From the NCBI RefSeq assembly GCF_020539865.1, contig NZ_JAJBQV010000018.1:1-53816 (forward strand): a stretch of DNA of 53,816 nucleotides, written 5' to 3'. Below the pieces are notes generated by a model. The model saw only the letters and a list, made by a program, of their open reading frames with translations. It made no database searches and was not told the DNA's origin. Below, one piece after another: positions 1 to 53,816 of the stretch. The position numbers and the translations under genes were made by a program. How positions within the stretch are numbered: position 1 is the stretch's first letter; every line of letters begins with the position of its first letter. This stretch comes from Megasphaera elsdenii (GTDB lineage Bacteria; Bacillota; Negativicutes; Veillonellales; Megasphaeraceae).

Positions 1-56
1 ATTGCATATTCTTCTTTGGAAAGACTTCTGATGACATTTGACTGAGTAAGATACAT
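1..56 (-). CDS. tnpB: 5' end of an IS200/IS605-family TnpB (partial)
   Basis: Only the first 18 codons lie in the window; the gene runs off the left edge. They read MYLTQSNVIRSLSKEEYA, which matches the usual opening of Firmicutes IS200/IS605 (IS1341-type) TnpB proteins. TnpB is the RNA-guided nuclease carried by these elements. The ATG at 56 is preceded at good spacing by AAAGGAGGTGA. The hairpin at 167-209 lies upstream and would be the left end of the element. The family call rests on a short N-terminus and the hairpin, so it is fairly likely but not certain. Confidence 0.6.
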   Translation of the reverse strand, partial: MYLTQSNVIRSLSKEEYA

Positions 57-166
57 ATTTTTCACCTCCTTTTTATTATATGATTATTGTATGGCAAATA
101 GTGATGATTTTCAAGATGAGTTACAGCGTTTTTGTGCTTTTTACGGGCATTGAACCCACTCAAGCA

Positions 167-209
167 CCGCCATTCATCCCCTACCTAAGGGGTGGGAGTC
201 TTCTGGCGG
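167..209. mobile_element. Two-level hairpin resembling an IS200/IS605 end
   Basis: An outer CCGCC/GGCGG stem (167-171 with 205-209) encloses an inner CCCCT/AGGGG hairpin (178-182 with 188-192). IS200/IS605 elements have subterminal hairpins at their ends instead of inverted terminal repeats. The position, about 110-150 bp upstream of the tnpB start and next to the broken end of the JetD-like gene, fits the left end of the element. The exact boundary cannot be fixed from this sequence alone. Confidence 0.5.
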
Positions 210-273
210 GGCTTAAGCGATAAAAAGGGACGGCCAGGCGGACTTCTACCGTCTTCGAAGCGGCTGCAGCCTG

Positions 274-1038
274 TCAGATGCGCAGGCCTTCCCAATCGAA
301 ATCGCCGAAATACCAAACGATATGACGGCCATCGGGGCAGCCGCACTGCCGAGGAAGCAAATCCAGATTGGCAGCGATTTTCCAGCCGCCGCCAAAGATG
401 AGCAACGCCAGCGGCAGGTCTGGCAAATGAGGCAAGAGGCGGCCGTAAGGGGCTTTATTTTCGACGACCAAGTGATGACAGACACCTTTCTGGAGACAAG
501 CTGGATGGACCGCCATCATGAGTGGGTCTAGCTGGTCACAGATGTTCAAATCAGCCGTCGTCAATCCCAAGCGCTTCAATAAGCCTGCCCCCTCCTCCAG
601 GAGGTATTTCTCATCGGCAAAAATATCCCAGGACCGCTGTTGGAGCGAAGCCGGTCCCTGCGAGCAGCCTTGCGGAAGCCAGGCACTCAGTTTCCGGATA
701 TACGGCAAATCTGCCTGCCAAACTGTCAAAGGCTGTTCATAATAGAAGGATAAATCGAGTTTGCCCGACAAGGCCAGTTGGATAGCTTCGGCCTGGATGG
801 TCGTCACCGACGAAAAGAGCTTAGCCGGTACCCGTTTCAGACGCCGCGGCAGACCGCTGAAATCAACGCCGGCTGAACAGACCGCTATCAGGCTGCCATC
901 GGCTAAGAGCGCCGCTACAGCAGGCCGGAAACGGCTGTAATCCCAGGAAGCAAAAGCGGCCTGCAATACGTCGAGGTCCAGCGTCTTTTTAGGATAAGTC
1001 TGTAAAAACTGCCGTACTGTCTCTTTATCTGCATCCAT
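274..1038 (-). pseudogene. JetD-like (DUF2220/DUF2399-type) Toprim protein, 3'-truncated by an IS
   Basis: The 254-residue reading frame starts at an ATG (1038) behind GAGGAGGGGG. Its C-terminal part shows the order expected of the Toprim-like domain in Wadjet JetD and DUF2399 proteins: VVENKAPYGRL, a GGGW segment, then YFGDFDWEGLRI. The frame stops at a TGA right after this acidic motif, roughly 60-80 residues earlier than typical family members. Past the TGA the same frame stays open for about 20 protein-like codons (QAAAASKTVEVRLAVPFYR) before meeting the IS-like hairpin. I infer a nonsense mutation plus IS insertion. JetD is the DNA-cleaving subunit of Wadjet; no jetA, jetB or jetC is nearby, so this is an orphan remnant. 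Confidence 0.6.
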
Positions 1039-1119
1039 AACATTCCCCCTCCTCTTGTCTGCCAGTCTTCTCTTTTATGGTAACACAGACCCAGCAGGAA
1101 AAGACACTGTTTTCCGCCT

Positions 1120-2761
1120 TTACGACCGTGGAGCCAAGTGCTTTTTCTGTTCATACATTTTCGTGTCGGCCTGGTTAAAGACGGCTTGGTACACAGCATC
1201 GCAAGTCTGGTCGTAGACGGCCATACCTACAGAAGCGGCGAGCTGCGTCCACGGCTGAGAGGCTTTCAAATCGCGGATGCGTTCGAAAGCCTGGACTTTT
1301 TGGAACAAAGCGTCCCGGTTATCGTAGTCCTCGCCTTCGAGGATGACGACGAATTCGTCGCCGCCGATGCGGTAAACCGGACTGTGCTTGTAAAGGCGGC
1401 AGACAGCCCGACACAAAGTCTGCAAAGCGATGTTCCCTTTTTCATGACCAAAGCGGTCGTTGACTTCCTTGAGCTGGTTCAAATCGACCATGACTACGGC
1501 AAAGGCAGCTTGGCCGGCGGAGATTTTCTGATTCAGGTCGTATACCTTCCTATCGTAAGCGGCAACGTTCTTCACAGACGTCAGTTCATCTTGATAGGCC
1601 TGTTTCTGCATGGCGCCAACGTAGTTTCGCATCCGTTCCATCGTATCATTCATATGTCTGGCCAAGCTGCTGATTTCATCATGACCGGTATCTGCCAAGT
1701 GATGGTCGTATTCACCGCGGCCCATACGGCGAGCCGCTTCCCCGATGGCCTGCAGTGGCCGGACAATGCGTCCGGCAGCCTTGACAGCCAAGAGGGTCGA
1801 GCCCAGGCCGACGACGACCGTAATGGCCAGGACTAGGAAAATCATCGTCCGGCGACCAGCATATATTTCCCGTTCCGGTGCGGTAATGGCCAGTTTCATG
1901 CCATTGCGCAAAGTCGTGAAAGCCAAGGCCATGGACACGCCTTGATAATCATAATGGACCAAGCAGCTCTCCGTCGCCGACCGATGCAGCAGGTCCCCAT
2001 CACCGAAAACCGTAAACCTTGGCTGAAAATAAAGCTCAACGCCCTTGGCATCGGGATGGAAATAGACGGTCTGCCAATCTTTGAATAAAAAGCCATAGCC
2101 GTCTTGATAGACTTTCATCGCTCCGACGACGTCGCAAAGCATGTTAAAATCGATGTCAACACCGACAACGGCGACGAATTGGCCTTTGACGAAGATAGAC
2201 ATGACATAGGTAATCATGTAGACACCGTTATTCCCATTGACATACGGTTCAAGCCACTGAGCCTGTTTCGTCCGCAAGGGCCAGTAATACCATTTCGTCC
2301 GGTTCACGGCTTTTTCTCCATAAGCTTTGACTGACGTAATCGGCTGGGACGTAAAGTCATACCGCGAATTACGCCGGCTATACCAGAAACCATCGGGCAT
2401 ACCGGATATATCTTCATTGTAATAGAGATAATAGCCCTGAACCCCGTCGATACCGCTGACGGCATTATAAAAAGATCGCCGAATTTTGCCTTCCAAGTGG
2501 TCCCGATTCGCTTTATTGCACAGTTCCAGCGGGTCTTTGACTTCGTGTTCAATCGTATGCCAATGTAGTGGACGATATCTTCAGACTGGATGAAAATAGG
2601 GTTCAATGTCATATAAGCATGAGAAGCTTGGCCATTGAGCGTCCTGGCAGCGATAATCGTTTCATCGTAATCGATGAGCCAGACTGCCAGTCCGCCAAAG
2701 ACAGGGTCAGTGACATGCCGCAGATGATAGCCAAGAAACGCGAGCGGATACTCTTCAGCAT
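1120..2761 (-). pseudogene. Membrane diguanylate cyclase (Cache-HAMP-GGDEF) with two frameshifts
   Basis: The gene appears to start at an ATG (2761) behind GGGAGG with a first membrane segment (SRFLAIICGMSLTL). The frame must then change near 2690 to keep reading FGGLAVWLIDYDETI, and again near 2560 to reach IEHEVKDPLELCNKANRD and the long 458-codon frame (2496-1120). That frame holds an extracellular Cache-like sensor, a second membrane helix (IFLVLAITVVVGLGS), a HAMP linker and a GGDEF domain with an intact RIGGDEF motif. GGDEF domains make cyclic di-GMP. I see no RxxD product-inhibition site before the motif. With two frame changes in about 130 bp, full-length sensor output is unlikely unless these are sequence errors. 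Confidence 0.75.
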
Positions 2762-2821
2762 GACAAAGGACCTCCCTTTCACGATAACAGCCACAACCGG
2801 GCCTGTCGTCGACACCACCGG

Positions 2822-4261
2822 TCAGGGTTCATAAGACAAGATGGAAAAAACCTCCCGATTCGGATGGTGCGAAGCTTCAAAATAGAGCGTCCGCTTCAGC
2901 TCCCGTTCCCATTCGGCTTTACGCTTCTTATCTTTGAGCAGGTTCAGGACATCGGGATGGGCTTCGATGAGGATATCCCCCTTGACGTGATGGACTTGAA
3001 CCATATGGCGCAGGCGGCGGATAATCTGGATGACTACGGTTTCCGGCGAATAGAGATAGCCTGAGCCGCCGCAGACGTCGCAAGGACTGAACTGAACCTG
3101 ATACAGGCTCTGGCGGGCTTTCTTACGGGTGATTTCCACCAAGTTCAAGGCTGTCATGCCTAAGACGCGGGTCTTGGTACAATCCAGGGCCGTTTCCCGT
3201 GTCAAGATCTGCAGAATCTCATCGCGTTTCGTCGGCTGAGCCATGTCGATGAAATCGATGATGATGATGCCGCCAATATCGCGCAAGCGCAACTGGCGGG
3301 CAATTTCCACAGCCGCTTCTTTATTGACGTGGAAAATCGTATCCTGTAAGGTCGAGCCGTTGCCGGTATACTTGCTGCTGTTGACGTCGATGACCGTCAA
3401 GGCTTCCGTATGGTCGATGACCAGATTGCCCCCTGATGGCAAGGGCACGATGCGCGACATAAGGTCTTTCAGGCTCTCTTCGATGCCATAGTGTTCAAAA
3501 ATAGGCGCGACGCCTTCGTAAAGGCGGACGCGGCTGCGCCAGGCCGGGTCCGGGAAGACCTGGCAGATCCGTTCATACGCTTCGCGGTTATCGACGACGA
3601 CTTGCTTGACATCGGCTGTGAAATGGTCGCGGATCATGCGCATGACCAAGTCGGCTTCCCGATATAAGAGGGTCGGCTTGCGGGCCAGTTTATAGCGCTG
3701 GCAGATACTGTCCCACGTCGCCAAGAGATACTTCAAGTCGCCTAAGAGTTCATCCCGGGACACGCTCTTGGCGACAGTGCGGATGATGAGGCCCATGCCG
3801 GCAGGCTTGATTTCCGACACGATGCGGCGCAGGCGGTTTCGTTCTTCTTCGTCGCGGATTTTCTTGGATACGCCGATGTAATCGACAGTCGGCATGAGGA
3901 CGGCGTAGCGGCCGGCCAGGCTGATGTTGGTTGTAACCTTCGGTCCTTTCATGCCCTGTTCTTCCTTGATGACCTGGACCAGGACAGACTGGCCTATGGA
4001 AAGGTGCATCTGCTGGATTTCTTCCTTCGATGCCGCCCGTGGGAACATGTCCCCCATATAGATGAAGGCGTTCCTGCGGCGGCCGATATTAACGAAGGCA
4101 GCCTGCAAGGACGGCAGGATATTCTGAATAGTCCCCTTATAAATATGGTTGACGATGTGCATGTCGTCATTGCGTTCGACAGCGAAATCACGAAGACGAC
4201 CATCCTCCAGGATAGCCATGCGCGTTTCTTCTGGCATGACATTGCCTACGATTGTTTTCAT
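2822..4261 (-). CDS. rng: Ribonuclease E/G family endoribonuclease (RNase G)
   Basis: The 479-residue protein belongs to the Rne/Rng family, which cleaves single-stranded RNA in rRNA maturation and mRNA decay. An S1-like RNA-binding segment near residues 35-120 (HIVNHIYKGTIQNILPSLQ) is followed by the catalytic core. The two metal-binding aspartates are visible in TVIDVNSSKYTG and GGIIIIDFIDM. A zinc-link-like CDVCGGSGY lies near residue 400. The length matches RNase G and not the long RNase E. The ATG at 4261 is chosen over an upstream in-frame start at 4294 because ACAGGAGGAATGAGAAG precedes it. It is the last clear gene of the leftward cluster that starts at mreB. Confidence 0.93.
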   Translation of the reverse strand: MKTIVGNVMPEETRMAILEDGRLRDFAVERNDDMHIVNHIYKGTIQNILPSLQAAFVNIGRRRNAFIYMGDMFPRAASKEEIQQMHLSIGQSVLVQVIKEEQGMKGPKVTTNISLAGRYAVLMPTVDYIGVSKKIRDEEERNRLRRIVSEIKPAGMGLIIRTVAKSVSRDELLGDLKYLLATWDSICQRYKLARKPTLLYREADLVMRMIRDHFTADVKQVVVDNREAYERICQVFPDPAWRSRVRLYEGVAPIFEHYGIEESLKDLMSRIVPLPSGGNLVIDHTEALTVIDVNSSKYTGNGSTLQDTIFHVNKEAAVEIARQLRLRDIGGIIIIDFIDMAQPTKRDEILQILTRETALDCTKTRVLGMTALNLVEITRKKARQSLYQVQFSPCDVCGGSGYLYSPETVVIQIIRRLRHMVQVHHVKGDILIEAHPDVLNLLKDKKRKAEWERELKRTLYFEASHHPNREVFSILSYEP

Positions 4262-4314
4262 CTTCTCATTCCTCCTGTGCGGGCAAATTAGCAAATGGTT
4301 ACATCACAGACAGG

Positions 4315-5010
4315 CTATTTCACTAATAAGACGGCGAAATAACCCGTTTCTTTCGCGTCACCGGCTTTTTCATAAATCCGTTCCCCCGGCAGGCCGCAGC
4401 GTTCGATCATCGCCGTCTTATCCAAGAGCTGCAAGTCCCGCAGTTCCTCCTGGATAGGCCCTAGTTTCCCAGATGGCTTCATGATGACTTTACTGCCTTC
4501 CAAAGCCAGCAGTTCCCGCCGGTGTTCATGGTTGCCAGGGATGACGATGAGGGCCTCATCTTTTTCGCACAGCGGCTGCTGGAGCTTGGCGGCAACGGCA
4601 CAGAAACTGGGGACGCCAGGCACGATTTCCGTCACATATCCGGCCTCATGGATGAGGCGGTGGACGTAGATACTGGTCGCGTAGACCGTCGAGCAGCCTA
4701 ACGTGATTAGGCAGACGTCGCGGCCCTGATCGAGTTCCTCCCGGAGGCGGCAAACCGCTTTCTCATGAGCACCCTTCAGGACCTGGTCGTCGCGGGTCAT
4801 GGGGAAGTCCATGGCAATGACCGTCTTGTCATCGATGGTGATGCCACAGCCATCCAGGGTCTTCATGAGGATGCCCTGGGCTGTGACGACACCTGTCCGG
4901 CTCTGGGGTACGGCCAGGACGGGACAGGTGCGGATGATTTTCAGCGCCTTCAAGGTCAGCAGTTCCGGGTCCCCCGGGCCGACGCCGACGCAGTACAGTG
5001 TTCCTTTCAT
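4315..5010 (-). CDS. cobI/cbiL: Precorrin-2 C20-methyltransferase
   Basis: A SAM-dependent tetrapyrrole methylase of 231 residues. The glycine-rich opening LYCVGVGPGDPELLTLKAL and the later GVPSFCAVAA segment are characteristic of the CbiL/CobI branch, which methylates C20 of precorrin-2 or its cobalt form during cobalamin ring synthesis. The start at 5010 is preferred because the Shine-Dalgarno GAGGGATAAC is made from the last codons of the upstream gene; its TAA is one base away. No other cobalamin gene is in the window, so this enzyme is separated from its pathway partners. The neighbouring radical-SAM protein has a B12-binding-like N-terminus, which may or may not be relevant. Confidence 0.88.
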   Translation of the reverse strand: MKGTLYCVGVGPGDPELLTLKALKIIRTCPVLAVPQSRTGVVTAQGILMKTLDGCGITIDDKTVIAMDFPMTRDDQVLKGAHEKAVCRLREELDQGRDVCLITLGCSTVYATSIYVHRLIHEAGYVTEIVPGVPSFCAVAAKLQQPLCEKDEALIVIPGNHEHRRELLALEGSKVIMKPSGKLGPIQEELRDLQLLDKTAMIERCGLPGERIYEKAGDAKETGYFAVLLVK

Positions 5011-5011
5011 G

Positions 5012-5722
5012 TTATCCCTCGAATAATGAATATTTTTTGCCATCTTCTTTGCGGACGAAGATGCCCGTCCGGCGGGCCAGCATCATGTCCGTATGGATGG
5101 GCAGGCCGAAATCATTCCCCAGTATCTCCCATACCTGGGACGGCTTGATGGCCCCTTCGCCGGTCTGATAGATGCCGACGGTCAAATAGACATTGCCTTC
5201 TTTGACATTGCCGTGGACGGCTTCGACGACGTGCTGTTTGACGTCGATAGTCCGCACGCGGTGCTTGCCCTTATGGGATACTTTTTCATAAAAGACGCTC
5301 GGTGCCTCGTTGAACTTCGCTAGAATTTGGTTGAGCCCGTCCTGGCTGAGGTCTTCCGTCAGCGGCCCGCGCAGGGTATAGACGGCATAGTTGGCAATGG
5401 CCATCAGCTTCGGCGCCTTGGCATCGACGTATTTGCCATCGAGGACGGCAAAGCCATCTGGCGCCATGGCGTTCATCCGTGCCATGACGTCGGCAACGGG
5501 AAGCTTTTCAGACAGTTCCATGTCGAGGTATTCCACATCGGCCGAGACGCCGACGCCCAAAGCCGAGGCAAAGCTGAGTTTCATGTGGGGATTGAAGCCT
5601 TCGGAATAACAGATGGGCAACTTGGCCCGAATGATGACGTAGCGAACGGCCCGGGCAAAGTCCAGATGCGACAGGAACTGCAGAGCCCCGTCTTTCTTAA
5701 CAGCTAAACGTAGTCTTTCCAT
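5012..5722 (-). CDS. TIGR03936/DUF2344 family protein, partner of the adjacent radical-SAM protein
   Basis: A 236-residue protein opening with LRLAVKKDGALQFLSHLD, typical of DUF2344 (radical-SAM-linked) proteins. In Firmicutes it is almost always next to, or fused with, the TIGR03960 radical-SAM protein that lies upstream here. Its biochemical role is unknown; the pair is often near rng and rplU, suggesting a link to RNA or ribosome metabolism. The ATG at 5722 follows GGAAGGGGACGACC and lies inside the 3' end of the upstream gene (26-base overlap), so translation is probably coupled. Confidence 0.85.
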   Translation of the reverse strand: MERLRLAVKKDGALQFLSHLDFARAVRYVIIRAKLPICYSEGFNPHMKLSFASALGVGVSADVEYLDMELSEKLPVADVMARMNAMAPDGFAVLDGKYVDAKAPKLMAIANYAVYTLRGPLTEDLSQDGLNQILAKFNEAPSVFYEKVSHKGKHRVRTIDVKQHVVEAVHGNVKEGNVYLTVGIYQTGEGAIKPSQVWEILGNDFGLPIHTDMMLARRTGIFVRKEDGKKYSLFEG

Positions 5723-7586
5723 GGTCGTCCCCTTCCTTTCTGTCGATGATGGATACACCCAGATGAGGGCAGACACCGCAGCCCATACAGGGCAGACGGC
5801 GGCAGTCATGGGTCAATTCGGCCCTAGCGGCCTTCTGCCATTCGCGCTTCAAATAGGCCTTGGCCGCGCCGTTGCTGAGATGGTCCCAAGGCAGGGCTTC
5901 GTCGAGGCTGCGCGTCCGGGCAGCATAATAATCGGGGTCGATGCCGGCCAAGTTGAAGGCTTTCATCCACCTATCGTAATCGAACATTTCCGTCCAGCCG
6001 TCGAACTTACAGCCCAGTTTCCAGGCTTCATAGAGGACTTTGCCCATACGGCGGTCACCGCGGGCAAAGGTCGCTTCCAAGCGGCCCGTCTTGGCGTCGT
6101 GGTAATGGTAGGAAATGTGCTTGTCATTGATGAGTCCCTTGATGTACTGCTGTTTCCGTTCGATTTCTTCGATTGGCAGCTGGCCGAACCACTGGAAGGC
6201 CGTGTGCGACTTGGGCACGAAGCTCGATACGGAGACAGTGACCTTGCCGTTGTTCTTGTGAGTCACTTTACGGTAGAGGTTGAGGACCTTATAGGCCAAG
6301 TCGGCAATGCCGGCCAGGTCTTCGTCCGTTTCCGTCGGCAAGCCCATCATAAAGTAGAGCTTGACCGTAGACCAGCCGTTCTGGAAAGCGTTTTCACAAG
6401 CTGCCAGCAAATCTTCTTCGGTAACGCCCTTGTTGATGACGTCGCGCAGGCGCTGGGTTCCTGCTTCAGGCGCGAAGGTCAAGCCGCTCTTGCGGACTTG
6501 CTGGACTTTCTTGGCAATGTCGACAGAAAAGCTGTCGACCCGCAGCGACGGCAGACTGACACTGACTTTCTGGCCCTTGAACTCATCCAGGAGCTGATCG
6601 ACCAGTTCGGGCAGACAGGAATAATCGGCTGAACTTAGGCTCATGAGAGAAATCTCATTGTAGCCGGAATTGGCAATGATCTGTTTGGCCAGGTCTGCCA
6701 GGTGTTCCGGCGATTTCTCCCGGACCGGCCGGTAGAGCATGCCGGCCTGACAGAACCGGCAGCCTCGGCTACAGCCGCGGAAGAGTTCTAAGACGGCCCG
6801 GTTGTGGACGATATCGATATTCGGCACAATCGGTTTCGTCGGGAAGAAGACGTGTTCTACATCGGAGACGACGCACTTCTCGATTTCTGCCGGCGCCCCC
6901 GGTTCGGTTACGGTCAGGCCCTGGAAATCACCTTGTTCATCGTACTGGGCTTCATAGAAGGACGGTACGTAGTTGCCCGGCTGCTGAGAGAGCTGCTTCA
7001 AGAGACCCTTCTTGCCGCCTGGCTTCCCCTGCTCTTTCCAAGCGATAATCGTATCGGCCAGGACCTGCGTCGATTCTTCCGATTCGCCTAGGAAAAAGAC
7101 GTCGATATAATCGGCCAAAGGTTCGGCATTGTAAGCACAAGGGCCACCGGCGGCCACCAAAGGCAGGTCGTCGCCACGGTCTTTGGCAAAGAGCGGGATA
7201 CCGGCCAAATCGAGCATGTTGAGGATATTCGTGAAGCTCATTTCATACTGGAGGGTAAACCCGACCATGTCGAAATCGCGGACAGGCGTCTTCGTTTCCA
7301 GGGAAAAGAGCGGATAGCCCTGACTGCGCATGACGTCTTCCATATCCGGCCAAGGCGCGTAGACCCGTTCGGCTGCCACATCGGGCCGTTCGTTGAGGAG
7401 CGCATAGAGGATGCGCAGGCCCAGATGACTCATGGCGACTTCGTAGACGTCAGGAAAACAATAGGCAACAGTCAGCTTGACGGCGTCGTGGTCCTTGACG
7501 ACGCTGTTCCATTCGCCGCCGACGTAGCGGGCAGGCTTGCTGACTTTGGTCAGTAAAATCGGATCGATCTCCACGGGATGTGACAA
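5697..7586 (-). CDS. TIGR03960 family B12-binding-like/radical-SAM protein
   Basis: About 629 residues. An N-terminal B12-binding-like Rossmann segment (AYCFPDVYEVAMSHLGLRIL and GFTLQYEMSFTN) is followed by a radical-SAM core whose cluster-binding cysteines are in RGCSRGCRFCQAG. A cysteine-rich tail (CRRLPCMGCGVCPH) could hold a second cluster. The substrate is not known. An upstream GTG at 7604 is possible, but TTG at 7586 sits eight bases after AGGAGG and is the better start. It follows rodA after a 24-base gap and overlaps the DUF2344 gene, so the two are read as one unit. Confidence 0.88.
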   Translation of the reverse strand: MSHPVEIDPILLTKVSKPARYVGGEWNSVVKDHDAVKLTVAYCFPDVYEVAMSHLGLRILYALLNERPDVAAERVYAPWPDMEDVMRSQGYPLFSLETKTPVRDFDMVGFTLQYEMSFTNILNMLDLAGIPLFAKDRGDDLPLVAAGGPCAYNAEPLADYIDVFFLGESEESTQVLADTIIAWKEQGKPGGKKGLLKQLSQQPGNYVPSFYEAQYDEQGDFQGLTVTEPGAPAEIEKCVVSDVEHVFFPTKPIVPNIDIVHNRAVLELFRGCSRGCRFCQAGMLYRPVREKSPEHLADLAKQIIANSGYNEISLMSLSSADYSCLPELVDQLLDEFKGQKVSVSLPSLRVDSFSVDIAKKVQQVRKSGLTFAPEAGTQRLRDVINKGVTEEDLLAACENAFQNGWSTVKLYFMMGLPTETDEDLAGIADLAYKVLNLYRKVTHKNNGKVTVSVSSFVPKSHTAFQWFGQLPIEEIERKQQYIKGLINDKHISYHYHDAKTGRLEATFARGDRRMGKVLYEAWKLGCKFDGWTEMFDYDRWMKAFNLAGIDPDYYAARTRSLDEALPWDHLSNGAAKAYLKREWQKAARAELTHDCRRLPCMGCGVCPHLGVSIIDRKEGDDHGKTTFSC

Positions 7587-7610
7587 ATTAGTTTCCTCCT
7601 TCACGGCAGG

Positions 7611-8714
7611 TTAAAAAATCATCGTCTGTTGACGCATGTAAATACTCAGTAAGAGGCCTAAGCCCATCATGTTGGTCGTCAAGGCGCTGACACCATAGCT
7701 CATGAACGGCAAGGGAATCCCCGTGACCGGCATGATGCCGCAAGTCATACCGACGTTGACAAGAATCTGGAAAGCCCACATGGAAACGACGCCTGTCGCC
7801 AGCATCATGCCGAAACTGTCTTTGCAGTCCTTGGCGATCATGAGGCCGCGATAGACGAGGATGAAGTACAGGAACAAGAGGAAAATACAACCTAAAAAGC
7901 CCAGTTCTTCACCGATGACGGAAAAGATGAAGTCCGTATGGTTTTCCGGCAGGAAATTCAGCTGGCTCTGCGTCCCCTGGAAGAGGCCTTTGCCAAAGAG
8001 CATCCCTGAGCCGATGGCAATCTTCGACTGGATAATATGATAGCCGGCGCCAAAGGGATCGGCATTCGGATTGAGGAAGACCGTAATACGGGACTTCTGG
8101 TAATCCTTGAGGAAATGCCAGCCTACCGGGGCCAGGACGACACCGGCCAGGAAGACGTTGCGCAAGAGGGACATCTTGATGCGGCCGACGAAGAGCATGC
8201 CGAAAGTAATGGCCATGAAGACGAGACTCGTCCCTAAGTCAGGCTGTTTCAAGACCAAGAGGAAAGGAATCCCGACGTAGAGGCCGATAGGCAGGACCTG
8301 ACGCCATGTATTGAGCTGGCCCACGCGGTCGCTGAGGATCGATGCCGTGCAGATGATCATGATGAGCTTGGAAAATTCCGACGGCTGCAGCGTAATCGGG
8401 CCGAGCTGGATCCAACGCTGGGCGCCTAAGGCCGACGTACCGACGAACATGACGGCGACCAGCATGAGCAGGTTGATAATGTACAAGGGTTTAGCGTATT
8501 TCTTCAGCTTCGCGTAATCGAAGCGGCTGAAAAAGAGGATAATCATCAAGTCGACGACAAAAGCCGCCCCCTGTTTTGCGACGAAGTCGTAATTGATGGC
8601 ACCTTTATTGATATGCGTCGCACTGCCGATGATGCACAGGCTGATGCAGACGATGAGGAAGCTCACGATGAGCATGACTTTATCTAAATTTTTCCATTCT
8701 CGTTTAATAAACAT
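7611..8714 (-). CDS. rodA: RodA, SEDS peptidoglycan glycosyltransferase of the elongasome
   Basis: A 367-residue polytopic membrane protein of the FtsW/RodA/SpoVE family with about ten hydrophobic segments. Family landmarks are visible: GAQRWIQLGPITLQPSEFSKL, LLVLKQPDLGTSLVF, and the C-terminal PFMSYGVSALTTNMMGLGLL. RodA polymerises lipid II into glycan strands together with a class B PBP, here the mrdA product two genes upstream. The ATG at 8714 has GGAGAG upstream. Confidence 0.95.
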   Translation of the reverse strand: MFIKREWKNLDKVMLIVSFLIVCISLCIIGSATHINKGAINYDFVAKQGAAFVVDLMIILFFSRFDYAKLKKYAKPLYIINLLMLVAVMFVGTSALGAQRWIQLGPITLQPSEFSKLIMIICTASILSDRVGQLNTWRQVLPIGLYVGIPFLLVLKQPDLGTSLVFMAITFGMLFVGRIKMSLLRNVFLAGVVLAPVGWHFLKDYQKSRITVFLNPNADPFGAGYHIIQSKIAIGSGMLFGKGLFQGTQSQLNFLPENHTDFIFSVIGEELGFLGCIFLLFLYFILVYRGLMIAKDCKDSFGMMLATGVVSMWAFQILVNVGMTCGIMPVTGIPLPFMSYGVSALTTNMMGLGLLLSIYMRQQTMIF

Positions 8715-8723
8715 TTCTCTCTC

Positions 8724-9554
8724 CTATCGACGATAGTGGCGCCAATTTTGGCACTCCTGACGGCGGCGGTGCAGCGACAGGCCTGACAAGACGGACGACT
8801 GGGCCTGGTGTCTCGGCAATAGGGCCGTCAGAGCCGTTTCCTCAATGGCCTTCCCCGTTTCCAGCCAAGCTACCGTCACCGACAGAGCTTGACAAAATGG
8901 CAGGGAATCGGCTGCGCTGGCAATCCGGCCTTCTCCAGCAACCCGGTCGATGCCATCATCGTGTGGCAAGAGACCGGCGAGGTGATCGACGGACAAACAG
9001 GCTTTCGCTGTATCTGGCGTAATGACGGCGTCAGCATAAAAATTGTTGAGGATGACGTCGTAGTGAAAGCGTTTCTGCCGGACCACAGACTGCATGACCT
9101 TGGCTGCATCACGCAGGGAAGACAGCGACGGTTCGACGACAAACAGAATCTCATCAGCCAAGGCCATCGCCGCCTGACAGGCGCTGTCGCGGCCAGGCGG
9201 GCAATCGATGAGGGTATAGTCATAGGAACCGGACAGGGACTCCAGGACATACTGGTACGACGGGATGTCGATCCGCTCCCAAGTCCGCTTCTGGCTAGCC
9301 GGCAGGAAATCCAGTCCCGGCGTAACTGTCAGCAGAGCCTGACCGGGCAGACATTTCCCTCGCGCAGCCTGGGCGGCATCGTAATGGATGGACCCGTCCA
9401 GACCGAAGAGCAAGTCGAGGTTGCGCAGGCCCATGTCGGCGTCTGCTGCCAGGACCCGGTGGCCCCGGCGCTGCAATAGAACGGCCAGGACCGCTGTAAT
9501 CAGGGTCTTGCCGACGCCGCCTTTCCCGGAAGCGATGGCGATGAGCTGGGACAT
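8724..9554 (-). CDS. minD: MinD/ParA-like P-loop ATPase in the rod-shape operon
   Basis: A 276-residue deviant Walker A ATPase: ASGKGGVGKT near residue 8, a Walker A' region (AADADMGLRNLDLLFGL) and DCPPGRDS as the second conserved motif. The LRNLDLLFGL segment is MinD-like. The C-terminus (LSLHRRRQECQNWRHYRR) is basic but does not show the usual amphipathic membrane-targeting helix. No minC or minE is in the cluster. It could be a genuine MinD whose partners lie elsewhere, or a MinD-derived ATPase dedicated to the elongasome. Confidence 0.75.
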   Translation of the reverse strand: MSQLIAIASGKGGVGKTLITAVLAVLLQRRGHRVLAADADMGLRNLDLLFGLDGSIHYDAAQAARGKCLPGQALLTVTPGLDFLPASQKRTWERIDIPSYQYVLESLSGSYDYTLIDCPPGRDSACQAAMALADEILFVVEPSLSSLRDAAKVMQSVVRQKRFHYDVILNNFYADAVITPDTAKACLSVDHLAGLLPHDDGIDRVAGEGRIASAADSLPFCQALSVTVAWLETGKAIEETALTALLPRHQAQSSVLSGLSLHRRRQECQNWRHYRR

Positions 9555-9597
9555 GAAATCACTTTCCTTTCTGATGAGATAAGGCCTCCATCAAGAC

Positions 9598-11505
9598 TTA
9601 TCGGTCAGACTCAGTCCCATTGCGATGTCTGTTGTCTTTCCCGTCTTGCGTATTCTTATCGGCCTTGTTGTCTTTTTCTTTGCCGTCCTTGTCTTTATCC
9701 TTCGGTGCGCCTTCGGCGTATTCACCGACGTGGAAGTAAGCTTCCAGCATGGAACGGACAATCGGGCCGGACGACAAGGACCCGAACCCGCCCTGTTCCG
9801 TCAGGACGGCGATGACGATGCGCGGATGTTCATACGGTGCATAGGCAACGAACCAGCCATGGTCCGTACCGCCGAAGTTTTCCGCTGTACCGGTCTTACC
9901 AGCGACCTGAATGGGGAACCCGGCGAACAAGGAACCGGCTGTACCGGATTCTTCAGCAACGTTACGCATCCCTTCTCGGACCAAGTCCAGTGTCGATTTG
10001 GATACCGACAAGGTGCCGACCTGTTCCGGTGCAAAGATCTTATATGGCGTGCCGTCGAGGTTATCGATACGGCTGACGATGAACGGCCGATACTGGATGC
10101 CGCCGTTAGCGACTTCGCTGACGATCATAGCCGCCTGGAGCGGCGTAACCAGCTGGAACCCCTGACCGATAGCCGAGTTGAACGTATCGCCGAGGTACCA
10201 TTCATCGTGGAAATTCTTCTTCTTATATTCCGCACTGGCGACCAGGCCCGGCGCTTCGCCGCGCAAGGCGATGCCCGTCTTTTTGCCCATACCGAACATG
10301 CGGGCGTATTTTGCCAAATCGTCGATGCCGACGCGGCGGCCCATTTCGTAGAAGTATACGTTATCGGACTTAGCCAGGGCTTCGACGAAGTTGATCCAGC
10401 CCAAGGCTTCGCCGCCGGCGTTGCGCATGTCAACCAGCCAGTGGCGGCCACTGTCGAAAATCATTTCATCAGGCGTGACTTTCTTGAGTTCCAGCGCAGC
10501 CGACCCAGTGATCAGCTTAAACGTAGAACCTGGCGGATATTCGCCGGCAATGACGCGGTTTTCCATGGGATGATTGGGATTGTCGTTGATGAGGGACCAT
10601 TCCTTTTCCGTAATGCCCCGGGTGAACCAGTTCGGGTCATAAGCCGGACGACTGGCCATGGCCAGGACGGCGCCCGTATTGGGGTCGATGGCGACGGCAG
10701 CGATGCCATGGGTACCGATGCCATTGGCAATCTGACGGTCCATAGCCCGTTCGGTAGCCTGCTGCAGGTAGAGGTCGATAGTCAGGTGCATATTATGACC
10801 GGCTACGGGTTCTTTGCGTTCCATTTCCTTAACCGGGCTGCCGGCCGCATCGACTTCGACCTGACGGCCTCCGTCCTTACCGCGCAGGAGATCGTCATAA
10901 TAAGCTTCCAGGCCGGCCCGGCCGATCTGGGTAATGTTCGATACGCCTTCGACGCCTTTCAGGCGCTTGGCGTCTTCTTCATCAATCTGGCCGACATAGC
11001 CAAAGACCTGGGCAGCCATCATCTTGTACGGATAATAGCGGATCGGCTGGACGTCGACAGAAACGCCAGGCAGGTCATTGCGTTGTTCTTCGATTTTCGT
11101 GACGATATCCTGGGTCAAGTCGTTAGCCAGCACCGTCGGTACGTAAGAGCTCTTAACCTTCTGGACTTTTTCCCGCAGCTTGTCTTCCGGCATGTTGAGG
11201 ATGCCCGCCAATTTCTGCAGTTCTTCGTCACTCATGCCGTCTTTAGGCGGCACATAGGTCACCATGAAGCTCGGCCGCGAGCCGACGAGGATCTGGCCGT
11301 TGCGGTCGTACATGATGCCGCGCATAGCGGCAATAGGGATAGCCCGCAGGCGGTTCCCTTCGGCCAGGGTATAGTAATATTCGCCGGCAAAGAGCTGTAA
11401 ATAGACCAGCCGGCTGACGAGGATGATGAAAATCGCGATGACAATCCAGTAGAGGTAGCGGAAGCGGCCATCTTGATTCTTCTTTTTCAATAACGCTTCA
11501 AGCAT
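9598..11505 (-). CDS. mrdA: Penicillin-binding protein 2 (elongasome transpeptidase)
   Basis: A 635-residue class B PBP. One N-terminal membrane helix (YWIVIAIFIILVSRLVYLQL), a dimerisation domain beginning with RGIMYDRNGQILV, and a transpeptidase domain with all three active-site motifs: STFK near residue 326, SDN (AKSDNVYFYE) near 380 and KTGT near 535. The last 40 residues are a very charged Lys/Asp-rich tail (DKDKDGKEKDNKADK), unusual for PBP2 and probably disordered in the periplasm. The ATG at 11505 follows AAGGAGATTTAGTTAC. It works with RodA in lateral wall growth. Confidence 0.95.
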   Translation of the reverse strand: MLEALLKKKNQDGRFRYLYWIVIAIFIILVSRLVYLQLFAGEYYYTLAEGNRLRAIPIAAMRGIMYDRNGQILVGSRPSFMVTYVPPKDGMSDEELQKLAGILNMPEDKLREKVQKVKSSYVPTVLANDLTQDIVTKIEEQRNDLPGVSVDVQPIRYYPYKMMAAQVFGYVGQIDEEDAKRLKGVEGVSNITQIGRAGLEAYYDDLLRGKDGGRQVEVDAAGSPVKEMERKEPVAGHNMHLTIDLYLQQATERAMDRQIANGIGTHGIAAVAIDPNTGAVLAMASRPAYDPNWFTRGITEKEWSLINDNPNHPMENRVIAGEYPPGSTFKLITGSAALELKKVTPDEMIFDSGRHWLVDMRNAGGEALGWINFVEALAKSDNVYFYEMGRRVGIDDLAKYARMFGMGKKTGIALRGEAPGLVASAEYKKKNFHDEWYLGDTFNSAIGQGFQLVTPLQAAMIVSEVANGGIQYRPFIVSRIDNLDGTPYKIFAPEQVGTLSVSKSTLDLVREGMRNVAEESGTAGSLFAGFPIQVAGKTGTAENFGGTDHGWFVAYAPYEHPRIVIAVLTEQGGFGSLSSGPIVRSMLEAYFHVGEYAEGAPKDKDKDGKEKDNKADKNTQDGKDNRHRNGTESDR

Positions 11506-11524
11506 GTAACTAAATCTCCTTTAT

Positions 11525-12034
11525 TTACCAGCGATAGCCCGGGAACCCGTAAAAGGCATCGTCGCGACGCAGATGCCAGACGATGTGATCCACCGGCAGG
11601 GCCAGGATTCCGTGATAAACAAGCATAGGGATGCTGAATTCCAGCAAGTAGGCAGCGACGTTGATGTACTGGCCGGCCAAGAAGAGGAACCCGCAGGTCA
11701 GGATCAGGCCGACTTCCGTCGCTCCGAGGACGATGAGCAAGGTCAGTACCCACTGGTCCTTGTCGATGTCGCGTCCGAGGTAGCTGCAGATGATGGCTAC
11801 GATGAGGTAGACCAAAAGGTGCAGGCCAAAGAAATTGCCAATAATGACATCCTGACAAAATCCACCCAACAGGGCCGTGATGATGCCGATGCGCTGGCCG
11901 TGATGGAGGGCCATGAGGACGACGAAGACGAAAATGAGGTTAGGCTGGCTCACGCTGTTAAACATAAAAGGCAGGATGGCAGCCTGCAAAATAAAGACGA
12001 TGAAGGCTGTCATGATACAGTTCAGTTTCTTCAT
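11525..12034 (-). CDS. mreD: MreD, rod-shape determining membrane protein
   Basis: A 169-residue protein with about five hydrophobic segments, right size and position for MreD. The motif GGFCQDVIIGNFFGLHLLVY fits the family, and the TALLGGFCQD segment is a typical landmark. The ATG overlaps the mreC stop by four bases (ATGA), so translation is coupled. MreD links MreBC to PBP2 and RodA in the membrane. Confidence 0.92.
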   Translation of the reverse strand: MKKLNCIMTAFIVFILQAAILPFMFNSVSQPNLIFVFVVLMALHHGQRIGIITALLGGFCQDVIIGNFFGLHLLVYLIVAIICSYLGRDIDKDQWVLTLLIVLGATEVGLILTCGFLFLAGQYINVAAYLLEFSIPMLVYHGILALPVDHIVWHLRRDDAFYGFPGYRW

Positions 12035-12951
12035 AATGCCGCGGCTCCTTTAATTCCTTCTACTTTGTCGCGATTCGTCTGCGGTACGAGTTTCGGCGTG
12101 ACTTCCGGTTTTTCATAGGATCCGGTATCGGCCGACTTCAGGATGACGAAGACTTCTTCCAGTTTGGAGAAATCGACGCTGGGACGAATGACGGCATATT
12201 TTACGAAATCATTTTCATTCTGATGGATCGATACGATCGTACCGATGGGCAGGCCCTTCGGATAGATGGAGCCGAAGCCCGATGTGACCAGCGTATCCCC
12301 TTCCAGGATGTCTGCATCCTTGGCGATGTTGACGAACTGCGGTTCTGTCGGGACGTTACCGTTACCGCGGACAACGGAGGAAACGCGCGATTCCGGACGC
12401 TGGACGATGGCGCCGATACTGGTCCGCGGGTCCGTCAAGAGCTGGACGCGGGACGAATGAGGATAGACATCGCTAATAAAGCCGACGACACCGCTCGGCG
12501 TAATGACAGGCATATCTTTTTCGACGCCTTCACCGCTGCCGACGTCAATGATCATCGTATTGGTCCAGGTACCGTAATCACGGGAAATGACTGAACCGGC
12601 CAGGAGCTGGTACTGATTATGAGTCGATTTGAAATTGAGGAGTGCCCGCAGGCGGTCGTTTTCAGCTACGACTTCATCGTAGTCGACGGTCCGGCTCTTG
12701 AGGTCGGCATTTTCTTTTTCCAGCGATTCCCATTCAATGCGGTTTTTCAAGCTGATGTCGACGATGTGGATACCCGAAGTCAGCGAATCCATAATGCGGC
12801 TGGCACCGTATTCAAAAGGCGACATGATGGTCATCAGCGGCTTGGTAATGAACGGCAGGGAATCGCGCTGGCGCCAGGCCCAGCCGACAAGCGCAATGAC
12901 GATGAATAAGATGAGTACGAAGACGACGCTTCTTTTACCGAACGAAAACAA
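12031..12951 (-). CDS. mreC: MreC, rod-shape determining periplasmic scaffold
   Basis: A 306-residue protein with an N-terminal membrane anchor (VVFVLILFIVIALVGWAW), a short coiled coil (WESLEKENADLKSR), and the beta-rich MreC core including VISRDYGTWTNTMIIDVG, GVVGFISDV and LLTDPRTSIGAIV. The start is a TTG at 12951, nine bases after GGAGG. MreC binds PBP2 and activates the elongasome. The tail after residue 275 is short and polar. Confidence 0.93.
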   Translation of the reverse strand: MFSFGKRSVVFVLILFIVIALVGWAWRQRDSLPFITKPLMTIMSPFEYGASRIMDSLTSGIHIVDISLKNRIEWESLEKENADLKSRTVDYDEVVAENDRLRALLNFKSTHNQYQLLAGSVISRDYGTWTNTMIIDVGSGEGVEKDMPVITPSGVVGFISDVYPHSSRVQLLTDPRTSIGAIVQRPESRVSSVVRGNGNVPTEPQFVNIAKDADILEGDTLVTSGFGSIYPKGLPIGTIVSIHQNENDFVKYAVIRPSVDFSKLEEVFVILKSADTGSYEKPEVTPKLVPQTNRDKVEGIKGAAAL

Positions 12952-12953
12952 TT

Positions 12954-13994
12954 TTAAAATCTCCTCCTATATATACGCTGTGCCCCTTCGATGAGGGCCG
13001 ATAATTTGTCACGATCTGCAACGGCAATGCCCGTGCCCTTGGCAACGGCCAGTTCCGGCTCAGAAGCCAGCATGACCGGTACGCCCAGTTCCTGCGTGAA
13101 GAGCTGGTCCATACCCTTGAGCTTGGCTCCGCCACCGGTGAGGACAATGCCGTGTTCCATAATGTCTGCTGCCAGTTCCGGCGGCGTTTCCCGCAGGACA
13201 TCCTTGACCAGGTCGAGGATTTTGATGAGTGGCTTGCCGATGATGTGGTAGAGTTCACTCGATTTGATGGCCATTTCTCGCTGAAGGCCGTCATCGAGGC
13301 CGCGGCCCATGAAGTAATAGCCCCGGTCTTCCAGAGGCAGGACGGCCGAGCCGTTCGTCACTTTCATTTCTTCAATGGTCGTATCATCGGTGACGATATC
13401 GTACTGATAGCGCAGATAATCTTTAATGGCCGCATTGAAATCAAGGCTGCCCAGATGGAGCGACTTGGATACGACGATGCCTCCCAAGGACAGCATGGCC
13501 ACGTTGGTCGTACCGCCGCCAATATCGATGACCATATTGCCGACTGGGTCATAGACGGGCAGATTCACGCCAAGAGCGGCTGCCGCTGCTGTTTCGATGA
13601 GAAAGGCTTCCTTAGCGCCAGCCTGATAGACGGCTTCCATAACAGCCCGCTTTTCAACATTCGATGCCGCTGAAGGCACGCCGATCATGATGCGCAGACG
13701 CTGGACGCTGCGGACGCACTTGCTGAGGATATAGCCCAGCATCGTCCGGGTCACGCTGTAATCGGCGATGACGCCGTGGACCAAAGGTCGATGGAGCTTC
13801 ACCGTTTCCGGCGACCGGGATAACAAGTCTTCAGCGGCCCGGCCGACAGCAATGATTTTGCTGTTCCGTTCGTCCGTCGCCATGACCGATGGTTCAGACA
13901 GGACGATGCCCCGGCCCTCCACATAGACCTGAGTCGTAGACGTCCCTAAATCAATCCCTATATTTTTAGTTAATGGAGAAAAAATCGAAGCCAT
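12954..13994 (-). CDS. mreB: MreB, actin-like cell-shape protein
   Basis: A 346-residue actin-fold ATPase. Phosphate-binding loops are clear in NIGIDLGTSTTQVYVEG near the N-terminus and NMVIDIGGGTTNVAMLSLG near residue 155. The adenosine loop is HGIVLTGGGAKLKGMD. MreB polymers guide lateral cell-wall synthesis. The gene heads the leftward mreBCD-mrdA-minD-rodA run. The ATG at 13994 follows GAAAGGATTTGTT. No textbook -35/-10 pair is obvious upstream. Confidence 0.95.
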   Translation of the reverse strand: MASIFSPLTKNIGIDLGTSTTQVYVEGRGIVLSEPSVMATDERNSKIIAVGRAAEDLLSRSPETVKLHRPLVHGVIADYSVTRTMLGYILSKCVRSVQRLRIMIGVPSAASNVEKRAVMEAVYQAGAKEAFLIETAAAAALGVNLPVYDPVGNMVIDIGGGTTNVAMLSLGGIVVSKSLHLGSLDFNAAIKDYLRYQYDIVTDDTTIEEMKVTNGSAVLPLEDRGYYFMGRGLDDGLQREMAIKSSELYHIIGKPLIKILDLVKDVLRETPPELAADIMEHGIVLTGGGAKLKGMDQLFTQELGVPVMLASEPELAVAKGTGIAVADRDKLSALIEGAQRIYRRRF

Positions 13995-14101
13995 AACAAA
14001 TCCTTTCTATTTCTTTCGCATATTCTGTTATACAAAACAGTCATCATTCCATATTCTATCACATTGCGTCCCTTTTCGCATTAACTAATTTCAGGGAATG
14101 G

Positions 14102-14137
14102 AAAAAAGGCGCTGTCTTTATGGGACAGCGCCTTTTT
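14102..14137. terminator. Strong bidirectional rho-independent terminator
   Basis: AAAAAAGGCGCTGTC, a six-base loop, then GACAGCGCCTTTTT: a 9-bp GC-rich stem extended by A/T pairs, with T-runs on both strands. It lies just after the stop of the ECF gene (14145) and before mreB, so it ends the ECF transcript on the minus strand. Confidence 0.9.
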
Positions 14138-14144
14138 AGTTTGA

Positions 14145-14774
14145 TTATGCAACCTTCAATCCGGCACGGTGCAAGGCCATGACGATAGGCGTAATGATGA
14201 GTCCTGAGACGACGGCTTCAGGAATGCCGTTGACGGCCGTGATACCCAGCATGATGTTGATGACATTCATGAAAGGAATGCCCTGAGCTTCGGCATAGGG
14301 TACGCCGACGATAGCCGTGAAGGACCCGAGGAAGAGAATCGTATGGCAGACCGTCGTCAAGACCGCCGTAACGGCAATACGCCATACTTCCCGGATTTTC
14401 AGATGACGGTAAATTTCAAAAGCAATGAGGCCGATGAGGGTACGCGGCACAATACAGATGAAGGCATCGGCAACGACATTGTATTGGACGGCAAATAAGA
14501 GCAAGGCACTGGGCGCCTGTAAAGACCGGATAAAAGAAAAAATACCGAACATGAAACCGACAATCATGCCGACCTTACGGCCTGCCGCCAAACTGCCGAT
14601 AATCGTCGGAATATGAAGGATCGTCGCATTCATGATGACCAGCGGAATGAAACCATAGCCTGTAAGGCCTAAAAAAATTGTAATAGCCGACAAAAAACCG
14701 GCAACTGTCAACTGCCGGATTGATAAAAAAGTGCGCTGTGCCGGCATGGTGCCAGCTGCATTCTGTTTTCCCAT
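14145..14774 (-). CDS. ECF transporter substrate-binding S component (PanT/FolT-like)
   Basis: A 209-residue integral membrane protein with about six helices. The segment TGYGFIPLVIMNATILHIPTI followed by GSLAAGRKVGMIVGFMFGI is typical of vitamin-specific S subunits of energy-coupling-factor importers, of the folate/pantothenate type. An S component needs a shared EcfA/EcfA'/EcfT module, absent here, so it is probably a group II importer using a module elsewhere. The start at 14774 is set by GGAGGAAAATC; longer in-frame starts up to 15116 would run through the promoter. The vitamin cannot be told from sequence alone. Confidence 0.8.
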   Translation of the reverse strand: MGKQNAAGTMPAQRTFLSIRQLTVAGFLSAITIFLGLTGYGFIPLVIMNATILHIPTIIGSLAAGRKVGMIVGFMFGIFSFIRSLQAPSALLLFAVQYNVVADAFICIVPRTLIGLIAFEIYRHLKIREVWRIAVTAVLTTVCHTILFLGSFTAIVGVPYAEAQGIPFMNVINIMLGITAVNGIPEAVVSGLIITPIVMALHRAGLKVA

Positions 14775-14850
14775 GATTTTCCTCCGTTCTCGCTCTCTCG
14801 CAAGATACAGGTCGTAACTAAACAAACAGACACAAAAACACGGCCGGTCC

Positions 14851-14888
14851 GCGCCAGTATCCGCCCGTTTCCGGTACCAATCCGGCGC
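14851..14888 (-). promoter_or_regulatory. Structured GC-rich leader of the ECF gene
   Basis: Within the roughly 145-nt leader, GCGCC (14884-14888 on the minus strand) pairs with GGCGC (14851-14855) around an internal CCGG/CCGG segment. It does not match the consensus cores I know for TPP, FMN, THF or preQ1 riboswitches. It may be an unrecognised regulatory RNA or simply a GC-rich leader. Confidence 0.3.
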
Positions 14889-14919
14889 TATCAAAGAACC
14901 TGCCTTATGTGTCACGCGT

Positions 14920-14949
14920 AGTATATCATATTTATCCAGGCCTTGCCAA
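14920..14949 (-). promoter_or_regulatory. Sigma-70-type promoter of the ECF gene
   Basis: Minus-strand TTGGCA (14944-14949) and TATACT (14920-14925) with an 18-base spacer. This is a good housekeeping promoter about 145 bases upstream of the ECF start codon. Confidence 0.7.
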
Positions 14950-14991
14950 TAACAATTAGGAATATTGTGATTTTTCACACGAGCATAATAC

Positions 14992-15025
14992 AAAAGGCGC
15001 TGTCGCATCGCGGCAGCTCCTTTTT
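14992..15025. terminator. Hairpin terminator between the tRNA fragment and the ECF promoter
   Basis: AAAAGGCGCTG ... CAGCTCCTTTTT forms a 7-bp stem with one mismatch, flanked by A- and T-runs so that it could work in both directions. It isolates the ECF promoter from upstream transcription. Confidence 0.55.
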
Positions 15026-15096
15026 GAGTATGAAGTTGAAAGTTTGATGTAGATATTTTTAAATTTAAAGCAATCGTCTCAAACATTAAAGAGAAA

Positions 15097-15137
15097 GGGG
15101 CCGTGCATGATAGCAAAAAGCTTCATGCAACAGCCCC
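15097..15137 (-). terminator. Terminator of the original tRNA-Leu gene
   Basis: On the minus strand GGGGCTGTTGCATGA pairs with TCATGCACGGCCCC, followed by TTTCTCTTT. It starts five bases after the CCA end of the tRNA fragment, so it is the host tRNA terminator left on the chromosomal side of the attachment site. Confidence 0.75.
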
Positions 15138-15141
15138 CTAT

Positions 15142-15197
15142 TGGTGCGAGTGGAGGGACTTGAACCCTCACGCCGTGAAGCGCCAGATCCTAAGTCT
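15142..15197 (-). pseudogene. 3' fragment of tRNA-Leu(UAG): prophage attachment-site scar
   Basis: The minus strand reads AGACTTAGGATCTGGCGC (anticodon loop CTTAGGA, anticodon UAG), a short variable arm, the T arm GAGGGTTCAAGTCCCTC, and CACTCGCACCA. The 5' half is missing: the acceptor strand GCGAGTG and the D arm do not occur upstream, and the 5' anticodon stem no longer pairs beyond AGA. The fragment is the 3' half retained after a phage integrated into the tRNA gene. The phage copy should restore an intact tRNA at the far (right) end, outside the window. Confidence 0.85.
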
Positions 15198-15358
15198 CAA
15201 CTATCTTTGCCAAAAACGGCTTAGTTATGCGGTTTGGCTAGTTCCTTAACAATATTATGATATAAATAAACTGCATTAAACCGTACTAAAGTGATGCTTG
15301 CGGGGTCAAAAATGGGGTCAGATTTTTTTGACTGAAAGACTAATGTGGTATAGGAATT

Positions 15359-15390
15359 GGCGTCCACTCGCAATGGAATGGGCGCCATTT
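15359..15390 (-). terminator. Possible end-of-late-operon hairpin
   Basis: On the minus strand TGGCGCCCA pairs with TGGACGCCA, with one bulged position, about 15 bases after the last lysis-region stop codon. There is no clear T-run on the minus strand, so termination here is only suggested by position. Confidence 0.35.
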
Positions 15391-15403
15391 AGCTTTAGCA
15401 TAG

Positions 15404-15700
15404 TCACTGCAAGCCTGCCGTACTATTCGTTGCGGTACTCTTGTTCAGTACAAATTTCACTGCCCAGATAGCTCCATTAATGACCAACGGTAAGACAATA
15501 CGGTCTCGGAGCATATTCCATCCTGTTTCCGATTTACTCTGTTCCTGAATTTGTGTCGTGAATTTGTCGGCAACAGCTTCGACGGCCGGGATAGCATTCG
15601 TTACGATGTTTTGTGTCAACTCATTCTTCATATCTTCTGTGACAACATCTACGTTCAAAGCGTCTACAACACTGTCTCTAATATCGGTCCATTTACTCAT
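15404..15700 (-). CDS. Small phage protein with a C-terminal hydrophobic segment
   Basis: 98 residues, start behind GGAGGAATGAACG. The first 65 residues are soluble and helical (SVVDALNVDVVTEDMKNEL). Near residues 68-88 is a hydrophobic stretch (RIVLPLVINGAIWAVKFVLN) that could span the membrane once. It is the last gene of the late operon, after the amidase, so a lysis accessory role is possible. I do not recognise a family. Confidence 0.6.
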   Translation of the reverse strand: MSKWTDIRDSVVDALNVDVVTEDMKNELTQNIVTNAIPAVEAVADKFTTQIQEQSKSETGWNMLRDRIVLPLVINGAIWAVKFVLNKSTATNSTAGLQ

Positions 15701-15731
15701 CGTTCATTCCTCCATATATTAATGATTTTAA

Positions 15732-16316
15732 TTAAAAAACAGATTGTACATAGTCAGTTACACCGCGTGCAATTGCTCGAGCAATATCATCCCAATGTTG
15801 TACCAGCAATAGCGCATCGTCGTCATTATCAATAAAAGCTGTTTCAACTAACACCGCCGGCATGTCTGTATAGCGGAGTACAAGCAATCCAGGCATTTCT
15901 TTTACTCCCCTATCAACAGTATCAATACTGTTAATGATTTGGGATTGAATGAACCGGGCTAAACTTCCTCCATTGCCCGTCTGGATGTAGCATTCGGTTT
16001 CTGTCCCACGAGCATTGCCGTTCGTTGCATTGCAGTGGATAGATACAAAAACATCTGCTCCCCATTCGTTGGCGGTTTCAGTAACAGTCATCCCTTGACG
16101 ATCATTATAGTCGCTACGCCCTGCCGGCGTCGGTGCTAAATTTTCGCTCTGCATTAAATAGCATTCACAGCCAGCTACTTCAAGATATTTTTGCACAGCA
16201 GTACCGATTTTGACTGCTACATCGCATTCGCGCAAATCTACATTTCCATTCGTGTCATAATGCACCGCACCACTATCATACTTAATATCATGGCCCGGAT
16301 TGATAAATACCTTCAT
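15732..16316 (-). CDS. Endolysin: N-acetylmuramoyl-L-alanine amidase (Amidase_3)
   Basis: A 194-residue zinc amidase that cuts the bond between MurNAc and L-alanine at lysis. Family zinc ligands and active-site positions are visible: the first His in FINPGHDIKYDSGAV, Glu in DLRECDVAVKI, the second His in DVFVSIHCNATNG, and catalytic Glu in MPAVLVETAFID. There is no signal peptide and no separate wall-binding domain, so release needs the holin. Its ATG overlaps the holin stop (ATGA). Confidence 0.92.
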   Translation of the reverse strand: MKVFINPGHDIKYDSGAVHYDTNGNVDLRECDVAVKIGTAVQKYLEVAGCECYLMQSENLAPTPAGRSDYNDRQGMTVTETANEWGADVFVSIHCNATNGNARGTETECYIQTGNGGSLARFIQSQIINSIDTVDRGVKEMPGLLVLRYTDMPAVLVETAFIDNDDDALLLVQHWDDIARAIARGVTDYVQSVF

Positions 16317-16762
16317 TTCTGTACCATCCTTTCATTTTTATCTGTTAATTGCTCTAAGGTTGCTCTTAATTTCCCCGGGATGGGTAATCCCGCTTTCGCT
16401 GCATTTTCCACGATTGACAACCCTTCATTACCTAAGAAGAACCATACCACCAATGATTGTACAGCCGGCTGGCCCGTGGCACGGTCCAGCTCGTGAGCTA
16501 GTGCTACTAGTAGCAAAATGACGATTTTTTTGCAGATTCCCTTAAAGCCTTTTTGACTATTCAATGCCAAATTAGGGTTAATATAGGCTGCCAAGATTCC
16601 CGTCACGTAGTCGATGGCCATGGCTACCAGCAACGCTTCAATTACGTCATTCCAGCCGATGAGATACGAAAACGCCGTACCAACACATGACACTATGGCT
16701 CCCCATCCCATAGCGCCCCCGCCTGGAACCATCTCGCGAAAAAAAGTTATGATTGATTCCAA
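16313..16762 (-). CDS. Phage holin (toxin secretion/phage lysis holin family)
   Basis: A 149-residue membrane protein. The segments ALLVAMAIDYVTGILAAYI and ICKKIVILLLVALAHELDRATG are the usual core of this Firmicutes holin family. It forms the membrane lesions that release the amidase encoded directly downstream. The TTG at 16762 immediately follows the stop of the 53-residue gene (TAATTG), with GGGGGC nearby as a weak ribosome binding site. An ATG ten codons further in is an alternative start. Confidence 0.85.
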   Translation of the reverse strand: MESIITFFREMVPGGGAMGWGAIVSCVGTAFSYLIGWNDVIEALLVAMAIDYVTGILAAYINPNLALNSQKGFKGICKKIVILLLVALAHELDRATGQPAVQSLVVWFFLGNEGLSIVENAAKAGLPIPGKLRATLEQLTDKNERMVQK

Positions 16763-16924
16763 TTACGTGCCCCCGTTCTGCGTGGTTGTCTCAGTTGTTG
16801 TGGTCTGTTTATCAGCGGCTTCGGCGGCGGACATAACGTCTAAAATGGCATTATGAGGACAATCAGCCCACGGGCACCGTCCGTCGTCGTTTAAAATGTT
16901 CCCGCAAAATTCGCAAAATTCCAT
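16763..16924 (-). CDS. 53-residue zinc-ribbon-like protein
   Basis: A short gene with a strong GGAGGGATGAATC before its ATG. The first 24 residues carry four cysteines in a zinc-ribbon arrangement (MEFCEFCGNI, then GRCPWADCPH). The tail is Ala/Thr-rich and low in complexity (TTTTETTTQ). Its stop abuts the holin TTG start, so it may couple holin translation. Function is unknown. Confidence 0.65.
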   Translation of the reverse strand: MEFCEFCGNILNDDGRCPWADCPHNAILDVMSAAEAADKQTTTTETTTQNGGT

Positions 16925-16936
16925 GATTCATCCCTC

Positions 16937-17380
16937 CTATGCGTTCTTGATTTCCGTAGCCATAGCGGCCAAGGTATTTTTATAGTTGGCGTCAATCTTC
17001 GAGGTATCCGCGCCGAGCATAGTAGCTTTGACGCGGGCCGTGACCATTGCGTCGAGCTGACTATTGTATTTTGCTTTGATAGTGTTGATTTTCGCCGTTT
17101 TCTTTTCGGTCTCCGTTGGTTCGGGCGGAATATAGTCAGTCGGGTTTCCGTCAGATCCGCGTACTTTCCCGTTCAGGTATTCATTGAAATAATCCGCGGT
17201 GATAATTTCAGCAACAGCAACATCTTCTGATATTTCTTTGACTTTATTCAGAAGCTCAGTTATTTTGTCAGCATTTTTACTGCTATTAGGGTTGAAATCA
17301 CAAATCAAACTGCACACGCGTCTACCCGCTGAGTCAAACCCAGCGGCATAGTAATCAACATTAGTTGTGGTACTTGCCAT
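16937..17380 (-). CDS. Tail-fibre assembly/chaperone-like protein
   Basis: A 147-residue protein after the fibre genes. The N-terminal 60 residues are mixed, then a proline-rich hinge (DYIPPEPTETEKK), then a long charged helix (KAKYNSQLDAMVTARVKA and NYKNTLAAMATEIKNA). This layout and position are usual for small tail assembly chaperones of Firmicutes phages. The assignment rests on context and architecture rather than a diagnostic motif. Confidence 0.5.
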   Translation of the reverse strand: MASTTTNVDYYAAGFDSAGRRVCSLICDFNPNSSKNADKITELLNKVKEISEDVAVAEIITADYFNEYLNGKVRGSDGNPTDYIPPEPTETEKKTAKINTIKAKYNSQLDAMVTARVKATMLGADTSKIDANYKNTLAAMATEIKNA

Positions 17381-18284
17381 TATGCATCGCTCCTTATAAT
17401 CTAAAAAATAAAAAGGTTGTGGTGAAAATGAAAAATCCTAATGGTTATGGTTGCATTCGTTTGATGGGCGGCAATCGGCGGCGGCCGTACGCTTTTATAG
17501 CGACAGTTAACGGCAGGCAAAAATACATCGCCGCATTTGAGACGATTTATGATGCTAAAATTTTTCAATCTCGATACTTTGAAGAGCATCATCGAGATTT
17601 CCTCCCTTCGTATCATAAGAAAATCACATTTTCCGAGCTGTATTTTCGTTGGCTGTCGTTTCACAAAGATGAAGACAACGCCCTTTCAAGAAGCACGTTG
17701 TCCGGGTATGAATACGCATATGCTCATTGCTATCCGCTCCATGAAAAATACTTTCCAGATCTGCAATTTTTAGAGCTACAGTCTGTTATCAATCACATGA
17801 GATTCAAAGAAAATTTATCGTGCAGCAGTTGTAAGAAAGTCAAGAATTTGCTGAGCTTGATGTACAAATACGCGATAAAAGCAAATATCTGTCAAACCAA
17901 TTACGCGTTGCTTTTGTCCATTGGCCATAACCACCCGGTATATCCTCATCACGTCATGAGCCGCCAGAAAATCAATCGCCTTTGGTCATCACTCGATACC
18001 CCAGGGGCCGATACTGTACTGATTTTGCTTTATACGGGCCTACGGGTTTCAGAGATGCTCAATATGTTAAAGGTTGAAGTCAACTTGCGGCATAAATATT
18101 TACGTGTTACCCATGCAAAAACGGCATCTGGCGTCCGTGTCATCCCCATTCACCCGAGGATTCTGCCAATCATCTCTCAGCGGATGACCATGCCCGGGCC
18201 TAATCTTGTCTGCGATTATTCCGGACGGCCATACGAGTACTCTCGGTATCGCTCTGCCGTCTGGCATATGGAAAATACACTCGC

Positions 18285-18438
18285 CCCCTCCGACTGTTCT
18301 TGCGAAGCACTAGTACTTATTAACTTTCCCCATGTGTCACTCAGTAGCGCAGTAACGCACTTAGTAGGAAAGGTTATTGGTAGCATAACATTTTTGCTTT
18401 CTTCATTACTCAGTACTGCATTTTCAGTTACCCACTGT
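18285..18438 (-). pseudogene. Orphan alternative tail-fibre C-terminus
   Basis: Directly after the stop of the fibre gene, another reading frame without its own start reads QWVTENAVLSNEESKNVMLP then ITFPTKCVTALLSDTWG. It resembles the gp53-like fibre C-terminal fold (QW..., then a (V/L)P.(A/T)FP core). The real fibre has a matching QWVYALASDQNVGHDFTLPL. Both start at the same 10-bp sequence ACAGTGGGTA in the same codon phase. The fragment loses its end where the recombinase gene begins. It looks like a silent or superseded receptor-binding tip. Confidence 0.55.
18429..18438. repeat. 10-bp direct repeat at start of orphan tip cassette (copy 2)
   Basis: TACCCACTGT, the partner of 18625-18634, adjacent to the stop codon of the expressed fibre gene. 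Recombination between the two would swap the expressed tip for the orphan tip in frame. Confidence 0.6.
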
Positions 18439-18912
18439 CTACATACTACCAATAGCGATAATCCAGACAGGGGTATTGTTCCATCCTATATCGTATGCTT
18501 TTCCATCCGCAATGCCTACTGCGCCAGGCGATGTGCCATTGTGACAAATTGAATACGCATGGACGGAACAGCTCAACGGCAATGTAAAATCATGTCCGAC
18601 ATTTTGGTCAGATGCAAGCGCATATACCCACTGTGTAATTACTCCGCCAAACAGGGCACCCCAGCACACATATCCGTTTTGTCCCAGCGAGTACTTAACA
18701 CCTGTCGCGTCAAATACTTTTTTAATCAGCAGCGCAATCAGGCTGTCCGACGACAATACGTTGACGAGGCTGCTCAGTCCTGTGCTGGCTAGTGTGTTGA
18801 CGATGCCCGTGTTCCAGTCCGTTACCTGGGCTACTTCGGTTTCGGGATGAATTGTGTCATATGCGCTGCTTGTTTTATTCCAGTGATGTAAAATGCCTTT
18901 TAAAATGCTCAT
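18439..18912 (-). CDS. Tail-fibre protein with gp53-like C-terminal tip
   Basis: 157 residues. The start at 18912 follows AAGGAGGATAACA. The N-terminal part (ILHHWNKTSSAYDTIHPETE) is typical of fibre-tip subunits that begin by listing a collar or matrix. The C-terminal 70 residues run from FGGVITQWVYALAS through a beta-rich region to VWIIAIGSM, the usual ending of phage fibre receptor-binding tips. It is likely mounted on the products of the two genes upstream. Confidence 0.65.
   Translation of the reverse strand: MSILKGILHHWNKTSSAYDTIHPETEVAQVTDWNTGIVNTLASTGLSSLVNVLSSDSLIALLIKKVFDATGVKYSLGQNGYVCWGALFGGVITQWVYALASDQNVGHDFTLPLSCSVHAYSICHNGTSPGAVGIADGKAYDIGWNNTPVWIIAIGSM
18625..18634. repeat. 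10-bp direct repeat at start of fibre tip cassette (copy 1)
   Basis: TACCCACTGT on the plus strand, identical to 18429-18438. In both places it encodes Q-W-V in the same frame of a fibre C-terminal domain. Copy 2 begins exactly at the fibre stop codon. Confidence 0.6.
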
Positions 18913-18928
18913 ATTGTTATCCTCCTTG

Positions 18929-19219
18929 TTATTCGCTGACTTCAAGCCAAATCGTATGCTCTGCGGTCGGCTCCGTTCCGCCCACATACATATCTTCTGT
19001 CGGTACTTCTATCCATGTGCTGGACCAGGCGTACGGCTTTACGCTGAGGGTGATGCCGTTGTTGATAGCGTCGTATACGCCACCGCTGGTGACCGGATTG
19101 GTACTTCCGGACGTGGGCTTGCTGTCAAAGGTGAGTTTATTCTGTTTGGCAGCAATCAACGTTTTGATTTTACTGACTGCGTATTTCAGCCCGTCCGCAT
19201 CTAAAAATTTAGTTGCCAT
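18929..19219 (-). CDS. Short tail-fibre subunit with the MATKFLDxDGLKY N-terminal module
   Basis: 96 residues beginning MATKFLDADGLKYAVSKIK, then a linker SGSTNPVTSGGVYDAIN and a C-terminal YVGGTEPTAEHTIWLEVSE. The N-terminus closely repeats that of the next gene upstream (MATKFLDLDGLKYFKTKQD), so both probably dock in the same way, as fibre or baseplate decorations. The ATG at 19219 follows GGGGGTGGCTGTC; a GTG three codons upstream is possible. Confidence 0.65.
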   Translation of the reverse strand: MATKFLDADGLKYAVSKIKTLIAAKQNKLTFDSKPTSGSTNPVTSGGVYDAINNGITLSVKPYAWSSTWIEVPTEDMYVGGTEPTAEHTIWLEVSE

Positions 19220-19291
19220 GACAGCCACCCCCTATGCAAAAGCGGTGTCGATTTCAGTCTGGCTAAGCGCCGAGTACGTGACTGTGCTGTC

Positions 19292-20170
19292 CTAATTTTC
19301 CGGCGTGTATCCGAGGGCTGCTGTGACATTAGCAGACGTCAGCGAGATGACGCCAGATGAAACACTGATATTGCTCCCAATTTTCACTCCCCCTAAAACG
19401 CTGGAGGTAGCAGTCGGAAGGCTGTAATTACCGAGTCCGGCCAGTTTGTTCTTTTCGGCCGTCGTGTAGTCGTTGGTACTGAGCCCTTTGCCGCTTACGA
19501 CTTTGACGTAGGTCGTCGTAATGGTGTTGCCGTCGCCATCGCGGACGGCTTTGTCGGCTGTGCTGACGGCGTCGTTGATGAGCACGTAGGCCGTGCCGGA
19601 CCATCGGTATACGTCGTTGTCGGTGCTGCCAATATCGACATACATGGTGTTGGTCGAGCCTGTGATTGCCGTCGTATGCGTGGGTTCTTTATAAAATTTG
19701 CCGCCGCTGTAATATCCTTCGAGTACTTCACCAATGTCTCCTGGGATGTACTGAGCCGGAATCTTTTTGTCAGATCCGAGCGGGGCAACGCCGTTAGCCG
19801 CGCCAATGAGTGACGTAGCGATACGTGGCGTGCTATCCGTGGAGTGGATGGTGATATTGGCTGACCCGTCGAAAGCTACACCGTTGATGGTCCGGGCCGT
19901 GGCCAGTTTGGTCGCCGTATCGGCCGCGCCGGCGGTTGCAGCCTTGGCACTGATACCGAGATAGTTTTTGGCCGCATCCGTTTTGCTGAGATAGAGGCTG
20001 GTCGCGTCGGTTTTGCTCAGCTTCGTGTCATCGGTAATCGTGATGCCGGTCTTGTTGAGTGCGACGCCATTAATCGTAATGCCCTGTGGCACATACTTCC
20101 CGTCGTTCGCCGCATCCTGTTTCGTTTTAAAGTATTTCAGGCCATCGAGGTCCAGAAATTTTGTTGCCAT
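19292..20170 (-). CDS. Tail-fibre protein; ends at an amber codon with coding-like sequence beyond
   Basis: 292 residues, start behind TAGGAGGAAACT. Fibre-type low-complexity segments recur (KLSKTDATSLYLSKTDAAKN, GYYSGGKFYKEPTHTTAITG). The C-terminus SANVTAALGYTPEN is the standard fibre repeat ending ALGYTP. The stop is TAG (19292-19294), after which the same frame continues DSTVTYSALSQTEIDTAFA before a second TAG. That continuation is exactly what fibre proteins of this type usually end with, so the amber codon looks like a mutation or a readthrough site. Confidence 0.75.
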   Translation of the reverse strand: MATKFLDLDGLKYFKTKQDAANDGKYVPQGITINGVALNKTGITITDDTKLSKTDATSLYLSKTDAAKNYLGISAKAATAGAADTATKLATARTINGVAFDGSANITIHSTDSTPRIATSLIGAANGVAPLGSDKKIPAQYIPGDIGEVLEGYYSGGKFYKEPTHTTAITGSTNTMYVDIGSTDNDVYRWSGTAYVLINDAVSTADKAVRDGDGNTITTTYVKVVSGKGLSTNDYTTAEKNKLAGLGNYSLPTATSSVLGGVKIGSNISVSSGVISLTSANVTAALGYTPEN

Positions 20171-20179
20171 AGTTTCCTC

Positions 20180-20488
20180 CTAAAAAATCGCATCAATATC
20201 CATGTTCAGTATGGTGTCGGCCATAGCGTCTTTTCCTGCCGGCCCCTGTGGTCCCATCGGGCCTTGTGGTCCAGTATCGCCTTTCGGCCCTTTGATGTCT
20301 ACCGGAGCGGGGTTGTCCCGTCCGCCGTCATTGGTCCAGGATAATATGCCGTCATCTGTTATGTGTGGCGTATAGACGGCTCCTTTTGTCCCGGCTACAC
20401 CTATGCCTACCGTCAGGTTATTCCCGGCGCTCAAACGGGCAGACAGCGCAGGGGACCGTGCCGTCAATACAGCCCTTATTTTATCCAT
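20180..20488 (-). CDS. Small collagen-like phage protein
   Basis: 102 residues, start behind TAGGAGGTGCCGT. The C-terminal half has Gly-X-Y repeats (KGPKGDTGPQGPMGPQGPAG), which form a trimeric collagen-like stalk common in phage fibres. The N-terminus (MDKIRAVLTARSPALSARLS) is found in Firmicutes tail accessory proteins. It probably links fibre and baseplate. Confidence 0.65.
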   Translation of the reverse strand: MDKIRAVLTARSPALSARLSAGNNLTVGIGVAGTKGAVYTPHITDDGILSWTNDGGRDNPAPVDIKGPKGDTGPQGPMGPQGPAGKDAMADTILNMDIDAIF

Positions 20489-20498
20489 ACGGCACCTC

Positions 20499-20816
20499 CT
20501 ACGTCGTTGTGACGTCAGGCAGCAGATGGAATTTGCCTGGCCCGATGGTCTGATGCGTCCCGTCTTGTAATGTCAACTGCACATCCCATACATAATCACC
20601 GTAGGCAAGGCCCTGGGTCTTGTCGTGCGTCAGATCTACGACGGAACCGTCTATCGGGCATTGTAAGACATACTCTGTATCGTCATAGGTACGCTTTGCG
20701 GAGAAGATGCCGGTATATCCCGTAATCGGGGTTCCGTCTGCCTGTACCGGCTGAATGGTAAAAGAATCATCGTCGCCGCGTACATAGTAGATGTCCATGC
20801 CTCGTATTTTCAGCAT
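20499..20816 (-). CDS. Baseplate/fibre accessory protein, BppU-N-like
   Basis: 105 residues. Start at 20816 (MLKIRGMDIYYVRGDDDSF), chosen for GGGGTGATGAG upstream. The beta-rich sequence YVRGDDDSFTI, then YTGIFSAKRTYDDTEYVL and YVWDVQLTLQDGT is the pattern of the immunoglobulin-like N-terminal domain of baseplate upper proteins (DUF2479-like). Its place between the fibre anchor and the collagen-like gene agrees. Confidence 0.5.
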   Translation of the reverse strand: MLKIRGMDIYYVRGDDDSFTIQPVQADGTPITGYTGIFSAKRTYDDTEYVLQCPIDGSVVDLTHDKTQGLAYGDYVWDVQLTLQDGTHQTIGPGKFHLLPDVTTT

Positions 20817-20826
20817 CTCATCACCC

Positions 20827-21387
20827 CTATTCGACGATTTCGACCCACATGCCACGCTCAGACATAGACGCCGGTTTATTGGCTGTTGATGTGACCAGTA
20901 AAATGTTTTCATGTGCTACATCGTCTGTATTATGTGCGACGGTCAAAAATCCATTGGGGTTGATGTTCGCTGACACGTTACCCGTATTGCTCATGGTAAA
21001 CTGTAACTGAAATTCTTGCTGTACGACCGTGCTTCCGCCTTCGGCTGGCATATAATCTGGATTGTCGTCCGTCATCGCCACATACATGATTTCACCGACA
21101 TCCGGATCCGTCGCAAATAGTCCCAGCTCTGATATCTTGAACCCCGTTTTAACCCCACTGTTACTGATAGTCAACTCTAGCGTTACGGTATTCCCGCTTT
21201 GCGTAATTTTATTGATTCCCAGTGTCATCTGTTCATTGATTAATGCTGTTGCACTGTTCAACGACCCGGTCTGCGTACCGGACCCGATAGCAACACGAGT
21301 AAACGTGAGTGTAGTCAGGCCGGCATTGATTTTGGCTTGCAATGTCGCCCCGACATCGGTCATGGTGATTTTATTCCAATTTGCCAT
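20827..21387 (-). CDS. Tail fibre N-terminal anchor protein (gpH-like, DUF3751 type)
   Basis: 186 residues. The start at 21387 is fixed by AGGAGGGATGTCATTC. The N-terminus (TMTDVGATLQAKINAG, then LTFTRVAIGSGT) and the middle (KTGFKISELGLFATDPDVGE) are landmarks of the DUF3751 domain that attaches the P2-type side fibre to the baseplate. In P2 this is the first domain of a long fibre; here it is a separate short protein, with fibre functions spread over the following genes. Confidence 0.75.
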   Translation of the reverse strand: MANWNKITMTDVGATLQAKINAGLTTLTFTRVAIGSGTQTGSLNSATALINEQMTLGINKITQSGNTVTLELTISNSGVKTGFKISELGLFATDPDVGEIMYVAMTDDNPDYMPAEGGSTVVQQEFQLQFTMSNTGNVSANINPNGFLTVAHNTDDVAHENILLVTSTANKPASMSERGMWVEIVE

Positions 21388-22012
21388 GAATGACATCCCT
21401 CCTGAATGTGCCGACAGCACCGGCAAAATAAATATCTTTCTGTGCTATCAGCATTTGTTTTAAATCAAATGTAATGCATGTCTGGCGAACAATACTCATA
21501 TTCGCGCCGAACCTAGCTTCTCCTGTGCATCGCCTGATGAATTGCACATAATCCAGCCATGATCGCGTGTTTTTATACGCATTGATCAACCTTACCATTT
21601 TATTGATTAGTGTTGCTCCATCTAATGGAGCCGTTATCAGCGTTACTCGGAAATGATAGGGATGCCCGTCGTATTCAGGCCATTCCTGCACCACAGCTGA
21701 TTGATACACTGTAGCTACGGCCCGCTGTACCGCATACTTCGTACCCTTGAATTTATGTAGTAAAAACGATTCTTTGACCTGCTGCCTTTTTACAGACAAG
21801 TCTGAATTGTCATCGTATTCGTCGACATGCATCTGCTCCGCCAGATGGTCAATGAGCGCTTCCGGCAGGTCATCAATGGCCGGGTAAATCAGTAGTAAAT
21901 CAGGATTGATGTCGGACAGCGCCATATCGACGACGCGGGCCAAATCCGGTACGGGGTCTTTGTTGATGGATTCCGGCAAATGTTCTGCGATTTTGTAATC
22001 CGCATCTATCAC
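21371..22012 (-). CDS. I: Baseplate protein gpI family
   Basis: 213 residues. The pattern LPESINKDPVPDLARVVDMA, then DLLLIYPAIDDLPEALIDHLAEQMHVDEYD is typical of P2 gpI, which joins baseplate wedges to the fibre. It overlaps the preceding J gene by four bases and the following fibre-anchor gene by 17 bases, so it is translated in a coupled block J-I-H. Confidence 0.88.
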   Translation of the reverse strand: MIDADYKIAEHLPESINKDPVPDLARVVDMALSDINPDLLLIYPAIDDLPEALIDHLAEQMHVDEYDDNSDLSVKRQQVKESFLLHKFKGTKYAVQRAVATVYQSAVVQEWPEYDGHPYHFRVTLITAPLDGATLINKMVRLINAYKNTRSWLDYVQFIRRCTGEARFGANMSIVRQTCITFDLKQMLIAQKDIYFAGAVGTFRRDVIHGKLE

Positions 22013-23124
22013 TCGTCTTCACTCCCTCCTAAGACGACGGATACCGTTTTATCCTGGGCAACTTGTACGCCTGTCAGCACGGTATAGGTCGGCGCCGTGA
22101 CGATGACGCGTTTTACGCCGGCGACAGCCATAACATCGGCAATCAGTCGCGACGGGTTGATGTCCCGGCCAATTTTAGATTTCTGCCACAGCCGATAGTT
22201 ATTTACGGCTGTCGTTACGGCGTCTTTGACAGTAGATTCCGCCGTGCCGACGTCGGTATAATAGGTCAGGGTAATGTCATAGGATACCGCATCCGGTGCG
22301 ACGACCGATACGTTATCGGTCAGTGGACGTACTTTATCCGCAGATACTACCGTTTTTACCGCGTCCAGTAATTCCTGCTCCGGCAGTGTCCCGCCTGTCA
22401 TGAGCGGCCGTATTTCAACGGCCCCGGCGCTGGGACTGGTTACGGCGACATCGATGATGCCGCTGTTAGCCGACTTCGTCCAATACTCGTAAGCCCCTGT
22501 TGGCCCGGCCGTGGAAAAGCGTTCCGGCGCTTCGTGGATGCGTTCTCGATAGTCGTCATCTGACTCTTCGTCGGCGCCGCCTGCGCTGGTCGTCGTATTG
22601 ACGATGGAAGCCACATAAGCCACTGGATCAACTATGGATTTTATTTCGCCCGGGAGAAACCCATTCCCGACTGTGCCGACAGTTTGGCATGTTGCTTTTA
22701 CCGTCGTTGTCAGGTTCCCGGCCAGGACGGCCGCATCTTCGTTGGTTGCGAAATAAATACCGCTGTCCGTCGCTACACGCGTTCCGGATTTTACGATAGT
22801 TTCCTGTTCGCGTTTAGCTGCCAACGTAATCAGCAGCGTTGTCGTTGCGGCCGATGCCGGTATTCGCGTTGTGTCGGAAAAAGCGCCTAGGTTGTCCAGG
22901 TTTCCGCCGGACGCATATTTCAGCAGATTCTGTTTGCCGATGTAATTTTGATTATTTACAAGCCGGACAATTGCTTCTGATACTACCAGCAAGAACAGTC
23001 GTACCGGGTCGCCCTGGGCTAATGTCCGGCCGGTTATACTGATATAGTCGTTAAAGACGGCGGCTTTGATTTTCTCCGCGTCCCCGTCTACGAATTCGAT
23101 GTCCGGTAAATCAGTTAGTTTCAT
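22009..23124 (-). CDS. J: Baseplate J-like protein (wedge)
   Basis: 371 residues of the Mu gp47/P2 gpJ family. Typical features: LAQGDPVRLFLLVVSEAIVR near residue 40, LLKYASGGNLDNLG, and the SAGGADEESDDDYRERI segment near 190. It forms the outer part of baseplate wedges, with gpW and gpI next to it on either side. Confidence 0.92.
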   Translation of the reverse strand: MKLTDLPDIEFVDGDAEKIKAAVFNDYISITGRTLAQGDPVRLFLLVVSEAIVRLVNNQNYIGKQNLLKYASGGNLDNLGAFSDTTRIPASAATTTLLITLAAKREQETIVKSGTRVATDSGIYFATNEDAAVLAGNLTTTVKATCQTVGTVGNGFLPGEIKSIVDPVAYVASIVNTTTSAGGADEESDDDYRERIHEAPERFSTAGPTGAYEYWTKSANSGIIDVAVTSPSAGAVEIRPLMTGGTLPEQELLDAVKTVVSADKVRPLTDNVSVVAPDAVSYDITLTYYTDVGTAESTVKDAVTTAVNNYRLWQKSKIGRDINPSRLIADVMAVAGVKRVIVTAPTYTVLTGVQVAQDKTVSVVLGGSEDE

Positions 23125-23425
23125 TAATTTTCACCGTCACTTTCGGCGTGAGTCGTCCGTTTATATCGCCAGTGAATGTTATTTCCGTAATGCTTACCCT
23201 TGGCTCGTAGTGCTTGATTTGAGCAAAGATTTCACTCGACAAAATCGCTTCTGCTTGTAGCATGGGCTTATCTACGGCATCCCCGGAAATTCCAAACTCC
23301 CTATCGAGCGGCACTGAGAATTTTACAGTCCCCAAGATAGTCCGGACGTTCTGCAATATTTCTTCGATTTTTGTTGCTGGCGCAAGATTAATGGTTTTTG
23401 CTTCTGGCATTACAACATATTCCAT
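23111..23425 (-). CDS. W: Baseplate wedge protein gpW/gp25 family
   Basis: 104 residues matching the GPW/gp25 fold (NVRTILGTVKFSVPLDREFG, with the conserved G-T pair and P.DR.FG). It starts sheath polymerisation at the baseplate in contractile tails. It overlaps the J start by 14 bases. Confidence 0.85.
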   Translation of the reverse strand: MEYVVMPEAKTINLAPATKIEEILQNVRTILGTVKFSVPLDREFGISGDAVDKPMLQAEAILSSEIFAQIKHYEPRVSITEITFTGDINGRLTPKVTVKINETN

Positions 23426-23434
23426 GGATACCTC

Positions 23435-23905
23435 CTATCTAAAGACGGTTAATATCCCGTTAGCAATGCTTCCATAAAGGTTTAATTTTGATTTTTCTTC
23501 CTGGTAGTTGCTATCATCGTATTCGACCAGCTTGACATTTACTTTGGCCCAAATCAATGCCCCGACGGAACTGAAAAATGTGTCCGAAACGGACATGGAG
23601 TCCAGGCGCCAATAATTTTGACTGACCGGCCGCATCCCGATGATCAGTGGAAATACGGTACCGTTTTCGCACATCTCCTTCATCGTTTCCAGGTCCTTCT
23701 TTATCGCAATATTGTGCGATGCTGTAAGGATGAGGTCAAAGGTGATTGTTCGTAATTTCGGCCCGATGAATTCGCTGACCGGCTTATGATAGATAATGTC
23801 ATGGTCCTGCCAGCGGCTTCCTGCCTCGGTCTGGTAGTTGGCCGGTGTCCTTAGATAATGCGACGATACGATGAATGGCAGACTGCCCATATATCCGATA
23901 TACAT
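23435..23905 (-). CDS. U: P2 gpU-like tail protein
   Basis: 156 residues. MGSLPFIVSSHYLRTP, RWQDHDIIYHKPVSEFIGPK and the C-terminal YWRLDSMSVSDTFF then KVNVKLVEYDD match the Phage_P2_GpU pattern. In P2 it contributes to tail completion and the lower tail. In P2 the gene sits next to T; here it is between V and W, a rearrangement seen in Firmicutes relatives. Confidence 0.75.
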   Translation of the reverse strand: MYIGYMGSLPFIVSSHYLRTPANYQTEAGSRWQDHDIIYHKPVSEFIGPKLRTITFDLILTASHNIAIKKDLETMKEMCENGTVFPLIIGMRPVSQNYWRLDSMSVSDTFFSSVGALIWAKVNVKLVEYDDSNYQEEKSKLNLYGSIANGILTVFR

Positions 23906-23913
23906 AGCACCTC

Positions 23914-24378
23914 CTATTCTGGCGTGCTCGTTTTACTGCCGCCCGGCGTGACGCCTCCGTGTACGTGCGACACGAGTGATATGCCGTTGACTACCACATC
24001 TCCACTGGAAGCGTTAATCTGCAAAGCCCCGCCAACATTGATTTTCAGATTTCCCGGCGTGTCGATAACCCGTGTATTGGCATCGGCTCCGCCCGGCGGT
24101 GCGTCAGTGCTGCTGAAGAAGGTCCCCAACACGAATCCGTCGCCTACGCCGGCACCCGAAAAGTTCGGCATCTGTATGCAGAGCACTTGGTCCCCGACAG
24201 CCGGCATCCAGAAATCTTTCGATTCCGATGAACCGCGTTGAAGGACGAACAAATCGTTCGTTACCTTGTTTCCTTTATCTTCACGGCACACGCGCACGGT
24301 TCCGTCTTTCGGAGTCAGTGCACATACGGTTCCGTAAAATATTAGGTTTTCCAGCAGCTTTTTGATGTTAGTATCCAT
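23914..24378 (-). CDS. V: Baseplate spike assembly protein gpV family
   Basis: 154 residues. The N-terminal OB-like region (TVCALTPKDGTVRVC and FWMPAVGDQVLCIQMP) and the beta-helical tail (GNLKINVGGALQINASSG, then VNGISLVSHVHGG) with His residues are typical of the membrane-piercing spike. The terminal HVHGGVTPGG may bind iron, as in P2 gpV tips. It overlaps gene D by 11 bases. Confidence 0.88.
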   Translation of the reverse strand: MDTNIKKLLENLIFYGTVCALTPKDGTVRVCREDKGNKVTNDLFVLQRGSSESKDFWMPAVGDQVLCIQMPNFSGAGVGDGFVLGTFFSSTDAPPGGADANTRVIDTPGNLKINVGGALQINASSGDVVVNGISLVSHVHGGVTPGGSKTSTPE

Positions 24379-25534
24379 CGAGGCACCTCCTCATTTCCAG
24401 ACTGAGTACATACCCATTGCCCAGGCTGTGCGTTGCCTTTGTGACGATATATTTCCCATCAAAGGCGCCGAAGTTCATGAACCCAATGACAATGCCGGCC
24501 ATGAAGTGGAAGTCGCCGTACAGGCTAAAGGATGCCGTGATTTCATCCCGGTTCTGCTCTCGCAATTTTTTCCTGGCCAGCTTATTTGCGGCGTCCACTG
24601 TGTCGCATTGTTCATTCACTTCCAGCGTCAGCCCCGTTTGCTTATTCGGGGCTTCAAAATAGCCCTCGATGACTTCTTTGTTCTTGCCCTGCTTGTATTT
24701 AACGTGGCAGGCCCGATAAATGTCGCGGGTCTTGGCTTTCATTGAGTATGACAGGAATTCCGTGAAGTTCAGCGGATTGTCCGGCGATACGTCATCATCG
24801 CTTGTCTGCTCCGAAAAGGAAGCCGTTCCCGGCCGCCAGAATACAATCAACGGCTCCTGGGTTTCCTGGGCCGCTTCGTCGATAATGATGATAGTCTTGG
24901 TGGATATTTTTAGATCTAACCCGGCATCATCACATAGCTTTTTTAAAAATTCAAGGTCTGATTCGTCTGACTGCTCGACATGCTCATACGATGGATTGTT
25001 CTGTCCCCCCGGCTCATAGTCCAGTGACATGCCATTTCTCCAGGCGATGTCATTGGCGATTTTATAGAGGCTGATATTATCCCAGGATTGATTCTGCTTA
25101 ATGCCTCGCAATGACGTATCAGCAATGGCATTGACGGCTTTGATTTGTACCGTCGTCGGCATCCCGTTGATTTCGATTTCATCGACTTCAAATTCTCCGA
25201 CTGGCAGTTCTTTGATGCCCTCGTTGACGCCGTTTTTGTTCAGCGTATAAAGGGTAATGTCCAATTTGGACCCCGGTTCCGGATACCACGTGTCCTGCCA
25301 CAGCTGCGCACGGTCTTCCAAAGTAACTGTCATATCATCAACCTGGCCGGACAGGTTGTCCGTCACTTCAATGGATAGCAGATACTTCATCATATCTTCG
25401 GATATGTCTTTGCTCTCTGTTTCTCCTGCCGGCGTATACAGTATTTGAGCATAGGCCCGGCGTCCGAGGAATGTCCCCGGCGTCAGTTCTTTTTTCCATT
25501 CATTTAATTTGGCTTTAATCGTTTCGAGTGACAT
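24368..25534 (-). CDS. D: Late control D family tail hub protein (gpD)
   Basis: 388 residues of the P2 gpD/Mu gp44-type hub. The family opening is EVTDNLSGQVDDMTVTLED, followed by LYKIANDIAWRNGMSLDYE and VEQSDESDLEFLKKLCDDAG, and ends with KYIVTKATHSLGNGYVLSLEM. It forms the trimeric ring between tail tube and spike. Confidence 0.9.
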   Translation of the reverse strand: MSLETIKAKLNEWKKELTPGTFLGRRAYAQILYTPAGETESKDISEDMMKYLLSIEVTDNLSGQVDDMTVTLEDRAQLWQDTWYPEPGSKLDITLYTLNKNGVNEGIKELPVGEFEVDEIEINGMPTTVQIKAVNAIADTSLRGIKQNQSWDNISLYKIANDIAWRNGMSLDYEPGGQNNPSYEHVEQSDESDLEFLKKLCDDAGLDLKISTKTIIIIDEAAQETQEPLIVFWRPGTASFSEQTSDDDVSPDNPLNFTEFLSYSMKAKTRDIYRACHVKYKQGKNKEVIEGYFEAPNKQTGLTLEVNEQCDTVDAANKLARKKLREQNRDEITASFSLYGDFHFMAGIVIGFMNFGAFDGKYIVTKATHSLGNGYVLSLEMRRCLDGY

Positions 25535-25538
25535 GGCA

Positions 25539-25742
25539 TCACCGCTTCCATGGTGGCAAAATCTTGGATGACTGGATTACATTGATGTCCGGGACGTTCA
25601 ATATGATCCCTGCTGGAAAAATAGCTGTGTTTCGGTACGCTTCATTCGCTTCCAGCAGTTCATTCATATAGAGTTCGTTGCCGAATATCTTGTAGGCGAT
25701 GGCATCCCACATGTCGCCCTGGACCGTCGTGTACTTATTCAT
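25539..25742 (-). CDS. X: Tail protein X (LysM-like)
   Basis: 67 residues: YTTVQGDMWDAIAYKIFGNE, then NELLEANEAY and PAGIILNVPD are the LysM-type fold of P2 gpX. It overlaps the tape measure stop by eight bases. It is thought to bridge hub and tape measure, or to bind peptidoglycan during injection. Confidence 0.88.
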   Translation of the reverse strand: MNKYTTVQGDMWDAIAYKIFGNELYMNELLEANEAYRNTAIFPAGIILNVPDINVIQSSKILPPWKR

Positions 25743-28323
25743 AGCTCAACCGCCTCCGTCCTGCCGATACCTTGTCCAGCATCTTAGGCAGTTCCCGCTG
25801 AAATTGCCGTGCCTGTTCTTCCAGGGCCTGCCGGACAGCACTGGCTACATCTCCGCCGCCCTGGACGTTGATAGTCGGCCGGAAGTCCAGTGTGATGCTG
25901 CTGTTGCTGTACATCGGGGCTTTGGCTGTTCCTGCACTCATCCGCTGCGGCGTTTTCGGCATGACACCTAACGCGGCTCCTGCCTGCTGCCACAATGAGA
26001 TAGCTCGTGCCGACCCGTCTAAAGGGATAGCGGCTTCTGCCGAGTCTTCCGCAAATGTTGTCAGGAAGGCCCCACGCTGATAAATGCCACCTCTGGCGTT
26101 TTCGCTGACGTCATCACCGCTGCTGGTTGCTTCACTAATTGTACGGGTTATGTTTTGTGCAATATTGATAGCCGTATCAATCGGATGCGACAAGGCATTA
26201 ACTAAGCTGCTCCACTTGTCCATCGCCCAGTCTACGGCCTGGCCAATGGCATCTATGACACTGCTGGCAAAACTTTGTACTGCCGCTACAGCACTGTCCC
26301 AAGCAGAGGAAATATAATCTACCAATGCAGAGATGATGCCTTCTATGACGCTGGCTGCGCCCGATACAAAGCTGGAAATAGCGTCCCACACGGCCGATGC
26401 GATAGCCAGACAACCATTCCATACCCCGGTGAAGAAGGCGCCAAAGGCGGATATGATGTCCATGATGACCGATACGGCCATCGTCGCTACGGTCATGATG
26501 CCGCTCCAGACGGCTGTGGCAATCGCGACCAGGCCATTCCATACCCCGGTGAAGAAAGCGGCCAGGGCTGAAAACAGACTCATGCCAAAGGATACGATAT
26601 TGTTCCAAATCGCAATGACGGCGGCCCGGAATTGTTCGTTTGTATTCCAGAAATAAATAATGGCGGCGACCACGGCGATGATGACGGCCACGATGGCGAT
26701 AATAGGATTGGCCATGAGAGCCATTGCTAACGCTCTGGCCCCTGTTGCCGCAAGACGAAAGGCTGCCCCTAATCCATTCAATCCGGCATGGAAAAGTTTG
26801 GATGCCGTCGCGGACCCACGCAATACGGTTTCCCCATTCTTGTTTACTATGAAGAACAAGTTAGCCGTCTCTTTAAGCATATTGAAACCGGCTCTGATGG
26901 CTAAAATAGACCTGGCGGCCAATAATACACCGGCAAAGCTGGCGACCAGGGCAACCATAGTTTGTATCAATACTTGATGTTCTTTGGCCCAATTGGCAAA
27001 AGCAACGACAACAGGAACGATACTCCGTAAGATGCTGTTAATGGCTGGCAATAATGCAGAGCCTATTTCAATGGCTACGGCTGTCATACTATTTTTGAAC
27101 AGATACATTTGATTGGCCGTTGTTTCACATCGGGCTGCATATTCAGCATCCACTGATCCTCCATATTTCGTAGCATCACTAACCTTATTGAAATTATCTT
27201 CCAATAGATTTAGTTTTGATAATAACGGCGAAATAGCACCAATAGACTCTTCCCCAAATAAATCTTTCAAAACGCCGGCTTGCTGATCTTTCGGCAAGGC
27301 TTGTATGGCATGAAAAACATCCAAGATGGCGCCTTTGGCATCGGTTTGCATCCGTTTGGCCATATCTGCCGCATCAAATCCCAACTGTTGGAAGGCGGCG
27401 GCCTGGCTTTTTGTAGCTTTTTCCCCGATTGACATACCTAAAATCAAATTTTTAATACCAGTTGCAGCTACATCAGATTTGGTTCCTGTTTGTATCATAG
27501 TAGCCCCAAGTGCAGCAATTTCGCCGGATGCGACCCCGCCGATTTCCCCGAGTGGCCCAATGCGAGTTACAACGTCGGAAATCAACGGTGCCGAGGCGGC
27601 TGTTGTATTTCCCAAGTAATTAATCTTATCTGCTAAGGCGACGACCCCGTCTTGGTTTAAATCAAATGCGCTTCGCCATTTAGCCATCATGTCCCCGGCC
27701 TGGTCGGCCGTAAGGTCAAAGGCTACGCCCATCTTTACGGCATCTTGAGCAAATTCCAGCAAATCTTCTTTGGCGATACCAGCCTGCCCGCCAGCGGCCA
27801 CGATTTTGGCAATCCCCGAAGCAGCCATCGGCATCTTCGTGGATAAGTCTAAGATATCTTGTCCCATCTGCTTAAATTGCTCGGGTGTATCAAAATCGAC
27901 AACTTTTCTGATTTCAGCCATTTCACTTTCAAATTCCATGGCTGCTTTCGTTGCCCCCACTAACGGCGCTGCCAGGACAGCTGTTTTCATAGCAGTCCCA
28001 GCCAAGTTGCTAACGGCTTGAGACCAATTGGCAGACGCCTTCTGTTTGGCGTTGATGCGGTCTGTAATAGCCTCATACTCTTTAGCAAGCGCTATTTTCT
28101 TAACTTGTGCTTGGAGCATAGCCAATTCGGTGTCGTATTCAACGTATCCCTTACTACTTTGTTGTTTAGCCGCCTGTTTTTGCAAGCTTGCCATTTCCCG
28201 GTTTGCCACGCGTAACTGATCCTTCATCTGCTTCGCATGAGCGACCGCTTGGGACATAGTACTCCCTACGCTACCGTCCAGCCGTCCTTTGATAGCAATG
28301 GCTAATTCCATGACACGGCTCAT
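25735..28323 (-). CDS. T: Tail tape measure protein
   Basis: 862 residues, the largest gene of the window. Coiled coil at the N-terminus (AHAKQMKDQLRVANREMASL), then the TP901-type tape measure core (TKMPMAASGIAKIVAAGGQA, LGNTTAASAPLISDVVTRIG, KDLFGEESIGAISPLLSK), several hydrophobic helices between residues 430 and 640, and Trp/Ala-rich repeats (FFTGVWNGLVAIATAVWSG and FFTGVWNGCLAIASAVWDA are near-duplicates). It sets tail length. Scaling of about 1.5 angstrom per residue would give a tail near 130 nm, assuming full extension. Confidence 0.93.
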   Translation of the reverse strand: MSRVMELAIAIKGRLDGSVGSTMSQAVAHAKQMKDQLRVANREMASLQKQAAKQQSSKGYVEYDTELAMLQAQVKKIALAKEYEAITDRINAKQKASANWSQAVSNLAGTAMKTAVLAAPLVGATKAAMEFESEMAEIRKVVDFDTPEQFKQMGQDILDLSTKMPMAASGIAKIVAAGGQAGIAKEDLLEFAQDAVKMGVAFDLTADQAGDMMAKWRSAFDLNQDGVVALADKINYLGNTTAASAPLISDVVTRIGPLGEIGGVASGEIAALGATMIQTGTKSDVAATGIKNLILGMSIGEKATKSQAAAFQQLGFDAADMAKRMQTDAKGAILDVFHAIQALPKDQQAGVLKDLFGEESIGAISPLLSKLNLLEDNFNKVSDATKYGGSVDAEYAARCETTANQMYLFKNSMTAVAIEIGSALLPAINSILRSIVPVVVAFANWAKEHQVLIQTMVALVASFAGVLLAARSILAIRAGFNMLKETANLFFIVNKNGETVLRGSATASKLFHAGLNGLGAAFRLAATGARALAMALMANPIIAIVAVIIAVVAAIIYFWNTNEQFRAAVIAIWNNIVSFGMSLFSALAAFFTGVWNGLVAIATAVWSGIMTVATMAVSVIMDIISAFGAFFTGVWNGCLAIASAVWDAISSFVSGAASVIEGIISALVDYISSAWDSAVAAVQSFASSVIDAIGQAVDWAMDKWSSLVNALSHPIDTAINIAQNITRTISEATSSGDDVSENARGGIYQRGAFLTTFAEDSAEAAIPLDGSARAISLWQQAGAALGVMPKTPQRMSAGTAKAPMYSNSSITLDFRPTINVQGGGDVASAVRQALEEQARQFQRELPKMLDKVSAGRRRLSYE

Positions 28324-28324
28324 T

Positions 28325-28818
28325 TTACTGCCCTCCCTTCTTGGCCTTCTTCATTTCTTCTTCTTCCCGTTCGACTTCTTCGTTCATGACTTGAATCCAC
28401 TCATAAAAATCACCGATTGGCTGATCCAGGAACCATCCAATCGGCGTTTTCGTGTACTTCGCAAGCCTCATGGCCGATAATCTTATATTTTCTACGGCTC
28501 CTTGGGAAGCAAAAAATTCTGCGCTTTCAAGCAGGCTGCCATAAAGTCCGGGCCGCTCAAGTTGAGGATATCATCATACTTCATTTTGGCTGCCGCCGCG
28601 GCCACGATGGCCTGGTATTCCATCGACAAAGCCGGTACGGTCATGAGTTTGTCTTTCTTTTTAGCCTGGTTCATGCAGGCCAGCAGGGCATAGCCATTCA
28701 ACTTCGTGAAATCAAAATAGATTTCTGTCTGCCCATTCGGCAGTGGTTTTGTCAGATGCAGGATGTTTTCCTGGTCTACGATTTCAGCATTGACGAGTTC
28801 GTTTTCTTTTTCTTTCAT
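28325..28818 (-). CDS. E: Tail assembly chaperone E/E' made by -1 frameshifting
   Basis: The zero-frame product E (28492-28818, 108 residues) starts behind AGGAGGATTCCC and reads TEIYFDFTKLNGYALLACMN, a P2 gpE/Mu gp41-like chaperone. Near its 3' end is the heptamer T TTT TTG. Slipping -1 there bypasses the TAG and continues FASQGAVENIRLSAM, then KYTKTPIGWFLDQPIGDFYE to a stop at 28325, one base before the tape measure ATG. P2 makes E+E' the same way, just upstream of T. The extension has no start of its own, so frameshifting is the simplest explanation. Confidence 0.85.
28510..28516 (-). promoter_or_regulatory. Slippery heptamer T TTT TTG for -1 frameshifting
   Basis: On the minus strand the codons AAT TTT TTG contain T TTT TTG in the correct phase. 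It lies eight codons before the end of E. Confidence 0.8.
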
Positions 28819-28828
28819 GGGAATCCTC

Positions 28829-29359
28829 CTAGTTCATACCAATATTGGCGCGAACCTGCTGTAACAGGTCAACGCCATTGACGATAGCTTTGTAGCCGTA
28901 TTTGTCGATTTCACAGAGCGTAGCGCCGCCCATTTCAATTTTGAAGTACGTACATTCGATGACGGTTTCACTGTCCGTCTTCGACCCGGCTTTGAATTTG
29001 CCAGGGTTGTGGCTCTTGACTCGGCCACGGACGGCGACTCGGTACTGTTCGTGTTCATAATCATTGGCACCGCTGTCCCAGTTCTGGATGTCCGAGTAGA
29101 GTTCCAGGGCCAATGTGCTGCCGCCGACCAAACGGGAACTCGTTTTCGTCGGCACCTGCCAGGTCATCTTTAATTCCAAGGAATCAAAATGGCCAGCGAT
29201 GGGTGCTTCGATTTTACCAGCGACGCCGATGCCTTCAATATCTTCTGTCAGCGATTTCAAATCCGGCAATTCAACTTCGTTGACGCCGATTAAATCGTCG
29301 GCGCCGTCGATATAAGCCCGCATATCATTGATGACTTCCGGGATTTTATTTACTGCCAT
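28829..29359 (-). CDS. FII: Major tail tube protein (gpFII)
   Basis: 176 residues. The pattern VINDMRAYIDGADDLIGVNE, then AGKIEAPIAGHFDSLELKMT and YKAIVNGVDLLQQVRANIGMN is characteristic of P2 FII tail tube proteins. It polymerises into the inner tube inside the sheath, encoded 12 bases upstream. Confidence 0.92.
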   Translation of the reverse strand: MAVNKIPEVINDMRAYIDGADDLIGVNEVELPDLKSLTEDIEGIGVAGKIEAPIAGHFDSLELKMTWQVPTKTSSRLVGGSTLALELYSDIQNWDSGANDYEHEQYRVAVRGRVKSHNPGKFKAGSKTDSETVIECTYFKIEMGGATLCEIDKYGYKAIVNGVDLLQQVRANIGMN

Positions 29360-29371
29360 GGGTTTCCCTCC

Positions 29372-30817
29372 TTACGAGAATAATACTTCAAAATTCGATA
29401 CGTCATACTCAAAGGTATCTTCAATGTCCTGTGCCGGGACAGGCGGCGTCAGCTTCGTGTGGATCCGGAAGATGCCGGCCAGTAAATCAGTCGTCGGGTT
29501 TTCATCAGCCAGGAACTGGACACTGGCCCCTAAGAGGTATCCTCGTGACGTCAGCCCATTCAACCGCACCTGTTCGCTGTCTACCAGCGTTTTTACCAGT
29601 CTCGGAGTGATTGGCTGGTCTGTCTTCTGCCAGTTCGTTAAAATGAAGGTGACATACTGCCAGTTGAACATGCGCCGGACACAGATGAACATATCTTTGA
29701 CATCTGTCGTGCCTGGATAAGCACCGGTAAAGTTCCCCCATGATTTCCAGCCGCCGGAGAAATTCAAGCCCGTAACGATGCCCTGTTCATTCAACAAATT
29801 GGCCTGTGTCAAATTGAGATTTACTTCACTGCCATCTTTCAGGCACAGCCCTGTCGCCTGTAATGTCTGGTTGGACGGTGACTGATACGGGACGTCATCG
29901 TTATTGCCGTCGGTAACGCCGATGATGCCCATGATATGGGTCGATAAGTGGAAAACCATATCGCCATTTTTGGCACACGGCCAGCAGACAATTTGGTTGT
30001 TTCCTGTATAATTATTGCCGTTTTTCCACATGTTGACGTCGGCGTATTTTTTGACCTGTTCCGTATTGATGTCTACCAGAGCCATGCAAGGGAACAAGCC
30101 GTCGATTTTAGCCGCTTTGGCTTTCATGACAGCGGCAATGGCCGGCTTTTCAGACCATCCCGGTGCTGCCAGCAGGCCCGGAACTTTGCCAATCTGGAAA
30201 TAAATATCATCGATGAGTTCCAACCCTTTGTTTTTGCCATCCGTGGACATACCCCCGATGATGTCGTCATCTTTGACAGCCGTCGGATCTAACTTGTCAT
30301 AAGCAACATAGATGCTCGATACAGAGGCCAGGGCGCCATCATCCAAGAGTGTAATGATGAGCTGACCATCATCGTCATATGCCGCCGTATAGTCCTTATC
30401 CAAGGTGGCTGCGGACCCGTCTGCACTACCCTTGACGGTTAGCGTATGCAATAAAACCGGGTCTGTAAGGATGACCTGTTTCTTCGTAACAGTTTTGGCC
30501 GTGTCCGAAACGGACACTTTATGTTTGGCCGGGTCCAATACATTGACAAATACAATGGGTTTTACATTGTACAGTTTGAATTCGGTATACATCGCTTCGC
30601 AGAGCGTGTACTTATCCCAGTCGGGATGATACCCCAAATTCTGCGTCGCTTCCTTCCAGCTGTAGCAGATGACGGGTTTATTGACATAGGCCGTCGGGTC
30701 TTCTGTCAGATGGACAGGCGCCGTCCCGAAGACAACCGGTAAGCCGGAATCAGTGGCGACAGTCGCCACAATTGAGGTCGGGACTTCGCTTGCTTTTACG
30801 CCGTGGAAAAATGCCAT
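29372..30817 (-). CDS. FI: Tail sheath protein (gpFI)
   Basis: 481 residues. FHGVKASEVPTSIVATVATD, then GLPVVFGTAPVHLTED and the C-terminal NWQYVTFILTNWQKTDQPIT, followed by VQFLADENPTTDLLAGIFRI, are sheath landmarks. It forms the contractile outer tail. Its presence shows a contractile (myovirus) tail although the head genes are lambda-like. Confidence 0.93.
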   Translation of the reverse strand: MAFFHGVKASEVPTSIVATVATDSGLPVVFGTAPVHLTEDPTAYVNKPVICYSWKEATQNLGYHPDWDKYTLCEAMYTEFKLYNVKPIVFVNVLDPAKHKVSVSDTAKTVTKKQVILTDPVLLHTLTVKGSADGSAATLDKDYTAAYDDDGQLIITLLDDGALASVSSIYVAYDKLDPTAVKDDDIIGGMSTDGKNKGLELIDDIYFQIGKVPGLLAAPGWSEKPAIAAVMKAKAAKIDGLFPCMALVDINTEQVKKYADVNMWKNGNNYTGNNQIVCWPCAKNGDMVFHLSTHIMGIIGVTDGNNDDVPYQSPSNQTLQATGLCLKDGSEVNLNLTQANLLNEQGIVTGLNFSGGWKSWGNFTGAYPGTTDVKDMFICVRRMFNWQYVTFILTNWQKTDQPITPRLVKTLVDSEQVRLNGLTSRGYLLGASVQFLADENPTTDLLAGIFRIHTKLTPPVPAQDIEDTFEYDVSNFEVLFS

Positions 30818-30818
30818 T

Positions 30819-31055
30819 TTATTTACCTCCGTGTAATGCCATGGCCCGTTTATACATGATGTTTCTCAACGAGCCTGTAGATTTAACTTCTTTTTGTGCC
30901 GCATCCAATTCGCCCGCTGTGACGAACAGATGCTTATATACCGGGTCGTCCTTATATTTTGCAGGAATCCCGTCTGCGAAAATCTGATTCGTGTGGATTT
31001 CCGTGTCTTTATAGGCTGGCCCGACGTAGATGACCGGCCCGCTGGTTTTACTCAT
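30819..31055 (-). CDS. Small conserved phage protein upstream of the sheath
   Basis: 78 residues; strong GGAGGCAGATACG before the ATG; ends one base before the sheath leader. It reads SGPVIYVGPAYKDTEIHTNQ then FADGIPAKYKDDPVYKHLFV. Mu-like phages carry a small protein (DUF2635) in the same place, and this one is similar in size and position, but I cannot see a motif proving homology. It overlaps the upstream gene by eight bases. Confidence 0.55.
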   Translation of the reverse strand: MSKTSGPVIYVGPAYKDTEIHTNQIFADGIPAKYKDDPVYKHLFVTAGELDAAQKEVKSTGSLRNIMYKRAMALHGGK

Positions 31056-31557
31056 CGTATCTGCCTCCTAAAACCTCCCAATGAGTTTGACGTGGCTGCG
31101 GAATGAATACGTCGAACTCAATGACACCTACCCATTGTGGGAACGGCTGGTCATCGGGAATCGTTGTCTTGATATTCCCGTCATCTATATCAATGAACCA
31201 TTTCTTGGCAATGGGATTGTTGGCCAGCAGGTGATAGCGGATGAATTCGAGGAAATGGAACAACATATGAGCTCCATAGGTCATATCTTCATCGTAAATA
31301 GTCGCGTAGATGACGATAGACGTAACGGACTTATCCCGGTCGTCTGTCGTAGCTTCTGGCCGTACCACGACGGCCGGACAAAGTTTCTTTTGGTCTGCCC
31401 GGTTATTCGCCCGGGGCAGGAATCCGGTATATACATTTACATCCGTATCGACACTCGAAAAGATATTTTCTGGCCGGCCTTCACAATATTCCTGGTAAGC
31501 CGTGAATTTTTCTTTCAAGAATTCCGCGATACCTTCCGCGCATTCCAATGGGGTCAT
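31048..31557 (-). CDS. Tail terminator/completion protein (lambda gpU position)
   Basis: 169 residues. LECAEGIAEFLKEKFTAYQE is a typical opening of tail terminator-like proteins, and the gene order Z-then-this corresponds to lambda Z-U. The middle has CPAVVVRPEATTDDRDKSVT and a beta-rich C-terminus. It probably caps the tail and joins it to the head. The call is mainly from synteny. Confidence 0.6.
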   Translation of the reverse strand: MTPLECAEGIAEFLKEKFTAYQEYCEGRPENIFSSVDTDVNVYTGFLPRANNRADQKKLCPAVVVRPEATTDDRDKSVTSIVIYATIYDEDMTYGAHMLFHFLEFIRYHLLANNPIAKKWFIDIDDGNIKTTIPDDQPFPQWVGVIEFDVFIPQPRQTHWEVLGGRYDE

Positions 31558-31561
31558 CGCA

Positions 31562-32077
31562 TCACTTCCCTAATCTGTATTCGATTTCATGTTCCAATCG
31601 TTCTTCAAAGACGTCACTGCCACGATCCATCATGACGCTCAGGACATCGGGATTGCCGAATAACTGCGGCACGGCCGGCCCATAGATACCTTTCAGCGGG
31701 TATCTTTCCTTTCCCTTACGGGCGACGAATGCCCCGCCCAGGCTAAAGCCGCGGGGGACATGCGTCATTTTCCCGCGCTTTACGGATACGAAGACGCCGT
31801 CCCGCCGCTTCTTGGCCTGATATTTATGGATTGCCTCGGGCGCCCCTTTGACAAGGATGGTAGCGCCGTCTTCATCGGCCCGGATCTGCGCCTTCGCTTT
31901 CAAGTCCCCGGCCTTCATGGTATAAATGCTTCGGATTTCCTTTGTCCCTGCCGTCCTGGCGGCTGTGGCCGCCCGCTTTCCGGCAGCTACAGCCGCCCTG
32001 GCGATTTCTTTATCGCTCAGAGAGGACAAGGCGTCCATAAGCTTTTTGTCACCTTGAATGTCGATTTCTACGCTCAT
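31562..32077 (-). CDS. Z: Minor tail protein Z (head-tail junction)
   Basis: 171 residues matching Minor_tail_Z: SLSDKEIARAAVAAGKRAAT, then YTMKAGDLKAKAQI and KYQAKKRRDGVFVSVKRGK. In lambda, gpZ helps position DNA at the head-tail junction. It keeps the lambda order between FII and U. Confidence 0.85.
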   Translation of the reverse strand: MSVEIDIQGDKKLMDALSSLSDKEIARAAVAAGKRAATAARTAGTKEIRSIYTMKAGDLKAKAQIRADEDGATILVKGAPEAIHKYQAKKRRDGVFVSVKRGKMTHVPRGFSLGGAFVARKGKERYPLKGIYGPAVPQLFGNPDVLSVMMDRGSDVFEERLEHEIEYRLGK

Positions 32078-32085
32078 AGGCCCTC

Positions 32086-32412
32086 CTAGTGATTCTTATG
32101 CAGGGTCATCGTCAAGATACCCATGTCGTCGATGACGTTATCTACCAGACAGTAATCGCCATCGACAGTAAAACTTTCTCCTTCCGCTGGGACTTCCCCG
32201 TAATCGTCTTTAGCGATATGAATGATGATGACCTGGCCATGGGTGCTCTCGAAGCCGGAATAGATTTCCTGTGTCTGGAACATAGCGTCTTCTTTGGGAC
32301 TCTGCACGATGCATGTATACTTCTTGCCATTCAGCTCATGTGTTTCGGCAAATTCATCAGCATTGAGAAAAGCCGGAATGTCCGAAGCTACCATTTCTTT
32401 GAACGTGCTCAT
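32086..32412 (-). CDS. Head-tail joining protein (lambda gpFII-like)
   Basis: 108 residues, close to lambda gpFII in length. MSTFKEMVASDIPAFLNADEF, then TCIVQSPKEDAMFQ and FTVDGDYCLVDNVIDDMGIL fit the head-tail attachment family. Its start overlaps the preceding gene's stop by four bases (ATGA). Confidence 0.65.
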   Translation of the reverse strand: MSTFKEMVASDIPAFLNADEFAETHELNGKKYTCIVQSPKEDAMFQTQEIYSGFESTHGQVIIIHIAKDDYGEVPAEGESFTVDGDYCLVDNVIDDMGILTMTLHKNH

Positions 32413-32651
32413 TTTTGGACGGCTGCGGCGGCATCGGCCTGGGGCAGTTCCATCCCTGGTTCGTCTGCCGGCGATTCTTCCGTCTCTGGCTCATTAGCCG
32501 GGGCCACTTTGTCCCCAACCAAGGCAACAACTTGTTCATCGGCCCGTTCCATGAGTTTTTCCGCTTCATCGTCCGGCAACTCAAACGAGTCGCCAGTCCG
32601 ATATAAGTGCTTGCCCATGGAAACGCAGCCGTATGTAACGACTAACTTCAT
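32409..32651 (-). CDS. Small acidic protein in the lambda FI position
   Basis: 80 residues, start at 32651 chosen for GGAGGGAGGACC. The N-terminal half (MKLVVTYGCVSMGKHLYRTG, then SFELPDDEAEKLMERADEQV) resembles a small domain found in many phage proteins next to the capsid gene; the tail is Pro/Glu/Ala-rich. In lambda, FI sits here and assists DNA packaging. That role is only a positional inference. Confidence 0.5.
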   Translation of the reverse strand: MKLVVTYGCVSMGKHLYRTGDSFELPDDEAEKLMERADEQVVALVGDKVAPANEPETEESPADEPGMELPQADAAAAVQK

Positions 32652-32662
32652 GGTCCTCCCTC

Positions 32663-33715
32663 CTATTTCGCTTTGATGACGGCCCAATCGTCGACAAACT
32701 GCGGAGCCAGGACACAACGGCAGTACATGTAGAAACTCAATACCTGGGTATCTTTATTGCCGTTATAGTACGGGACATACGGAGCTACGAAAGTTTCATA
32801 GGCCGTGCCGGCATCGTTAAGCAGTGTGCAGGCGCCGTGAAGCTGACTGCCGCGCCCAGGGATGGCGATGATGGCCGTATCCGGGTCGATGAAATACTGC
32901 GATTTCCCGGCATCGTCGGTGTACGTTTCTGCATAGGTATAGACGTCGAGGTTCAGCGATTTGATGCGCCCGACGTGAGTAATCTGCGGGCTGATGATCT
33001 GCGGCTGGAAGCCCATGAGGGACAGATTGTCCGCCGTCGGAACCATCATCCATTTCATAATCTGGTCGTTGCTCAGCAAATAATCTGCGATGTTTTTCCC
33101 ACAAATCATCATGGTCGGGACGATACCGGCGTCTTCCTGGATGAGTTCCGAAGCATTCTTGATGTCGCTGTAAATCGTCGCGCCGGCTTTATCCCAGGTT
33201 GTCGTCGGCGTGACTTTATGGTCAAAGTCAAACGCAATGGTGTCAATCAACACCGTCTTGCCGTCATCGGCATAACCTTCGATGTCGCATTTACCAGTCT
33301 GCAAGATATCCGCCGCCATCTTCGCTTTGCGGTTGATGATTGCGTTCTGCAAATCCACCATATCTTCGGCCTGTTTGATGGCTGCGCGCTGGGCCGGTGT
33401 CGTCGTGCTGTAGACGTTTTCGCCGAAGCCGCGTTCCGATAATTCTTCTGGATCTACTACCTTACTCGGCCCCATCATCGGCGGCTGGTAGATAGCGATT
33501 TTAGATCCCGTGTCTTTCAAGCTCGCGCCTTTTGCGCCGCGAACGACAAAGGGGGCCAGCTGACGGCCACGCTTGCGGTATTCTACGGCAATCTTGGTCG
33601 TAACGGCTGTCGCCGGTACAATCGGGAAAAAGGTATCAAGCAAAAAAGATGCCGGCGGCGTAATCCGTTCCATTGCCTGCATCAAAGATACAGTATCTCT
33701 CAATTCAATAGCCAT
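32663..33715 (-). CDS. Major capsid protein (lambda gpE family)
   Basis: 350 residues of the Phage_cap_E family. Family features: TPPASFLLDTFFPIVPATAV near the N-terminus, the RQLAPFVVRGAKG loop, KQAEDMVDLQNAIINRKAKM, and the C-terminal GSQLHGACTLLNDAGTAYET. It takes the HK97 fold and makes the icosahedral shell. The decoration protein lies immediately upstream, as in lambda. Confidence 0.93.
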   Translation of the reverse strand: MAIELRDTVSLMQAMERITPPASFLLDTFFPIVPATAVTTKIAVEYRKRGRQLAPFVVRGAKGASLKDTGSKIAIYQPPMMGPSKVVDPEELSERGFGENVYSTTTPAQRAAIKQAEDMVDLQNAIINRKAKMAADILQTGKCDIEGYADDGKTVLIDTIAFDFDHKVTPTTTWDKAGATIYSDIKNASELIQEDAGIVPTMMICGKNIADYLLSNDQIMKWMMVPTADNLSLMGFQPQIISPQITHVGRIKSLNLDVYTYAETYTDDAGKSQYFIDPDTAIIAIPGRGSQLHGACTLLNDAGTAYETFVAPYVPYYNGNKDTQVLSFYMYCRCVLAPQFVDDWAVIKAK

Positions 33716-33727
33716 GTTCAGTTCCTC

Positions 33728-34063
33728 CTAGTGTACAGATGTCAAGAAAATACCGGCATTTCGCAATTCTTCTTCATGGGCGTCAACCGTATCTTCGCTG
33801 GCGGCAATAAGGTATTCGCGATGGAATCGGCCGGAAACATAGACCGTCGCAACGGTGGCTTTATCATCCACGTCGCAACTCAAAATAGCATTGGCAACAG
33901 CGGCTTTAGCCGTAGCCACAGCAGCTGTCCCAGTAACGGTCATCAGCATGCCGCGTTTCATGGCCGTCCCAGCCGTTAAGGTGACGTTCTTGAGCAAAAT
34001 AGGAATTTCCGGCCCGCCGATAAGCTGGTCGTGTTTAATGTCGATGACTTCTCTGATTGCCAT
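33728..34063 (-). CDS. Head decoration protein (lambda gpD-like)
   Basis: 111 residues: KNVTLTAGTAMKRGMLMTVT is the D-protein landmark and the length agrees with lambda gpD (110). It stabilises the expanded capsid. Its ATG overlaps the protease stop codon by one base. Confidence 0.88.
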   Translation of the reverse strand: MAIREVIDIKHDQLIGGPEIPILLKNVTLTAGTAMKRGMLMTVTGTAAVATAKAAVANAILSCDVDDKATVATVYVSGRFHREYLIAASEDTVDAHEEELRNAGIFLTSVH

Positions 34064-35133
34064 TATTTTGCACCTCTCAATCTATTCGCTGCATTGACTA
34101 CATCTTCAATGTCCTGAGCTTTCTTTACGGCTGCCTGGTCCTGCGGCATCCCTGTTTTCGGCACAGGCGTTACCTGTTCAGATCCGGACTGCATCTGTTC
34201 CATAATCATGGTGCGCACGCTTGCCAATGCCTGGTCACTCGGCGACTGTACGCCGGCGACGGCTTCGATATAGGGAGCTACATCATCCGCTGTCCGACCG
34301 TCACTGATAGCCCGGTCAATCATGGCATCGGTATATACGTTCCCGTTTTTCAATGCCTTCAATTCAGCAATTCGCTTCGATTCATCCGCATCCTTGTTCG
34401 CGTTCTGCGGGTTCAAACCCAATAAGGCTGCCAGTTTGCTGGCTAAGGTTTTATCATCCATGTTTTTTTCTCCTTTGTTGATGATCTTTTCAAGCTGTGC
34501 CCGGTTCTTCATGTGACACAGGCAGGAAATATTATTGACAATCAGCATATTGTCATTCAGGCTGGCCGTGACCTGATAGTCTTCGTCGATGGCGTCGATA
34601 AAACCATTTTCCAGGGCCTGGTCGGCCGTCATCCACGTTTCATCGTCCATCATCTGTGCCAATTCATCCGTTGTCTTATGGCATCGTTCCGCATAGACGT
34701 TCAAAATCGTTTCTTTCGTCGATGCCAGCGCTTTCTGCAATTTGGCCAGGCCCTGTTCATCGTAGCCGCCGATGAGAAAAGATGCCGGGTTGTGAATCAT
34801 ATACAGTGCATTCCGCGGCATTTCGACGCTGTCGCCAGCACAAGCGATGATAGTGGCCGCACTGGCACACATCCCGTCGATGTGCATGGTCTTCTTGCCG
34901 CTGTAGCCTTTGAGCATCGTATAAATGGCCTGGGCCGCGAATACGTCGCCACCGGGACTGTTGATACGTACTGTCAGATTCTTGCCGCCACATTCTTTCA
35001 AATCGTCGTTGAACTGGCGCGGCGTAACGTCATCGTCATACCATGACCGCGAAGCGATGGCGCCATACAGCAGCAGTTCTGCATTGTCATCGCCCGCTTC
35101 ATTGACGAAACGCCAAAATCTTTTACTCTTCAT
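34063..35133 (-). CDS. ClpP-type head maturation protease with C-terminal scaffold
   Basis: 356 residues. The N-terminal 200 residues are a ClpP-like serine protease: NSPGGDVFAAQAIYTML, catalytic Ser in DGMCASAATIIACAG, His in NALYMIHNPASF, and Asp nearby. The C-terminal 140 residues (DDKTLASKLAALLGLNPQNA and QALASVRTMIMEQMQSG) look like a capsid scaffold, as in lambda gpC/Nu3. An internal ATG near MDDKTLASKLA at 34460, with AAAGGAGAAAAA before it, could make the scaffold alone from the same gene. Confidence 0.88.
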   Translation of the reverse strand: MKSKRFWRFVNEAGDDNAELLLYGAIASRSWYDDDVTPRQFNDDLKECGGKNLTVRINSPGGDVFAAQAIYTMLKGYSGKKTMHIDGMCASAATIIACAGDSVEMPRNALYMIHNPASFLIGGYDEQGLAKLQKALASTKETILNVYAERCHKTTDELAQMMDDETWMTADQALENGFIDAIDEDYQVTASLNDNMLIVNNISCLCHMKNRAQLEKIINKGEKNMDDKTLASKLAALLGLNPQNANKDADESKRIAELKALKNGNVYTDAMIDRAISDGRTADDVAPYIEAVAGVQSPSDQALASVRTMIMEQMQSGSEQVTPVPKTGMPQDQAAVKKAQDIEDVVNAANRLRGAK

Positions 35134-36715
35134 GGGTTGTCTCTCCTTTGTCGGCCAGCACTTCCGGGCTTCCGATAGTCAGACCGTATTTTTCAATCAT
35201 CTTCTGTTCGTACGCCAGCTGTTCCAGATTTTCTTCCAGGTCCGTGCCTGTCAGCTCAGCCGCTTCTCGTTCTCGTGTGCTCAGGCCGTATGTCGTCCGC
35301 AAGGCGCTGCCGTTGACATCTTTTACCGGGTCAAGTATCGTCATGGTCGGCCCGTACCAATCGGCGTTGCACCAACATTTCCGAATCAATGGATCCGTGA
35401 AGAACCCCGGTGCTTTGACTCGTCCGATGGCAATGGCTTCGGCCAGCCACATTTCATAGACAGGCTGGCAAAAATCGCGGGCGAACCAAATGCGCCGACG
35501 CTTATATTCTTCCCAGGCTTGCAACATGGCGGCACGGGATGCCGAATAGGATGACGTGAAATGCTTCATCAGGACTTCGTAAGGCTGGCCGATGGCACTG
35601 CCTACCATTTCCAAGAGCTTCGTCGTGAAGGCGTCAAACGTCGACATGCTACGAGACGCATCAACGCTTTTGACATCGACGCCACGAGGAAGGGCATTGA
35701 TGGTCCCAGGCCCTAATGCGTATTCGTCCGGGTCGATGACGGGGCCGCCCTGGGGGGCAATGGTCTTGCCGATGAAGTCATTCAGCGTGCCGCCAGATGT
35801 CTGGGACTCTGTGAAAAACAGCGAGAAAAAGGACTTGACAATGGCAGCTGTCAGCTCGGCCGTCGTATAACGGCTGACTTGTTTCAGCGTCTCAATGACA
35901 GGGGATAAATACGGCGCTCCCCGATATTGTTCCGGCCGCTGGTCATTGCTGGTCTGTATGATGTTTGGCATGCCGCAAATGTCGCCCCATGCTTTGACGC
36001 GGGTCCAGGTGGCAATCGTCCCTATATCTACCGGGTCGCCAGGTACTTTGTTCGATACCCAATAGGCGGCGACGGCTCCATCCGGGTCGATTTCTACGCC
36101 GGATATGATTTTGTTCCCCGGTGTGGGCGCCGTCATTTCTACGGCATACGGCCCGGTAATGCCATAGTAGTCCCGACCATAGGGATTGCTTACCCGGTTG
36201 CCTTCTAGGAGTTGCAGGCGCAAGCTGTACGGCATATCCGCTGTCGGCGGCCGGCGCTTGAACAGGCAAAAGGCATCGCCATCCACGAGATAGCCCGTAT
36301 AGTTGATGTCCTGCATGTCGTAAAAATTATTGCGCCTTGTCAGATCGCACTGTGTCGAGCTGGCCCACAAGTCAAATTCCTGAGCTACATGGCGTGACCA
36401 TTCCCGGGACTCATCAGCCGTCATCCCTAACAGCTTGTACTTGGGGCGCGGAAACAGATGCAACCCCGCCCCGATGGTGTGCAGTGAACTGGTCATGATC
36501 GCCGCTGCCCCGATGGGCGTATTGATGGACTGGTCGGCGCTGCGGTTGCGCAACGTATACAGATTGGCGTTTACGTCTGATTTTGCGGAATATTTTCGCG
36601 GATTGTAGGCTTTTAGAATATTGCTTTCGTGCGAAGCCCCGCCGTTTGAATAACCGCTGTTCTGGATTGTCGGCGTCCGCGCCTTTTGTCGTGACCGTTT
36701 ATTTCGTTTTGCCAT
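35123..36715 (-). CDS. Portal protein (lambda gpB family)
   Basis: 530 residues of the lambda-type portal family. NAGLYTLRNRS-like opening (LYTLRNRSADQSINTPIGAA), DGDAFCLFKRRP, VIETLKQVSRYTTAELTAAI, FTSSYSASRAAMLQAWEEYK. It forms the dodecameric ring through which DNA is packaged. It overlaps the protease gene by 11 bases. Confidence 0.93.
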   Translation of the reverse strand: MAKRNKRSRQKARTPTIQNSGYSNGGASHESNILKAYNPRKYSAKSDVNANLYTLRNRSADQSINTPIGAAAIMTSSLHTIGAGLHLFPRPKYKLLGMTADESREWSRHVAQEFDLWASSTQCDLTRRNNFYDMQDINYTGYLVDGDAFCLFKRRPPTADMPYSLRLQLLEGNRVSNPYGRDYYGITGPYAVEMTAPTPGNKIISGVEIDPDGAVAAYWVSNKVPGDPVDIGTIATWTRVKAWGDICGMPNIIQTSNDQRPEQYRGAPYLSPVIETLKQVSRYTTAELTAAIVKSFFSLFFTESQTSGGTLNDFIGKTIAPQGGPVIDPDEYALGPGTINALPRGVDVKSVDASRSMSTFDAFTTKLLEMVGSAIGQPYEVLMKHFTSSYSASRAAMLQAWEEYKRRRIWFARDFCQPVYEMWLAEAIAIGRVKAPGFFTDPLIRKCWCNADWYGPTMTILDPVKDVNGSALRTTYGLSTREREAAELTGTDLEENLEQLAYEQKMIEKYGLTIGSPEVLADKGETTHEE

Positions 36716-36727
36716 GGTCGGCCCTCC

Positions 36728-36946
36728 TTAATCGAAAAATACAATGCGCTTCCCGCGCCCTTTCCCTGGCGTTTCGCTGTCATCCAGCGTCGCCCCGCTG
36801 GCAATCAGGTTGTCGATGGCAACACGGATGCTGGATAAGTCTGCCCTTGTCAGAGTCCGGTTGCCGATAGTATACGACTGTCCCATCAAAACGGCCTTCT
36901 CGGCTTCTACATACCGGGCCAGTCGTTCATTTTGCAGTTTACTCAT
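36728..36946 (-). CDS. Head-tail joining protein gpW family
   Basis: 72 residues; start at 36946 set by TAGGAGGAAGC. RLARYVEAEKAVLMGQSYTI, then LTRADLSSIRVAIDNLIASG is the gpW helical hairpin. It lies between terminase large subunit and portal exactly as W does in lambda. Confidence 0.8.
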   Translation of the reverse strand: MSKLQNERLARYVEAEKAVLMGQSYTIGNRTLTRADLSSIRVAIDNLIASGATLDDSETPGKGRGKRIVFFD

Positions 36947-36954
36947 GCTTCCTC

Positions 36955-38865
36955 CTACCAAATGTTCGTCTGTTTGCTGACCCGTCGTTTTCTTGCGGGC
37001 TTAGGTTGTTCTTTTCTGACGGCCGCTTCCTTCGCCGGCTGTTTCATGATAGCTTGTAGTTCATCCCAGTGCGGATTGACCGACAACATACATCCCAGAT
37101 TGTAGACACGAAGATCCAGAGGTTCGTTTCGGACACCTGTTGTCGTTTGCCATACCTCCCGGATAACGCCGTTTTTCTTGACTTTCGTCTTATGTTCGGA
37201 TATAAGTCCCTTGAAATAAAGTTCGTCATATCCTCGGTTATCCAGGCCGTCGCTGTCTTCATTCAACGGGAAATGCATGTATTGAGGCCCTGGGGCTTTA
37301 ATGGCCAGGCGATTCATTACCTGCTGTTTGCCATCGTCTACGCCGAGGATGACCAGCGGTATCGGCGTCCCCGATGCCTTCCCGATTTTGTAGTTCAACG
37401 GTATGCCCGGCATGTTGCTGTACCCTTTGATAGCGAACCGTTGTTTAGCGAAATTCGTTTCACAATAGCGATAGACATGGCCGGTATAATGACCGCCGGA
37501 GTCGATGAAGGTGCGGACGATTTTCAGCCCGGTTCCGTTTTTGAACCGGTACACGTGTTCGAGGATGGTGTCCAATTCTTCCCAGGTTGATTCCTGGTCT
37601 GGACGACCTAAAATAACGCCCTTGCGGATACCCCACGACTCTTCACCGGCTCCCCAACCACATACTTCATATTCCAGTCGGTTGTCCTGGGTATCGACGG
37701 CTGCTGTCAATAACAGCACGCCATCGGGCAACTCCGCTCCATACGATTCGCGGCGCCTGACGAAAATCGTTTCGTCATCGAACGCCCCTGGCTGTCGATA
37801 GCTTTCGCCGAACCGCGTGTTGACCACAACCTGTTCGCGCGTCGGGTCTCCTTTGGCTTCCAGCCATTCCCGCATGATTTCATTCCAGCTGGTCCAGGGA
37901 GAAGTGAAAGCATTGATGAAAAAGGAACGGATACCATTCGACCGGGCCTTTGGATTCTGTGCTCGATAGCCTTGAACAGCGTTCTTCATTTGCCGTTCCG
38001 TGAATTCATAGCCACATGCCGGGCATCTCCATTTTACGTGATGTACAATAGCATGCCGTTCGCCCCGGTCATCTTTGTATGTCTCTGCATCGGTTTCCAT
38101 GTCGAGATACCGGAGCAGATGCCATTCCCCGCAATTAGGGCATTGATGCTGCCATTCTTCCTGCGTGCCGGCGATGTATTCCGCATCAATCCGGCTGCTT
38201 CCCTCGGTTGTCGGCGTCGAAAACAGCCCCATGACCCGATTCCAGAAAGTCGTCATTCGTTTGGCTGCCAGGTCTACCGGGTCGCCTTCGGTTCCAGCCG
38301 AATCGGGAAATCGGTCCACCTCGTCGGCCAGCAGAATCCGTATCGGACGGCTGGCCAGTCCGGCTGGGCTGTTAGCTCCACACATGACCAGTCGTCCGCC
38401 TGGGAAGAATTTCGACAGAATCGTATTATTTCCATCCCTGGTTTTAGCCGTCTTATCCCCGGCCCGCTTCACATCGTAGAACAACGAACTCAATACGGGC
38501 GTGTCGCGGATCATGGGAGCAATACGTGATTTGGAATAATCCTGGGCCATGTCTACTGTCGGCTGTATCATCATGATGGAAGCCGGGTCCAGGTGGGCAA
38601 AGCGCCCGATGACGTTGTTCATGATGTCTGATTTACCGATCTGCGCCGCTGACTTGACGACGACGCGATGTACGCCGGGTTCTGTGAAGGCATCCATGAT
38701 GGCCCGTTGGTACTCGGCCCGTTCCGTCCGCCATTTGCCCGGCTCTGACGAAACGCCGGCCGACAAATAGCGGTATGTATCCGCCCATTCGCTGACAGAC
38801 GTCTTCGGCAGCGGTTTCAAGCCGTGTCGGGAAATATATTGCCACAATTCTTTCGCTGACTTCAT
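36955..38865 (-). CDS. Terminase large subunit (lambda gpA family)
   Basis: 636 residues. ATPase part: VHRVVVKSAAQIGKSDIMNN (Walker A-like) near residue 75 and ILLADEVDRFPDSAG (Walker B) near 185. A zinc-finger-like CPNCGEWHLL ... WRCPACGYEF lies near 240-300. The nuclease part has LLTAAVDTQDNRLEYEVCGW and TFIDSGGHYTGHVY acidic residues. It cuts concatemers at cos and pumps DNA. Overlaps the small subunit by four bases. Confidence 0.95.
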   Translation of the reverse strand: MKSAKELWQYISRHGLKPLPKTSVSEWADTYRYLSAGVSSEPGKWRTERAEYQRAIMDAFTEPGVHRVVVKSAAQIGKSDIMNNVIGRFAHLDPASIMMIQPTVDMAQDYSKSRIAPMIRDTPVLSSLFYDVKRAGDKTAKTRDGNNTILSKFFPGGRLVMCGANSPAGLASRPIRILLADEVDRFPDSAGTEGDPVDLAAKRMTTFWNRVMGLFSTPTTEGSSRIDAEYIAGTQEEWQHQCPNCGEWHLLRYLDMETDAETYKDDRGERHAIVHHVKWRCPACGYEFTERQMKNAVQGYRAQNPKARSNGIRSFFINAFTSPWTSWNEIMREWLEAKGDPTREQVVVNTRFGESYRQPGAFDDETIFVRRRESYGAELPDGVLLLTAAVDTQDNRLEYEVCGWGAGEESWGIRKGVILGRPDQESTWEELDTILEHVYRFKNGTGLKIVRTFIDSGGHYTGHVYRYCETNFAKQRFAIKGYSNMPGIPLNYKIGKASGTPIPLVILGVDDGKQQVMNRLAIKAPGPQYMHFPLNEDSDGLDNRGYDELYFKGLISEHKTKVKKNGVIREVWQTTTGVRNEPLDLRVYNLGCMLSVNPHWDELQAIMKQPAKEAAVRKEQPKPARKRRVSKQTNIW

Positions 38866-39380
38866 GGCTCGTCCTCCTCTTCTACTTCTTCATCGGTGAA
38901 GAGATCCGGACTGTATTCACTCAGCTCAGATAGCTTTTCTTCCAATTCTTTCGTCAATCTGGCGTAAATTTCTTCTTTGGTTTTCCCTTCCAGTTGTGGC
39001 GCCAGTTTTGTCGGCAGTCCCAACAGTTGCGTCCTCAAGTTAGACAACATTTCTGTCATAACTAATTCGACCGTTTTGGCACTGTATACACGGTGTTCCA
39101 TCTTGGCCAGGCGTAATTCAGCGATTTCCCGCTTCGTCTTTTCATGCCGGGCTTTTTCGGTCATATAGTCTATGTCTTCATCGCCGCCGCTTCCTTTGGT
39201 GGCGTCTTTGTAATTGAGGATGGATTGTACCAAAAAGACGCCGCCACTCTTGTCTTTTTCATCGCGAATGACGACGCCTTCCTGGATTAACTGAGAGATT
39301 CTAGGAGGGGTTAAGCCGATTGCGTCGGCCAGCGAACGCTGAGTAACCGTGATTTCACGGGCTTTCCCGCGTACTTTCAT
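38862..39380 (-). CDS. Terminase small subunit (Nu1-like)
   Basis: 172 residues. An N-terminal winged helix-turn-helix (VTQRSLADAIGLTPPRISQL) typical of Nu1-type cos binding, a helical middle (KARHEKTKREIAELRLAKME) and an acidic tail (FTDEEVEEEDEP). It recognises cos, which should lie just upstream. Confidence 0.85.
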   Translation of the reverse strand: MKVRGKAREITVTQRSLADAIGLTPPRISQLIQEGVVIRDEKDKSGGVFLVQSILNYKDATKGSGGDEDIDYMTEKARHEKTKREIAELRLAKMEHRVYSAKTVELVMTEMLSNLRTQLLGLPTKLAPQLEGKTKEEIYARLTKELEEKLSELSEYSPDLFTDEEVEEEDEP

Positions 39381-39523
39381 GACGCCCTCCCTCCTCTCTG
39401 ACTTAACATTTTGATTTGTTTATGCGGACGCATGAGCTATATAAATAAATCATACCCCGCTTCACATAAAACCATTTGAAAATATAAATTAAGGGCTGAA
39501 TTTTACTAAAATCTAGTTTTCTT

Positions 39524-39542
39524 TCGGGCGCCGCGGTCTCGC
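39524..39542. other. Candidate cos site
   Basis: CGGGCGCCGCGGTCTCGC stands out as a GC-rich island in an A/T-rich stretch, about 145 bases upstream of the Nu1-like gene. Its partly symmetric core (CCGCGG) and look resemble the lambda cosN (GGGCGGCGACCTCGC). The similarity is by eye only. Confidence 0.4.
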
Positions 39543-39630
39543 AAGGCTTTTGTTAACCCAAAAGAACCTAGTCGAAAAAAATCCAGAAATAAAAATTTCC
39601 GGACTCATCGAATCAAAAATCTTATTTTCC

Positions 39631-39762
39631 TCAAGTTGACCAGAAACCTTCGCAAAACCTTTCTGTTTTGTATCCAGTGTCACCGATGCGCACAGCATAC
39701 AGGCAAGGTACATCCTGTGCATCGACCCATGGCGCATGGCTGCTGTCCGGGTAGTACAACAC
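39631..39762 (-). CDS. Possible 43-codon open frame in the leader
   Basis: From a GTG at 39762 the minus strand reads LYYPDSSHAPWVDAQDVPCL then YAVRIGDTGYKTERFCEGF, which looks protein-like. The start codon lies inside the arm of the perfect hairpin and has no separated Shine-Dalgarno sequence, so translation would be poor or regulated. It could also be an accident of an untranslated region. Confidence 0.3.
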   Translation of the reverse strand: MLYYPDSSHAPWVDAQDVPCLYAVRIGDTGYKTERFCEGFWST

Positions 39763-39786
39763 CCCGTCTTTGTGGACGGGGTGTTG
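39757..39786. repeat. Perfect 12-bp inverted repeat, 6-base loop
   Basis: CAACACCCCGTC, a six-base loop, then GACGGGGTGTTG. There is no T-run on either side, so it is not a classical terminator. Possible roles are an antitermination/RNA-stability hairpin of the late transcript or a terminase-associated site. Confidence 0.75.
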
Positions 39787-39863
39787 CTCCTTGCGTGTCT
39801 ATCTATTCTTGAGGGGTGAAAACAATCATGTGCTCTACGCCATTTCCATTGCTTCACATATAC

Positions 39864-39910
39864 ACTATACCACAGGTCCAACGTGAACTACCATGAACTA
39901 GCATGAACTA
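39864..39910 (-). promoter_or_regulatory. Activator-type late promoter with three tandem 10-bp repeats
   Basis: Three exact-period repeats on the minus strand, TAGTTCATGC, TAGTTCATGG, TAGTTCACGT (39881-39910), are followed 11 bases later by a TATAGT -10 box (39864-39869). The -35 position falls inside the last repeats and does not match TTGACA. Repeats spaced one helical turn apart over a poor -35 are typical of activator-dependent promoters. The promoter would drive terminase and all late genes. The repeats overlap the 3' end of the ArpU-like gene. Confidence 0.55.
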
Positions 39911-40341
39911 ATTTTATTTTTTTTGAAGATTTTGTCGAATTCTTCCAGCGCCTGGGTACGCAGTCCGTTTCCCTTTCGTCGAAGCCAGCTGACTGAGCAG
40001 ATTCCTTCGCAGGCTTTTTCCCAGGTTTCGTGCCACAAATAATGCCGCTTCATTATCGCCTGCATCCGTTCGTCATCCATACATTCGACGAGCTTCTTGA
40101 ATTCCCACGGGCGGTTTACGGTCTGAAGGTACTCACGTAACATTTTGTCGCGCTTATCCAGAAAACCGATAATCCGGTCTTCCATCGCATTCCGCCCATT
40201 CCCGCCGCTAACTCGCGGCTTTTCATAATCAATGGCATTCAATGCCAGCAAGTCGTGTTGGATCTGACTGATTTCTTTCAGCAGCATGTTGGCTTTTTCT
40301 TCCGACTCATAGACCAGTTTGAGATACTCTGTGCTTGTCAC
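39898..40341 (-). CDS. ArpU/sigma-70-region-4-like late transcription regulator
   Basis: 147 residues. The N-terminal half is helical (ESEEKANMLLKEISQIQHDL); the C-terminal half (MKRHYLWHETWEKACEGICS, then WLRRKGNGLRTQALEEFDKI) has the layout of DUF1492/ArpU-type phage regulators, with a region-4-like helix-turn-helix at 100-135. Such proteins switch on late genes in Firmicutes phages, and this gene stands directly upstream of the late promoter repeats. Confidence 0.7.
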   Translation of the reverse strand: MTSTEYLKLVYESEEKANMLLKEISQIQHDLLALNAIDYEKPRVSGGNGRNAMEDRIIGFLDKRDKMLREYLQTVNRPWEFKKLVECMDDERMQAIMKRHYLWHETWEKACEGICSVSWLRRKGNGLRTQALEEFDKIFKKNKISSC

Positions 40342-40793
40342 GCTACCCCTCCCTTTAATTTCTGTGCCGGCGTTTCCGCTTCAATGTCCAGCGTCATCTG
40401 CGCCCGTTTTCCCTGGATGAATAATTCCGCTTCCTTCATGGCGCTTCGCACGGCATTGTCCAGCTCCATCCAAGCTCTAGCGTAAATCTTTTCCGTCTTG
40501 AATGTAGCGACTAATCCGTCATCACCGTGCATCGCTCCGGCTAATACGTAATTATCGACGCTGTTGTCCCGATTGTATTTAATTACGATGTCTTCAATCT
40601 CCCCGTCGCATACCGCGGCAAAGCAGGTATCCACATTGTCCATGACGTGAAAAATATTTTCCATGGCCTTGTATAATTCTGGCCGGGCCAGTTCTTTGCT
40701 TTTCAGCGTATATTCCCGCGGCACTTCTTTTTCGTTTTCGATGTATCCGATTCGGACAACATTACTGCTCACGTGAATCTTGTTGATAATCAT
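40338..40793 (-). CDS. Phage early protein of unknown function
   Basis: 151 residues, overlapping the next gene's start by four bases. NVDTCFAAVCDGEIEDIVIK, then KTEKIYARAWMELDNAVRSA. It shows no motif I recognise; the C-terminus KGKRAQMTL-like stretch is basic. Context is the early operon, between small regulators, suggesting a DNA-metabolism accessory. Confidence 0.55.
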   Translation of the reverse strand: MIINKIHVSSNVVRIGYIENEKEVPREYTLKSKELARPELYKAMENIFHVMDNVDTCFAAVCDGEIEDIVIKYNRDNSVDNYVLAGAMHGDDGLVATFKTEKIYARAWMELDNAVRSAMKEAELFIQGKRAQMTLDIEAETPAQKLKGGVA

Positions 40794-40984
40794 AACTTCA
40801 CCTTGCTTTCGATGAACGTAATGTGCACCTTGAATCCACAGATAGTCGCAATCTCTTCCAGCGCCCGCTTCAACAGCATCCGGCGTATACGATACCTGCG
40901 GTTCTTCCGCTTCTCCTGCCGCTTCTTCTCAACCCGGCTGATTGCTTTTTCCGCTGTCGGGTCTTGGTAGTGTTCACTGTTCAT
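40790..40984 (-). CDS. Small basic phage protein
   Basis: 64 residues, very rich in Lys/Arg (EKKRQEKRKNRRYRIRRMLL), so likely nucleic-acid binding. It overlaps the following gene by four bases. No family recognised. Confidence 0.5.
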   Translation of the reverse strand: MNSEHYQDPTAEKAISRVEKKRQEKRKNRRYRIRRMLLKRALEEIATICGFKVHITFIESKVKL

Positions 40985-40993
40985 TCGCCTCGC

Positions 40994-41185
40994 CTACTTT
41001 CCGAAAATCTTTTCCGACACTTCGTTCATGTCAATATCTTTCTCTATATGCTTCTTCGGTCGTCCTGCATGCTTCTTGGGCTTCACTGTCGTTTCCAGAT
41101 TGTCCACGATGCGGCCGCCCGTCAAAATGTCCAGAACTTTTTTCACGGATTCGTCGTCCCCGGTAATGCTGATATGCACTTCCAT
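40994..41185 (-). CDS. Small phage protein with AT-hook-like motif
   Basis: 63 residues. The start at 41185 follows TAGGAGGTGAGACG. MEVHISITGDDESVKKVLDI then a basic HAGRPKKH motif of the AT-hook type (GRP core). It may bind A/T-rich DNA. Unknown family. Confidence 0.55.
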   Translation of the reverse strand: MEVHISITGDDESVKKVLDILTGGRIVDNLETTVKPKKHAGRPKKHIEKDIDMNEVSEKIFGK

Positions 41186-41196
41186 CGTCTCACCTC

Positions 41197-41493
41197 CTAT
41201 TCCTTGCGCGCGCCTGCATCCCCGTAAAGGGTTCGTAAGTAGGCAACGCACTTCGTTCGTATTTCTGCCGCCCTGGCCCCGTGGTGGCGCTCGTAGTGGC
41301 ATCGCTCACAAAGCGTGACGGTTTTATTGATTTCATCCGACTTATAAATCCCGCACGGCTCATGGTGCATCTTTTCCCCGTCGTCGATGTAGCTCCCGCA
41401 GACGATGCACTTATACCCATCTCTTTCGTGTACGCTGTCGTTGAGCCGTTTTAGCTTGACTCCCCGGAGGCGTACTCTTTTTGTCTTTGCAAT
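41197..41493 (-). CDS. HNH endonuclease-like protein without a standard start codon
   Basis: A 98-codon frame reading KLKRLNDSVHERDGYKCIVC, then KMHHEPCGIYKSD, LCERCHYERHHG. The CxxC pair, HHE and CxxCH/RHH residues match a zinc-containing HNH nuclease of the type found in phage early or packaging regions. The frame opens after a TGA near 41510 and contains no ATG, GTG or TTG before the zinc motif; ATT at 41493, behind GGAGGG, is the best candidate. It overlaps the 3' end of the Rep gene (41411), so frameshifted translation from Rep is another option. Confidence 0.55.
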   Translation of the reverse strand: MAKTKRVRLRGVKLKRLNDSVHERDGYKCIVCGSYIDDGEKMHHEPCGIYKSDEINKTVTLCERCHYERHHGARAAEIRTKCVAYLRTLYGDAGARKE

Positions 41494-42253
41494 ATACGTC
41501 GCTATCCCTCCTCGTCATTTTTACTGTGATATGCCAGCCCGTCAATTCATTGAACGTACTGCTGGCTTCGATGAATTCATAGCCAGGATATAATTTCTCC
41601 CATACGTCCCGACAGTCTGTCTGCCCGGCCAGTTCTTCCAGCTTGCGGTACGTAAACGCCCAGTCTGTTTTCGTGACCTTCGGGTTTTCCAGATTCCGTG
41701 AACAAATATACGTGTTCTCAAATTTCTCTTTATCGCGGGCTTCCTTCATGATGTACTGACAGAGCCGCTGCATCAATTCTGCGTCGTCTATCCGCAACCG
41801 GCTGGCATTGCTCAGGCCGTTGCCCCAAACGTCTTCCAGCTCATTGCGGTCCAGGCCCCCGCTGATGATCATGTGAAAATGAATATTCGTTCCCTTTCGT
41901 TCAATGGCTCCCATATACTTTGCCGAGGGAAGCCCCGCTTTTTTACGCCGACGGTTCACGCGCTTGATGAAATTATGGAAGTCTTTCTTGGCATCCTTCA
42001 CGTTGTCCCGTTTGTGCAGCGTGTCATAGGTCAATGTCAAATAAACATCGTCTCCCGTAAAATTCGTTTTTACTTTCTGGCAGAATGTTCGCAATGCCTT
42101 CTTTTTATTTCGGCGTACTTGATCTGGCGAAGACAGGTTGACTTTCTTTTCTCTCATCTTCTTTCCACGTTTCCCCATATCGGGAACTTCAAACAAATCC
42201 GTTTCAAAATATCTTTTTCCGCAGAAATATTTCACATTACGAACAAACCCCAT
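41411..42253 (-). CDS. HUH-type rolling-circle replication initiator (Rep)
   Basis: 280 residues. VYLTLTYDTLHKRDNVKDAK is the first Rep motif, NIHFHMIISGG is the metal-binding HUH motif, and QYIMKEA supplies a catalytic Tyr-x-x-Lys about 55 residues later. These are the hallmarks of single-tyrosine HUH initiators, which nick one strand and stay bound. The protein is much shorter than P2 gpA (about 760) and closer in size to Microviridae or plasmid Reps. The start at 42253 follows GGAAGTGAGACC. It probably starts phage or plasmid replication. Confidence 0.75.
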   Translation of the reverse strand: MGFVRNVKYFCGKRYFETDLFEVPDMGKRGKKMREKKVNLSSPDQVRRNKKKALRTFCQKVKTNFTGDDVYLTLTYDTLHKRDNVKDAKKDFHNFIKRVNRRRKKAGLPSAKYMGAIERKGTNIHFHMIISGGLDRNELEDVWGNGLSNASRLRIDDAELMQRLCQYIMKEARDKEKFENTYICSRNLENPKVTKTDWAFTYRKLEELAGQTDCRDVWEKLYPGYEFIEASSTFNELTGWHITVKMTRRDSDVYCKDKKSTPPGSQAKTAQRQRTRKRWV

Positions 42254-42314
42254 GGTCTCACTTCCTTTCCCGGTGGCACTAAATATAACGCCTACTACAA
42301 GCCCCAATGGGCCA

Positions 42315-42381
42315 CAGGCCCATCACTTCCTTTATATACATATATATGGAAAAATGGAGACGCTCAAAATGAACGTTTCCA
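42315..42381. other. Two inverted repeats upstream of rep (candidate origin or terminator)
   Basis: A perfect TGGGCC ACA GGCCCA stands at about 42308-42322. Further right, ATGGAAACG and CGTCTCCAT pair (about 42348-42378) with a T-run on the minus strand (TTTTTCC). The second could terminate the upstream transcript; together they lie where a Rep nicking origin could be. Between them is an A/T stretch (TATATACATATATATGG). Confidence 0.4.
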
Positions 42382-42391
42382 TTGTCCCTTT

Positions 42392-42502
42392 TTAATTTAA
42401 GATGTGGGCCAGAATATAAATAAATCCGCCCCAAAATAAAAGACTGATGATAATCATGCCCCACCATACCATGGCCCTGAGTTCATAATCTGTTACGTGC
42501 AT
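42392..42502 (-). CDS. 36-residue single-span membrane protein
   Basis: MHVTDYELRAMVWWGMIIIS then LLFWGGFIYILAHIL. Its ATG overlaps the upstream stop (TGCACGTAA), so it would be translated by coupling. One hydrophobic helix covers most of the protein. The function is unknown; small early membrane proteins of phages often act in exclusion. Confidence 0.5.
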   Translation of the reverse strand: MHVTDYELRAMVWWGMIIISLLFWGGFIYILAHILN

Positions 42503-42930
42503 TGTGCTTTCCATTCCTTTCGTTCTTTGCTGTTCATCCACGTCGGATAGTCCATGTGGTGAAGTTTCGCCTGTTCAATATCGAGGCCCAACGGCGATAA
42601 CGGCTTCTTGAGTTTGCGCCGGGGTACAGGCTGTTCCTTCCCATTCCCATAGCGCATCTTTTCTTTCCACTGCTTATTCGCCTGCCGTGACAGCCGCTGT
42701 TTTTCTGTGTTCAAGATATTCTTGGCAATATTCCCACATTCACGGCTGCACACATATGGCGAGGTGTAGTGTTCCAGTGGCCGTCCACATACGATACACT
42801 TCTTTAGTTTCTTTCTTGTCTTCATACGCCGCCACTTGGTATATTCATCTAAGATGCGATGCCGGCATGATTCGCAATACTTTTCATTTCCCTTGGCCTG
42901 AAATTCCCGGCCACAGCAAGGACAAATCAT
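42493..42930 (-). CDS. Zinc-ribbon protein (two Cys-rich motifs)
   Basis: 145 residues; start at 42930 after AAGGGGTGGAACT. Two zinc-binding modules: MICPCCGREFQAKGNEKYCE followed by SC, and KKCIVCGRPLEHYTSPYVCS followed by RECG. The rest is basic (MKTRKKLKKC; RRKLKKPLSPLG). It probably binds nucleic acid. Similar double zinc-ribbon proteins occur near Rep and HNH genes in Firmicutes phages. Confidence 0.6.
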   Translation of the reverse strand: MICPCCGREFQAKGNEKYCESCRHRILDEYTKWRRMKTRKKLKKCIVCGRPLEHYTSPYVCSRECGNIAKNILNTEKQRLSRQANKQWKEKMRYGNGKEQPVPRRKLKKPLSPLGLDIEQAKLHHMDYPTWMNSKERKEWKAQCT

Positions 42931-42941
42931 AGTTCCACCCC

Positions 42942-43493
42942 TTATCCATAAATCTTTACTTCTCCGTACTTTTCTTCGCAGGCAATCAGTCCCGGATATA
43001 CCTGGCCACATTCAACAGCCATGCATTTCATAAATTCTTCAATCCCCGGCTCTCCTTCGCGGATACAGCCGTCATAGAATTTGATTTTCTGCTGAATGGC
43101 TTTGAGACGCTGCGCCCCGAAACCGAACAATTCGTGAATGGCCAGGAACAGGTGAATGTACGATGCTTCGACGCTGGCTATCGCCGACGTCCGCTGATAG
43201 CGCCCATTCAAGCCCACTCCGGATATGATCCAATTGATAAAGTCCCGTTCCAGTCGTTCGCTGACTCCTAACGCCTCCATTTTCTGTCTCATCGCAATGA
43301 AGGCCGTCCCTTCGAATGTAGGATCATCTTTTATTTCCTGCCTGTTGTATTCATTGCATTTCATTTTGATTCGTTCCAGACGTTTTTGGCCGAAGCCATA
43401 GTCGTCATGAAGAGCCATGAATACGAGTGTTGCCGTTGTTGTTTCACCGGCATTGCTTCCGATTTCCAAGTTTCTTTTCTTACTTTTCTGCAT
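42942..43493 (-). CDS. Phage early protein with an internally repeated domain
   Basis: 183 residues. Two halves repeat a motif: HDDYGFGQKRLERIKMKCNE near residue 30 and HELFGFGAQRLKAIQQKIKF near residue 120. The repeated H(D/E)x(Y/F)GFG.(Q)RL..I helix pair suggests a duplicated small domain. No catalytic motif is visible. It overlaps parB's stop by 14 bases and is probably cotranscribed with it. Confidence 0.55.
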   Translation of the reverse strand: MQKSKKRNLEIGSNAGETTTATLVFMALHDDYGFGQKRLERIKMKCNEYNRQEIKDDPTFEGTAFIAMRQKMEALGVSERLERDFINWIISGVGLNGRYQRTSAIASVEASYIHLFLAIHELFGFGAQRLKAIQQKIKFYDGCIREGEPGIEEFMKCMAVECGQVYPGLIACEEKYGEVKIYG

Positions 43494-44571
43494 GTCCTCT
43501 CACCGCCTTCATCTTATCAACCAGCTTCAGCAGGTAGTCCAACTGCTTACACATACTGCTGGCGGCCCACTGCATGTTGTGTATCATTTGTATCTGGGTG
43601 TACGAGCCATTCTTTTCCAGTTCTACATAATTATCTATAAGCCGATGTTTATCCATGATATCTCTCATGACCTTCTTATATTCTTTTTGCAGTTCCATGT
43701 ATTCTTCCGATGTGATGGGTTTATCTTTTGTTGGCGTTTCTTCCTGGGCCGCTTCTTCTGGTACTTCTTCGATGTCTTCCGCTTCATCATCGTCAGAAAT
43801 ATCTTCCGTATCTTCTTCGTCCGCTTCCGGTCTTTCTTCCTGCACAGTTATTTCTTCCTGTACGGCCGCTTCCTGGGCCGGCGCTTCTTCTGTCACTGGA
43901 TGGATGAATTCTTCAATGGATTTCAGGGTAATTTCATCGTCATCCATATGCTGTTCATAGAAATCTTTCTGCCGGTCCGGCGTTAATTTAGATAGTTCAT
44001 AAGCCGCAGAAATGCCTAATTTCCCCGATTTCATCCAGTCGGCGTAATATTTCCGCAGGTTGTTGGAAATGGCTGAGTATCGGGCGATATTGGTCGTGCT
44101 TTCATGCAGCGTCTTGGCAATTGCGTCGCGCTTGCGACCGTTGATTTGATTCGTCATGACGCCGTACTTGAACAGGCTGTTGAGCTGTTTATACTGCTCG
44201 ACCCGTTCCCAGGCAGTCAAGTCCCGGGACGTGCTGTTCGTATCAATAAGCAGCAGTTGATTTCCGTAGTGGTCCGTAGAAATCTCACAAGGTACGGTAT
44301 CGGGAATCCCCACAGTCTGCTCTTTCAGCAGCTCTTTGACGGCCTTGCACCGGCGATGGCCGGATACAATCATGTACCGTCCGTCTTTCATCGGTTCGAC
44401 AATCAAGTTCTGACGGACGCCGCCGGCGGCGATAATCGAGTTCTTCAATTCTTCTACATCGCCGACGATATAGAAGTTATCCGGGTTCTCTACGAGCAGA
44501 TTGACCGGAATCTGTTTAATAGTTCGGTCCTTGTCCTTGTTGACGAGGCCCATGTTTTCCATTAAGCTCAT
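43480..44571 (-). CDS. parB: ParB family partition protein
   Basis: 363 residues. An N-terminal ParB/Srx nuclease-like domain (QIPVNLLVENPDNFYIVGDV, GGVRQNLIVEP, YMIVSGHRRCKAVKELL) is followed by an HTH (KRDAIAKTLHESTTNIARYS) and a very acidic linker (residues 225-290, rich in EEAP and DEEDTED). ParB loads on parS and is moved by ParA. Its ATG overlaps parA's stop (ATGA). Confidence 0.88.
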   Translation of the reverse strand: MSLMENMGLVNKDKDRTIKQIPVNLLVENPDNFYIVGDVEELKNSIIAAGGVRQNLIVEPMKDGRYMIVSGHRRCKAVKELLKEQTVGIPDTVPCEISTDHYGNQLLLIDTNSTSRDLTAWERVEQYKQLNSLFKYGVMTNQINGRKRDAIAKTLHESTTNIARYSAISNNLRKYYADWMKSGKLGISAAYELSKLTPDRQKDFYEQHMDDDEITLKSIEEFIHPVTEEAPAQEAAVQEEITVQEERPEADEEDTEDISDDDEAEDIEEVPEEAAQEETPTKDKPITSEEYMELQKEYKKVMRDIMDKHRLIDNYVELEKNGSYTQIQMIHNMQWAASSMCKQLDYLLKLVDKMKAVRGHAEK

Positions 44572-45311
44572 TCTTTCACCTTCTTTATGATTTCATTGGC
44601 CAATTTTCTATATTGCCATGCTGGTTTGAGTGTCATACCGAGTTCGGCCAGCGGCTTGCACATCAATGTACTGTCGATGATCCAGCGGCTCCGGCTGATT
44701 TTCGTATCGAAGACAGGGAAGCTGGCTCTTAGCAGTCCTTCCGCTTCATCGCTCAGCGTCGTCCGTTCGTCATGCGTGATGAGCACGCCCAACAGTTGGA
44801 GAGCCGGATTGATTTGCAGGACGTCCTGAAGCTGTGTGTCGAGTTCCACCAGCCCCTGGCTGGAAAAGGCGTCCAGCCGCACTGGGATGACGATAAAGTC
44901 CGCAATGCTCAGCGCGTTAATGGTCAGCATGTTCAGTGCCGGCGGGCAGTCGATAAGGACAATATCATATCCGCTGCCGATGTCGGCCAGAGCATCGACG
45001 GTCTTGCTTTCGTAATAACTGCGTTCCAATTCATACAAATCCATATTTCCCGGCATGAGCGACAGAACCGGCCAGTCCGTGCCGATGATTTCTTTTCCCC
45101 GCATCCCGCACGGAGCTGACTGGTCGTACCGTTTGTAGAACTGTGTCAGATTTCCTTGCGGGTCACAGTCAATCATGAGTACTTGCGGTGCCTGGCCGCG
45201 ATGACTGCCAGGCACGTGATGCGTCCGTTGTGTAGCATAAAGGTGGGCCAGGTTCGCCGTCGTTACCGTCTTACCGACGCCCCCTTTTAGGTTGTAAATA
45301 GCGATTTTCAT
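44568..45311 (-). CDS. parA: ParA family partition ATPase
   Basis: 247 residues. NLKGGVGKTVTTANLAHLYA (deviant Walker A), VLMIDCDPQGNLTQFY (Walker A'), DIVLIDCPPALNMLTINALS (Walker B) are all intact. With ParB it forms a plasmid-type segregation pair. A complete parAB in a prophage is expected for phages that can be maintained as plasmids (as P1 and N15). Confidence 0.92.
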   Translation of the reverse strand: MKIAIYNLKGGVGKTVTTANLAHLYATQRTHHVPGSHRGQAPQVLMIDCDPQGNLTQFYKRYDQSAPCGMRGKEIIGTDWPVLSLMPGNMDLYELERSYYESKTVDALADIGSGYDIVLIDCPPALNMLTINALSIADFIVIPVRLDAFSSQGLVELDTQLQDVLQINPALQLLGVLITHDERTTLSDEAEGLLRASFPVFDTKISRSRWIIDSTLMCKPLAELGMTLKPAWQYRKLANEIIKKVKE

Positions 45312-45465
45312 GTGTTTTCTTCCTCTCTGAATAGCGACAATTCCATAACATCTTACCCATGAACCACGGACAAGCTTCGCAATGGTCCTGGCAGATATCC
45401 ATTTTGTATTTGCGGCAATAGATCCAACTGTGCGTCGGCTGGCCGCATAGCGGACAAGTGTCCAT
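45271..45465 (-). CDS. Small cysteine-rich protein
   Basis: 64 residues, MDTCPLCGQPTHSWIYCRK then DICQDHCEACPWF. Eight Cys/His suggest one or two bound zincs. It overlaps the start of parA by 41 bases and the stop of the next gene upstream (TAATG), so it belongs to a tightly coupled early operon. Ribosome binding site is weak. Confidence 0.55.
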   Translation of the reverse strand: MDTCPLCGQPTHSWIYCRKYKMDICQDHCEACPWFMGKMLWNCRYSERKKTHENRYLQPKRGRR

Positions 45466-45686
45466 TAGTATACCGTTCCCTTGACAATGTTGTAATGAGC
45501 ACAATGTCCATCCTGCCAGCGGATGCAGGGAAAACCATCTTTGTAATACATTTCCTCTGCGTATCCGTGCCAGTGTCCGGCATGGATTTCTTTGGCTGCC
45601 AGCTTGATGGCCGCCTGGGCAATGTCTTGATGGACGTTACGGTTCTGCATCCGCCGGAACCATTTGCTTTCATCCTGTTTTTTCAT
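45465..45686 (-). CDS. Phage early protein of unknown function
   Basis: 73 residues: KWFRRMQNRNVHQDIAQAAI, then AGHWHGYAEEMYYKDGFPCI and WQDGHCAHYN. The His/Trp content is high, but there is no motif I know. It overlaps the next start (TAATG). Confidence 0.5.
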   Translation of the reverse strand: MKKQDESKWFRRMQNRNVHQDIAQAAIKLAAKEIHAGHWHGYAEEMYYKDGFPCIRWQDGHCAHYNIVKGTVY

Positions 45687-45688
45687 GG

Positions 45689-45964
45689 CTATTCCCTCAT
45701 TTCACAGGCGTATTTCTTTTTGATTTCGTTGAGGATATCGACGTATAACATCATCCAACGTTTTTCATCCAGTTCATCGCCGAATCCGTGTTGATTTTCG
45801 ATGTCCTGCTGCATGATCATCAATGTGTCCAGGCTCAGTGCCGGCAACACCTTCTTGATATAGTCAGCGACTTCATAGACGATGTGCGTCCGCCGTCCCA
45901 GGGCATAGCGCATAGCACAGCAGAGTATTTTCTCATAGGCTTCGTCAATCGGCATAATATTCAA
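45689..45964 (-). CDS. Phage early protein of unknown function
   Basis: 91 residues from a TTG at 45964, chosen because AGGAGG lies ten bases before it; ATG at 45955 is possible but too far from the ribosome binding site. PIDEAYEKILCCAMRYALGR, then VADYIKKVLPALSLDTLMIM. It is predominantly helical. No family recognised. Confidence 0.5.
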   Translation of the reverse strand: MNIMPIDEAYEKILCCAMRYALGRRTHIVYEVADYIKKVLPALSLDTLMIMQQDIENQHGFGDELDEKRWMMLYVDILNEIKKKYACEMRE

Positions 45965-45965
45965 G

Positions 45966-46172
45966 TTATTTTCCCCTCCTTGGCGTCGACGCAATCGGCG
46001 CCCAATATTGCACCTCTTTCAGCGGGATAAGCCGCGCTTCGCCGTCCACGAGCCAATGATCATGGCAATATACGCCCACAGCTTTGAATTCCCATTCCGT
46101 CCCAGCGTGCATCGCGACCAGCACACGACGCTGCGGAATGGGCAACTGCTCATTCACATCTACCCATCTCAT
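45966..46172 (-). CDS. DUF551-like small protein
   Basis: 68 residues: MRWVDVNEQLPIPQRRVLVA, then DHWLVDGEARLIPLKEVQYW and APIASTPRR. The opening W(V/I)xVxExLPxxxxxVL and the ending VxxWxP are the DUF551 pattern widespread in phages, without known function. The start at 46172 follows GGAGGCATGCTTG. Confidence 0.65.
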   Translation of the reverse strand: MRWVDVNEQLPIPQRRVLVAMHAGTEWEFKAVGVYCHDHWLVDGEARLIPLKEVQYWAPIASTPRRGK

Positions 46173-46196
46173 CAAGCATGCCTCCTTTTCTTCCTT

Positions 46197-46478
46197 TTAG
46201 AAATTAATGACTAACCGCTGCCCTGGGCGGATGTCGTCCGTACTATTGATGTCGTTATTCACGCTGAGTTCATAGATGACTTCGCGGATATCCATACCGC
46301 GTTTATCCGCAATGGGCCTGGCGATTTCCCACAGTGTTTCCCCCTGGTCCACAATGTGAACTTGGGCATCTTCCTGGGCTTTCACGGTTTCTCCCAGTGA
46401 ATGGCCTACATACAGCCCGACGCTACAAGCCACCGCCAGGGCAAGTAAAACCCGTCCAATATGCCTTTCTCTTTTCAT
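46197..46478 (-). CDS. Membrane-anchored LysM protein (YneA-like layout)
   Basis: 93 residues behind GGAGGGAAAACG. One N-terminal membrane helix (RVLLALAVACSVGLYVGHSL) and a C-terminal LysM (VHIVDQGETLWEIARPIADK, then PGQRLVINF). YneA of Bacillus has the same layout and delays division during SOS. A phage copy might restrain host division, but that is inference only; it lies among early genes, not lysis genes. Confidence 0.7.
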   Translation of the reverse strand: MKRERHIGRVLLALAVACSVGLYVGHSLGETVKAQEDAQVHIVDQGETLWEIARPIADKRGMDIREVIYELSVNNDINSTDDIRPGQRLVINF

Positions 46479-46493
46479 CGTTTTCCCTCCTGT

Positions 46494-46757
46494 TCACGCT
46501 AATTCGATGCCAGGAAATACGTCGTCATAGACGTTCTTCCTGGTCATACCGATACGATTAATAGCCCGTTCGCGAAGCCAGGCAATGATGCTTGTCCGTT
46601 CAAATACATAGGTATGCCCTTCTTTGATGCATGGCGCCCCTTCGTAAATCCACTTATCTACGATTTCCTGACTCCGTCCCGTGACCAAGGCCAGTTCCTT
46701 TCGGTTCCATGTAAGCTGGTCACACAGCTTCATTTTTTCCAACGGGTTCCGTTCCAC
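46494..46757 (-). CDS. Helix-turn-helix DNA-binding protein (excisionase-like)
   Basis: 87 residues from GTG at 46757 after AAGGAGAAAAGAAA. WNRKELALVTGRSQEIVDKW then IKEGHTYVFERTSIIAWLRE is a MerR/excisionase-type winged HTH with the FxRxxIxxWLxE ending. Such proteins act as Xis, early regulators, or small terminase-like factors. Its place at the start of the early operon favours a regulator. Confidence 0.65.
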   Translation of the reverse strand: MERNPLEKMKLCDQLTWNRKELALVTGRSQEIVDKWIYEGAPCIKEGHTYVFERTSIIAWLRERAINRIGMTRKNVYDDVFPGIELA

Positions 46758-46826
46758 TTTCTTTTCTCCTTTCTCTTGTTGTCCTATAGCCTGTCGTGCT
46801 ATAATATAGCCATCAGATTTTTTCTT

Positions 46827-47312
46827 TTAGAGCCGTTCGGTTGCCGCCGGGCGGTTCTTTTTTTGTGTCCGTTTCGGATACGTTAGCCATAAGGTCAGGC
46901 CACGGCCTGCCAGGGCAAATATTTTGTCGATGATGGGCTGGATGGCCAGCTCTTCGTAGGCATCAATCTTGTCATCACAACAGATTTTTTCCAGCTTCAT
47001 TGAATCGTTGCTGGCTTCCGCCAATGCTACATGATACTGCATGGCTCCGGCCGCAACGCCTGGCAGTTTGCCGATTTTCGGCAGGATCATCCTGCCAACT
47101 GCCGATTCCTGGGACAAGTAGGAATAGCCTAGGCACGGATTGTTAAAAACCTGCATCATGGCGGCGACCATATCGTCGCCTGGAAGTATTTCCCCGCCTT
47201 CATACTTTGCGTATGTCCTGACGGACACGCTCAGCGCTTCCGCTGCCTGCTCTTGTGTAAGACCTGCACCCTTGCGGGCCCTTTTTATCTCCAAACCAAA
47301 CCGCTTACTCAT
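46827..47312 (-). CDS. XRE-family transcriptional regulator
   Basis: 161 residues. The N-terminal HTH (EIKRARKGAGLTQEQAAEAL, then SVRTYAKYEGG) is a classical Cro/CI fold. The C-terminal part is helical and not peptidase-like (SNDSMKLEKICCDDKIDAYE). It probably controls the early operon or the divergent accessory gene starting at 47376. Confidence 0.75.
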   Translation of the reverse strand: MSKRFGLEIKRARKGAGLTQEQAAEALSVSVRTYAKYEGGEILPGDDMVAAMMQVFNNPCLGYSYLSQESAVGRMILPKIGKLPGVAAGAMQYHVALAEASNDSMKLEKICCDDKIDAYEELAIQPIIDKIFALAGRGLTLWLTYPKRTQKKNRPAATERL

Positions 47313-47345
47313 GTGTCATTTCTCCTCTCGTGCCACCGCCCATGC

Positions 47346-47351
47346 TATAAT
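47346..47351 (+). promoter_or_regulatory. -10 box of the plus-strand accessory gene
   Basis: TATAAT 25 bases before the ATG at 47376. The -35 region has no good TTGACA match. It lies between divergent genes, so the HTH protein at 46827 may control it. Confidence 0.45.
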
Positions 47352-47375
47352 TACTTTTGAAGGGAGGTGAATATT

Positions 47376-47951
47376 ATGGCTGACTTAAAAGATTATCTTA
47401 ATCAATACGCTCCTGGCATTAATAATTTAATGCAAAATCCGTTTTACCAAGATGCTGTAATACAGCAACAAAAAAATATTTTTCAGGATAAATTGAAGTC
47501 ATACAATAAAAAGCGGTTTAATCTTACGAATAAAGAAATTGATTCTTTGATTCTATCTATTGCCTCTGGCAAAAACACATATAAGGATTTTCAAGACGTA
47601 ATCCCTGCGATGAATTCTCCTACAATGTGCTATTACCTGATAGACAAGCCACAGGTCGGGCCTAACCAATTTGAAACTTATAATTTAATTGGCCCCAATC
47701 TGCCTCGATCAACCTATTTTCAATTTGAGGAAGTTCCAGAAGATTTCTTTTGCCTGTATGAGTTCAAACCCACTGATACTTTTATTTTGAATATCCCTGG
47801 TGAAAACAGACTATACGAGTTACAAAAGGAACAGGAATCTTTAAAGCTAACCCAACAAAGTATCTCCAGTGCAAACGCCGCTGTCTTTTGGGCAAAAGTA
47901 TCAGTTATTATAAGCATTTCATTATTTGTCCTAGGAAAATTATTAGGCTAA
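47376..47951 (+). CDS. Plus-strand accessory protein with C-terminal membrane anchor
   Basis: 191 residues, behind GAAGGGAGGTGAATATT. A soluble, charged region (residues 1-160; KRFNLTNKEIDSLILSIASG) ends in one membrane helix (FWAKVSVIISISLFVLGKLL). A/T-rich and opposite to all neighbours, with its own promoter, it has the marks of a lysogeny-expressed cargo gene (moron), for example superinfection exclusion. I recognise no family. It overlaps the 3' end of the minus-strand gene at 47908. Confidence 0.65.
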   Translation: MADLKDYLNQYAPGINNLMQNPFYQDAVIQQQKNIFQDKLKSYNKKRFNLTNKEIDSLILSIASGKNTYKDFQDVIPAMNSPTMCYYLIDKPQVGPNQFETYNLIGPNLPRSTYFQFEEVPEDFFCLYEFKPTDTFILNIPGENRLYELQKEQESLKLTQQSISSANAAVFWAKVSVIISISLFVLGKLLG

Positions 47952-48147
47952 TGACAACGACCCCTATCGAAAGCCAAATATATGCTTGCGCATCTTTTAA
48001 CCTTTCATCATCACTGTGATACTGCTTTCTGGTTAACGCATCTTTTATCTGTCGAGCCGTGCCGCTGCATGGCTCTTTTTCTTTTCTTTGCGCCATTTCT
48101 GCATCTTTACTGTCCGTTTTCGAATCTAATCCGAATCTCCTGCTCAT
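47908..48147 (-). CDS. Small phage protein with C-terminal membrane helix
   Basis: 79 residues, start behind GGAAGGAGGTGAAAGTAC. A polar N-terminus (DSKTDSKDAEMAQRKEKEPC), then one hydrophobic helix (AYIWLSIGVVVISLIIFLGQ). It overlaps the plus-strand gene by 44 bases at the 3' ends. Function unknown. Confidence 0.6.
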   Translation of the reverse strand: MSRRFGLDSKTDSKDAEMAQRKEKEPCSGTARQIKDALTRKQYHSDDERLKDAQAYIWLSIGVVVISLIIFLGQIMKCL

Positions 48148-48187
48148 GTACTTTCACCTCCTTCCAGATATAATGAAATTAATCCGG

Positions 48188-48418
48188 TTATCCCTTTTCA
48201 AATTCAAAGGTTTCCTGGGCTTTTGCCCGGATGCCTTCGACGTCCAGGCCGAAGTTTCTGCAAATGTAGGCCGCTTCTTCGGCGGCAAATTTGGCCGCGT
48301 GGGCTACGAACCGGCTTTCTTTGGTCTTCTTGTCTTTCATCTTGGCCGCTGTCCGTAACCGTGACATTTCGCATTCATATAAGTTATTTTCCAGGAACCC
48401 TTTTTCTTTTTTGTTCAT
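48188..48418 (-). CDS. Small helical phage protein (paralogue 1)
   Basis: 76 residues. The start at 48418 is ten bases after AAGGAG. ESRFVAHAAKFAAEEAAYIC then EGIRAKAQETFEFEKG closely parallels the next upstream small gene (AAKEAAHIC, then I..KMDAMEKFKL). The two are tandem paralogues. No family recognised. Confidence 0.55.
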   Translation of the reverse strand: MNKKEKGFLENNLYECEMSRLRTAAKMKDKKTKESRFVAHAAKFAAEEAAYICRNFGLDVEGIRAKAQETFEFEKG

Positions 48419-48475
48419 TGTCATCCATCTCCTTTCCGCTATAATGAAATTGACCGCTAAAGAAAATGCTCATTC

Positions 48476-48637
48476 CTACATCCCCTTCGTCAGTTTGAAT
48501 TTTTCCATGGCGTCCATTTTGATTTGAAAAATGTTCCTGCCTGGCAATAACAGTTGGCAGATATGGGCCGCTTCCTTCGCCGCCATCTTCTTTTCCATCG
48601 CCAGCATCCGAGCTTGTTTGCTCTTATCGCTCTTCAT
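48476..48637 (-). CDS. Small helical phage protein (paralogue 2)
   Basis: 53 residues, MKSDKSKQARMLAMEKKMAA then KEAAHICQLLLPGRNIFQIK. RBS AGGGAG lies 11 bases before the ATG. It is related in pattern to the 48188-48418 product: basic N-terminus, (A/K)EAA(H/Y)IC core, and a final amphipathic helix. Confidence 0.5.
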   Translation of the reverse strand: MKSDKSKQARMLAMEKKMAAKEAAHICQLLLPGRNIFQIKMDAMEKFKLTKGM

Positions 48638-48656
48638 ATCTTCTTTCGCTCCCTTT

Positions 48657-49121
48657 CTATTCCCAGTAGATCCAGACTAATATCTGTAGAGCTGACCCGA
48701 AAACGGCCAAGAAAATTCCCAGGCCAAATACAAAGGCATCAAGGCCATCCATCCATTCATCTTCAATTGAGCACCCGTCATCGCTTACCCATCTTGAACC
48801 AATTACAAAGTATGGCGGAATCCCCAAATACCAAGTAGTATTTTTAGTGATGCGAATATAAACGATCCAATCCTTTATTCCGATAGGAAACTTACTATGT
48901 TTTACCGAATCGCCTTCAAAAAGAACTATATCATTCTCCTCATCACTACTTGATAGCTGTAGTCTTTCCCGAAAAATTTCTTCTCCAATGCTTGTTTTTA
49001 TTTCTTTCTTATCTATAGGTCTTTGGTTTTTAGTATCAAATATTAATTCACTATCATCCCTTACTAGGGGTATCATGGGTTCTGGCTTGTTTGTTTTAAA
49101 ATCTTTCCTTCTTTGCGTCAT
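48657..49121 (-). CDS. Phage protein with C-terminal membrane helix
   Basis: 154 residues behind GGGAGGTGTAGAGA. A polar domain (ELIFDTKNQRPIDKKEIKTS; YIRITKNTTWYLGIPPYFVI) ends with a hydrophobic helix (AFVFGLGIFLAVFGSALQIL). It is A/T-rich. It lies between the Cro-like gene and the small paralogues. Function unknown. Confidence 0.6.
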   Translation of the reverse strand: MTQRRKDFKTNKPEPMIPLVRDDSELIFDTKNQRPIDKKEIKTSIGEEIFRERLQLSSSDEENDIVLFEGDSVKHSKFPIGIKDWIVYIRITKNTTWYLGIPPYFVIGSRWVSDDGCSIEDEWMDGLDAFVFGLGIFLAVFGSALQILVWIYWE

Positions 49122-49230
49122 TCTCTACACCTCCCTTGCATTACTCTCCCTTAGCTTCTGCCGATAATCAGCAGGAATTCCAGAAACGTCATGTGCTCCT
49201 TGAGCATCCCGTTACATCTTTACAATTTAT

Positions 49231-49262
49231 CACTAATTTCCTTTTAACAATTTAAATTAGTT
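49231..49262. promoter_or_regulatory. Operator sites at the 3' end of the Cro-like gene
   Basis: CACTAATTTC (half-site, 49231-49240) and AACAATTTAAATTAGTT (49246-49262). The second is identical in sequence to one at 49530-49546 in the intergenic region. It overlaps the Cro-like stop codon. Together they bracket the gene with the same repressor-binding sequence. Confidence 0.55.
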
Positions 49263-49448
49263 AAAAATGTCAGGAAAAAGCGTTTCGATTGATTGCTTGC
49301 TCATTTTGGCAATCTTTTGCATAGTCTTGGCTGGCGGCGTTGCTCTTCCTACTTCCCACGCACTCCACGTCTGTTGTGAAACTCCGAATAACTTTCCCAT
49401 TGTTTCTTGACTACGCACTCCTCGATATGCAATTAATGCTTTACGCAC
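49257..49448 (-). CDS. Cro-like HTH repressor
   Basis: 63 residues from a GTG start after GAAGGTGATGTAA. ALIAYRGVRSQETMGKLFGV then SQQTWSAWEVGRA is a compact XRE HTH. It faces the CI-like repressor gene across the operators, the arrangement of Cro and CI in temperate phages. Confidence 0.75.
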   Translation of the reverse strand: MRKALIAYRGVRSQETMGKLFGVSQQTWSAWEVGRATPPAKTMQKIAKMSKQSIETLFPDIFN

Positions 49449-49470
49449 TTACATCACCTTCTTCCTTTTT

Positions 49471-49546
49471 AACTAATTTATTTTGTAATTATATTGTATC
49501 ACTAATTTAATTAGTATTCAATAGTGTGAAACAATTTAAATTAGTT
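49471..49546. promoter_or_regulatory. Operator array and divergent promoters between Cro-like and CI-like genes
   Basis: The half-site AACTAATTTA (49471-49480), the near-perfect palindrome ACTAATTTAATTAGT (49501-49515; only the middle base breaks symmetry) and AACAATTTAAATTAGTT (49530-49546) repeat one theme, ACTAATTT/AAATTAGT. A minus-strand TATAAT (49488-49493) suits the Cro-like gene. A plus-strand TATAAT (49569-49574) lies 39 bases before the CI-like ATG. The sites overlap both promoters, so mutual repression is likely. Confidence 0.65.
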
Positions 49547-49612
49547 TTTATTTTACCAATATTTTTAGTATAATGAGGTAAAATAGGATTATGACGATTG
49601 GGAGTGTGTCAA

Positions 49613-50224
49613 ATGAGTATCGGTTTAAATATAAAAAGGAACCGTGAAAGATTGGGATTATCCCAAGAAGCTTTAGCAAAAAAGGTAGGAGTTAGCCAGC
49701 AGGCTGTAGATCGCTGGGAAAATGCAGGTGTTGTACCAAGAAATAAGGCTATCAAAGAGCTGATGACATTATTTAATATGTCGCGAGACGATCTGTTCGG
49801 GGACTCTTTGTCTAAAGGGAAAATTCACGGCGTTAAAATTCCCGTCCTGGGTCGTGTCGTCGCTGGTGTTCCTATTGATGCTGTCCAGGAGATTCTTGAT
49901 TATGAGGAAATCACGCCGGAAATGGCAGCCACTGGCGATTATTTTGCGCTACAGGTCAAGGGCGCCTCGATGGAACCGACGCTCCGTGATGGGGATATTG
50001 TCATCATCAAGAAGCAATCCACGGTCGATAGTGGCGACATCGCGATCGTCCTAGTCAACGGCAACGATGCCACCGTCAAAGAAATAAAAGAAAGCCCATC
50101 CGGCATCACCCTTATCGGCCATAATGCCGCCATCTATACCCCTCAATTTTATTCAAACAAAGAAATCCAAAACCTTCCTATACAAATCATTGGCAAGGTC
50201 GTGGAAATGAGACGAAAATTTTAG
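49613..50224 (+). CDS. CI/LexA-like prophage repressor (HTH-S24)
   Basis: 203 residues. HTH: NIKRNRERLGLSQEALAKKV, then SQQAVDRWENAG. An Ala-Gly autocleavage site in GRVVAGVPID. Peptidase S24 with Ser in GASMEPTLRDGD and Lys in NDATVKEIKE. This is an SOS-cleavable repressor that keeps the prophage silent. The start at 49613 follows GGGAGTGTGTCAA. Confidence 0.92.
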   Translation: MSIGLNIKRNRERLGLSQEALAKKVGVSQQAVDRWENAGVVPRNKAIKELMTLFNMSRDDLFGDSLSKGKIHGVKIPVLGRVVAGVPIDAVQEILDYEEITPEMAATGDYFALQVKGASMEPTLRDGDIVIIKKQSTVDSGDIAIVLVNGNDATVKEIKESPSGITLIGHNAAIYTPQFYSNKEIQNLPIQIIGKVVEMRRKF

Positions 50225-50239
50225 AAAGGACTGATATTT

Positions 50240-50806
50240 ATGAAAAAATCAATGTTAGTAGCCGCTTCCCTTTGTGCTTTATTGTCCATTGTATCTATTG
50301 GCGGTTGTAGTAGTGATTCATCTTCTAGTAACTCAAGTAGCTCTCAGCAAACATCGAGTAATGTTTCATCGTCAAATTACAAACTTGTGCTTTCGGATAA
50401 AAGACCAACCAAAATGGCCTATATCGCTATTATTCCTGATTCTTCCGTAACTAAAGACCAGCTTGAAAAAATTAGCCAGGAAGTCTTTGATAAGGCAAAA
50501 AAAGAAAATCCGAAGGCAACTAATTTATTTGTCAGTTTTACTGATACTGATATTGATGGCGTTCCTTATACATACGGTCAAATACAATCCATTAGTGGGA
50601 AAGTATCTGAAAGCCTCAATATAGATAAGGATTGGTCAAAAAAGCCGACAGAACGCGACTATCGAACATATATTTTATACAATAAATTTCTTCAGCAAAA
50701 TCCCAAAGCCAGTTATGAGGACTTCGTCAATTCTTATCAAGATGCCCCCTCAGCTGATGAAATTAAAGCCAGTGTAGAAAAAGTACAAGCATGGATCATG
50801 AAGTGA
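50240..50806 (+). CDS. Lipoprotein of unknown function
   Basis: 188 residues. A lipoprotein signal peptide (KKSMLVAASLCALLSIVSIG then GC) with the lipobox cysteine near residue 23, a Ser-rich linker (SSDSSSSNSSSSQQTSSNVS), then a soluble domain (LEKISQEVFDKAKKENPKA; FVSFTDTDIDGVPYTYGQIQ). It is transcribed with, or directly after, the repressor, as lysogenic-conversion genes often are. It could alter the envelope to block other phages, but nothing in the sequence proves it. Confidence 0.75.
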   Translation: MKKSMLVAASLCALLSIVSIGGCSSDSSSSNSSSSQQTSSNVSSSNYKLVLSDKRPTKMAYIAIIPDSSVTKDQLEKISQEVFDKAKKENPKATNLFVSFTDTDIDGVPYTYGQIQSISGKVSESLNIDKDWSKKPTERDYRTYILYNKFLQQNPKASYEDFVNSYQDAPSADEIKASVEKVQAWIMK

Positions 50807-50854
50807 TTTATTGAATAAACCCATTAATATGATATAAAAATAGGAGGTTTTATC

Positions 50855-51244
50855 ATGGGATTATTTTCACATAACAAAGAAAATGTAGCTCCTGTTTCCC
50901 CTATGGCTTCTGTATTGGGGGAACACTTATTCTACCTTGACGGGCGCGGGGCAAACTTATTTGTCCATGAAAATTGTGTTGTTATTGACCGTACCAAGGG
51001 AGGCTTGATGAATTTAGGAAACCGGACATATAAAATTATTCCTTTCCGATATATCGTTTCTATTCAAGTAAAAGCCACTGGTGCTACAACTGGTTTCATT
51101 GAATTTTCGACTTATGCACACGAATTTACCGAGATGAAAGGTTTTGACCGCGTTAATGATGAAAACACTGTAAACTTTGGCAGCGAAAAATCTGTAGAAG
51201 CATGCCGTAAAATAGTGGAATATATTGTTCCTAAAATTCTTTGA
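50855..51244 (+). CDS. PH-like (DUF4429-type) protein
   Basis: 129 residues behind AGGAGGTTTTATC. GANLFVHENCVVIDRTKGGL, then YRYIVSIQVKATGATTGFIEF-like segments and a final (N/D)xNTVNFGSEKS: this is the pattern of bacterial PH-like domains of the DUF4429/SHOCT type. The function is unknown; such domains are common in phage cargo and stress proteins. Confidence 0.5.
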   Translation: MGLFSHNKENVAPVSPMASVLGEHLFYLDGRGANLFVHENCVVIDRTKGGLMNLGNRTYKIIPFRYIVSIQVKATGATTGFIEFSTYAHEFTEMKGFDRVNDENTVNFGSEKSVEACRKIVEYIVPKIL

Positions 51245-51715
51245 TTGAAGATTCTTTTAATTAAATTCACAAGATATCCAGAAGATCTCTGCCAAATACC
51301 ATCGTAGATAATTTATCTTGCGAAATCCATGGCGTTTTTAACAGATATGCAAAAGATATTCGGAATTTTAAAAGTCTATATTTCCATGGAGGCCATTTAT
51401 GAACGAACTCAAACTATTTGAATTTCAGTATAAATCATTGGTACGGCGTTGTTTATGGCCTGTCCGGTCTGGTAGGGGTCGCCAATTCGGATGTCTATAA
51501 AGACTTGTCTATTTGGGGCGGCCTGTTCATTATTTTCGCTATTTTCTACATTTTCTCTGGAATCAAACAAAAGAAAAGCGATAAAGCAACTCTGTAATCA
51601 TCAAATAACTAAATAATCCGTTTCCACCATTGCTGATATATATACTTACTTGACAATTTAATATTGGAGTTATACAGGGAGCTCGTTGTATAATGGAGTC
51701 AAGGAGGTAGTTGCT
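51245..51715. other. Gene-free stretch with recombination scar
   Basis: About 470 bases. It contains a truncated copy of the start of the BRO-N gene fused to the tail of a membrane protein (see 51388-51597), and about 100 bases before the next gene with no clear feature besides a ribosome binding site at its end. The first 140 bases show nothing I recognise. Confidence 0.5.
51388..51597 (+). pseudogene. Duplicated BRO-N gene start fused to a membrane-protein remnant
   Basis: GGAGGCCATTTATGAACGAACTC and the following bases repeat, almost base for base, the ribosome binding site and first ten codons of the gene at 52674 (MNELKLFE). Similarity then stops. In a different frame the next 150 bases read NHWYGVVYGLSGLVGVANSD then LFIIFAIFYIFSGIKQKKSD, the end of a small membrane protein that has lost its start. 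The join is a recombination scar or deletion. Confidence 0.6.
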
Positions 51716-51886
51716 ATGCTCAAAAATCTTTTTGACTTCAAAAAAAAATATCATGACGTAGAAACTGCCATCATTGATGATAGTCATGAAGTGAATGAGG
51801 CGATTTCTAAGTCAAAAAAGGAGTGGCATAAATGGGATCATTTGACCAAGAAAACGGTATGGATACCGAAAGAAAAATCCCCTTGA
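51716..51886 (+). CDS. Small protein overlapping the DUF6414-like gene
   Basis: 56 residues, start behind AAGGAGGTAGTTGCT. MLKNLFDFKKKYHDVETAII, then ISKSKKEWHKWDHLTKKTVW. Its 3' part overlaps the next start by 55 bases, so the two are translationally linked. The family is unknown. The small partner plus larger protein arrangement is seen in toxin-antitoxin and defence pairs, but I have no motif to support that here. Confidence 0.45.
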   Translation: MLKNLFDFKKKYHDVETAIIDDSHEVNEAISKSKKEWHKWDHLTKKTVWIPKEKSP

Positions 51887-52623
51887 TGGACATTTTATAT
51901 AAGGATACCTACCGAATTGATTCATATCTAGCCCAAATCACCAACGGAACCCTGCGAGGCGTTAAATTACAAAACCACGCTTCCCAGGGTTCTTCTCGTT
52001 CTATAAAAGGCAGCATTAAGATAGCTAGTTTCAACAAAGGAAGTAAAAAGCTGAGTGATTATCTGCAAGAGCAAAATATTGACCCGCATGACCATAGTAT
52101 CATTGAGTTAATGAACATCTTAGACCTGCCTATCTATGATAATTTACCTGAAAAGGCACAAGGAGCCCTTGTCCATATTCATGGTCAACTTTCTATACGT
52201 GATTTCAATGCTTGTGTCGACATAGTTCCTTTCATGGCCAAGAATCGGCAATTATTCAATATAGAAAAACAAGAAGCAACAAACGTGAATAAAATGTTCT
52301 CTGCTATAACTAAGTTTATCCCCATGAATATTGAAGCAGAGTTATCTATGTCTTCTGGCGAAATCGTTCGCGGCATCTTGAAAAGAGATGCAATGTTAGA
52401 CAGCTATAAAGATATTGCGTCGATATATGGAGTAGATCTTCCTGGTGACTGGGATATCGTCGGCATATTAGATACAGGGAAGCCCGCCCCTCGACCGATG
52501 AAAGGCAAGCTTCGTGCGGGATTGGACCAGCTTGCGGCTATGGCCAAGCTCCTATACGACGACCAGTCTTCTAATGGCACCATTATTCCCATATTAATTT
52601 TTAGATGCTTAGAAAAGGGCTAA
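51832..52623 (+). CDS. DUF6414-like protein
   Basis: 263 residues behind AAGGAGTGGCATAA. The opening ILYKDTYRIDSYLAQITNGT is similar to DUF6414 proteins (a 'Y.D..R..SYL.Q...G' start). A Gly/Ser-rich linker, then NIEAELSMSSGEIVRGILKR. No catalytic motif. Proteins of this type occur in mobile islands and near defence genes, but their role is not known to me. It overlaps the small gene before it. Confidence 0.5.
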   Translation: MGSFDQENGMDTERKIPLMDILYKDTYRIDSYLAQITNGTLRGVKLQNHASQGSSRSIKGSIKIASFNKGSKKLSDYLQEQNIDPHDHSIIELMNILDLPIYDNLPEKAQGALVHIHGQLSIRDFNACVDIVPFMAKNRQLFNIEKQEATNVNKMFSAITKFIPMNIEAELSMSSGEIVRGILKRDAMLDSYKDIASIYGVDLPGDWDIVGILDTGKPAPRPMKGKLRAGLDQLAAMAKLLYDDQSSNGTIIPILIFRCLEKG

Positions 52624-52673
52624 TTACCTTGGAATCGCTGAGTTCATAGTTTTTTGTTTTACGGAGGTTATTT

Positions 52674-53486
52674 ATGAACGAACTCAAACTTTTTGAATCA
52701 CAATATATACGCTCTGTATGGAATCCAGACGAGGAACAATGGTATTATTCTGTTATTGATGTCATAGCGGCACTGACAGACAGCTCAGACCCTCGGAATT
52801 ATTGGAAAGTATTGAAAAGCCGATTAAAAAAAGAGGGGAATGAAACGGTTACAAATTGTAACCGTTTGAAACTTCAGGCGGCTGACGGCAAAATGCGTCT
52901 TACAGATGTAGCCAACACGGAAGAACTTCTTCGAATCATACAGTCCGTTCCATCGCCTAAAGCCGAGCCCTTCAAACTTTGGTTGGCGCAAACTGGTGCT
53001 GATCATCTTCTGGATCTTGCCGATGCGAAAAAACTGCAAGAAGAAATCGACACGCGGATACGGGCTCGCGATGACGTCCGCGAACATAATAAATCGCTGG
53101 CGAAGGCGGCCCAAGATGCCGGTGTTTCGACAAATCAAGAATTTGCAAGATTCCAGAACAGCGGTTATATGGGGCTGTACGATGGAGAAACAGCAGCCGC
53201 CATTAAACGCCGCAAGGGATTAAAGAAAAGCGAAGATATTTTAGATAATATGGGCAGTGAAGAATTGGGCGCCAACCTCTTTCGCATTACACAGGCAGAA
53301 GCCAAATTACGGCGTGAAAATATTCAGTCCAAAGAAGAAGCCAATAAAGCTCACTTCGAAGTCGGATATACCGTCCGCAAGGCTATCGAATCATTAGGCG
53401 GAACCATGCCAGAAGACCTCCCTACTCCTGATAAAAGCATCAAGCAGATTGAACACGAAAGAAAAAACCAACTGAAGAAAAAATAA
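52674..53486 (+). CDS. BRO-N/DinD-like protein
   Basis: 270 residues. The N-terminal BRO-N domain reads IRSVWNPDEEQWYYSVIDVI, then SDPRNYWKVLKSRLKKEG and KLWLAQTGADHLLDLADAKK. The C-terminal 130 residues are helical (KAHFEVGYTVRKAIESLGGT) and end in a Lys-rich tail. The layout is that of DinD, a SOS-induced protein that disassembles RecA filaments; BRO-N proteins are also phage antirepressors. The ATG at 52674 follows CGGAGGTTATTT. Confidence 0.75.
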   Translation: MNELKLFESQYIRSVWNPDEEQWYYSVIDVIAALTDSSDPRNYWKVLKSRLKKEGNETVTNCNRLKLQAADGKMRLTDVANTEELLRIIQSVPSPKAEPFKLWLAQTGADHLLDLADAKKLQEEIDTRIRARDDVREHNKSLAKAAQDAGVSTNQEFARFQNSGYMGLYDGETAAAIKRRKGLKKSEDILDNMGSEELGANLFRITQAEAKLRRENIQSKEEANKAHFEVGYTVRKAIESLGGTMPEDLPTPDKSIKQIEHERKNQLKKK

Positions 53487-53507
53487 AACGAAAGGATGAA
53501 TCCTACG

Positions 53508-53720
53508 ATGAAGAAACTTACCTTGTTTCTGACTATGATCTGCGTATTGTCCTCGGCCGGCACAGCCTTTGCCGCCGACTACCTGGGCAATCCTCGCTCC
53601 ATGAAATTCCATTACACAACCTGTCGTACCATCAAACATCCCGAAAACTTCGTACCTATCGAGTCTCGCGATGAAGCCCTTGCCGAAGGATATGTACCTT
53701 GCGGCGTATGTAAGCCGTGA
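53508..53720 (+). CDS. Exported small protein with a sunset/Ada-like metal-binding domain
   Basis: 70 residues. A Sec signal peptide (KKLTLFLTMICVLSSAGTAF then AA) and a mature part: YLGNPRSMKFHYTTCRTIKH, then YVPCGVCKP. The spacing HxxxC...CxxC is that of the metal-binding 'sunset' domain seen in some nucleases and Ada-like proteins. It would act in the periplasm. The start at 53508 follows GAAAGGATGAATCCTACG. Confidence 0.65.
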   Translation: MKKLTLFLTMICVLSSAGTAFAADYLGNPRSMKFHYTTCRTIKHPENFVPIESRDEALAEGYVPCGVCKP

Positions 53721-53747
53721 CATTAAATATCTTTATGGAGGTGCTAT

Positions 53748-53816
53748 ATGGAAACACAAACAGTGAACGTACTCCCGCCTATAGAGGCGGGAGCTTCCTG
53801 CTTCAACGAGAACAGC
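53748..53816 (+). CDS. Open frame running off the right edge
   Basis: ATG at 53748 behind TGGAGGTGCTAT, 23 codons to the window end (METQTVNVLPPIEAGASCFN). The codons 9-23 coincide with an IS200/IS605-like hairpin, so this is either a real gene start overlapped by the hairpin or a coding accident. I do not recognise the peptide. Confidence 0.3.
   Translation, partial: METQTVNVLPPIEAGASCFNENS
53772..53793. mobile_element. Hairpin resembling the right end of an IS200/IS605 element
   Basis: CTCCCGCCT ATAG AGGCGGGAG (9-bp stem, 4-base loop), followed by GAGCTTCCTGCTTCAAC-like sequence. TnpB-carrying elements commonly end this way, with TTCAA at the right tip and the guide RNA scaffold formed by the hairpin. 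The tnpB gene itself is not visible in this part, so it may be a remnant. Confidence 0.45.

What the first reader, a model, noticed from the sequence alone, without database searches (positions are those of the whole stretch)
17428..18912. Truncated tyrosine recombinase next to a duplicated tail-fibre tip: a possible host-range switch
The expressed fibre gene and a start-less second tip share the same 10-bp sequence (18625-18634 and 18429-18438) in the same reading phase, exactly where the tip domain begins and where the fibre gene ends. A plus-strand recombinase faces them and has lost its own 3' end at the second tip. Phages switch tail fibres by recombinase-driven inversions (Mu Gin, P1 Cin), but here a tyrosine recombinase is embedded and disrupted. 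Recombination at the repeat would swap tips in frame. I consider this the most interesting structure in the window.
Basis: partly seen in the sequence, partly recalled or inferred. Interest (0 to 1): 0.7.

Follow-up and report, generated by a model that had tools for sequence, protein, structure and literature searches.

The report
Broken relic of phage fibre shufflon
This stretch looks like the damaged remains of a DNA-flipping device with which phages of Megasphaera, Dialister and related bacteria swap the tips of their tail fibres; relatives still carry intact-looking versions, but here the flipping enzyme has lost its active end.

Summary
A plus-strand tyrosine recombinase (17428 to about 18265) has lost its catalytic C-terminus. 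It runs into the antisense of a truncated tail-fibre tip (about 18266-18437), beside the minus-strand fibre gene (18439-18912). The 10-bp repeat alone is not beyond chance. Comparison shows what it is: the core of a crossover-like site (TNNACAGTGGGGA, over the Gln-Trp codons that open the tip).

Relatives carry an intact recombinase followed by arrays of up to 13 such sites in both orientations, opening alternative tips. Shared tips often lie inverted between loci, with breakpoints at the sites, even between two related prophages of one chromosome. In 119 of 120 listed fibre relatives a conserved stem runs into 52 kinds of tip.

The known kind is the Rin tyrosine-recombinase shufflon of Bifidobacterium and Eggerthella prophages. 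Here it is in Veillonellales phages, with a Gln-Trp site and an arm-like N-terminal domain. The window's copy is a relic: no catalytic tyrosine, one orphan tip, two direct sites. It is probably locked. Recombinase activity and host-range effects are untested.

The parts
17428..18265 (+). Truncated tyrosine recombinase (invertase relic), about 279 residues; lacks HxxR and the catalytic Tyr
   Evidence: 78% identical to the intact L153 recombinase over the part kept
18262..18270 (.). Deletion junction: recombinase homology ends at about Trp279 (window numbering); orphan-tip homology ends from the other side
   Evidence: junction sequence not found in IMG/VR or in 61 genomes of the order
18266..18437 (-). 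Orphan tail-fibre tip cassette, start-less, about 57 aa, C-terminus missing
   Evidence: PF21882 just under cut-off; homologue is the P0198 tip, 83 aa, 57.9% over 57 aa
18429..18441 (-). Crossover-like site 2 (TAGACAGTGGGTA); begins with the fibre stop codon and opens the orphan tip
18439..18633 (-). Expressed variable tip of the fibre (64 aa); the same cassette is parked in inverted orientation in L150
   Evidence: 89% aa identity to the L150 cassette; inverted blastn block 18428-18634 to L150 5221-5015, 88%
18625..18637 (-). Crossover-like site 1 (TACACAGTGGGTA), stem/tip boundary; the inversion breakpoint relative to L150 lies in 18627-18634
18634..18912 (-). Constant fibre stem (Rc, 93 aa before Gln-Trp)
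   Evidence: 18624-18852 aligns + to L150 6139-6367, 83%; stem plus Gln-Trp boundary in 119 of 120 listed relatives
18439..18912 (-). Complete fibre gene as it stands (157 aa)

Best explanation
The locus is the decayed remnant of a tail-fibre tip shufflon driven by a dedicated tyrosine recombinase. In intact relatives the order is: recombinase, then an array of alternative tip cassettes (mostly 63-88 residues) in both orientations, then the constant fibre stem. A cassette opens with a short asymmetric site (TNNACAGTGGGGA) laid over its Gln-Trp codons and usually ends with a stop codon overlapping the next site. Recombination between the site at the stem/tip boundary and an inverted site flips a block of cassettes, so that the same stem is fused in frame to a different tip. 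In the window a deletion has removed the recombinase's catalytic end, any further cassettes and the end of the last cassette. This leaves one expressed tip, one truncated orphan tip and two directly repeated sites, so the fibre is most likely fixed. Shown here: the anatomy, inversions between relatives with breakpoints at the sites, and the truncation. Inferred: that this recombinase catalyses the inversions, that tips set host range, and that the window's copy is inert.
For: Window against L150: the stem 18624-18852 aligns in direct orientation (83%) and the tip 18428-18634 aligns inverted (88%); the two blocks overlap only in the site, so the breakpoint lies in ACAGTGGG. L148 against L153: 5254-5676 is inverted to 4047-3625 at 94% while the flanks are collinear at 67-68%. 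L148 against L001: left flank 98% identical and collinear, one cassette inverted at 93%. G010 (one contig of 2.4 Mb) carries two prophages that are 98-100% identical over about 9 kb around the locus, with identical recombinases, but with rearranged cassette blocks at 100% identity, one displaced in direct orientation and one inverted, all boundaries inside copies of the site. L264 and L265 (two genomes of one unnamed family of the order) show two cassettes exchanged between + and -; 27 cassette pairs of at least 60% identity between different loci among 25 loci examined, 15 in opposite orientation (two of the 15 are overlapping readings of one cassette) and 12 in the same orientation. Fibre relatives: 119 of 120 listed (of 758 hits) keep the stem and the Trp boundary, then fall into 52 tip clusters, some with a 100% identical stem. 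A separate large serine recombinase lies at the far end of 3 of 5 related phage records, so the tyrosine enzyme need not be the integrase. In the tree, the 24 rows scored as array-bearing (window included) plus 2 unclear rows are split from 41 other relatives by one branch at 99% SH-aLRT.
Against: No reads were available, so no inversion was observed within one population. No biochemical evidence links this recombinase to the sites. The junction at about 18265 is seen in this contig only (0 hits in IMG/VR, where records of the window's own genome may be left out; 0 of 61 genomes), so an assembly chimera is not excluded. The bare repeat is not statistically striking. The array scan by exact 10-mers is insensitive: of 105 loci scanned it flagged 4 (L070 and L152, which are the same sequence, L148, and L199, which looks like chance), and it missed L068, L149, L150, L151 and L153, which have sites by motif; so absence of arrays in distant relatives is weakly shown. 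Array labels in the tree were partly assigned by hand: L266 rests on 3 copies of a variant site, L260 and L263 were unclear, L069 and L236 show only two plus sites before the contig ends. In 4 of 5 related phage records this is the only tyrosine recombinase, and 1 of the 5 (L150) shows no serine recombinase either.
Confidence: 0.88

Rival explanations
1. Ordinary tail-fibre mosaicism: tips are exchanged between phages by homologous or illegitimate recombination at conserved Gln-Trp codons, with no site-specific recombinase involved.
For: The site coincides with conserved codons, so some similarity is expected from protein conservation alone; 12 of 27 shared cassette pairs are in the same orientation.
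Against: Cassettes are found in both orientations, which vertical or homologous exchange of a gene end would not produce; breakpoints lie in stretches of 8-13 bp; two related prophages in one chromosome differ at this locus only by shuffled blocks at 100% identity; an intact recombinase sits beside the arrays in L001, L148 and L153 and in others.
Confidence: 0.05
2. The recombinase is simply the prophage's own integrase in decay, and the tips beside it are coincidental.
For: The protein is most similar in fold and sequence to integrases such as Tn1549 Int, with lambda Int aligned over 344 columns at TM 0.53; it has an arm-like N-terminal unit; at least a dozen IMG/VR contigs with distant relatives (about 29-37% identity) end just past the gene, as expected for integrases at prophage ends. 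In 4 of 5 related phage records it is the only tyrosine recombinase.
Against: Large serine recombinases at the far end of 3 of 5 records; in L001, L002 and L003 the gene keeps its place between the lysis side and the tip array; a Dialister phage record has two further tyrosine recombinases besides it.
Confidence: 0.04
3. The window's junction is an assembly chimera: shufflon loci with mixed orientations assemble badly, and the source phage has an intact locus.
For: Contigs of L001, L069, L236 and L250 end within about 0.5-0.8 kb downstream of the recombinase; the exact junction occurs nowhere else examined.
Against: The junction lies inside two coding sequences and not at the repeated site, where assembly errors would be expected; three near relatives of the recombinase (96-97% identical where aligned) are also damaged, each differently (P0005, P0007, P0021).
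Confidence: 0.12
4. The locus is still switchable in trans by an invertase of another prophage in the same cell.
For: Some genomes hold two related prophages with this recombinase (G010, G020).
Against: The window's two sites are direct repeats and both carry the variant GTA end, so only loss of the present tip is open to it; the host genome is not held, so this was not tested.
Confidence: 0.08

Closest known systems
Rin shufflon of Bifidobacterium breve/longum prophages (Mavrich et al. 2018, PMC6109161; section 8 read, other passages seen)
   Same: Tyrosine recombinase on one side, constant receptor-binding-protein stem (Rc) on the other, variable C-terminal cassettes (Rv) between; short asymmetric repeat before each cassette; two direct sites in the expressed gene (one inside, one just after the end), as in the window.
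   Different: Different site (TTCCCTAACCC there, TNNACAGTGGGGA here, over Gln-Trp codons); their Rin is described as arm-less, whereas the enzyme modelled here has a strand-strand-strand-helix arm-like N-terminal unit; other phylum; larger arrays (up to 13 sites in L148). The window's copy is broken.
Rin shufflon of Eggerthella lenta clade 1 prophages (PMC8778435; passages seen)
   Same: Tyrosine recombinase, tandem small Rv genes with homology to the C-terminus of a larger Rc gene, short repeated site inside and after Rc.
   Different: Site ttccgtat; H-type lectin tips; different host phylum.
Gin (Mu), Cin (P1), Min (p15B) tail-fibre inversion systems (as summarised in PMC6109161)
   Same: Phage tail-fibre tip switching by DNA inversion.
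   Different: Serine recombinases; here a tyrosine recombinase (PF00589).
Rci/PilV shufflon of IncI plasmids (recalled; not examined here)
   Same: Tyrosine recombinase, several inverted segments that swap the C-terminus of an adhesin.
   Different: Pilus adhesin of a conjugative plasmid, not a phage fibre; no sequence comparison made here.

Membership tests
Rin-type phage receptor-binding-protein shufflon | Tyrosine-family recombinase next to the variable cassettes | tested here: met
   PF00589 in five intact relatives, E 1.4e-19 to 2.7e-22; the window copy is truncated and under the Pfam cut-off
Rin-type phage receptor-binding-protein shufflon | Constant stem gene with one site inside and a second direct site just after its 3' end | tested here: met
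   window 18625-18637 and 18429-18441; same layout in L148 and L150
Rin-type phage receptor-binding-protein shufflon | Several alternative C-terminal cassettes in both orientations | tested here: met
   met in relatives (L148, L150, L254, L258, L256/L257, L070, L267, L268); in the window only one truncated orphan cassette remains, so the window itself no longer meets it
Rin-type phage receptor-binding-protein shufflon | Rearrangements with breakpoints in the short repeat | tested here: met
Rin-type phage receptor-binding-protein shufflon | Recombinase distinct from the phage integrase | tested here: inconclusive
   separate large serine recombinase in 3 of 5 related records; of the other 2, L152 has two more tyrosine recombinases and L150 has neither in the record held; the window's own integrase was not identified
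Rin-type phage receptor-binding-protein shufflon | Arm-less recombinase | tested here: not met
   Model of the intact L153 enzyme has strands 9-12, 21-27, 30-37 and helix 40-54 before the core domain (equating this with an arm-type domain is inference). 6 of 21 matches in the order survey align only from residue 60-66 on
Rin-type phage receptor-binding-protein shufflon | Sequence kinship with Bifidobacterium or Eggerthella Rin proteins | not tested
   no Rin sequence of those hosts was in hand
Gin/Cin/Min serine invertase systems | Serine recombinase next to the inverted segment | tested here: not met
   the neighbouring recombinase is of the PF00589 tyrosine family
Functional DNA-inversion switch | Intact recombinase and at least two inverted sites in the window | tested here: not met
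   catalytic end absent from the whole window; only two site matches up to one mismatch, both on the minus strand

The most novel reading that the evidence does not exclude
Veillonellales phages have turned an arm-bearing, integrase-type tyrosine recombinase into a dedicated multi-cassette fibre invertase with its own solution to the inversion-versus-deletion problem: the arm-like domain and/or the small conserved ORF beside the outermost site keep directly repeated sites from deleting cassettes, so that long arrays persist. Loss of the enzyme, as in the window, freezes one fibre, and such freezing recurs in this lineage.
Probability: 0.25. Interest if true: 0.7.

Novelty: new variant of a known kind. 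Interest (0 to 1): 0.5.

Why it matters
In the open-licence papers I searched, tyrosine-recombinase fibre shufflons in phages turned up only for Bifidobacterium and Eggerthella prophages. A broad family in Megasphaera, Dialister and other Veillonellales phages, with two differently shuffled copies inside one chromosome, gives material to test how an invertase avoids deleting directly repeated cassettes, which the Rin authors state as an open question. The window adds a likely frozen end state: a phage that has lost the enzyme and keeps one tip, so fibre choice in switchable and locked lineages can be compared.

Tried and rejected
Tried without result: blastn of window 16500-21000 against 50,697 phage records gave no match; the recombinase's nearest relative among those records is only 35% identical; Rfam on 14000-21000 gave nothing; the tRNA scan of the window gave none; the junction sequence was not found in IMG/VR, in the 269 loci or in 61 genomes. 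The fibre model is too weak for firm statements (mean pLDDT 62.8, first 53 residues under 50); its matches include several tail-fibre proteins, some with gp53-like C-termini. Literature searches naming Megasphaera, Veillonella or Negativicutes together with phage inversion gave 0, 0 and 1 unrelated paper (listings only); broader ones (listings only) showed the two Rin papers and none whose title or shown abstract start concerns these genera. PMC11323893 (passages) names none of Megasphaera, Dialister, Veillonella in its main text. The library holds open-licence PMC papers only.

Rejected: (a) the 10-bp repeat as evidence by itself; (b) integrase of the prophage as the main role; (c) insertion of the tip into the recombinase gene: both partners are truncated at the junction, so a deletion fits better; (d) a deletion by the recombinase itself between direct sites: the junction is not at a site.

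Full report
What is in the window. The left part is chromosomal (among others mreB, mreC, a penicillin-binding protein, a MinD-like ATPase, rodA/ftsW and RNase E/G), followed by a prophage read mainly on the minus strand. At its lysis-side end lie lysis-type genes (named by me from their sequences, not searched) at 15732-16762, a 147-aa ORF (16937-17380), a plus-strand ORF with recombinase similarity, and the tail-fibre genes. The plus-strand ORF 17428-18552 matches integrase families only in its first 274 residues (phrog_1 E 3e-27, profile 126-378 of 611; PF00589 23-80 of 172, under the cut-off). Alignment with intact relatives shows that homology stops at about Trp279 and that about 66 residues, with HxxR and the catalytic Tyr, are missing. 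That end is found nowhere else in the window. On the other strand the region beyond about 18266 is a fibre tip (PF21882) without its own start or end.

The repeat. TACCCACTGT occurs at 18429 and 18625, both as Gln-Trp-Val codons of a tip. Ten-base repeats are expected by chance in 1.5 kb (observed 3 pairs, shuffled mean 1.66, 78 of 300 shuffles as many), and the 13-base pattern with one mismatch reaches two matches in 30 of 100 shuffles of the window. The case for the repeat comes from relatives.

Relatives. A scan of IMG/VR with the truncated protein gave 66 loci, of which L003 (77%), L001 and L002 (65%) and L004 (48%) are close. L001, L002 and L003 carry a full-length recombinase; L004 has an in-frame stop at codon 41. 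Downstream lie short ORFs on both strands that read as fibre tips. In the Megasphaera-type loci tips open with TNNACAGTGGGGA or close variants, in Dialister with ACAGGGTGGA, and most end with a stop codon overlapping the next site. L148 (the same contig as L002) has 13 such sites, 7 plus and 6 minus, 11 of them perfect. Where the whole array is held, one plus site lies nearest the recombinase and one minus site lies in the fibre stem. Further loci came from genome contigs (80 kept of 118), viral contigs (80 kept of 109; 7) and a survey of 61 genomes of the order, 17 of which had a match at E 1e-60 or better, 21 matches in all. The ten best matches (54-62% identity, 8 genomes) have two or more sites in the flank held in 9 cases; the tenth flank has one site and is partly masked by N. 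Of the 11 weaker matches (38-51%) I fetched longer flanks of 8: L264 and L265 use the variant CCAGTGGGG, L259, L261 and L262 use CCAAGGGGG with Gln-Gly-Gly, L266 rests on three copies of another variant, and in L260 and L263 I found none.

Inversions. Window against L150: the stem aligns in direct orientation, the tip aligns inverted, and the blocks overlap only in the site. L148 against L153: a two-cassette block is inverted at 94% while flanks are collinear at 67-68%. L148 against L001: the recombinase side is 98% identical and collinear, one cassette is inverted. The clearest case is G010, a single-contig genome with two prophages. The recombinase and the next 492 bases are identical and the 6.8 kb beyond the array 99.98% identical; further upstream identity is about 98% for a few hundred bases and then is lost. 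Between them one cassette block is displaced in direct orientation and another is inverted, both at 100% identity, with all boundaries inside copies of the site. By my reading at least two inversions are needed. L264 and L265 differ by exchange of two cassettes. Over 25 loci (the window included), 27 pairs of homologous cassettes (60% or more) were found in different loci, 15 in opposite orientation, of which two are overlapping readings of one cassette, and 12 in the same orientation.

Tip diversity. A protein search with the fibre gave 758 relatives; 120 were listed. In 119 of 120 the stem (median 92.6% identity to the window, lowest 43%) runs to the Trp boundary, after which tips fall into 52 clusters; several relatives with a 100% identical stem have unrelated tips. 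The list is ranked by similarity to the window's fibre, so the largest cluster (44) is enriched for the window's own tip. The orphan tip's nearest homologue among them is the tip of P0198 (57.9% over 57 aa), 83 aa long, so about 26 residues are missing.

The enzyme. The intact L153 enzyme (344 aa) is modelled with mean pLDDT 85 and pTM 0.59; an N-terminal strand-strand-strand-helix unit precedes the core and catalytic domains. That this is an arm-type DNA-binding domain is inference. The closest solved structures are Tn1549 integrase, and lambda integrase aligned over 344 columns at TM 0.53. In a tree of 67 rows, 24 rows scored as array-bearing (the window included) and 2 unclear rows are separated from 41 other relatives by one branch at 99% SH-aLRT; the window sits with L153 (99%). 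'None found' among the 41 rests on an exact 10-mer scan that also missed some true arrays, so a wider distribution is possible. A large serine recombinase lies at the far end of 3 of 5 related phage records, which makes a pure integrase role unlikely, though in 4 of 5 records this is the only tyrosine recombinase.

Decay. The window lacks the recombinase end and the small ORF found in some relatives, and holds no further sites. The junction lies inside two coding sequences, not at a site. It was not found in IMG/VR or 61 genomes, so a second witness is missing. Three database recombinases that are 96-97% identical to the window's where aligned (P0005, P0007, P0021) are damaged too, each in another way; these may be real losses or gene-prediction fragments.

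Comparison with the literature. The Bifidobacterium Rin shufflon (PMC6109161, section 8 read; [quoted passage not shown] The E. lenta clade 1 prophages have a like system (PMC8778435, passages). Differences here are the site, the arm-like unit, the hosts and the array size. Kinship with those Rin proteins was not tested. I therefore say it works like a Rin shufflon and rank it as a new variant of that kind; the window's copy is most likely a non-functional relic.

Limits. Inversion by this enzyme, effect on host range, and inertness of the window's copy are inferred. No reads were available.

Noticed in passing
L150:4790-5005 (-), L003:3410-3607 (-), L067:2716-2922 (-); absent from window: A 65-71 aa ORF of unknown function between recombinase and array in a subset of loci; its upstream region abuts the outermost crossover site. 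No Pfam hit for the L003 copy; no homologue in the window. Candidate accessory or directionality factor.
   Followed up: partly
window 41411-45311 (-): Rep protein (phrog_3584, REP_ORF2-G2P) with ParB- and ParA-like partition proteins inside the prophage: looks like a phage-plasmid module.
   Followed up: no
L070:8001-9008 and L152:4492-5499: The Dialister recombinase has an in-frame TAG at codon 41 although its six-site array (3 plus, 3 minus) looks intact. The two loci are the same sequence over the stretch compared.
   Followed up: partly
protein P0002: Recombinase that looks chimeric: residues 1-200 are 98.5% identical to the window's, while the last 140 are 97% identical to the Megasphaera NM10 enzyme (L067).
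   Followed up: partly
L148:4370/4380, L149:2285/2302, L254 and L258 (downstream offsets 833/843, 1483/1493; 638/648, 1773/1783): Some adjacent sites form head-to-head pairs 10-17 bp apart, small palindromes of two sites.
   Followed up: no
window 52674-53486 (+): BRO-N domain protein near the window's right end; by inference from related records the phage's own integrase region may lie beyond the window.
   Followed up: no
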